NCBI GenBank assembly: GCA_026393675.1
Contig: JAPKZQ010000001.1
Span: 1-32,743, forward strand
DNA length: 32,743 nucleotides
Source: Acidobacteriota bacterium
GTDB taxonomy: Bacteria > Acidobacteriota > Vicinamibacteria > Vicinamibacterales > JAKQTR01
Direction of reading: 5' to 3'
Part shown: piece by piece, positions 1 to 32,743 of the stretch
Layout: the number at the start of each line of letters is the position of its first letter
Position numbering within the stretch: position 1 is the first letter of the stretch
Notes under the pieces: generated by a model
Database searches by the model: none
What the model was told of the DNA's origin: nothing
What the model saw: only the letters and a program-made list of their open reading frames with translations
Position numbers and translations under genes: made by a program

Positions 1-93
1 GCGTCGCCCGCATCGCGCGCGGGCCACGCGGCCTACCAGCGGCTGGAGCACGCGATGGACGCCTATCTGACGGAGGTGCACCTTGCTGCGTAG
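1..93 (+). CDS. C-terminal fragment of an unidentified protein
   Basis: An open frame enters from the left edge and ends at a TAG at 91-93, giving the last 30 residues of a protein (ends ...DAYLTEVHLAA). The frame has the GC-rich third positions of its neighbours. The tail is Ala-rich and probably helical, but too short to assign to a family. It converges on pyrD, with 42 AT-richer bases between the two stops. Confidence 0.45.
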   Translation, partial: ASPASRAGHAAYQRLEHAMDAYLTEVHLAA

Positions 94-135
94 AAAACTT
101 GACTCAAAAACTCAGATCCGAATCAATCAAGACTT

Positions 136-1059
136 CTAGGCGCGATCGGTTTGCAGCGTGCCCACCACGTCGGCGACCCGTTCGATGCCGTGTCGCTCGA
201 GGTAGTCCTCGATACCAGCCAGCAACTTCGTCCAGATGAACGGATCGACAAAGCACGCCGTGCCCACCTGCACCGCGGTCGCGCCCGCGATCATGAACTC
301 GAGGGCATCCCGAGCGGAGGTGATGCCCCCCATGCCGATGACCGGGATGCGGACGGCGCGGGCACAGTCGTACACCATCCGTACGGCGATCGGCCTGATG
401 GCAGGTCCGCTCAGTCCACCCATCACGTTGGACAGTCTGGGCCGCCGTGTCTCCACGTCGATGGCCATCGCCAGGAACGTGTTTACAAGCGACACGGCAT
501 CGGCGCCCGCCTCTTCGGCCGCCTTCGCGAATGACGACACGCTGGTCACATTGGGCGTCAACTTCGGGATGACCGGCAGGCGCGTCACCTTGCGCACCGC
601 ACTGACGACGGCTGCCGTGCTGGCGAGATCGCAGCCGAACTGAATGCCCCCTTCCTTGATATTGGGACACGAAATGTTCAGTTCCAGCGCGGCGACGCCC
701 TCGACATCCGAGAGGATGCGTGCCAGCTCCACGTATTCACTAATCGCTGATCCACAGATATTGACGATGACCACCGCGCCGAGACGCCTCAGCTCCGGCA
801 TCTTCTCGCGGACGAACCGGTGCACGCCGATGCCCTGGAGGCCGATGGCATTCAGCATGCCCGACGGCGTCTCAACGATGCGCGGCGGCGGATGGCCCTC
901 TCGTTCGGTGAGAAAGAGGCCCTTGACGGCAATGGCGCCGAGGCTCGCCAGGTCGACCACTTCCGCGTACTCGAGGCCGTAGCCGAAACAGCCGCTGGCC
1001 GGAATGATGGGATTCTTCAGCACCAGCGAGCCGATGCGGACGCTCAGATCAGCCTTCAT
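136..1059 (-). CDS. pyrD: Dihydroorotate dehydrogenase B, catalytic subunit
   Basis: Oxidises dihydroorotate to orotate, the fourth step of de novo pyrimidine synthesis, with FMN in a TIM barrel; 307 residues, normal for the class 1 enzyme. The substrate loop NISCPN (about 128-133) carries the Cys (C131) that acts as base in class 1B enzymes. FMN-binding signatures include KLTPNVT, GGLSGPAIRP and GMGGITSARDALEF near the C-terminus. The ATG at 1059 is preferred because it makes a 4-nt ATGA overlap with the stop of pyrK. An in-frame GTG two codons upstream (1065) is possible. Pairing with pyrK shows it is the NAD-linked heterotetrameric type, not the quinone-linked class 2 form. Confidence 0.93.
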   Translation of the reverse strand: MKADLSVRIGSLVLKNPIIPASGCFGYGLEYAEVVDLASLGAIAVKGLFLTEREGHPPPRIVETPSGMLNAIGLQGIGVHRFVREKMPELRRLGAVVIVNICGSAISEYVELARILSDVEGVAALELNISCPNIKEGGIQFGCDLASTAAVVSAVRKVTRLPVIPKLTPNVTSVSSFAKAAEEAGADAVSLVNTFLAMAIDVETRRPRLSNVMGGLSGPAIRPIAVRMVYDCARAVRIPVIGMGGITSARDALEFMIAGATAVQVGTACFVDPFIWTKLLAGIEDYLERHGIERVADVVGTLQTDRA

Positions 1060-1874
1060 TCCCACACCACATCGTCACCATTGAACACCGGGCCGTTCAG
1101 GCACGATCGGACAAAGTGCGCACGCCCCTCGTCGTCTCGCACGCGGACCACACAGCTGTAGCATCCGCCCATGCCGCATCCCATGATGCGCTCGGTCGAC
1201 AGCTGGGAGGGACGTCCGTACCGGCGGGCGAGATCTGCGACGGCCTTGAGCATCGGTTCCGGCCCGCAGGCATAGAGCGTGAGCCCGGCTGATGCGGGCT
1301 GCGCCGAAAGTGCACGTTCGAGCGGCACCGTCACGCGGCCGTGGCTGCCTCGACTGCCATCCTCGGTCGCCAGTTCGAGTGCGACGCCGCGGCTCTCGAA
1401 CCACTCGAGGTAGAACAGGTCCGTGTGACTGCGGCCGCCGTAGAAAAGCCGGATCCGCGTGCCCGCCGACCGCAGCTCGTCAGCGAGCGTGGCAAAGGGC
1501 GCCAAGCCCACGCCTCCGGCGACCATCCACGCTTCCGATGGCGGGCCGACCGTGGTGAAGGGCTTGCCGAGCGGCCCGAGGCAGTCCAGGCGATCGCCAG
1601 CCGCCGCCTCGAACAGGCGCGACGTGCCGACACCGACGCGCTTGCAGAGAATCGAGATGGCGTACGGCGTGGCGTCGGCCCGCCGGAGTACCTCGAAGAC
1701 CGAGAACGGCCGCCGAAGCAGCGGGTCCGTGCCATCGGCGGTCCGGATCATGACGAACTGGCCGGCCCGCGCGGTCCCCGCGATCGCAGGGGCGGCCAGC
1801 ACCAGCACGTTGTAGTCGGCCGACAGGCGCGTGTTGGCCAACACCTCGGCGTGGACATCGACCGGAGCAGCCAT
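1056..1874 (-). CDS. pyrK: Dihydroorotate dehydrogenase B, FAD/[2Fe-2S] electron-transfer subunit
   Basis: Passes electrons from PyrD to NAD+. The 272-residue protein has a ferredoxin-reductase-like fold: an FAD-binding RPFS motif (55-58), an NAD-binding GGVGLAPF segment, and a C-terminal [2Fe-2S] site with C233, C238, C241 and C258 (C-x4-C-x2-C-x16-C), the PyrK pattern. The frame stays open a further 80 codons upstream, but that part looks like out-of-gene translation and runs into the divergent gene. Homology begins at MAAPVDV, so the ATG at 1874 is chosen. There is no Shine-Dalgarno. A TATACT box ends 6 nt before the ATG, suggesting a leaderless mRNA. Confidence 0.92.
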   Translation of the reverse strand: MAAPVDVHAEVLANTRLSADYNVLVLAAPAIAGTARAGQFVMIRTADGTDPLLRRPFSVFEVLRRADATPYAISILCKRVGVGTSRLFEAAAGDRLDCLGPLGKPFTTVGPPSEAWMVAGGVGLAPFATLADELRSAGTRIRLFYGGRSHTDLFYLEWFESRGVALELATEDGSRGSHGRVTVPLERALSAQPASAGLTLYACGPEPMLKAVADLARRYGRPSQLSTERIMGCGMGGCYSCVVRVRDDEGRAHFVRSCLNGPVFNGDDVVWE

Positions 1875-1880
1875 GGAGAA

Positions 1881-1886
1881 AGTATA
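1881..1886 (-). promoter_or_regulatory. -10 box TATACT of pyrK (leaderless start)
   Basis: On the minus strand GGTATACT is followed by TTCTCC and then the pyrK ATG. With usual -10 to +1 spacing, transcription would start at or within a base or two of the A of the ATG, leaving no 5' UTR. No convincing -35 is seen at 16-18 bp. Confidence 0.5.
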
Positions 1887-1925
1887 CCGTCGGAGGTGTA
1901 AAGTACGATTGGGAGTCTGCGAGCT

Positions 1926-3668
1926 GTGCGATACCTTCGAATGCTTACCAATGCGGTGATTGCCGGTGTGGCCGTCGCCCTGTACATCGCCGTGCTGGTG
2001 CTGCAGCTCAATCCGCACTACTCGCTTTCCGGCTTTCCGGCGCTCGTGCTGACGCTCGTCGCCTCCTACGGCCTCAACGTGGCGGCCTTCTTTTACGCGT
2101 TGATTGTTGTACACCAGGTGGTTGCGGCCGAGCCGATCTCGCCCGGCTGGATCAGCTTCCGGGTGCTCGTGTGGCTCTGCGCGATTGGCTCGCTGGCGGG
2201 CGCGGCCCTGACCTGGACAAACCTGCTGGGATTCGGTCCGGTCCTCGACTCATCGACCGGGCTCCGGATGACGGGCGGGGCGGTGGCGCTCTCGCTCTGC
2301 GCGGCCTTCATGCTGATGCTGGCGACCTGGCACCAGTGGAAAGGCCACCAGGGTTCGAAGTACGAGCCGGCGCTGTTGGCGTTGCTGCTCATGGCATCAG
2401 TGGCCGTGCCGATGACGTTTCGCGGGCCCGGCACCGATGCCGCCAGACCGCCGCGCGACCCGGGAGAGCTCGCGGCGACGGCCGAAGCGGCGGGCGAGAG
2501 CCGGGTCATGCTGCTGTTGTTTGAAGGCGCCTCGCTCGACATCATCGCGCCGGCAGCCGCCGATGGACGTCTGCCGCATTTCGGACGGCTGGTCGAGTCG
2601 GCCGCATTCATGCACGTCGCGACGATTCGCCCCACCCAGCCTGGCACCGTGTGGACCGCCGCCGCGACAGGCAAGCTGCCGGTGAAGAACGGCATCCGTT
2701 CGGCAGGCACGTACTGGCCTGTTGGCGGCACGGATGCGATCGAGGTGTTGCCGGATTCGTGCTTCGCGCACGCGCTTGTCCGGTTCCGGTTCCTTCGGCA
2801 GCAGCTTCACACGAGCGGCGACCTGACTGCGCGACCGCTCTGGAACATCCTCAGCCAGCAGGGCGTGCCCGTCGGGATCGTCAATTGGTCCATCACCCAA
2901 CCGGCTCGCCAGGTGCGCGGTTACCAGGTGAGCGACGAGTTCGAACGACTCGCGGGATCGAGCGTCGACCTGGAGAACACCCAGAGCGCGTGGCCGCGTG
3001 AAGCGGTCTCAGTCGCGGCAGCGGCGGTCATCAAACCCGGGGTCGATCCCCGAGGGACGCAGGCGACCGCCGGCAGCGACGCCAGCGAGTTGATTGCGAC
3101 CACCTGCCGCTCCGACCGCGTGTACGAGCAGATGGCAACCGATCTCGAAGGACAATTCCCGAGCCGGTTCCAGGCGGTCCGCTACAGGTGCCTTGATGCG
3201 GCCGGGCACTATTTGCTGCGCTACGCGGTGCCCAATCCCTTCGGCGATGTATCCGAGGAGGACGTGCAGCGATACAACGTGGCGCTCGGCGGATTCTACG
3301 CGGCCGCCGACGCCGCCATTGGCCGGGCGGTTGCGATGATGCGGCCGGGGGACCTGCTCATCGTGATGTCCGGCTTCGGCATGGATCCGATGGACATCGG
3401 CAAACGGCTGCTCGAGAAGACATTCGGCAACCCGGTGCCGACCGGCACCCACGAGCGCGCACCTGATGGCTTCATGTTCGTGTTCGGCTCGGCCGTCAAG
3501 CCGGGCCGGTATGCCCGCGCGTCGATCGTCGATCTCGTACCGACCGTGTTGTATTTCTTCGGACTGCCGGTTGGCCGCGACATGGACGGATTTGCCAGGA
3601 CCGACATCTTCAGCCGGGACTTCACGGCGCACAGGCCGATCACCTACATTCCCACCTACGAGCGGTAG
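1926..3668 (+). CDS. Membrane-anchored alkaline-phosphatase-superfamily (type I phosphodiesterase-like) protein, degenerate active site
   Basis: 580 residues. About five hydrophobic segments occupy residues 8-165. The rest resembles the type I phosphodiesterase/nucleotide pyrophosphatase domain (about 193-570), with recognisable landmarks such as [36 protein letters not shown] and a closing [22 protein letters not shown]. Several catalytic positions are changed: the first metal Asp is E200, the nucleophile Thr/Ser position is P239 ([10 protein letters not shown]), and the Asp-His-Gly motif reads G483-F484-G485. The D424/H428 and H509 metal positions remain. It may therefore be a non-catalytic relative or bind metal differently. 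The GTG start at 1926 has GGGAG 10 nt upstream; an ATG at 1941 is the alternative. It lies divergent to pyrK and just before the pyr operon promoter. Its role is unknown. Confidence 0.8.
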
Positions 3669-3690
3669 CGAGGGAAGACGGCACCTGCGG

Positions 3691-3696
3691 TATACT
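3691..3696 (+). promoter_or_regulatory. -10 box TATACT of the pyr operon
   Basis: GCGGTATACT lies 22 bp after the stop of the preceding gene. Its predicted start near 3702-3704 would begin the transcript almost exactly at the PyrR hairpin. The same TATACT box precedes pyrK, pyrE and the VWFA gene. No clear -35 is seen. Confidence 0.5.
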
Positions 3697-3703
3697 GAGG
3701 CAG

Positions 3704-3736
3704 CTCTTTAACCGTGGTCCGAGAGGCCACGAAGAG
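3704..3736 (+). promoter_or_regulatory. PyrR-binding RNA hairpin (pyr leader)
   Basis: This matches the known PyrR target shape: lower stem CTCTT/AAGAG (3704-3708 with 3732-3736), a one-sided TAAC bulge (3709-3712), upper stem CGTGG/CCACG (3713-3717 with 3727-3731), then the signature loop UCCGAGAGG (3718-3726), close to the UCCNGNGAGG consensus. It lies about 100 nt ahead of pyrR itself. No U-tract terminator follows, so control is more likely translational than by attenuation. The 3' strand also supplies AAGAGG, a plausible ribosome site for the GTG at 3744, which PyrR-UMP binding would bury. Confidence 0.82.
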
Positions 3737-3743
3737 GCACACC

Positions 3744-3848
3744 GTGAACCATCTCCGCACTCCGCTCGACGCCCGGTTGGACCCCCAACCGATGTCCATC
3801 CCCCAATTCCCAACCCGCTTGTTCCGGAGGATCAGATGCCAATCGTGA
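3744..3848 (+). CDS. Possible 34-residue leader peptide overlapping pyrR
   Basis: A GTG stands 7 nt after AAGAGG of the PyrR hairpin and opens a 34-codon frame ([13 protein letters not shown]...), which stops at TGA 3846-3848, 13 nt inside pyrR. The peptide looks unlike any family. Its value would lie in coupling: translating it would melt the leader and carry ribosomes to the pyrR start. The placement is seen in the sequence; translation is inference. Confidence 0.35.
3774..3791 (+). promoter_or_regulatory. Second leader hairpin before pyrR
   Basis: Perfect 7-bp stem CGGTTGG/CCAACCG with an ACCC loop, between the PyrR hairpin and pyrR. The following sequence is C-rich with no T run, so it is not an intrinsic terminator. 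It may stabilise the leader fold. Two upstream CTCCG words (3753-3757, 3760-3764) can pair with CGGAG (3825-3829) of the pyrR ribosome site. Confidence 0.4.
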
Positions 3849-4384
3849 TGGATCGCGATCGGGTCAGTCGATCGCTCACGCGAATCGCGCACGAGATCGT
3901 CGAGCGCAATCGCGGCGTCGATCAGGTCGCGCTGGTTGGCGTTCGGACCCGCGGCGTGCCGATCGCGCGACGGCTGGCCTCGCTCCTGCTGACGATCACG
4001 GGTCACGAGGTGCAGAACGGTGTCCTCGACATCACGCTCTACCGCGACGACTTGATGAAGCATGCGGTGGGCCCGCAACCCATCGTCCGGCGCACCGAGA
4101 TTCCGTTTTCCATCGACGACCGCCACATCGTACTCGTGGACGATGTGCTGTTTACCGGGCGCACGATCAGGGCCGCGCTCGACGCGTTGATCGATTTCGG
4201 CCGGCCTCGCACGATTCAGCTCGTCGTGCTGGTCGACCGCGGTCACCGGGAGCTGCCCATCAAGGCCGACTACGTCGGCAAGAACCTGCCGACGTCGCTC
4301 GCCGAGACCGTCCGGGTCCGGCTCGACGAAATTGACGGCGTCGACGAAGTGATCATCGAGCGCGCTGAAGGAGACCAGGCATGA
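3836..4384 (+). CDS. pyrR: Pyr operon regulator / uracil phosphoribosyltransferase PyrR
   Basis: A 182-residue PRTase-fold protein that binds pyr leader RNA when UMP is abundant and may also make UMP from uracil and PRPP. The N-terminus ([14 protein letters not shown]) is typical of PyrR. The PRPP loop is [12 protein letters not shown] (99-110, with D102/D103 and T107-G108-R109-T110). The ATG at 3836 has a strong GGAGG 5 nt upstream. It is the first structural gene of pyrR-pyrB-pyrC-PRTase and lies behind its own binding hairpin, so it is probably autoregulated. Confidence 0.95.
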
Positions 4385-5334
4385 GCGAGACAGCCAGCCG
4401 TCTGCGGGGCAAGGACCTGCTGGGGATTGCCGACCTGGACGTGTCGGAAATTAACCTGATCCTGGACACCGCGGAGGCGATGAAGGAAGTCGCGTCGCGG
4501 CCCATCAAGAAGGTCCCGACGTTGCGGGGCAAGACGGTCATTAACCTGTTTTTCGAACCGTCGACGCGCACCAGGACGTCGTTCGAGATCGCCGAAAAAC
4601 GGTTGAGTGCCGACACACTGAACATCGCCATCGCGATGTCGAGTGTCGTGAAGGGCGAAACGCTCATCGACACCGCGCTCAACCTCGAGGCGATGGCGCC
4701 CGCCATCATGGTGGTTCGCCACTCCTCGTCCGGCGCCTGCCATCTATTGGCGCGCACCTGCCGGGCCGGGATTGTGAACGCGGGGGATGGGACGCACGAG
4801 CACCCGACGCAGGGCCTGCTCGACGCCTTCACGATCCGCGAACGCAAGGGCCGGATTGCGGGACTGAAGATCGCGATTGTCGGAGACCTGCTTCACAGCC
4901 GGGTGTTCCGGTCGAACATCCTGCTGCTGACCAAGCTCGGCGCCGAGGTCTGGGCCTGCGGCCCGCCGACGCTGATGCCGCCAGAGCTGGACCGGCTCGG
5001 CGTGCATGCGACCACTCGCGTCGACGAAGCGGTCGACGGGGCCGACGCGATCATGATGCTGCGCATTCAGCTCGAGCGCATGCAAGGCGGCTTCTTCCCG
5101 TCACTCCGGGAGTATTTCACGGTGTTCGGGATGACGCCCGAGCGGGTGCGCCTCGCCAAGCCGGATGCGATCATCATGCACCCGGGGCCGATGAACCGAG
5201 GCGTCGAGATCGCGTCCGAAGTCGCGGATGGGCCTGCGTCGGTCATCCTCGACCAGGTGACCAACGGCGTGGCCGTCCGCATGGCGGTGCTGTACCTGCT
5301 GGCCGGAGGAGGCGAGAATGAAGTTGCTGCTTAA
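4381..5334 (+). CDS. pyrB: Aspartate carbamoyltransferase catalytic subunit
   Basis: Condenses carbamoyl phosphate with aspartate, the committed pyrimidine step. 317 residues, usual for a catalytic chain. The carbamoyl-phosphate site [13 protein letters not shown] (S61-T62-R63-T64) is intact, as are [10 protein letters not shown] in the middle and [11 protein letters not shown] near the end. The start overlaps the pyrR stop as ATGA, so translation is coupled. No regulatory chain (pyrI) is next to it, so it probably forms the PyrB type that works without PyrI. Confidence 0.96.
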
Positions 5335-6664
5335 GGGCGCCCGCGTCGTCGACCCCGCGTCGGGCATCGATGGGATCCGTGACGTGCTGGTGGACGGCGA
5401 TCGCATTTCCCGTGTGGACACGTCGATTCCCGCCGAGGCGGCTGTAGGCGCCGCCATCGTGGAACTGGGCTCGTCGCTTGTCGTGGTGCCAGGCCTGATC
5501 GACATGCACGTGCATCTGCGGGAGCCGGGCTATGAGCACAAAGAGACCGTCGCGACGGGCACGGCGTCCGCCGTGGCCGGTGGCTTTACCGCGGTCGCGT
5601 GCATGCCGAATACGAATCCGGTCAATGACAACGCCAGCGTGACGCGCTTCATCCTGAAGCAGGCCGCCGCGGCGAATCTGGCCCGCGTGTACCCGATTGG
5701 CGCGGTGTCGAACGGATCAAATGGGGAACACCTGGCCGAAATCGCCGACATGCGCGAGGCCGGGTGCGTGGCGTTCTCCGATGACGGACGACCGGTGGCG
5801 ACGGCGGCGCTGATGCGGCGTGCGCTCGAGTACGCCGGCATGTTCAACATGCCCATCATCGATCACTGTGAAGACCGGTCGCTGGCCGGGGAGGGGGTCG
5901 CCCACGAGGGATTCCACGCGGCTCAGCTGGGGCTGCGGGGCATTCCGGCGGCGGCCGAGGACGTGATGGTTGATCGCGACATCGTGCTGGCCCACGCCAC
6001 CGGCGGGCACGTCCACATCGCGCACGTGAGCACGGCAGGCGCGCTGCGCGCCGTGCAGGCCGGGAAATCGCGCGGCGCCCGCGTCACCTGCGAGGTGACG
6101 CCGCACCACCTCACACTCTCCGACGAGCGGCTTCGCGCCCCGCTCATCTACGACACGAACTTGAAGATGAACCCGCCGCTCCGGGGCACGACCGACCGCG
6201 ACGCGCTGCTGGCCGGCATCAGGGACGGATCGATCGACGTCATCGCGACCGACCATGCCCCGCATCATGCCGACGACAAGCGGGTCGAATTCGACCGGGC
6301 GTCGTTCGGCATTGTCGGTCTCGAGACGGCCGTGTCTCTCGGCTTCGATCGGCTCGTCCACGCCGGCATCATCGGCATTGGCCGGTTGGTCGAGTTGTTC
6401 TCCGTCAACCCGGCGAGGATCCTCAAGGTGCCTGGCGGGCGGATCGCATCAGGAGACATGGCGGACATCACGATTCTGGCTCCTGATCTCCCGGTGACCG
6501 TGGCCGCCGCCGCGTTCCGGTCCAAGGCCAGAAACACCCCGTTTGACGGCTGGTCGCTGCGCGGAGGCGTGGCCGCAACCATCGTGGGCGGCCGCGTGGT
6601 TTTCGCCAACACGGCCGTGCCCCAGGCCGCCGGCCTGGAGAGGAGAGAGAGGAGAGAAACGTGA
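5318..6664 (+). CDS. pyrC: Dihydroorotase
   Basis: Cyclises carbamoyl aspartate to dihydroorotate. 448 residues of the amidohydrolase fold. The metal ligands [10 protein letters not shown] (H64, H66) and TDHAPHH (D312) are present, as are H-containing strands [11 protein letters not shown] and [11 protein letters not shown]. The length and sequence fit the bacterial multifunctional-type dihydroorotase. It starts 17 nt inside pyrB. The last residues (ERRERRET) come from an AGGAGAGAGAGGAGAG purine run that also serves as ribosome site for the next gene, so this Arg/Glu tail may be a by-product of that overlap. Confidence 0.95.
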
Positions 6665-7281
6665 GAGGTCGGGACGAGATCCGCCAGAAGGCGTTCGACG
6701 AACTGCAACGGGCAGGCGTGCTCATGCTCGACGGACACTTCGACTACGGCAACGGGTACCACGGCCGGGTGTATCTGAACCCGCACCAGTTGTTCAGGTT
6801 TCCCTCGACCATCTGGCGCTTCGCTCAGGATCTGATCGACCTGATGCCGGCGACCATGATCGAACAGGCCGACGTGGTGGCCGGGCCGGCGACCGGCGGA
6901 GCGCTGCTGGCACACACGATTGCCGGCCTGCTCGACAGTCGGCGCAAACTGACGGAGCCCGCGCGGCTGTTCGCGCCTTTCGCGCCCGACCACGCGGGCG
7001 GGCACACGCTGCGTCCGTTCTACCGCGCGCAAATGGCGGGCAAGCGCGTATTGATCGCTGATGACGTGCGCAACACCGGCCAGACCTTTGAGCGGTGCGC
7101 GGCGCTCGTCAAGCAGGCTGGAGGCACCGTGATCGGCACCGTGGAGATTTGCGATCGGCTGGAGGCCATCGTGGATCTGGGCGTGCCGAATATCGCGGTA
7201 GCCGAGTACCGGGCGCCAGACAACTACGCCGCGTCGGCCTGTCCGTTCTGCCGCGACGGGCAGGCGATCAGTACCTTCTAA
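6661..7281 (+). CDS. Orotate phosphoribosyltransferase-like PRTase (divergent PyrE paralogue)
   Basis: A 206-residue PRTase. It shares its frame with PyrE: GHFDYGNGYHGRVYLNP resembles the GHFKLSSGLHSPAYLQ of the canonical copy at 11976, VAGPATGGALLAH matches SPALGGLIIGH, and both end with a CPxC motif (ACPFCRDG). The PRPP loop is VLIADDVRNTGQT (130-142) instead of the VEDVVTTGGST of true PyrE, and the RRGF loop between is replaced by a different segment (APFAPDHAGGHTLRPF). It is coupled to pyrC by a GTGA overlap and an embedded AGGAG, so it belongs to the pyr operon. It may be the operon's OPRT or have drifted to another substrate. Confidence 0.78.
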   Translation: MRGRDEIRQKAFDELQRAGVLMLDGHFDYGNGYHGRVYLNPHQLFRFPSTIWRFAQDLIDLMPATMIEQADVVAGPATGGALLAHTIAGLLDSRRKLTEPARLFAPFAPDHAGGHTLRPFYRAQMAGKRVLIADDVRNTGQTFERCAALVKQAGGTVIGTVEICDRLEAIVDLGVPNIAVAEYRAPDNYAASACPFCRDGQAISTF

Positions 7282-7327
7282 TCACTCCCGGAGTGGTTGT
7301 GCCGGCGCACACACTCCGGGAGTGATT
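7280..7327 (+). terminator. Long inverted repeat ending the pyr operon
   Basis: A perfect 16-bp arm (7280-7295, repeated inverted at 7312-7327) encloses a second stem TGTGC/GCACA (7298-7302 with 7307-7311) with a CGGC loop. The left arm begins within the TAA stop. Only a weak T-rich tail (GATTGTT) follows. Each arm is itself nearly palindromic (CACTCC..GGAGTG), so a protein operator is an alternative. Confidence 0.6.
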
Positions 7328-7361
7328 GTTGCATCGATCAATCGCGCCCAGGAAGCGCCGT

Positions 7362-8258
7362 ATGGCCGACCCCCGCCGCCTCAAGCCCGCGCTCGACAGG
7401 CTCTACCACGAGTTTGACCGAAGCGCGCGCGTCAGCGATCCGATCGAACGCGTGCGCCCCTTCACCAACCCAGCCGATGCGGAGATCGTCGCCTTTTGCG
7501 CGGCCGGGCTGGCCTTTGGCCGCGTGACCAGCGTCCTGGCCTCGATCGATGCCCTGCTGGACGTGATGGGGCCGTCGCCGTCGGTCTTCGTCCGGCGGTT
7601 CGATCCGGAGCGCGACGGAGCCAGGCTTGAACATCTCGGGCACCGCTGGACGCGCGGACGGGACCTGGTGGCGCTGCTTTGGATCCTCAGACAGATGCTG
7701 GAGGTTGCTGGCTCTCTGGAGCAGTTCTTCGTCGACGGCGATGTGCCCTCCTCGCCGGACGTCGGCCCTGGGCTCGATCGGTTCTGCGAGCGTGCGCGGC
7801 AGCTGGATGTGACCCGGGCGTATGGACGGGCGGCCGGGCGGCTGGGCGTCCACACGTTCTTCGCGCGGCCGTCGGCCGGTAGCGCGTGCAAGCGCCTGAA
7901 CTTGTTTCTGCGCTGGATGGTGCGTCGCGACGGAATCGACCTCGGCACGTGGACGCGCGTTTCGGCTTCGCGCCTCATCATTCCGCTCGACGTGCACGTC
8001 ATCCGCGTGGGGCAGTGCCTGCGCCTGACGACCTACAGAACGGCCGGCTGGAGGATGGCCGCCGACATGACGGCATCACTGCGGACGATCGATCCTGACG
8101 ATCCTGTGCGCTATGACTTCGCGCTGTGCCATCTTGGGATGCTGAACCTGTGCGGATTCAATCAGCCAGCGGGAGATTCCCATTGCCCGCTGAGGGGCGC
8201 ATGCCGACCACGCGCTCGTAGACGGCGAGGGTCTCGTCCACCATTCGATCCACGCTGA
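7362..8258 (+). CDS. TIGR02757 / DUF2400 family protein
   Basis: 298 residues. Family traits include an N-terminal LDRLYHEFD, a DP..RVRPFTNPADAEIVAFCAAGLAFGRV region, CKRLNLFLRWMVRRDGIDLG and LIIPLDVHVIRVGQCLRL, resembling the HhH-type DNA glycosylase core. A Cys cluster closes the protein (C-x7-C-x10-C-x5-C in ALCHLGMLNLC...CPLRGAC), probably an Fe-S or Zn site. The molecular function of the family is not established. The ATG at 7362 with AGGAAG upstream is preferred to a TTG at 7326, which lies in the terminator. Its last 101 nt overlap the end of the convergent GT4 gene, giving an Arg-rich tail that may not be conserved. Confidence 0.82.
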   Translation: MADPRRLKPALDRLYHEFDRSARVSDPIERVRPFTNPADAEIVAFCAAGLAFGRVTSVLASIDALLDVMGPSPSVFVRRFDPERDGARLEHLGHRWTRGRDLVALLWILRQMLEVAGSLEQFFVDGDVPSSPDVGPGLDRFCERARQLDVTRAYGRAAGRLGVHTFFARPSAGSACKRLNLFLRWMVRRDGIDLGTWTRVSASRLIIPLDVHVIRVGQCLRLTTYRTAGWRMAADMTASLRTIDPDDPVRYDFALCHLGMLNLCGFNQPAGDSHCPLRGACRPRARRRRGSRPPFDPR

Positions 8259-9291
8259 AGCGCACGCGCACGCGCTCCAGGCCTGCCTTGCCCATCTGCG
8301 TCCGGAGCGGCGCGTCGTTGAGCAATCGCAGGATGGCCTCGGCCATCGCGGCGGGTTTCTGGACGGGCACCAGCAGCCCCGTGATCCCGTGTTCGACGAC
8401 TTCAGGAATGCCGCCGGAGTCGGTCGCCACCACGGCCTTCGCCGAGGCCATCGCGTCCAGGATCGACGTGCCAAGCCCCTCGGTAATCGAGCTCATGACG
8501 AACACGTCCAGGCTCTTGAGCAGCGCGAGCACGTTGGGCTGAAAGCCGACGAGCCGGACGTTGTGATCGAGCCCGAGGGCCTTGATTTGCCGTTGCAGCT
8601 GCGGCCGCAGTTCGCCCTCGCCGAAGATGAGTACCTGGACGTCTGGCAGCGCGTGGGCGATGGCTGGAACCGCCTCGATCAGATATCGCTGACCCTTGTG
8701 CGCGACAAGCGCCGCGACGTTGCCGACGACAGGCGCGTGCGGCGGCAGCCAGAGTTCCGTGTGGACGTCTGCGGGAGGGATCGCAGCAATCCGATCGACG
8801 TCGACGCCCTCGTACACGGTGACCGCCCGGTCGTCCGGGATGCCATCATCGACGACCATTGCCCGGATCGCGTTCGACGAGCATACGACGCTCGCGGCCA
8901 GCTTGTACTTCCAGCGGGAGAAGGAGTTCCGCTTGAGATGGAAATCGACGCGGCGGGCGACGACTAACGCCGGCCGTTTGTCGCGGCCGAGCATCGACAG
9001 GGCCATCGCCGCCATCGACACGGCATGCGGATCGTGCGCGTGAACAACCACAGGTCTCAATTCGCGCAGCACGCGTGAGAGCTTCAGCGCCGCGGCAAAG
9101 TCCACCTCATGCAGCGGCGCCAGGCGGATCAGATCGTGTCCCTCCTGGGCACGGCGGGCCAATTCTCCCTTCGGGTGGGCCACGAGCACGGCGCGGTGGC
9201 CGCGCGCGCGCAGGCCCATGACGGTCTGAAGGACCTGGCTCTGTCCCCCGCGCCAGGAGACTGCGGTGTCAATGTGAAGGGAGAAGAGCAT
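8158..9291 (-). CDS. Glycosyltransferase family 4 (GT-B)
   Basis: 377 residues with two Rossmann lobes. The N-lobe opens with SWRGGQSQVLQTVMGL, the acceptor side. The C-lobe has VGNVAALVAHKGQRYLIEA and the nucleotide-sugar site ITEGLGTSILDAMASAKAVVATDSGGIPEVV, where the second acidic residue of the usual E-x7-E is Asp. Probably transfers a hexose in lipopolysaccharide-core or exopolysaccharide assembly on the cytoplasmic face. It starts 23 nt inside the upstream GT2 gene, so the two are co-translated. The donor and acceptor cannot be told from sequence. Confidence 0.88.
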   Translation of the reverse strand: MLFSLHIDTAVSWRGGQSQVLQTVMGLRARGHRAVLVAHPKGELARRAQEGHDLIRLAPLHEVDFAAALKLSRVLRELRPVVVHAHDPHAVSMAAMALSMLGRDKRPALVVARRVDFHLKRNSFSRWKYKLAASVVCSSNAIRAMVVDDGIPDDRAVTVYEGVDVDRIAAIPPADVHTELWLPPHAPVVGNVAALVAHKGQRYLIEAVPAIAHALPDVQVLIFGEGELRPQLQRQIKALGLDHNVRLVGFQPNVLALLKSLDVFVMSSITEGLGTSILDAMASAKAVVATDSGGIPEVVEHGITGLLVPVQKPAAMAEAILRLLNDAPLRTQMGKAGLERVRVRFSVDRMVDETLAVYERVVGMRPSAGNGNLPLAD

Positions 9292-10039
9292 CTTGCTTCT
9301 TCGTGATCTCCCACAGCTTCACGAATTTCAGGAACACGTAATACGAGTTCAGCATCGACACGATCAACCCTGCCATGCCGTCGAGGACACCGCCGCGGGC
9401 CAGGTAGTTGCGCAGAAACGCCGCGGGCGGGTGGAACGCGACCTGGAACGCGCCGGAGCGCCGCCCATCCTCGAACATCTGGCGCGCCGCCAGACTCGAG
9501 TACCGATCGATGGTAGCCAGATGGTGCGAAACGTCCCGGTACGGGTAGTGCTGCAGATCGGCGCCGAGACGGGCGACCGCGCCCTGGGCGCTCACCGATT
9601 CGTGGACGTACCGGCCGGTCCATCGCGCGCGCCGCCGGTCGTACAGCCGGAGTTGATGGTCCGGGTACCAATCGGTCGAGCGAATCCAACGCCCGAGGTA
9701 ATGGCTCACGCGAGGTACGCGGTAGCCGACGCAGGGAGGGTCGCTTCGCAGCAGCGCCTTGATTTCGTGACTGAGCTCCGGCGTCACGCGTTCGTCCGCG
9801 TCGAGCGAGAAAATCCAGTCGTGCGTGGCGATTGAGGCGGCGTAGTTCTTCTGCGCGATGTAGCCCGGCCAGTCGCGGATGACGACGCGATCGGTGAATC
9901 GCCGGGCAATCTCGACGGTGTCGTCCGTACTCTGCGCGTCGACGACAACGATCTCGTCTGCCCAGGAGACCGATTCAAGGGCCGCAGCGATGTTGGCCGA
10001 CTCGTTGAGCGTGATGACAATGGCGGTCAAGCCGGGCAC
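9269..10039 (-). CDS. Glycosyltransferase family 2, WaaE/KdtX-like
   Basis: 256 residues with the GT-A signature: an opening VITLNESANIAAALESVSWADEIVVVD, nucleotide-sugar metal motif DADER (SLDADERVTPEL), and YRVPRVSHYLGRWI plus HESV downstream. This pattern is typical of the LPS inner-core glucosyltransferase-like family. The hydrophobic C-terminus (GLIVSMLNSYYVFLKFVKL) may touch the membrane. The start is a GTG at 10039 with no visible Shine-Dalgarno. Paired with the overlapping GT4, which suggests consecutive steps on the same glycan. Confidence 0.86.
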   Translation of the reverse strand: MPGLTAIVITLNESANIAAALESVSWADEIVVVDAQSTDDTVEIARRFTDRVVIRDWPGYIAQKNYAASIATHDWIFSLDADERVTPELSHEIKALLRSDPPCVGYRVPRVSHYLGRWIRSTDWYPDHQLRLYDRRRARWTGRYVHESVSAQGAVARLGADLQHYPYRDVSHHLATIDRYSSLAARQMFEDGRRSGAFQVAFHPPAAFLRNYLARGGVLDGMAGLIVSMLNSYYVFLKFVKLWEITKKQDALLPSH

Positions 10040-10075
10040 GAAGGGGAGTGTACTGCAATACTGGCCGGAAGAAGC

Positions 10076-10119
10076 AGGCGAGAGGCGGTAGGGTGCAACG
10101 CCTCACGCCTCACGCCTTG
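10076..10119. repeat. Inverted heptamer array, locus 1
   Basis: Two in-phase AGGCGNN units (10076-10089) face three CGCCTNN units (10099-10119) across a short spacer, so the whole can fold as a stem. It fills the gap between the tolC-family stop and the GT2 start and may act as terminator for the former. The same heptamer recurs at 12552 and 24900. Confidence 0.65.
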
Positions 10120-10122
10120 TGT

Positions 10123-11739
10123 CTACTGCCCGCCAACCAAGATGGACGAACCGCCCGCCGTGGGCGCTTCCTGAACCGTTTCAAGATCCACGAGCGACTT
10201 GTTGTAGTCGAGCAGCGCCGCGAGCGCCGAATACCGGGCATCCGCCAGGTCGCGCTGCGCCTGGAAGACCAGGAACGTGGTCGACATACCGGCGGCGTAC
10301 TTCTTCTGCTCGGCCTCAAGTCGCCGTTGCATCAGCCGCTCGGTCGCCTGGGTTGACGCGACGCGTTTCTGGTTGGTTTCAACCTGCCTGGCCACGTCGC
10401 GCACCGAGCTGACCACCTGCAGTTCCAGGTTCTGCATCTGGATCCGCGACTGCGACAACTGCAGTTTCGTCCGGGCAAGAGTCGCTTCGGCGATGCTCGT
10501 GCCGATCGGATAGGACACGTTGATCGTGAACGACCAGCTACGGAAGTCGTTGCTGAGCAACCGGCTCAGCACCGTCCCGAACCCCTCGTCGATCTGCCCG
10601 ATCACCGGCGGTGGGAACCCACCAGAGCCGTAGGCCAGCTTCGTGCCACCCGATCCGGTCAGGCCGTAGGCCACCTGGGCGTTGACGTCGGGCAGGATCT
10701 GGTTGCGCTGGAACTTGATGGTCGCTTCGGTGAGCTCGAGGTTCTTCCGCGCTGAGCGCAGGTCCGTGCGCTTCTCGAGCGCCGTCGTGACGGCGGCCTC
10801 CACGTCGACGACCTTCGGTGCGAACGTCGGCTGGTCCGTCAAATCGAATTTCACCGCCCAGAAGGTCGCAGACTTCGGATCGAGGATCAGCGTCCGCAGG
10901 GCGTCCTCGAACCGACGGACGGTCGATTCGGCGACAATGGCCGCCTCATCGCGCCGCGCCACCTCGGCCTCGGATTCGACGACGTTGATGGGCGCCATCG
11001 TGCCGATTTCGACGCGCGACCGGTCGTTGCGCAGCGATTCCTTGGCCAGGTCGAGCGACTGATCGGCCACCTTCTGGGCCGCCACCGCCGCCTTCAGATT
11101 CCAGTACGCGTACTTCACGTTGCGGATCGTCGCGAGCACGGTCTGGCGCAGCGACACGTCCGAGATGTCCCGGTTCATCTTCGTGACAATGAGCTGCTGC
11201 CGGGCATTGTCGATCTCGCGATTCCGGACGAGCGGCTGCGTGAAGTTGAAGTTGAGATTCGACCCGAGGGAGGGGTTTGGGCTGTCGTAGACGCTGTTCG
11301 ACTTGCCCCGCGACGTGTCCCACAACACCGTGTAGTTGGCGCCCCACGGCAGCAGTTGATTGGCGCCGATATTGGCCGTCAACGAATCACGGGTCAGTTG
11401 GTCGCTCGCGCCCGCGAAGAAACTGGTGATTGGGTTTATCGTCCGGCCATCCCGCACCGTGGCCGTCAGGTTGGGTGTCCATGCAGTTCGGGCCTGGGCG
11501 ATCGACAGGTCCTGCAATTCGGGATTGATCCGCTCAACCCGCACGTCCAGGTTGTTCTCGAGTGCCAGCTTGACCGCCTCTTCGAGGGACAGCGGTTGGG
11601 CCGGCCCTGCCGGCTGCGCCGGCGCGGCGGGTGTTGCAGGGGTGGCGGCGGGCGTCTGCGCGAGGGCGGACACCGACAGGCCAATGATCGACACCGCAAT
11701 AAGGCATATCCGCGCGGCACGAGAAAGCTGTTGAAGCAT
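10123..11739 (-). CDS. TolC-family outer-membrane efflux protein
   Basis: 538 residues. A signal peptide (about 1-28, ending SALAQ) is followed by an Ala/Pro-rich linker and two repeats of the outer-membrane efflux domain, the first beginning with LSLEEAVKLALENNLDVRVERINPE and the second with RTDLRSARKNLELTEATIKFQRNQILPDVN. Long helical stretches with Gln/Arg/Ala heptads form the periplasmic barrel. It would serve as exit duct for RND, ABC or type I systems; none is encoded here. The ATG at 11739 follows GGAG and yields the signal peptide; the frame extends 10 codons to a GTG at 11769, which would spoil it. Confidence 0.9.
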   Translation of the reverse strand: MLQQLSRAARICLIAVSIIGLSVSALAQTPAATPATPAAPAQPAGPAQPLSLEEAVKLALENNLDVRVERINPELQDLSIAQARTAWTPNLTATVRDGRTINPITSFFAGASDQLTRDSLTANIGANQLLPWGANYTVLWDTSRGKSNSVYDSPNPSLGSNLNFNFTQPLVRNREIDNARQQLIVTKMNRDISDVSLRQTVLATIRNVKYAYWNLKAAVAAQKVADQSLDLAKESLRNDRSRVEIGTMAPINVVESEAEVARRDEAAIVAESTVRRFEDALRTLILDPKSATFWAVKFDLTDQPTFAPKVVDVEAAVTTALEKRTDLRSARKNLELTEATIKFQRNQILPDVNAQVAYGLTGSGGTKLAYGSGGFPPPVIGQIDEGFGTVLSRLLSNDFRSWSFTINVSYPIGTSIAEATLARTKLQLSQSRIQMQNLELQVVSSVRDVARQVETNQKRVASTQATERLMQRRLEAEQKKYAAGMSTTFLVFQAQRDLADARYSALAALLDYNKSLVDLETVQEAPTAGGSSILVGGQ

Positions 11740-11890
11740 TGCGATCGACTCCAGGGCTTGTACTGTCACTTCCGGAACGGGACCAGTGGACCTGCTGGCG
11801 TGAACGCATGCGACCGCGCCAGTCAGAGACGACTATCCTTTGGATATAGACGGATCAGGGTAGACCACGGTTCAGCAAATCCGCTCCGGG

Positions 11891-11896
11891 TATACT
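11891..11896 (+). promoter_or_regulatory. -10 box TATACT of pyrE
   Basis: GGGTATACT lies 80 bp ahead of the pyrE ATG, with no good -35. The transcript from here shows no PyrR-type hairpin, so this copy is probably not under PyrR control. Confidence 0.4.
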
Positions 11897-11975
11897 AGCC
11901 CGGACCATTCGCGAAGGCCAGGAACCCCGCCCGCCCGTTCGGTTGGGCATGCCCCATCCGCAGGAGCGTCAGGAG

Positions 11976-12551
11976 ATGAAGCAGGACGATGTGCTGAGCC
12001 AGTTTCGGCGCCTGGGCGCGCTGCTCGAAGGCCACTTCAAGTTGTCGTCGGGCCTCCACAGCCCGGCGTACCTTCAGTGCGCGCTGGTGCTGCAACATCC
12101 GGCCGAAGCCGAGAAATTGGGCCGGGCACTGGCGGCGGTGATGCCCAGTGTGGAAGCCACCGTGGTGTTGTCGCCTGCACTTGGGGGCCTGATTATCGGC
12201 CACGAGGTGGCGCGGGCGTTGGGGGTGCGGGCCATTTTCGCCGAGCGCGTCGATGGCGCGCTGACGCTGCGGCGGGGGTTCGACCTGACGCCGGCAGACC
12301 GTGTGGTTGTCGTCGAAGACGTGGTGACCACGGGTGGCTCGACCCGTGAGACCATGGAAGTGGCCCGGGCTGCCGGGGCCACCGTTGTGGCCGCGGCTGC
12401 CGTCATCAATCGCAGTGGACACGCGTCACCTGTTGACGTGCCGTTTGCGGCGCTGGCCGCGATCACGCCGCCGACCTGCAAGCCCGACGCCTGCCCGCTG
12501 TGCGCGCAGGGGATGCCGGTGACCAAACCCGGGTCGAGACCGGGGAAGTAG
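11976..12551 (+). CDS. pyrE: Orotate phosphoribosyltransferase (canonical)
   Basis: Makes OMP from orotate and PRPP. 191 residues. LLEGHFKLSSGLHSPAYLQCALVLQHP, SPALGGLIIGHEVARALG, FAERVDGALTLRRGF and the PRPP loop VVVVEDVVTTGGST (E114-D115, T118-T119) are all as expected for the Thermus-type PyrE, including the terminal CPLCAQG. The ATG at 11976 is chosen because AGGAG precedes it at 11962-11966 and homology starts here; ATG 11949 and TTG 11943 are in frame upstream. It stands apart from the pyr operon, 4.7 kb downstream of its divergent paralogue, and is followed by truA. Confidence 0.92.
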   Translation: MKQDDVLSQFRRLGALLEGHFKLSSGLHSPAYLQCALVLQHPAEAEKLGRALAAVMPSVEATVVLSPALGGLIIGHEVARALGVRAIFAERVDGALTLRRGFDLTPADRVVVVEDVVTTGGSTRETMEVARAAGATVVAAAAVINRSGHASPVDVPFAALAAITPPTCKPDACPLCAQGMPVTKPGSRPGK

Positions 12552-12586
12552 CGCCTCGCGCCTACCGCCTAACGCCTGACGCCTGT
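12552..12586. repeat. Tandem heptamer array, locus 2
   Basis: Five exact in-phase CGCCTNN heptamers (NN = CG, AC, AA, GA, GT) start on the base after the pyrE stop and fill almost the whole gap to truA. Confidence 0.75.
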
Positions 12587-12591
12587 TGAAG

Positions 12592-13419
12592 ATGTCCCGC
12601 ACGCTCAAGCTCGTCCTCGCCTATGACGGCTCCGCCTATGTCGGCTGGCAGCGGCAGACGAGCGGCCAGTCCATCCAGGGGCTGATCGAAGACGCACTCA
12701 GCCGGATTGATGGCGCACCAGTGGTCGTGGCCGGCGCCGGCCGCACGGATGCCGGTGTCCATGCTCTGGGCCAGGTCGCCAGTGCCCGGGTCGCGACCAC
12801 GCTCGATCAACCGACGTTGAAGCGAGCGCTCAACGCCATCCTCCCGCCAGATGTCAGGGTCGTCAGCGTCGAGGATGCGGCTGACCAGTTCCACGCCCGG
12901 TATAGCGCGTCCGTCAAGACGTACGAATACTGGATCTGGCAGGGTGACGTCCTCCCGCCGTTCCTGAGGGCGTCGTGCTGGCAGATTCCGCGCCAACTGG
13001 ATGTCGCCGCGATGGATGTTGCAGCTCGGCTGCTCGAGGGACGCCATGATTTTGGGGCGTTCCAGTCCGCGGGAGGCCATGTCAAGACAAGCGTGCGGAC
13101 CATCTGGTCGGCGCGGGTCGGAGTCGGGACCGTGCGATCTGCGCGTGTCGCGTCACCCTTTGAATCCGCCCCCGAAGACGACAATGGCCATCCGGTCGTC
13201 GTGCGCATCGAGGCTGACGGCTTCCTTCGCCACATGGTCCGGGCGGTTGTCGGGACGCTGGTTGAAGTCGGAGACCACCGTCGCGATGCCGACACGATCG
13301 CGGCGCTTCTCGACCGCGCGGACCGCGGCGAGGCAGGCCCCACCGCTCCGCCGCACGGGCTGGTGCTCGTTCGGGTGCGCTATGGGCCGGCGGTGGCGCC
13401 TGATGCAGGAAGTCGGTAA
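12592..13419 (+). CDS. truA: tRNA pseudouridine(38-40) synthase TruA
   Basis: Converts U38-U40 of the tRNA anticodon stem-loop to pseudouridine. 275 residues. The catalytic Asp D53 lies in GAGRTDAGVHALGQVA. KLVLAYDGSAYVGWQRQ at the N-terminus and FLRHMVRAVVGTLVEVG late in the protein are family signatures. A stretch around residues 170-200 (SARVASPFESAPEDDNGHP) looks like a loop expansion. The ATG at 12592 is preferred over a TTG two codons upstream. No strong Shine-Dalgarno is visible; the upstream gap is taken up by heptamer repeats. Confidence 0.94.
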   Translation: MSRTLKLVLAYDGSAYVGWQRQTSGQSIQGLIEDALSRIDGAPVVVAGAGRTDAGVHALGQVASARVATTLDQPTLKRALNAILPPDVRVVSVEDAADQFHARYSASVKTYEYWIWQGDVLPPFLRASCWQIPRQLDVAAMDVAARLLEGRHDFGAFQSAGGHVKTSVRTIWSARVGVGTVRSARVASPFESAPEDDNGHPVVVRIEADGFLRHMVRAVVGTLVEVGDHRRDADTIAALLDRADRGEAGPTAPPHGLVLVRVRYGPAVAPDAGSR

Positions 13420-13450
13420 GATTAGCTCTTGCGTAAATCAGGTTGTCCGC

Positions 13451-14242
13451 ATGTCGCGTGAAGAACTCCTGGCCTGGGTGGCTGCAGGCTCGTCAGACGA
13501 GGCGCTGGCGCGGTCCATCAACTTCGACCGGCTCCCGGCCCACATCGCGATCATCATGGATGGCAACGGGCGGTGGGCGGCGCAGCGTCACCTGCCGCGG
13601 GTGAAGGGCCATCACGCCGGCATCGAGGCCGTGCGTGACACGGTAGAAACCTGCGCGCGGCTCGGTATCCAGGTGCTGACGCTCTACGCGTTTTCGGTCG
13701 AGAACTGGAAACGCCCTCTCCTTGAAGTCACGACCCTGATGGCGTTGCTCAAGCGCTACCTGCGCCTCGAACTGAAAACGCTCATTCGCAACAACATCCG
13801 GTTCCGCGTGATCGGCCGGTTCGAAGGCCTGCCCGCCGACGTGCAGAAGGAGCTGGTCAAGGCGGTCGAATCCACCTCGTCATCGACCGGCATGTTTTTC
13901 AACATTGCGCTGAACTACGGCGGCCGCGCCGAAATCGTGGATGCGGCCCGCCGCATCGTGGAATTGGGCGTCCGGAGCGAGGATCTCGACGAGCGTCGCT
14001 TCAGCGAGTTCCTCTACACGGCTGGCCAGCCGGACCCTGATCTTCTGATCCGCACGAGCGGTGAGATGCGAGTCAGCAATTTTCTGCTGTGGCAGATTGC
14101 CTACGCCGAAATCTACGTCACCGACGTGCTCTGGCCGGATTTCCGGCGCCGCCACCTGCTCGAAGCCGTCGCCGACTTCCAGAAACGCGACCGGCGTTAC
14201 GGCGGCATCAAGCAACCGGCTCCAACCCGCGTGGCCCAGTGA
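13451..14242 (+). CDS. uppS: Isoprenyl transferase (undecaprenyl diphosphate synthase)
   Basis: Elongates farnesyl diphosphate with isopentenyl diphosphate to the C55 carrier for peptidoglycan and O-antigen. 263 residues of the cis-prenyltransferase fold. The catalytic Asp D37 lies in IAIIMDGNGRWA, followed by KGHHAGIEAVRDTVETC, LTLYAFSVENWKRP and the C-terminal RTSGEMRVSNFLLWQIAYAEIYVTDVLWPDF. About 28 residues precede the core. The frame runs much further upstream inside truA; ATG 13451 is the first sensible start beyond that gene. It begins the uppS-cdsA-dxr-rseP block, a conserved bacterial order. Confidence 0.94.
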   Translation: MSREELLAWVAAGSSDEALARSINFDRLPAHIAIIMDGNGRWAAQRHLPRVKGHHAGIEAVRDTVETCARLGIQVLTLYAFSVENWKRPLLEVTTLMALLKRYLRLELKTLIRNNIRFRVIGRFEGLPADVQKELVKAVESTSSSTGMFFNIALNYGGRAEIVDAARRIVELGVRSEDLDERRFSEFLYTAGQPDPDLLIRTSGEMRVSNFLLWQIAYAEIYVTDVLWPDFRRRHLLEAVADFQKRDRRYGGIKQPAPTRVAQ

Positions 14243-15027
14243 CTCGCATCCTCAGCGCCCTCGTCCTGATTCCCCTTGTCGTTTCTGGGATCTGGTTTGC
14301 GCCGCAGTGGGTCGTGGTGTTGCTGGTCGAGGCCGTGCTCGTGGCGGCGTTCATCGAGTACGCCGATCTGTATGAGAAGGCGGGCGTGCCCATGCCGCGC
14401 GTGCCGGCCTGCGCCGCCGCTGTCGTGACCTGCGCGGCCATCGCCTGGCCGGGACAGATGTCAGCGGATCTCGTGCTGATCGCCATCCTGATTGCGGTTT
14501 CGGCGGCCGTGCTCGGCGCGTATCAACCGGCCTCGCACGTGCCGGCCTCCGCCGCGGCGGCGCTGTTCTCGGCAGTCTATCTGGGCGTGCCGCTCGGCTG
14601 TCTGGCCGCCCTCCGCGGCGTGTTCGGCCGCGAGGCCCTCCTGCTGGTGTTGATCGTGGTGTGGATCTCAGACAGCGCGCAGTACTACGCCGGGCGGCTG
14701 TTCGGCCGGCACAAGCTTTCCCCGACCGTCAGTCCCAAGAAAACGGTCGAAGGCGCCATCGGCGGATTTGTCGCCGGCGTGGCCGTCATGATCGCACTCG
14801 GCAGGATCTGGCTTCCCGCGCTCTCGATCTGGTGGCTGGCCGGCACGGGAGCTGTGCTGGTCGCGCTCGGGATTGCGGGCGACCTGTTCGAGTCGCTGCT
14901 GAAGCGCAGCGCACAGGTGAAAGACAGTTCTGGTCTCATCCCGGGACACGGCGGCGTGCTGGACCGCATCGACGCGCTGCTCTTTGTCGGACCAGGGTTC
15001 TACCTGTTCCTGAGACTGCTGACGTGA
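14239..15027 (+). CDS. cdsA: Phosphatidate cytidylyltransferase
   Basis: Makes CDP-diacylglycerol from phosphatidate and CTP in the inner membrane. 262 residues, multi-spanning. The C-terminal signature is clear: SDSAQYYAGRLFGRHKLSP, SPKKTVEGAIGG, then GDLFESLLKRSAQVKDSSG and LIPGHGGVLDRIDALLF. The GTG at 14239 overlaps the uppS stop (GTGA) and starts a typical N-terminus (VTRILSALVLIPLVV). A longer reading of the frame inside uppS is rejected. Confidence 0.94.
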   Translation: MTRILSALVLIPLVVSGIWFAPQWVVVLLVEAVLVAAFIEYADLYEKAGVPMPRVPACAAAVVTCAAIAWPGQMSADLVLIAILIAVSAAVLGAYQPASHVPASAAAALFSAVYLGVPLGCLAALRGVFGREALLLVLIVVWISDSAQYYAGRLFGRHKLSPTVSPKKTVEGAIGGFVAGVAVMIALGRIWLPALSIWWLAGTGAVLVALGIAGDLFESLLKRSAQVKDSSGLIPGHGGVLDRIDALLFVGPGFYLFLRLLT

Positions 15028-16217
15028 GCCGCCTCCGATCGCACGCTCCGAAAATCCGCGTGGCCATCCTCGGATCGACCGGATCGATCGGCCGAAGTGC
15101 GCTGTCGGTGGTCGAGGCGCATCCGGACCGCCTCGAAATCGTCGGGCTGGCCGCGGGAAGCAACTCGACGCTGCTGGCCGCCCAGGTGGAACACCACCGG
15201 CCGCGTGTGCTGGCCATGGCCACCGCGCACGCACTCGATGCGGCCGCGCATCGCTTCGGGGCTGTGCGGCCGGCTCTCTGCGCTGCCGGCGCCGAGGGCC
15301 TGCTCGCCGTGGCGACCCATCCCGACGTCGACGTGCTGCTGTGCGCTTCGTCGGGCACCGCCGCGCTCGAAGCCGTGCTGGCCGCGATCGAGGCCCGCAA
15401 GACCATCGCGCTCGCCAACAAGGAAGTGCTCGTGATGGCCGGCGGGATCGTCACGGCTGCGGCCAGGCGTCGAGCGGTCGCCATCCTGCCGGTCGACAGC
15501 GAGCACAACGCCATTCATCAGTGCCTCCACGGGCGCGATCACGCGGAGATCAAGCGGCTGATTCTCACGGCGTCTGGCGGCCCGTTCCGCGAACATTCGG
15601 CTGCCGAGCTCAAGACAGTCAGTCCCGAAGACGCCTTGCGCCACCCGACATGGCGCATGGGGCGCAAGATCACCATTGATTCCGCGACGCTGATGAACAA
15701 GGGCCTCGAGGTGATCGAGGCGCACTGGCTGTTTGGGGCGGGTCCCGATCAGATCGATGTCATCGTACACCCGCAGTCGGTCGTGCATTCCATGGTGGAA
15801 CTGTGCGACGGCTCGATCATCGCGCAGTTGGGCGTCACCGACATGCGCCTGCCGATCCAGTACGCGTTTTCGTACCCCGCGCGTTGGAGCGGCCCGTTGC
15901 CATCGCTCGACCTGGTGAAATGCGCGCCACTCGACTTCCAACTGCCCGATCACAAGCGTTTTCCCTGCCTCGGCCTGGCATACCGCGCTCTCCGGGCCGG
16001 GGGGAGCCTGCCTGTCGTGCTCAATGCGGCCAACGAGGTGGCGGTCGCCGCATTCCTGGCCGGCCGCCTCGGTTTCCTGTCGATCGCCGAGGCGATCGAG
16101 CGGGCCATGGACGCCCATGCCACCCGGGCCGTGTCCACCCTGGTCGAGGTGCGCGAAGCCGACACCTGGGCTCGCGAGTTCACCCAGGAGCTGGTCCGGG
16201 GTTACAATCAAGGTTGA
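15024..16217 (+). CDS. dxr: 1-deoxy-D-xylulose 5-phosphate reductoisomerase
   Basis: Second step of the non-mevalonate isoprenoid pathway, feeding UppS two genes upstream. 397 residues. The NADPH site GSTGSIG (17-23), ALANKEVLVMAGG, the metal/substrate segment LPVDSEHNAI, TASGGPFR, TLMNKGLEVIEAHWLF and HPQSVVHSMVE are intact. The GTG at 15024 overlaps the cdsA stop as GTGA. A 121-codon upstream extension of the frame lies entirely within cdsA and is a shadow. Confidence 0.96.
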   Translation: MSRLRSHAPKIRVAILGSTGSIGRSALSVVEAHPDRLEIVGLAAGSNSTLLAAQVEHHRPRVLAMATAHALDAAAHRFGAVRPALCAAGAEGLLAVATHPDVDVLLCASSGTAALEAVLAAIEARKTIALANKEVLVMAGGIVTAAARRRAVAILPVDSEHNAIHQCLHGRDHAEIKRLILTASGGPFREHSAAELKTVSPEDALRHPTWRMGRKITIDSATLMNKGLEVIEAHWLFGAGPDQIDVIVHPQSVVHSMVELCDGSIIAQLGVTDMRLPIQYAFSYPARWSGPLPSLDLVKCAPLDFQLPDHKRFPCLGLAYRALRAGGSLPVVLNAANEVAVAAFLAGRLGFLSIAEAIERAMDAHATRAVSTLVEVREADTWAREFTQELVRGYNQG

Positions 16218-16231
16218 GGCTCCCCTTGGTC

Positions 16232-17560
16232 ATGAATACGTTGAACTCGATCGTTGCCTTCGTCTTTGTACTCGGCGTGCTGGTGTTCGTGCACGAACTG
16301 GGACACTTCCTGGTGGCGCGCTGGCTTGGCGTCCGCGTGATCACATTCTCGATCGGGTTCGGCCCGAAGCTCTTGAAGTTCCGGCGCAACGACATCGAGT
16401 ACTGCATCAGTGCGTTTCCGCTCGGCGGCTACGTCAAGATGGCGGGCGAGAACCCGGACGAGCCGCTCTCGGGCAATCCTGGCGAGTTTCTCGCACGCAG
16501 CCGGTGGGACCGGTTCCGCATACTGGTCGCCGGGCCGGTGATGAACATCCTCCTGGCGGTTGTGCTGATGTGGGTCGTGCTCGCGCAGGGCGCACAGGTG
16601 CCCGCGTTCCAGGACGCGCCGGTGGTCATCGGCGCGGTCGGCGCCAAGTCACCAGCGGAAAAGGGCGGGATCAAGCCCGGCGATCGGATCACCAAAGTCG
16701 GCAGTCAACCCGTGGCCACGTGGGAGGAGTTCTACCTGGCGATTGGCGGTCGCGCGAATCGCGAAGTGCCGATTACGCTGCTGCGCGAAGGACGCGACAC
16801 GGTCATCACCGTGACGCCGGTGGGGCAGACCAAGATGCAGATCGGCGACATCGGCGTGCTGCCGAATGTCCATCCCAGCATCAGTACTGTCGAGCGCGGC
16901 GAACCGGCGGAGAAAGCCGGCATCAAGACCGGCGACGTGGTGATGGCCGCCAACGGCGAGACGATCGTGTTCTCGAGCCAGTTGTCGGCGACGATTCGCA
17001 AGTTTCCAGGCGTGCCGATGACCCTTCGCGTGGCGCGGGACGGTTCCACGCTCGACATCGCGGTGACCCCACGGCGCCAGGGGGCGATTGGTGTGATCGG
17101 CATCCGCATTCAGGACGAGTTCAGGTTGGTGCAGCCCGGGGTCGTTGGCGCCCTCGGGATGAGCATCGACCGCAATATCCAGTTCAGCGGTCTGATCGCG
17201 CGCACCCTTGGCGGGCTGTTTACGCGGGAGACGTCTCCCAGCCAGTTGATGGGCCCGGTCGCCATTGCGCAGTTGTCGGGCGAATACGCCGCGCTCGGGT
17301 GGCTGGCGACTTTCACGTTCATGGCCTCGCTCAGCCTGAACCTCGGCCTGATAAACCTGCTGCCGATTCCCATCCTCGACGGCGGCCACATCCTCATCAT
17401 GGCCATCGAATCGGTGGCCCGCCGCGATCTGAGCCTGAAGGTCAAGGAGCGGATGGTGATGGCGGGCTTTGTGGCGCTGATGCTGCTGATGGTGACGGTG
17501 GTCTATAACGACCTGTCACGCCTCTCCTGGTTCGGCCGCTTCATGCCTGGCGGACATTAG
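16232..17560 (+). CDS. rseP: RIP metalloprotease RseP (site-2 protease)
   Basis: Inner-membrane zinc protease that cuts anti-sigma factors and leftover signal peptides. 442 residues. The zinc motif HELGH lies in the first membrane helix (H21-E22...H25), and the third ligand is in NLLPIPILDGG (N375-D383). Two PDZ domains sit between (about residues 130-195 and 200-285), each with a KxGIKxGDxI/V loop. The final helices are hydrophobic. The ATG at 16232 puts HELGH at the usual distance from the N-terminus; the long upstream frame lies in dxr. Last gene of the block. Confidence 0.95.
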   Translation: MNTLNSIVAFVFVLGVLVFVHELGHFLVARWLGVRVITFSIGFGPKLLKFRRNDIEYCISAFPLGGYVKMAGENPDEPLSGNPGEFLARSRWDRFRILVAGPVMNILLAVVLMWVVLAQGAQVPAFQDAPVVIGAVGAKSPAEKGGIKPGDRITKVGSQPVATWEEFYLAIGGRANREVPITLLREGRDTVITVTPVGQTKMQIGDIGVLPNVHPSISTVERGEPAEKAGIKTGDVVMAANGETIVFSSQLSATIRKFPGVPMTLRVARDGSTLDIAVTPRRQGAIGVIGIRIQDEFRLVQPGVVGALGMSIDRNIQFSGLIARTLGGLFTRETSPSQLMGPVAIAQLSGEYAALGWLATFTFMASLSLNLGLINLLPIPILDGGHILIMAIESVARRDLSLKVKERMVMAGFVALMLLMVTVVYNDLSRLSWFGRFMPGGH

Positions 17561-17568
17561 AAACAGCC

Positions 17569-17598
17569 GTCTGGCCAGTGGCTGAGAATCAGCCAGAC
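17569..17598. terminator. Hairpin between convergent genes
   Basis: TGGCTGA/TCAGCCA with a GAA triloop (17579-17595) lies inside a competing stem GTCTGGC/GCCAGAC (17569-17575 with 17592-17598), just after rseP. No T-run follows on either strand, so efficiency is uncertain. The rest of the 180-bp gap holds only a small stem GTTCAG/CTGAAC at 17710-17726, just past the stop of the opposite gene. Confidence 0.4.
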
Positions 17599-17740
17599 AG
17601 TGGTTGATGTTCAGCCGGCGATCCCCCGCTATTGGCAATACAGGCGCGTGTCGCTGATGGCACCGCTTATTCACACTCAGGCCATCAAAACTGAATATCG
17701 CCGGAAGCGGTTCAGTCTTGCTGAACGCGAGAACGACCGG

Positions 17741-18877
17741 CTAGCGTCGGCGCAACCCGATGATACTCACCAGGAAGCTGGAGATCATTGTCTGGAATCC
17801 GAGGATGGTAACGGTCGCGCCCGCGACGGCGCGGGAGAGATCCTGCCCGGAACAGGCCAGCAGCACGACCCCGGCAACCAGCGCCGCGGCGCCAGAGAGC
17901 AGCCCCTTCTCCAGCGTCACCAGTTCATAGAAGCGTGTGAGTTTCGGATCTTCTGGCAGCAGCCGTTCGCTGACCGCAAACGTCTTGGCGAAAATCGCGA
18001 AGATGACCGACTGGTATCCACAAAGCAGACACGCGCTCGAGAGCAGCAGCGCTCGCGCGGCGGAGACCTCGCCGGCAGCCGCAGGGGACCAGGCCACGGC
18101 ATAGCCGCCGGCGCCGACGAGCCACAACAGCAGCCCCGGCATCAGGAACAGCCAGCGCGGCGTGTAGAGCAGGAAGAACCGCAGCGCGCGCCACCCGTCC
18201 CGGAACGTCCGCAGATGCGCCCGGTGCACGACGCGCCGGTCGGGATAGACGGTGATGGGAACCTCGGCGATCCGCGCATGCAGGAGGCTGGCCTTGAGGA
18301 TCATTTCGGCCGCGAATTCCATCCCCGTGCACTGCAGATCGAGCCGTTCGTAGAGTCCCCTGGTGAATCCCCTGAACCCGCAATTGACGTCGTGGACGGG
18401 ACTCCGGTACCACCACCGGGACAGGAGCGAAAACAGCGGGTTGCCAATCCACCGGTGCGACCATTTCATCGCGCCGGGCATGATGCGTCCGCCGCCTGAG
18501 GGTAGCCGGCATCCCTGCGCGAGTTCGGCTCCGCCCCGCAGCCGCGCCACCAATTCGGGGATGGCCTGGAAATCATGCTGGCCATCGGCATCCGCCATGA
18601 TGATGTAGCCACCGCGCGCCGACCCGATGCCGCCCATCAGGCCGTTGCCGTAGCCTTTGAGGTCGACGCGGACCACCCGCGCGCCGTGGCTGGCCGCAAC
18701 AATCGGCGAATCGTCCGTGCTGCTGTCAGCGACGACAACCTCGCCGGCAATGTCGTGCTCCTGCAGCACGCCGATGGCGGCGTCGATGCAGGCGCCGATG
18801 GTGGCCGCCTCGTTCAGGCAGGGAATGACAATGGAGACTTCGACTGGATTGGTTTCGGCGCCTCGCTCAGGCGTCAT
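17741..18877 (-). CDS. Polytopic GT2 glycosyltransferase (dolichyl-phosphate-sugar synthase-like)
   Basis: 378 residues. A GT-A catalytic part (about 1-235) opens with VSIVIPCLNEAATIGACIDAA and holds VVVADSSTDDSP and the metal motif DADGQHD. A GNPLFSLLSRWW...VHDVNCGFRGF segment is typical of polyprenyl-phosphate glycosyltransferases. The C-terminal third has about four membrane helices. It probably loads a sugar onto a polyprenyl phosphate for export. ATG 18877 fits the family start. It is the last of four minus-strand genes, 44 bp after the CobA-HemD stop. Confidence 0.87.
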   Translation of the reverse strand: MTPERGAETNPVEVSIVIPCLNEAATIGACIDAAIGVLQEHDIAGEVVVADSSTDDSPIVAASHGARVVRVDLKGYGNGLMGGIGSARGGYIIMADADGQHDFQAIPELVARLRGGAELAQGCRLPSGGGRIMPGAMKWSHRWIGNPLFSLLSRWWYRSPVHDVNCGFRGFTRGLYERLDLQCTGMEFAAEMILKASLLHARIAEVPITVYPDRRVVHRAHLRTFRDGWRALRFFLLYTPRWLFLMPGLLLWLVGAGGYAVAWSPAAAGEVSAARALLLSSACLLCGYQSVIFAIFAKTFAVSERLLPEDPKLTRFYELVTLEKGLLSGAAALVAGVVLLACSGQDLSRAVAGATVTILGFQTMISSFLVSIIGLRRR

Positions 18878-18908
18878 CGGCGGTTCCCGGCGGTCGAGGG
18901 TGGCAGAA

Positions 18909-18941
18909 GCACCACGGGCTGCTACGCCTGTTTCGTGGTGC
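18909..18941 (-). terminator. Hairpin across the CobA-HemD stop codon
   Basis: Perfect 8-bp inverted repeat GCACCACG/CGTGGTGC (18909-18916 with 18934-18941), 17-nt loop containing the TAG. On the minus strand it is followed by TTCTGCC, a poor T-tract. It could reduce read-through into the GT2 gene. Confidence 0.35.
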
Positions 18942-20463
18942 GCACGTGGCGCACGACGGCGGCGACCAGGCCGGCGCTCGTGTGATCGTCGGCGACGATG
19001 TCGGCGCGGATGCCGTGCGCCAGCAACGCCTGCGCGGTCACCGGGCCGATGCAGGCGACCAGCGTCCTGCGCAACAAATCGACCAGCGCCTCGGCGCCGT
19101 AGATGTCGACGAATTCGCGGGCAGTCGACGGGTTGCCGAACACGAGGATGTCGACCTGTTGCTCGAGCAATTTCTTGTAGAGATCGGGTTCGCCCTTATC
19201 GCCCGGCAACACCTTGACGATTCGATAGGCGGCAACCTCAGTCACCTCGGCGCCAGCTCTTCTGAGCTCCGCCGCCAGCACGTCGCGCACGCCTTCGGCG
19301 CGCGGAATCAGGATTCGGAGGCGGTCGAGGCGCCGCGATTCGGCGAGCGCCTCGACGATGCCCTCGGGCCTGTACTCGGATGGCTTGGCATCGACGCGGA
19401 TGCCGAGCGCGGCGAATCGATCGACCGACGTCTGGCCAATCGCACAGATGCCCACACCGTGGAGGCTGCGGACGTCACTGGGCCCTGCCAGCAGCCGTCG
19501 AAGGAAGACGTCGGTGCCCGCCAGCGTCGGCAGCACGACCCAGTCGTAGGTGCCGATTTTCGCGCACGCCTCGTCGAGCGTCTCGTAGCCGGTCGGTGGC
19601 GCCATACGCACGGTCGGGGCCACGATCACGTCGGCACCCTGGTCTTCGAGCAGGTCGACCAACTCGCGGGCCTGCTCGCGCGGCCGGGTCACCACGACCC
19701 GCCGTCCCGACAATGGGCGCACGTCAAACCACCGCATATGCTCACGCAGGGCGGCTACCCGTCCGACGACGACGATCGCCGGCCGGGATTCGGTCGGCAG
19801 GGCGGTATCGGCCAGCGAGGCCAGCGTGCCGGTGATCGTGCGCTGCGTGGGCAGCGTGGCGTTGTAGATCAACGCCACCGGCTCGTCATCAGACCGCCCG
19901 TTGGCCCGCAGCGCCGCGAGCATGGCCGGAAGCTGCCTGGGACCGGCGTAACAGACGATGGTGCCGTCGAGTTTGGCGAGGCTCGCCCAGTCGAGATCCG
20001 GCGTGTCCTCTGTCGCATCCTCGTTACCGCGCACCAGCGTGAGCGTGTCTCCGCCTCCCCGATACGTGACGGCGATACCCGCGTAGGCGGGGCCGCCCAC
20101 GGCTGCGGGAATGCCCGGCACGACTTCGAACCTCACTCCGTGTTCATGGAGAAACAGCGCTTCCTCGCCGCCATCGTCGAACACGAACGGATCGCCCCAC
20201 TTCAGCCGCGCCACCTGCTTGCCCTCCCGGACCTTCTCGAGCAGGAGGTAGGCGATCGCGTCACGAGCTGTGCCCTGTGGCGCCGCGCGCCCGACGTCGA
20301 TGCGCTCGGCATCCGGTCTGGCATACCGCAGGAGAGACGGGTGGACGAGCCGGTCGTACACGACGACGTCAGCCCGCCCGAGGCTGTTGGCCCCGCGCAC
20401 GGTGATCAGGCCCGGATCGCCCGGGCCGGCCCCGATAAAACAAACCATTGGACGATTCGGCAT
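18922..20463 (-). CDS. cobA/hemD: Fused uroporphyrinogen-III C-methyltransferase / uroporphyrinogen-III synthase
   Basis: 513 residues with two enzymes. The N-terminal half (about 1-245) is SAM-dependent CobA/SUMT, which makes precorrin-2 for siroheme or cobalamin: GAGPGDPGLITVRG, VVVYDRLVHPSLL, LKWGDPFVFDDGGEEA, PAYAGIAVTYRG. The C-terminal half (about 255-513) is HemD, which closes hydroxymethylbilane to uroporphyrinogen III: GRRVVVTRPREQARELVDLLEDQGADV and late FGNPSTAREFVDIYG. Several CobA positions differ from consensus (VPGIPAA for VPGITSA, VTYRG for VTHRG, FDDGGEE for FGRGGEE). ATG 20463 begins the CobA motif at once. The frame upstream overlaps the VWFA gene and is noise. No other heme gene is present here. 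Confidence 0.92.
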   Translation of the reverse strand: MPNRPMVCFIGAGPGDPGLITVRGANSLGRADVVVYDRLVHPSLLRYARPDAERIDVGRAAPQGTARDAIAYLLLEKVREGKQVARLKWGDPFVFDDGGEEALFLHEHGVRFEVVPGIPAAVGGPAYAGIAVTYRGGGDTLTLVRGNEDATEDTPDLDWASLAKLDGTIVCYAGPRQLPAMLAALRANGRSDDEPVALIYNATLPTQRTITGTLASLADTALPTESRPAIVVVGRVAALREHMRWFDVRPLSGRRVVVTRPREQARELVDLLEDQGADVIVAPTVRMAPPTGYETLDEACAKIGTYDWVVLPTLAGTDVFLRRLLAGPSDVRSLHGVGICAIGQTSVDRFAALGIRVDAKPSEYRPEGIVEALAESRRLDRLRILIPRAEGVRDVLAAELRRAGAEVTEVAAYRIVKVLPGDKGEPDLYKKLLEQQVDILVFGNPSTAREFVDIYGAEALVDLLRRTLVACIGPVTAQALLAHGIRADIVADDHTSAGLVAAVVRHVRTTKQA

Positions 20464-20503
20464 GGGACACCTGCCCGGCCGGCTACCGGGCGGAAGAAGC
20501 ATA

Positions 20504-21454
20504 TCAGAGCGACGGCCCGTAGTAGCCCTGCTTGGTCCTCGAACTGGTGCCGGGGCGCTCGACGCGGACGACGACGCGGCGCCATCGGCCGTCCCGGCGA
20601 GGATTCTTCGAGGAGTAGCCCAACAGGTACTGGCTCGAAAGCTCCTGCCAGATCTGGTTGTAGATGGCCGGAAGGTCCGCGACCGTCTCGGGAAAGAACA
20701 CGCGGCCGCCGGTCTGGGTGGTGAGCTGGCGCAGGACGTACTCCGCCTCGCTGTACGCTTTGCCGATATTCGAATCCTGGGCGCGCAGGCCAATCGCGTA
20801 GACCGCGGTTTCGGAACGCTTGGTCTGGTCGAGGACTTCCTCAAACGAGACGAGGCTCGAGGTGTCCTCGCCGTCGGTCAGCAACACGATGGCCTGGCGC
20901 CGGAGTTCGTCGGCGCTGCGTGCCTGGTTCTTCTTGAGTTCCTTGAGCGCGATGTAGACCGCGTTATAGAGCGCCGTCGACCCGCCGGCCGAGAGCGAGG
21001 CGATGGCGCGATCCAGATCCGGGTGGGCGCTGGTGAACGGCAGCAGGACGTTGACGCGACTGTCGAAATTGATCAGTTGCGTCCGATCTTCGGGCCGGAG
21101 GTGCGCGACGAACCCGCCGGCTGCCGCCCGGACCGTCGCGATCTTTTCGTCCATGCTGGCGCTCGTGTCGACCAGCAGCGACACGGCGAGCGGCAGATTG
21201 GTCCGGCTGAAAAACGTGACGTCCTGTTTGACGCCATCCTCATAGACGGAGAAGTCGTCCTGGGTCAGGTCCGTCACGTATCGGTTCGCCGGATCGGTGA
21301 CCGTGACGTTGAGCGACACCACGTCGACGCCGCTGCGGAACGCGCCGCTCTGGGGTGGCACCACATCCTGCGGCTTCTGCCTCCCAGCGAGCGTCGCCGA
21401 CGCGGCGGCGAGTGCCAGCACCAGCCCCAGCGCGACCGTTCGTGACAGGCGCAT
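20504..21454 (-). CDS. Secreted VWFA-domain protein (TIGR03436-type), intact MIDAS
   Basis: 316 residues. A signal peptide (about 1-24) is followed by a small beta domain ending DDFSVYEDGVKQDVTFFSR, then a von Willebrand A domain. The metal-ion-dependent adhesion site is complete: DTSAS (D96, S98, S100), a Thr in GGSTALYNAVY and Asp in LLTDGED. The C-terminus ends with a beta strand run (RVVVRVERPG...GYYGPSL). This architecture is the family named for Acidobacteria; its ligand is unknown. Start ATG 21454 shares one base with the upstream stop (TGATG); GTG 21457 is possible. Probably periplasmic or surface-exposed. Confidence 0.88.
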   Translation of the reverse strand: MRLSRTVALGLVLALAAASATLAGRQKPQDVVPPQSGAFRSGVDVVSLNVTVTDPANRYVTDLTQDDFSVYEDGVKQDVTFFSRTNLPLAVSLLVDTSASMDEKIATVRAAAGGFVAHLRPEDRTQLINFDSRVNVLLPFTSAHPDLDRAIASLSAGGSTALYNAVYIALKELKKNQARSADELRRQAIVLLTDGEDTSSLVSFEEVLDQTKRSETAVYAIGLRAQDSNIGKAYSEAEYVLRQLTTQTGGRVFFPETVADLPAIYNQIWQELSSQYLLGYSSKNPRRDGRWRRVVVRVERPGTSSRTKQGYYGPSL

Positions 21455-22377
21455 CACTTGGGTGGGTTGGCCTTGACGCGGACCGGGGTACCGCGTGCCG
21501 TCAGGTCGGTTCTGGTGGCGCTCACTTCGATCTTCTCGGGTGGAATCAGCGTTTGTGGCCGCGCGTAGGTCACCCGATACTGGGAGAGCAACTCTGCCGC
21601 GATCCGGTCCAACGTGTCTTTGATCGCCATTGACGACAACAGGTTCTGCCGGCTACCCCCGCTGGCCCTTGTGCCACGGTCGAACACACTCTCGCGGCTT
21701 CGTCCGTCGGCCGTCATCGCGTCGGGCGGGGTGCCCCGCGAGACGGTGACCACGTGGAGCGCCGGACCCTGGTCGGCGAGCTGCTCGAGCACGTTGCGGT
21801 CGTCCCGGTTGCTGAATTCAGCGCCGCCCAGCCAGATCACCAAGATCGCCGAGCGTTCGGCCTCTCGCTTCTTGAGCCCGTTCAGCGTCTCGACGACCGC
21901 CTCGAGCGTATAGGCACCCGACCCGGGCGTCGAGAAAACCCGTCCGATGCCCTGCGCCAGAAGCGCCGCATCGCTCGTGTAGTCGGCCAGCACCCGTGGG
22001 CGTTCGCCGAACTCGACCAGGGATATATGAGCGTGCGGACGCATCTGCGCGACGAGCGACTCGAGCCCCTGGCGCAAGTCGCTGATCTGTGAGCCGGCGG
22101 CTGCGCTGGTGTCGACCAGCACCGCCAGATCAATTGGTTCGGTCGCCCGGCGCACCCTCAGGACTTCGCGCAGGCGCCCATCCTCCCGGATAGCGAAATC
22201 ACGCGGCCCGAGATTCGGCACCGGTTTGCCCGAGCGATCGAGCACGGACACGAAGATGTCGCGTTCGAGCGCCTGGGCGGCCGCACGGCCTGGGAGGAGC
22301 GCCCCCAGCACCGCGAGCGTGAGAACGGGGAACATCCGCCGACAACGCGCGCGCAGCACGCTTGGGTTCACGGTCAT
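21454..22377 (-). CDS. Secreted VWFA-domain protein with degenerate MIDAS
   Basis: 307 residues with the same layout as its downstream neighbour: a signal peptide (about 1-35, core MFPVLTLAVLGALLPG), a PRDFAIREDGRLREVLRVRR beta-domain motif, then a VWA fold. The metal site is altered: DTSAA (D89, S91, A93) replaces DxSxS, and the strand that should carry the second Asp reads VIWLGGAE. It therefore probably cannot bind Mg2+ as the neighbour does. AAGGA precedes the ATG at 22377 by 5 nt. First gene of the minus-strand run, with its own promoter. Confidence 0.84.
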   Translation of the reverse strand: MTVNPSVLRARCRRMFPVLTLAVLGALLPGRAAAQALERDIFVSVLDRSGKPVPNLGPRDFAIREDGRLREVLRVRRATEPIDLAVLVDTSAAAGSQISDLRQGLESLVAQMRPHAHISLVEFGERPRVLADYTSDAALLAQGIGRVFSTPGSGAYTLEAVVETLNGLKKREAERSAILVIWLGGAEFSNRDDRNVLEQLADQGPALHVVTVSRGTPPDAMTADGRSRESVFDRGTRASGGSRQNLLSSMAIKDTLDRIAAELLSQYRVTYARPQTLIPPEKIEVSATRTDLTARGTPVRVKANPPK

Positions 22378-22407
22378 TCATCCTTGTTGGAGGCAGGCCT
22401 ACTTTTC

Positions 22408-22437
22408 AGTATAGCGAAAGCGCGAAACGATTGTCAG
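22408..22437 (-). promoter_or_regulatory. Promoter of the VWFA operon
   Basis: On the minus strand, -35 CTGACA (22437-22432), an 18-bp spacer and -10 TATACT (22413-22408), about 31 bp before the ATG. Back-to-back with the nuo promoter. Confidence 0.55.
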
Positions 22438-22454
22438 CACGGCACTTGGCTTTC

Positions 22455-22484
22455 TTGACCGATCTTCGAGGCGCATGTTATAAC
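22455..22484 (+). promoter_or_regulatory. Sigma70-type promoter of the nuo operon
   Basis: -35 TTGACC (22455-22460), 18-bp spacer and -10 TATAAC (22479-22484), or 17 bp to TTATAA. It is the best promoter match in the window. Predicted start near 22491, leaving a 5' leader of about 186 nt before nuoA. Confidence 0.65.
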
Positions 22485-22533
22485 CCGTGGGCTACGGTGT
22501 TTAACGCCCTCCCGCGAGATGCTGGTGCGCCTG

Positions 22534-22609
22534 CTTTGTGCTTCGACTCGCAGTTACGGTTGCGTGCTCTTGCGAGGCGTTCCGGCGACAATGCTCGCTC
22601 AGCACAAAG
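22534..22609 (+). promoter_or_regulatory. Long-range stem in the nuo leader
   Basis: CTTTGTGCT (22534-22542) is perfectly complementary to AGCACAAAG (22601-22609), closing a 58-nt loop in the nuoA 5' leader. No known riboswitch or T-box signature is recognised. About 67 nt lie between the stem and the nuoA ATG. Confidence 0.35.
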
Positions 22610-22676
22610 TCCTGAGTGAACATGTTCGTCGCGGGATCTGTGAATCGAAGGGCTTTGCGACACGGGTGATACGTCG

Positions 22677-23033
22677 ATGGTCAACGCGTGGATTCCGATT
22701 CTCATCTACATCCTGGTCGCGATGGCGTTCGGCGTGGGCACCCTGCTGGTGGCCAGGCTGGTCGCGCCGCAGCGCGCGGGCAAGGTCAAGCTCGATCCGT
22801 ACGAGTGCGGCATTGAACCGAAGACCGATGCGCGTGATCGCTACAGCGTCCGGTACTTCATGGTGGCCATGCTGTTCCTGATCTTCGACGTGGAGACGAT
22901 TTTCCTGTATCCATGGGCCGTCATCATGGATTCGCTGGCGTGGTTTGGTTTCATCGAGATGATGGTGTTCCTGTTCATCCTCGTCGTCGGGTATGTCTAT
23001 GCCTGGCGTGAGGGCGCCCTGGAGTGGGCGTAG
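22677..23033 (+). CDS. nuoA: NADH-quinone oxidoreductase subunit A
   Basis: 118 residues, three membrane helices (about 6-28, 62-84, 90-112). The long first loop carries LDPYECGIEPKTDARDRYSVRYF, the conserved NuoA quinone-cavity segment with its Cys. First gene of the complex I operon. There is no clear Shine-Dalgarno, only a GGGTGA 10 nt upstream. In standard operons nuoB follows; here nuoC begins 14 nt after the stop. Confidence 0.93.
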   Translation: MVNAWIPILIYILVAMAFGVGTLLVARLVAPQRAGKVKLDPYECGIEPKTDARDRYSVRYFMVAMLFLIFDVETIFLYPWAVIMDSLAWFGFIEMMVFLFILVVGYVYAWREGALEWA

Positions 23034-23047
23034 GCGGGGGAGCGGTG

Positions 23048-23758
23048 ATGTCCGAAGACCCGAAGCTCGATCCTCCAGAAAAGCCCGCGGCGGCAGCCCC
23101 GGCTGACAAGCCCGCGGCTGCAGCCGCCGAGAAGCCCGCTGCGGCAGCCAAGCCCGCTGCGGCGAAGCCCGAACCCAAGGCGCCGCCGGCCCTGCCAGTG
23201 CCGCCCGACCAGGCGCCACCAGCCGACATGGCGATTCCGCCATTCATTGCGGCTCTCCAGGCCAGGGTGCCCGGTGCGGTTGAACACGTGAGTTTCTGGG
23301 TCGGCGACTGGTCGGTCGTTGTGGCCGCCAACCGTCTGATCGAGGTGGCCACCTTCCTGCGGGACGCGCCTGAGTGCGCATTCAACTACCTGTCCGATCT
23401 GACGGCGAGCGATTGGCCGGCCCGACCCGACAAGCGGTTTGACCTGATCCTGTGTCTCTACTCGATCGGGTTGCGCCAGCGTCTGCGCGTCAAGGTGCGC
23501 CTAGCCGATGGCGAAGCCGTGCCGTCAGTGACCAGTCTCTGGCCCGGAGCGAACTGGTTAGAGCGCGAGGTGTACGACATGTTCGGCGTGCCGTTCACCG
23601 GGCATCCGGACCTTCGGCGGATCCTGATGCCGCTCGACTGGCAGGGACATCCCCAGCGCAAGGACTACCCGCTCGAAGGACCTGGCGAACTCCTGATGGA
23701 AAACCCGCAGGACTGGTTGAAGGCAAGGCAGACGGCGGTTGAGGCCGACATCGAGTGA
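23048..23758 (+). CDS. nuoC: NADH-quinone oxidoreductase subunit C with Ala/Lys/Pro-rich N-terminus
   Basis: 236 residues. The N-terminal 65 or so are low-complexity (repeats of the type EKPAAAA, then [11 protein letters not shown]), likely a flexible tether. The 30-kDa subunit domain follows, with [67 protein letters not shown] and the end [11 protein letters not shown]. It is part of the quinone module and has no redox centre. ATG 23048 has GGGGGAG upstream; a GTG at 23024 would add only Gly/Val. It stands alone, not fused to NuoD. Confidence 0.93.
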
Positions 23759-24894
23759 GCACCGTGACCATGCAGAGAGAAACCGCCCGCCCGATGTTTG
23801 ACACCGACGAACTGGTCATCAACATGGGGCCCCAGCACCCCAGCACGCATGGCGTGCTGCGGCTTGTGCTGAAGCTCGACGGCGAGAAGGTCGTCGATTG
23901 CGATGCCGTCATTGGCTACCTGCACCGCGGCGTCGAGAAGTTGTGCGAGAATCGCGACTGGACCCAGATCGTCCTGATCACCGACCGGATGGACTACTGC
24001 GCGGCAGCGACCAACAATCTCGGCTACGTCGAGACGGTCGAAAAACTGATGTCGCTTGAGGTGCCGCGCCGGGCGCAGTACATCCGCACGATCCTCTCCG
24101 AGCTTCAGCGCGTCGCGAGCCACCTGCTCTGGCTGGGCACGCATGCCGCCGACATCGGTGCGCTGACGGTGCTGCTGTACGGGTTGCGCGAACGCGAGCT
24201 GGTGCTCGATCTGTTCGAGGAATACTGCGGCGCGCGTCTGACCTACAACTCCATGCGCATCGGCGGCCAGCCGGCCGACCTGCCGGAGGGCTGGGACAAG
24301 AAGGTGCTGCGCTTCTGCGAGATCCAGGAGCAGAAACTGCCGGAGTACGAGCAGTTGCTGACGAGCAACCGGATCTGGATGGAGCGCACCAACAACGTCG
24401 GCATCATCTCGGCTGCCGATGCGATCGGCATTGGCATGTGCGGTCCGCCGTTGCGTGCCTCGGGCGTCGTGCGCGACGTGCGCAAGGACGAGCCGTACGC
24501 GGCGTATGCCGAGATGGATTTCGACATTCCGATCGGCGTCCGGGGCGACACCTACGATCGCTACCTGGTCCGCCTTGAGGAGTTCCGCCAGTCGTTGCGG
24601 ATCATCCGCCAGGCGGTGGAGGGGCTTCCAGAAGGGCCGATCATGGGCAAGGTGCCGCGCCTGATCAAGCCGCCGGCCGGCGAAACCTACCATGCGATCG
24701 AGGCGCCGAAGGGCGAACTCGGGTACTTCATCGCGAGCGACGGCAAGTCGGTCAGCCCGTACCGGTTCCGGGTCAGGCCGCCGTCATTCTGCAATCTGCA
24801 GGCGCTCCGGCAGTTGGTGCGGGGCCACCTGATTGCCGATGTCGTGGCCCTCATCGGCACCATCGACATCGTGCTCGGTGAAGTGGATCGGTAA
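23755..24894 (+). CDS. nuoD: NADH-quinone oxidoreductase subunit D
   Basis: 379 residues, the 49-kDa subunit that shapes the quinone site with Nuo[23 protein letters not shown] near the N-terminus holds the conserved His loop; [58 protein letters not shown] and the final [13 protein letters not shown] are typical. GTG 23755 overlaps the nuoC stop (GTGA); ATG 23770 is an alternative. In the standard order nuoE, F and G would follow; here a repeat-filled 151-bp gap leads to nuoH. Confidence 0.94.
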
Positions 24895-24899
24895 GTCGG

Positions 24900-25030
24900 A
24901 GGCGCGAGGGAAGAGGCGTGAGGCGTGAGGCGAAAGGCGCGAGGCGTGAGGCGCGAGGCGCGGGGGAGCAGGACGCGAGGCACGGGGGGCGTTCTTCCCT
25001 ATCGCCTCTCGCCTCGTCCCTAACGCCTAT
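24900..25030. repeat. Inverted heptamer arrays, locus 3 (nuoD-nuoH gap)
   Basis: Nine in-phase AGGCGNN heptamers (24900-24962, the second degenerate as AGGGAAG) face five in-phase CGCCTNN or TCCCTNN heptamers (24996-25030) across a 33-nt G-rich spacer. The array can fold into a large imperfect stem within the operon. It is the longest member of the family seen at 10076 and 12552. Confidence 0.75.
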
Positions 25031-25045
25031 AGATAACAACCAACC

Positions 25046-26068
25046 ATGATTGAAGCCGTCGTGTTCCCGCTCATCAAGATCGTCATTGTGCTGGCGGCGG
25101 TGCTGGCCACAGTGATGTACATCGTCCTGCTCGAGCGCAAGGTGCAGGCCTGGGTGCAGGTGCGGCTCGGCCCGATGCGCGTGGGGCCGCACGGCATCCT
25201 GCAGCCGCTGGCCGACGTGCTGAAGTTGTTCGTCAAGGAAGACATCACGCCGGTGATGGCCGACAAGTGGGTGTTTACGGCCGCGCCGATCATCGTGCTG
25301 GTGCCGGCGCTCATCGCGTTTGCAGTCATTCCGTTCGCCTCGAACGAGATGAAGCTGTTTGGCCTGCCGATCTCGGGCCGCATTGCCGACGTCAACGTCG
25401 GCCTGCTTTACATCGTGTCGGTCGCCTCGCTCGGGATCTACGGCATCATCCTCGGCGGCTGGGCGTCGAACAGCAAGTACCCGCTCATTGCCAGCCTCCG
25501 GGCGTCCGCCCAGCTCATCAGTTACGAGATCGCGGTGACGATGACGCTCGTCACGATCATCATGCTGGCGGGCACGCTCAGCATGGTGGGGATTGTCGAC
25601 GCGCAGGCGAAATCGGGGATGTGGTTCGCGTTCATGCAGCCGGTCGCGTTCTTCATCTACTTCGTGGGCGGGCTGGCCGAGACCAACCGCGCGCCGTTCG
25701 ACCTGCCGGAAGCCGAGCAGGAACTGGTCGCCGGGTTCCACACCGAGTACTCCGGGATGCGGTTCGCGTTCTTCTTCCTTGCCGAATACGCGAACATGAT
25801 CGTGGTGTCGGCGGTGGCGACGACGCTGTTTTTCGGAGGCTGGCTGCAGCCGTTCCCGAACGTTTCGTGGCTGTCGTGGCTCGGGGTCGTTCCGGGCTGG
25901 ATCTGGTTCTGCACGAAGACGTTCGTGTTCCTGTACGTCTTTCTGTGGGTACGCGCGACATTCCCGCGCTACCGCTACGACCAGCTCATGCGCCTGGGCT
26001 GGAAGTGGCTGATTCCGCTGGCCATCCTGAACGTTGTGGTGACCGGCTTCTTGAAGGTGCTGCTGTAA
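25046..26068 (+). CDS. nuoH: NADH-quinone oxidoreductase subunit H
   Basis: 340 residues, eight or so membrane helices. This is the subunit that links the quinone site to the proton pumps. Signatures: LLERKVQAWVQVRLGPMRVGPHGILQPLADVLKLFVKED, GGWASNSKYPLIASLRASAQLISYEIA, GGLAETNRAPFDLPEAEQELVAGFHTEYSGMRFAFFFLAEY and RATFPRYRYDQLMRLGWKWL. No Shine-Dalgarno before ATG 25046. nuoI is absent downstream, and nuoJ follows after 25 bp. Confidence 0.95.
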   Translation: MIEAVVFPLIKIVIVLAAVLATVMYIVLLERKVQAWVQVRLGPMRVGPHGILQPLADVLKLFVKEDITPVMADKWVFTAAPIIVLVPALIAFAVIPFASNEMKLFGLPISGRIADVNVGLLYIVSVASLGIYGIILGGWASNSKYPLIASLRASAQLISYEIAVTMTLVTIIMLAGTLSMVGIVDAQAKSGMWFAFMQPVAFFIYFVGGLAETNRAPFDLPEAEQELVAGFHTEYSGMRFAFFFLAEYANMIVVSAVATTLFFGGWLQPFPNVSWLSWLGVVPGWIWFCTKTFVFLYVFLWVRATFPRYRYDQLMRLGWKWLIPLAILNVVVTGFLKVLL

Positions 26069-26093
26069 GGGGCCGCGCCGGTCGCGGAGAGCT

Positions 26094-26594
26094 ATGGCCG
26101 AAGCCGTTGTGTTCTACATCTTCGCTTTGCTAATCCTCGGGTTCGCCGTGCTCGTCATCACGGCGAAGAGCACCGTGCACAGCGTGCTGTACCTCGTGGC
26201 GGATTTTCTGTGCGTGGCGGCGCTGTACGTCGTGCTGCAAGCCCAGTTCCTGGCGGTCATCCAGGTGATGGTGTACGCGGGCGGCATCGTCGTCCTGTAC
26301 CTGTTCGTGGTGATGCTGGTGAACCTGAAGCGCCCGCCGGAACTGCACCGTGATCCGCGCCGGCTCGGCCGGCTGGGCCTGGTGATGGCGCTGGCCGTGT
26401 TCGGGGAACTCGTGGCGATTAGCGCCTATGGCTGGCTCACGCCGTCGGGTGTCGCCGGCACGCTGGATCCGAAGAACATCGAGCAGGTCGGCCGCGCCCT
26501 GTACACCGACTACCTGGTGCCGTTCGAAGTCGCGTCGGTGTTGTTGCTGGTGGCGATGATTGGCGCCATCGTGCTGGCCAAGCGGGAGCTGTAG
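26094..26594 (+). CDS. nuoJ: NADH-quinone oxidoreductase subunit J
   Basis: 166 residues, five membrane helices. The third helix region [20 protein letters not shown] with its pi-bulge Tyr/Gly motif is diagnostic. The last helix is [27 protein letters not shown] precedes ATG 26094. Between nuoH and nuoK, where nuoI is lacking. Confidence 0.94.
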
Positions 26595-26602
26595 AGGATC
26601 AG

Positions 26603-26905
26603 ATGATTACCCAGACGCATTACCTGGTGCTCTCGGCCGCGCTCTTCATGCTCGGCATCATCGGCGTGATGACGCGCCGCAACATCATCATCATTCTCAT
26701 GTCGATGGAGTTGATGCTCAATGCGGTGAATATCAATCTGATCGCGTTCTCGCGGCAGTTGGGGGACGTGACCGGGCAGGTCTTCGCCGTGTTTGTCATC
26801 TGCGTGGCGGCGGCCGAGGCCGCGGTGGGCCTGGGCATCATCGTCGCGTTCTACCGCAACAAGGAAACGATCAACATCGACGAGATGAACCTGTTGCGGT
26901 GGTGA
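26603..26905 (+). CDS. nuoK: NADH-quinone oxidoreductase subunit K
   Basis: 100 residues, three helices, the usual size. The conserved Glu residues of the proton path are present in the [17 protein letters not shown] and [21 protein letters not shown] segments. GAGGA precedes ATG 26603 by 4 nt; 8 bp separate it from nuoJ. Confidence 0.95.
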
Positions 26906-26910
26906 GTCGT

Positions 26911-29259
26911 ATGCATTTGATCTGGCTGATCCCTCTGTTGCCTGCGTTTGGCGCCCTCGTGAACGGGGTCGTCGGGGTGCGCTACTTCACCAAGCGCACG
27001 GCGGGCCTGCTGGCGTGTGCGACGATGGCGGGCGCGCTGGCCCTGTCGCTCTACGCGTTCTTCGAACTGCTCGGGCTCGAGCCCGAGGCGCGCGAGTACG
27101 TGGTGCGTCCGCTGACGTGGATCTCCGCGCTGCCGCTGCAGCTGAAGGACGGTTCGATCGGCAGCTTCAGTATTCCGTGGGGATTCCGGCTCGATCCGCT
27201 CTCCGCGATGATGATTCTCGTCGTCACCGGGATCGGGTTCCTGATCCACGTGTACTCGGTCGGCTACATGCACGGAGAGTCGAGAGGCGCCTACGCGCGC
27301 TTCTTCGCGTATCTCAACCTCTTCGTGTTCTTCATGCTGATGCTCGTCCTCGGCGACAACTTCGCCGTGATGTTCGTCGGGTGGGAGGGCGTCGGGCTCT
27401 GTTCGTACCTGCTGATCGGCTACTACTACGAGAAAAAGAGCGCATCGGACGCCGGCAAGAAAGCCTTCATCGTCAATCGCATCGGGGACTGGGGCTTCAT
27501 CGTTGGGATGTTCCTCGTCTTCTCGGTGTTCGGCACGCTGGATTTCCGGGCTGTCGCCAACGCCGCCGGGTCGATGCCGGTCGAGAGCGCGGGCTTCGGG
27601 ACGCTGTCGCTCATCACGCTGCTGCTGTTTGTCGGGGCCACCGGCAAGTCGGCGCAGATCCCCCTCTACGTCTGGTTGCCAGACGCGATGGAGGGCCCGA
27701 CGCCAGTCTCCGCGCTGATCCACGCGGCGACGATGGTGACGGCCGGCGTCTACATGGTGGGCCGCAACGCCGTGCTCTTCTCGCACTCGCCGGAGACGAT
27801 GCAGATCGTGGCGATTGTCGGCGTGGCTACCGCCTTCGTGGCGGCCACGATCGGCCTCGTCCAGAACGACATCAAGCGGGTTCTGGCGTACTCGACCGTG
27901 TCTCAGCTGGGCTTCATGTTCCTGGCGATGGGCGTGGGCGCATTCGCCGCGGGCACGTTCCACCTCATGACGCATGCGTTCTTCAAGGCGCTGCTCTTCC
28001 TCTGTTCGGGCTCCGTCATTCACGCGATGGCCGGCCAGCAGGACATGCGGCACATGGGCGGCCTCAAGAAGTACCTGCCCGTGACGTACGTGACGATGCT
28101 CATCGGCACGCTGGCGATCGCAGGCATTTTTCCGCTGTCGGGGTTCTTCAGCAAGGACGAGATTCTGTTCCGCGCGTTTCTCAGCAACAAGTACATCTGG
28201 GGCGTAGCGGTCGTCACGGCGTTGATGACGGCGTTCTACATGTATCGCCTGATGTCGATGACCTTCTTCGGCACGTACCGTGGCCCGGCGTTTGAGGGGG
28301 CGGGTGGTCACGGATACGCCGGCAAAGGCCACGGACCAGCGGCGGCCGGCCATGGGGCGGCGCCTGGGCATGCGAATGCCAGCCACGGCGGACAGGGCGG
28401 TGGTCACGCAGCAGCCGATGCCAGCCTCGGCGGCGGTGGAACCCATGGCCACGCCGTAGCCGGTCACGGCGAAGGCGGGTGGCACGGGCCGCACGAGTCG
28501 CCGAAGTCGATGACGATCCCGCTCCTGATTCTGGCCGTGGGCGCCATCATCGCGGGCTTCGTGGGCTGGCCGGCCGCGCTCGGGGGCAACAACGACATCG
28601 AGCACTTCTTGCACCCCAGTTTCATTGCTCGAACTGCGGAGACTGCCAAGCACGCCGTCGAGGGTGCAACCCTGAGCGAGTCTGCGCATGTGGCCGAGTC
28701 GAAGGTTGGGTTGGCGCATGAGGGCGCGGCTCCGGCGTCAGCCGGAGTCCTGAGCGAGCAGGAAGGGGCAGGCGAGTCGAAGGAGCACGTGTCCTGGTAC
28801 GTCGAGATCGGCCTGATGCTGTTCTCGCTGCTCATCGGCATCACGGGCATCATGGTCGCCTATCGCTTCTACGTGCGAGCGCCTGAGATTGCCGACAAAC
28901 TCGCGCAGCGGTGGGCCGGCGCTCATCGCGTGCTTTCCAACAAGTACTACGTAGACGAATTCTACGACGCCACGGCGATCGCCGGCACGATGGCATCGGC
29001 CCGCGGCCTCTGGGTGTTCGACGCGAAGGTCGTCGACGGCGCCGTCAACGGCACCGGCTGGTTGACGATGTTCTCGTCGTGGTTCTCACATGTGATTGAC
29101 AAGTACGTCGTCGACGGCCTCGTCAACTTCGTCGGGGCCGTGCTGGAGGAGGGGAGCTTCGTGTTCCGCCGCTTCCAGACCGGCCTGATTCAGAACTACG
29201 CGCTCGTCATGTTGTTCGGCGTGTTTGCGTTCGTGAGCATCTACCTCATGAAGCGGTAG
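26911..29259 (+). CDS. nuoL: NADH-quinone oxidoreductase subunit L with His-rich loop and repeat insert
   Basis: 782 residues, well above the usual 610-660. The antiporter-like core is intact: GWEGVGLCSYLLIGYYY, GKSAQIPLYVWLPDAMEGPTPVSALIHAATMVTAGVYM, and LLFLCSGSVIHAM. The extra length comes from two inserts: a Gly/His/Ala loop (about 459-527, eleven His between 467 and 528) before HESPKSM, and a segment of about 45 residues (580-625) that holds two copies of an LSExx...ESK element encoded by interspersed DNA repeats. Start ATG 26911; GTG 26902 would overlap the nuoK stop as GTGA. It ends with a transverse-helix-like tail and a last membrane helix. Confidence 0.93.
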   Translation: MHLIWLIPLLPAFGALVNGVVGVRYFTKRTAGLLACATMAGALALSLYAFFELLGLEPEAREYVVRPLTWISALPLQLKDGSIGSFSIPWGFRLDPLSAMMILVVTGIGFLIHVYSVGYMHGESRGAYARFFAYLNLFVFFMLMLVLGDNFAVMFVGWEGVGLCSYLLIGYYYEKKSASDAGKKAFIVNRIGDWGFIVGMFLVFSVFGTLDFRAVANAAGSMPVESAGFGTLSLITLLLFVGATGKSAQIPLYVWLPDAMEGPTPVSALIHAATMVTAGVYMVGRNAVLFSHSPETMQIVAIVGVATAFVAATIGLVQNDIKRVLAYSTVSQLGFMFLAMGVGAFAAGTFHLMTHAFFKALLFLCSGSVIHAMAGQQDMRHMGGLKKYLPVTYVTMLIGTLAIAGIFPLSGFFSKDEILFRAFLSNKYIWGVAVVTALMTAFYMYRLMSMTFFGTYRGPAFEGAGGHGYAGKGHGPAAAGHGAAPGHANASHGGQGGGHAAADASLGGGGTHGHAVAGHGEGGWHGPHESPKSMTIPLLILAVGAIIAGFVGWPAALGGNNDIEHFLHPSFIARTAETAKHAVEGATLSESAHVAESKVGLAHEGAAPASAGVLSEQEGAGESKEHVSWYVEIGLMLFSLLIGITGIMVAYRFYVRAPEIADKLAQRWAGAHRVLSNKYYVDEFYDATAIAGTMASARGLWVFDAKVVDGAVNGTGWLTMFSSWFSHVIDKYVVDGLVNFVGAVLEEGSFVFRRFQTGLIQNYALVMLFGVFAFVSIYLMKR
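28670..28705 (+). repeat. Interspersed 36-bp repeat, copy A (in nuoL)
   Basis: CCCTGAGCGAGTCTGCG, 9 variable bases, then GAGTCGAAGG. Translated in frame as LSESAHVAESK (588-598). It is the same length and phase as copy C in nuoM, and similar in style to the CCCTGAGC...TCGAAGGG extragenic repeats of many genomes. Confidence 0.7.
28749..28783 (+). repeat. Interspersed repeat, copy B (in nuoL)
   Basis: CCTGAGCGAG, a 15-base variable middle, then GAGTCGAAGG ending; translated LSEQEGAGESK (614-624). It lacks the TCTGCG part of copies A and C, so it is either degenerate or a variant. Confidence 0.55.
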
Positions 29260-29301
29260 GCGGATGCTGATTCGGGTGACACTTAATCCAGGACGGCAGC
29301 A

Positions 29302-31053
29302 GTGAGCTACGCCAACTCCCATCTCCTCTCGATCATTCTGTTCACCCCGCTTATTGGGGCTGCGCTGCTCCTGTTCGTGAGCCGGCAGCAGGCGAACCTC
29401 ATCCGGTGGATCGCGAACATCGTCGCGCTCATCGGGTTCGTGGTATCCCTGCCGCTGTGGTTCGCGTACGACCCGGCCGGCGCGCAGTTCCAGTTCGTCG
29501 AGCGGATGCCATGGATTCCGTCGATCGGGGCGGAGTACTTTCTGGGCGTGGACGGGTTCAGCGTGCTGCTGATCCTGCTGACGACCCTGATGGGCAGCAT
29601 CGCCATCCTGTCGTCGTGGACAGCCATCACCGAGCGGGTCAAGGAGTACTACATCTTCCTGCTCATTCTCCAGAGTGGGATGATCGGCGCCTTCGTGTCG
29701 CTCGACTTCCTGCTGTTCTTCCTGTTCTGGGAAGTGATGCTGGTGCCGATGTACTTCCTGATCGGCATCTGGGGCAGCGATCGCCGGCTCTACTCGGCCA
29801 TCAAGTTCTTCCTCTACACGCTGGTCGGCAGCGTGGTGATGCTGCTCGGCATCCTGGCGCTCTACTTCCACTATCACGAAGTGGCGCAGGTGTGGACGTT
29901 CGACATCACGAAGTACCAGGCGGCGAACATCCCGACCAATCTGCAGTGGTGGCTGTTCCTGGCGTTCTTCCTCGGGTTCTCCATCAAGGTCCCGATGTTC
30001 CCGTTCCACACGTGGTTGCCTGATGCGCACACCGATGCGCCCACGGCCGGGTCGGTGATTCTGGCGGCCATTCTCCTGAAGATGGGGACATACGGCTTCA
30101 TCCGGTTCAGCCTGCCGATCCTGCCCGACGCCTCGCGCACGTTCGTGCCGATGATGGTGACGCTCTCGATTATCGGCATCATCTACGGCGCGCTGGTCGC
30201 GATGGCGCAGAAGGACTGGAAGCGGCTGGTCGCCTACTCGAGCGTGAGCCACATGGGCATGGTGACGTTGGGCATGTTCGCGCTCAACCCGGTCGGCATG
30301 ACCGGCAGCATCATCCAGCAGTTGAATCACGGGATCTCGACCGGCGCCCTCTTCCTGATCGTCGGGATCGTCTATGAGCGGCGGCACACGCGCCAGATCT
30401 CCGAGTACAGCGGGCTGTCGAAGGTGATGCCCATCTATGCCGCCGTCTTCATGATCATGACGATGTCGTCGATCGGCCTGCCGACGTTGAACGGGTTCAT
30501 CGGCGAGTTCCTGATCCTGCAGGGCGCGTTTACCGCCAACATCTGGTGGGCGGTGGCGGCCGGAAGCGGCGTCGTGCTGGGTGCGGCCTACATGCTCTGG
30601 CTCTATCAGCGGACGATGTTCGGCAAGATCGAGAATCCGAAGAACGAGAATCTACCCGACCTGAACCTCCGTGAGTTCATGACCTTCGCGCCGCTCATCA
30701 TCCTGGCGGTGTGGATCGGCATCTATCCGACGCCGTTTCTCGAGCGAGTGGACCCGACCGTCAAGACGGTCATCGCACGGCTGAATTCGGCCTATGCGGC
30801 CCCGGCTCTGGCGAAGGCGGCGAAGCCCAAGGACTGCGGCGATGCGCAGGCCGCCAAGCCCGCCAACCCGTTCGTATCGATGGCGCCGTGCGATCCGGGG
30901 ATCGAAGGGGCCGCGAAGCCGGCAGTCAAGCCACCGGCGACCCCCGGCAAGCCTGCGAAAGACTCCGAGTCGAAAGGTGGTTCGAAGGAGCCTGCCCTGA
31001 GCGAGTCTGCGAAAGGGTCCGAGTCGAAGGGCCCGACCGGAGGGCGCGACTGA
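29302..31053 (+). CDS. nuoM: NADH-quinone oxidoreductase subunit M with extended C-terminal tail
   Basis: 583 residues (about 490-510 usual). The antiporter core is typical: FFLFWEVMLVPMYFLIGIWG (conserved Glu), GFSIKVPMFPFHTWLPDAHTDAPTAGSVILAAILLKMGTYG (Lys, His), KRLVAYSSVSHMGMV and NGFIGEFLILQGAF. After about residue 494 comes a non-membrane tail of 89 residues, Ala/Lys/Pro-rich then Ser/Glu/Lys-rich, with two Cys (C512 and one in SMAPCDPG) and the repeat-coded LSESAKGSESKG (566-577). Start GTG 29302 with AGGA 8 nt upstream. Its stop shares one base with the nuoN start. Confidence 0.93.
   Translation: MSYANSHLLSIILFTPLIGAALLLFVSRQQANLIRWIANIVALIGFVVSLPLWFAYDPAGAQFQFVERMPWIPSIGAEYFLGVDGFSVLLILLTTLMGSIAILSSWTAITERVKEYYIFLLILQSGMIGAFVSLDFLLFFLFWEVMLVPMYFLIGIWGSDRRLYSAIKFFLYTLVGSVVMLLGILALYFHYHEVAQVWTFDITKYQAANIPTNLQWWLFLAFFLGFSIKVPMFPFHTWLPDAHTDAPTAGSVILAAILLKMGTYGFIRFSLPILPDASRTFVPMMVTLSIIGIIYGALVAMAQKDWKRLVAYSSVSHMGMVTLGMFALNPVGMTGSIIQQLNHGISTGALFLIVGIVYERRHTRQISEYSGLSKVMPIYAAVFMIMTMSSIGLPTLNGFIGEFLILQGAFTANIWWAVAAGSGVVLGAAYMLWLYQRTMFGKIENPKNENLPDLNLREFMTFAPLIILAVWIGIYPTPFLERVDPTVKTVIARLNSAYAAPALAKAAKPKDCGDAQAAKPANPFVSMAPCDPGIEGAAKPAVKPPATPGKPAKDSESKGGSKEPALSESAKGSESKGPTGGRD
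30995..31030 (+). repeat. Interspersed 36-bp repeat, copy C (in nuoM)
   Basis: CCCTGAGCGAGTCTGCG, 9 bases, GAGTCGAAGG; identical to copy A outside the 9-base middle. Partial echoes (CCGAGTCGAAAGG at 30965-30977, TTCGAAGG at 30981-30988) lie just upstream. Confidence 0.7.
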
Positions 31054-32528
31054 TGCCAGCCTGGTTCTCGCCCACTGATCTGTATTACCTGCTGCCGGAG
31101 CTGGTGCTCACCGGCGCCACGCTGCTGCTGCTCATCGTGAACACGTTCACGCCGCGGCCGCGTCAGCGGTTTATGTCGTGGTTCGGCCTCGGGGCCCTTG
31201 TCGCGTCCGGCGTTGCGCTCGCGTCGGTGGCCGGTGGGCCGCCCTTGAGCCTCGCGCACGGCGTGGTCGCGATCGACGCGTTCGGGACGTTCTTCAAGGC
31301 CATCTTCCTGCTCTCCGCGGCGCTGACGCTGCTGATGTCGATGCGGTACCTCGATGTCGAGGGCGCGCGGCACGGCGAGTACGTCTTCATGGTGCTGTGC
31401 GCGACGATCGGCATGATGTTCATGGCCGGCGGCACCGACCTCATCACGCTGTTCATCGGCCTCGAGACGATGGCGATTGCCTTCTACATCCTGGCCGGGA
31501 TGCTCAAGACCAACCGCCTGTCGAACGAGGCGGCGGTCAAGTACTTCCTGCTGGGCACGTTCTCGCTCGGGCTGCTGTTGTACGGGATGTCGCTGCTGTA
31601 CGGGATGTCGGGCACCACCAACCTGCGCGCGCTGGCCATCAAGATCGCCGAGCATGGACGCGACCCGTGGCTTGTATTGGCCGTCATTCTCATCGTCGCC
31701 GGCATGGGCTTCAAGATTGCGGCCGTGCCGTTCCACATGTGGGCGCCGGATGTGTACGAGGGCGCGCCAACGCCGATCACCGCCTTCCTGTCTGTCGGTT
31801 CGAAGGCGGCCTCGTTCGCCATGCTGCTCAGGATCTTCATCGAAGGCCTGCCGTCGATGGCCGACGACTGGAAGGTCCTGTTCTATGCCCTGGCGATCGT
31901 CACCATGACGGTGGGCAACATCGCCGCGCTGACGCAAACCAATATCAAGCGCATGCTGGCGTACTCGTCGATCGCGCACGCCGGGTACCTGTTGATTGGC
32001 GTGGTCGCCGGCACGCCGCGTGGCGTCGCGGCCATGATGATCTATCTGGTGGTCTACGCCTTCATGCAGATCGGCGCCTTCGCCGTCGTCATCATGATGC
32101 GCCGTACGGACGCCATCGGCGACGAACTCAAGGACCTGAGCGGCCTGTATGCGCGCCAGCCGTTCGGCGCCCTGGCGATGCTCATCTTCATGCTGTCGCT
32201 TGGCGGGATCCCGCCGACCGCCGGCTTCATGGGTAAGTTCTGGTTGTTCAGCGCGGCCATCGATGCGCAGTACTACTGGCTGGCCGTCCTGGGCGTCCTC
32301 AACAGCGCCATCTCGCTCTACTACTACCTGCGCATTGTCGTGTACATGTTCATGAAGGGCGATCCCACCGGCTCTGATCCGAAGCCGGCACCCGCGCTGA
32401 CGGCGGTGCTGGTGGTCACGCTGGCCGCCACGATCATCCTTGGCGTCTACCCGCGCCCGTTGTTCGAGTTGGCGGAAGCGTCTGCCAAGACGCTCGGCGT
32501 TGTCGCTGCGGCCGCGACCCGGTTCTGA
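31053..32528 (+). CDS. nuoN: NADH-quinone oxidoreductase subunit N
   Basis: 491 residues, about 14 membrane helices. Third antiporter-like subunit: LFIGLETMAIAFYILAGMLK (conserved Glu), NEAAVKYFLLGTFSLGLLLYGMSLLYG (Lys), GFKIAAVPFHMWAPDVYEGAPTPITAFLSVGSKAASFA, NIKRMLAYSSIAHAGYLLIG and GIPPTAGFMGKFWLF. ATG 31053 lies in TGATG with the nuoM stop. It ends the operon; hairpins follow directly. Confidence 0.95.
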   Translation: MPAWFSPTDLYYLLPELVLTGATLLLLIVNTFTPRPRQRFMSWFGLGALVASGVALASVAGGPPLSLAHGVVAIDAFGTFFKAIFLLSAALTLLMSMRYLDVEGARHGEYVFMVLCATIGMMFMAGGTDLITLFIGLETMAIAFYILAGMLKTNRLSNEAAVKYFLLGTFSLGLLLYGMSLLYGMSGTTNLRALAIKIAEHGRDPWLVLAVILIVAGMGFKIAAVPFHMWAPDVYEGAPTPITAFLSVGSKAASFAMLLRIFIEGLPSMADDWKVLFYALAIVTMTVGNIAALTQTNIKRMLAYSSIAHAGYLLIGVVAGTPRGVAAMMIYLVVYAFMQIGAFAVVIMMRRTDAIGDELKDLSGLYARQPFGALAMLIFMLSLGGIPPTAGFMGKFWLFSAAIDAQYYWLAVLGVLNSAISLYYYLRIVVYMFMKGDPTGSDPKPAPALTAVLVVTLAATIILGVYPRPLFELAEASAKTLGVVAAAATRF

Positions 32529-32538
32529 GCGGAAAAGA

Positions 32539-32570
32539 AGGGGCCCGGCCCGGCTGCGAGGACGGCCCCT
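32539..32570 (+). terminator. Terminator-like hairpin after nuoN
   Basis: 7-bp stem AGGGGCC/GGCCCCT (32539-32545 with 32564-32570) with an 18-nt GC-rich loop, 10 nt past the stop; no T-run follows. Confidence 0.45.
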
Positions 32571-32571
32571 G

Positions 32572-32627
32572 GGATCGCCGGGCTCCAGCCCGGCATGGTC
32601 CGAAGCCACGCTGGAGCGTGGCGATCC
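32572..32627. repeat. REPIN-like pair of palindromes
   Basis: Two 18-bp palindromes, GCCGGGCTCCAGCCCGGC (32577-32594) and GCCACGCTGGAGCGTGGC (32605-32622), sit in opposite orientation (CTCCAG versus CTGGAG core) with 10 bp between. An outer 8-bp repeat GGATCGCC/GGCGATCC (32572-32579 with 32620-32627) closes both. The layout is that of a mobile REP doublet spread by a RAYT-type transposase; none is in view. Confidence 0.65.
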
Positions 32628-32743
32628 GTGCGCCTGTAAGTGTGCCATGACCCGAGAGGTGCAAGTCCTCTCCAGGCAAACGCTCTCCGGCCTGAAGCCG
32701 ACGATTACTGCGCCGCCGCGAGGCGGGGTGGGGAGCTATCGGA
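32628..32743 (+). mobile_element. Probable 5' end of a group II intron, cut by the window edge
   Basis: GTGCGCC at 32628 matches the conserved 5' end of bacterial group II introns. About 30 nt on, GAGAGG/CCTCTC closes a TGCAAGT loop, followed by CAGGCAAAC, comparable in position to the first small hairpin of domain I in known introns. GCCTGAAGCCGACGATTACTG follows. It starts exactly at the end of the hairpin pair behind nuoN. The reverse transcriptase and domains V-VI would lie beyond the window, so this rests on the 5' pattern only. Confidence 0.45.

Follow-up and report, generated by a model that had tools for sequence, protein, structure and literature searches.

A group II intron at REP ends in an Acidobacteriota draft genome: one hairpin and its GATCC foot as the insertion site

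What begins at the very end of this contig, and why does it sit directly against a palindrome? The DNA analysed here (the window, 32,743 nt) is the entire contig C1 of a 3.25-Mb Acidobacteriota draft genome in 46 contigs. Two opposed palindromes run up to position 32627, and an intron-like GTGCGCC begins at 32628; a sequence-only reading of this DNA had placed both there, as we confirm. It took the palindromes for a REPIN-like doublet and GTGCGCC for the start of a group II intron, the doublet being either the intron's target or part of a composite mobile unit. As a whole, that reading is partly supported: the intron 5′ end and a palindromic target stand, while the doublet as target and the composite unit do not. 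The explanation we prefer, and regard as very likely, is that a mobile group II intron (intron A) has retrohomed to one precise site within a REP, and that the last stretch of the window is its left end. The features at this end are the following.

31053..32528, + strand: nuoN, the last gene of the window, upstream of the REPIN (TIGR01770, 465.5 bits; cut-off 332.6)
32568..32594, - strand: first REP of the doublet, inverted; head CCTGGGATCGCC plus hairpin GCCGGGCTCCAGCCCGGC, a repeat family in the genome
32605..32622, + strand: second REP, the hairpin GCCACGCTGGAGCGTGGC; 5′ exon hairpin of intron A
32623..32627, + strand: REP foot GATCC, exon positions -5 to -1, invariant at 11 of 11 sites; putative IBS1
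32628..32743, + strand: first 116 nt of intron A (GTGCGCCTGTAAG...), truncated by the contig end and identical to the other copies over the letters shared

The nuoN start at 31053 is our own choice; the TIGR01770 match begins at residue 125 of a longer frame (30711-32528). The arms of the doublet (32572-32594 and 32605-32627) oppose each other over 23 nt with 83% complementarity, and each arm is also a perfect hairpin in its own right (32577-32584/32587-32594 and 32605-32612/32615-32622). They lie where the sequence-only reading put them, except that the doublet starts slightly earlier, with CCTGGGATCGCC from 32568. As single-stranded DNA, the whole doublet folds with -23.4 kcal/mol (z -4.6 against dinucleotide shuffles) and the second hairpin with -8.9 kcal/mol (z -4.2); the first hairpin alone is weaker by this standard (-9.4 kcal/mol, z -1.8, with 12 of 200 dinucleotide shuffles as good). 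Because these folding energies, the first hairpin alone excepted, clearly beat the shuffles, the doublet is not due to chance.

The doublet belongs to a dispersed family. The REP end CTGGAGNNNGGCGATCC occurs 110 times in the genome with up to one mismatch, a few of the one-mismatch occurrences looking like chance, while its reversed control occurs 0 times; a genome of the same genus has 21 occurrences against 3 for the control. Two RAYT genes score above the NCBIfam cut-off, with domain matches as follows.

C30:155557-155805: RAYT domain match
C39:46378-46695: RAYT domain match

The RAYT gene on contig C30 is flanked by REPs on both sides (155392, 156164, 156210 and 156264). The genome thus holds what defines a REPIN, namely two inverted REPs, many dispersed copies and a RAYT gene, and it shares with known REPIN/RAYT systems the inverted pairs in many copies and a RAYT gene among REPs. 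What sets it apart is the intron, an additional and independent element that feeds on REPs.

Is the junction at 32627/32628 peculiar to the window? The sequence-only reading had suggested looking for other copies and comparing their flanks. Clustering of 82 ends from 41 contigs yielded 11 ends with the 5′ end of intron A, every one of the 11 copies found in the draft lying at a contig end, and 7 ends with the matching 3′ end. The 11 contig ends are identical over the intron letters that they share, and all adjoin the same REP end without a gap (GGCGATCC/GTGCGCC), the REP hairpin, in the window's form or a variant, preceding each one, with differing sequence outside the REP. GTGCG at the 5′ end of all 11 copies agrees with the GUGYG of group II introns. 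From 32628 onward, the window matches a profile of related intron 5′ ends with an E-value of 4.2e-23 (next best place in the window, E 4.2); the window was one of six seeds of this profile, whose final alignment contains matches in other loci only. An Rfam scan of the whole window at the gathering threshold reported nothing, since no more than the intron's initial 116 nt lie within it. The contigs appear to break at the intron copies over about 141 identical bases, which looks like the assembler's word size, and a REP-targeting intron accounts for a draft genome that breaks at REPs. In a separate observation, the ends of contigs C2, C7 and C18 (L190, L192, L145 and L174) share, by eye, sequence like that of elongation factor Tu, as if two copies of this gene had broken the assembly.

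The 11 sites also show what part of the doublet the intron needs. Seven of them have an intact first REP upstream, and in the other four it is absent or broken. Since these four sites do without it, the target of intron A is a single REP hairpin with its GATCC foot and not the doublet; the proposal that the doublet is the target survives in so far as a palindrome is indeed the target, and one such hairpin suffices.

The right-hand side of the intron is seen elsewhere in the draft. Each of the seven 3′ ends of type A carries a domain V (RF00029, 52.4 bits against a gathering score of 40). They share one sequence as far as CCCCTAT, continue with CAGG (five) or CGGG (two) and then diverge; the terminal ...CCCCTAT before C(A/G)GG agrees with the AY of group II intron 3′ termini. 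The same four letters follow an empty REP. Of the 75 exact REP ends that were listed, 10 are filled, with GTGCGCC directly after them (an eleventh filled site carries one mismatch), and the 65 empty ones continue with CAGG (48), CGGG (13) or other letters (4). Because empty REP ends continue in this way, the pieces fit together in the order REP-GGCGATCC, intron, C(A/G)GG. On contig C30, an empty twin, GCGTGGCGATCC/CAGGCTCGACACCGATCAGACAGTTGGCA, matches a filled site ending CCCCTAT/CAGGCTCGACACCGATCAGACAGTTGGCA, and this uninterrupted twin fixes the 3′ junction of intron A. With domain V at seven matching 3′ ends and the junction repeated at 11 sites, the claim of a group II intron 5′ end is borne out. 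Filled ends made up 9 of 46 exact REP ends of the CGT variant and 1 of 29 of the CCC/CCT variants, a difference that is not significant (Fisher p 0.078).

The 5′ ends (11) and 3′ ends (7) were counted separately, and synteny connects a single pair of them. In G001, a genome of the same genus, nuoN is 87% identical in DNA to the window's nuoN. At 2.2 kb beyond it, a weak 185-base match (76%) to the C3 flank of the 3′ end L022 lies in the expected order and orientation downstream of nuoN, and a 2.2-kb match (82%) follows farther on, in the same order. On this gene order, the window's copy of intron A is probably joined to the 3′ end L022 on C3. Domain V is thus linked to the 5′ end of intron A through the empty site and synteny rather than on a single contig. 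The interior of intron A lies outside the readable assembly and might be in five contigs shorter than 3 kb that are N; the sole reverse transcriptase found in the readable part belongs to another intron, on C37.

Two other histories could have brought intron and REP together. In one, REPIN and intron would form a composite element that moves as a unit, and the two do adjoin at all 11 sites; yet most REPs, including 65 of the 75 exact ends, are empty, the sequence outside the REP differs from site to site, the first REP is missing or damaged at the four sites mentioned above, and the C30 empty twin is as expected if the intron entered a repeat that was already there. The composite unit advanced by the sequence-only reading is therefore extremely improbable. 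In the other, the copies would all go back to a single insertion, passed from REP to REP by recombination or gene conversion without renewed retrohoming. Copies identical over the parts seen, and REPs that could offer homology, would suit such a history. Conversion tracts would, however, be expected to carry the REP along, and the adjoining REPs differ (CGT, CCC and CTAGAG variants, with or without an intact first REP), while the 3′ flanks retain either CAGG or CGGG. We consider recombination quite improbable, and repeated retrohoming of intron A remains the preferred reading.

Intron A is not the only group II intron in this genome. A second high-copy intron, B (GTGCGCCGTGAAG...), has eight 5′ ends (at ends of contigs C14, C20, C33, C37, C38, C5, C8 and C9) and seven 3′ ends (C15, C23, C30, C34, C4, C6 and C8), whose pairing with each other is putative; L148 and L029-L035 are examples of intron B loci. 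It sits in an apparent dispersed repeat (...GCGTTTTG/CCGGCTYGYGTGAGCGGGGACGCGGAGGAACCGTC), an apparent empty copy of which lies in the L033 flank. A third intron (C37:2675-5749, L036) has its own reverse transcriptase of 440 aa and a match to RF02003 (D1-D4). Judged by eye, the sequences beside it look like integron attC sites. Finally, C12:1218-1310 (L037) matches domain V with 45.0 bits, its flanks being unlike those of intron A and not clearly those of intron B.

How widely is intron A distributed? Among the matches listed for 162 genomes of the order, the perfect REP-intron junction was found in no genome but the window's own. Of 396 genomes sampled across the phylum, 30 (its own among them) have a match to its 3′ end, and a 25-base exact search of viral contigs returned no match. 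Related introns are found much farther afield: a scan with the proteins of four relatives found 193 relatives, of which 80 were kept, in Acidobacteria, Planctomycetes, Verrucomicrobia, Proteobacteria, Nitrospirae and other phyla. The protein of one relative, L131 (463 aa), matches TIGR04416 (388.5 bits), PF00078 (RVT_1) and PF08388 (GIIM), and the domain search reported no endonuclease domain in it. The intron measures 1.85 kb in L131 and 1.90 kb in the Singulisphaera copy L243. A relative of only 744 nt (L125, G419:C6:71500-76000), which also lies after a strong hairpin, is too short for a reverse transcriptase and was possibly moved in trans.

Dispersed palindromic repeats are occupied by such introns also in Singulisphaera and in three other genomes. 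Singulisphaera sp. GP187 has at least ten intron copies, each after a REP-like element and with CGGCAT directly 3′ of the intron. Allowing one mismatch, its REP end occurs at 95 sites, 11 filled and 84 empty (control, 0), and 78 of the 84 empty ends continue with CGGC. All 11 filled ends of this genome (G516) lie on contig C5; C3 and C4 together hold 26 of the 95 sites. Further, a repeat TCCCGCNTNCGCGGGANTGA occurs in 10, 12 and 59 copies (one mismatch allowed) in three genomes, with one copy filled in each; the genome of L250 has 28 sites of the searched form, none of them filled. A Methylomonas target has four copies, one filled. Three of the five repeat-rich genomes have a single occupied copy; these repeat counts cover Singulisphaera, the TCCCGCNTNCGCGGGANTGA genomes and Methylomonas, out of 62 sites.

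These 62 sites are the distinct 5′ exons on which the choice of target by the family was studied. From 85 loci, the profile gave 74 matches in 73 loci. Fourteen were dropped for a cut 5′ flank or 5′ end, and L133 because it duplicates L287. Each set of identical 5′ exons was counted a single time, and the four 5′ ends already known from the window, L125, L132 and L122 brought the number to 62. The 40 nt upstream of these introns fold with a mean of -15.5 kcal/mol, against -8.3 kcal/mol in 454 control windows further upstream (p 2.7e-23, a nominal value for related sequences). In some cases a 40-nt fold drew in bases outside the hairpin, and the exons were therefore also scored for a plain stem: 55 of the 62 have one of 5 bp or longer whose end is no more than 8 nt from the intron, compared with 33% of letter shuffles, and 51 have one of at least 6 bp (letter shuffles, 15%). 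Without the Singulisphaera copies, the 5-bp stem was present in 46 of 53. Seven of the 62 exons lack it by this test.

Beside the hairpin, a short guide can be read from covariation in a non-redundant set of 52 introns, which leaves out the window, one identical intron and the additional Singulisphaera copies. Exon positions -1 to -5 covary, in antiparallel fashion, with five consecutive alignment columns that fall within intron nt 173-202, mostly at about 176. The mean Watson-Crick fraction of these pairs is 0.854, against a maximum of 0.496 in 200 shuffles of exons among introns. In 28 of the 52 introns all five pairs are Watson-Crick, the others having wobbles or mismatches, and a sixth pair is present in 19. 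There is no sign of EBS2-IBS2 pairing in the relatives: exon windows of five bases with starts from -6 to -14 give 0.34-0.41, which is below the shuffled level of the -1 window (0.46). In the relatives, the covarying positions are an EBS1-IBS1 pairing, with no sign of an EBS2. In intron A, EBS1 would be about GGATC, pairing with the GATCC foot of the REP.

The empty sites of Singulisphaera bear on this pairing. Of its exact REP ends, 11 are filled and 47 empty, and the pairable -4 base, a purine, is present in 10 of the 11 filled but 26 of the 47 empty ones (Fisher p 0.027 one-sided, 0.039 two-sided, in a test chosen once EBS1 had been identified). A version over all rows (10/11 vs. 41/84, p 0.008) was set aside as uneven, because in its filled rows the last pattern letter already took up the one mismatch permitted.

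To which class of group II intron does this family belong? Its mode resembles that of group IIC. Class C introns, in the sections cited, rely on EBS1 and EBS3, and they insert behind terminators or attC sites with an IBS1 of 3-4 bp (PMC7923331, PMC3522654, PMC4424553), a logic of hairpin plus short IBS1 without IBS2 (PMC7923331, PMC3522654). Intron A could then be an ordinary class C intron, with REPs acting as intrinsic terminators and the intron inserting after them as class C introns are known to do. The stem-loop directly upstream of IBS1, the lack of EBS2-IBS2 pairing as judged in the relatives, and, again in the relatives, a protein without an endonuclease domain are shared with group IIC, including IIC-attC, as the excerpts describe it. 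The targets, on the other hand, are dispersed and of REP type, a U-tract (at least five T in the last eight letters) is present in 0 of the 62 exons, and the pairing that covaries is 5 bp, sometimes six, rather than 3-4 bp. Moreover, the Rfam D1-D4 families gave no match at E 0.01 in seven loci with relatives, while the C37 intron does match one.

Against solved proteins, the L131 protein scores best (228 and 211 bits) with two reverse transcriptases that are named as IIC or that we take to be so, and lower with LtrA (147 bits) and the 6me0 maturase (145 bits), presumably IIA and IIB, respectively. These scores favour class C, but they do not decide the matter, because the protein of the C37 intron, which is unrelated, also ranks IIC proteins first. 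Taken with the exon evidence, an ordinary class C intron seems to us rather unlikely. Somewhat better placed, although still tentative, is the idea of a lineage outside class C, spread over many phyla, that has specialised on the hairpins of dispersed palindromes (a hairpin plus a guide of 5-6 bp) and parasitises the landing sites of RAYT/REPIN systems.

An open alternative for the class is class F, part of which comes from similar hosts: those of the relatives of intron A include Acidobacteria, Kuenenia and Brocadia, and those of the class F cluster are, we presume, in part Solibacter and Kuenenia. The cluster has So.us.I2, Ge.ur.I1, Pe.th.I2 and c-Ku.st.I1 as members, and the proteins of class F and of varieties g2-g5 carry no endonuclease domain, according to the parts of the reports cited (PMC3552965, PMC4244168). 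Class F and g2-g5 introns (Toro and Martinez-Abarca 2013; Toro and Nisa-Martinez 2014) thus share with the present family the missing domain and, in part, the kind of host; compared by description only, they differ in that the cited parts were not found to describe hairpin targeting.

Precedents for an intron beside such palindromes are few in the literature cited. Upstream stem-loops are said, in the excerpt, to have been reported for IIC introns only, and yet the same paper saw a group IIB intron, UHB.I2, after attC (PMC7923331). UHB.I2, a non-IIC intron, lies directly after a palindromic site, as the introns described here do; unlike them, it is a single case in an integron array, with poorly conserved exons and no repeat family, as far as the excerpt goes. 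REPs as DNA targets of mobile elements are known from REP-associated insertion sequences and from a Pseudomonas putida group II intron, two of nine copies of which lie at REPs in the cited section (Tobes and Pareja 2006, PMC1525189), in contrast to 11 of 11 copies here at one base of the REP end. This was the one report of a group II intron at REPs found in the open-licence PMC literature, to the extent that the texts were available; others may exist elsewhere. In our judgement, what is new about intron A is its target, the REP end; its life style is one already known for group II introns.

A route by which intron A would reach this target can be sketched. Its ribonucleoprotein would reverse-splice into a REP hairpin while that DNA is single-stranded, probably at a replication fork, and the nascent strand would prime cDNA synthesis, since the related proteins are without an endonuclease domain. 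The REPs themselves would be spread by RAYT transposases, so that new landing sites for the intron, presumably harmless and between genes, would keep arising. For the family of intron A, the finding means hairpin-guided targeting without U-tracts, with host repeats among the targets. With filled and empty natural sites side by side in one genome, the shares of the hairpin and of guide pairing in the choice of a site can be asked about directly, and the system lets one ask in what way a mobile element profits from the dispersal of a second one.
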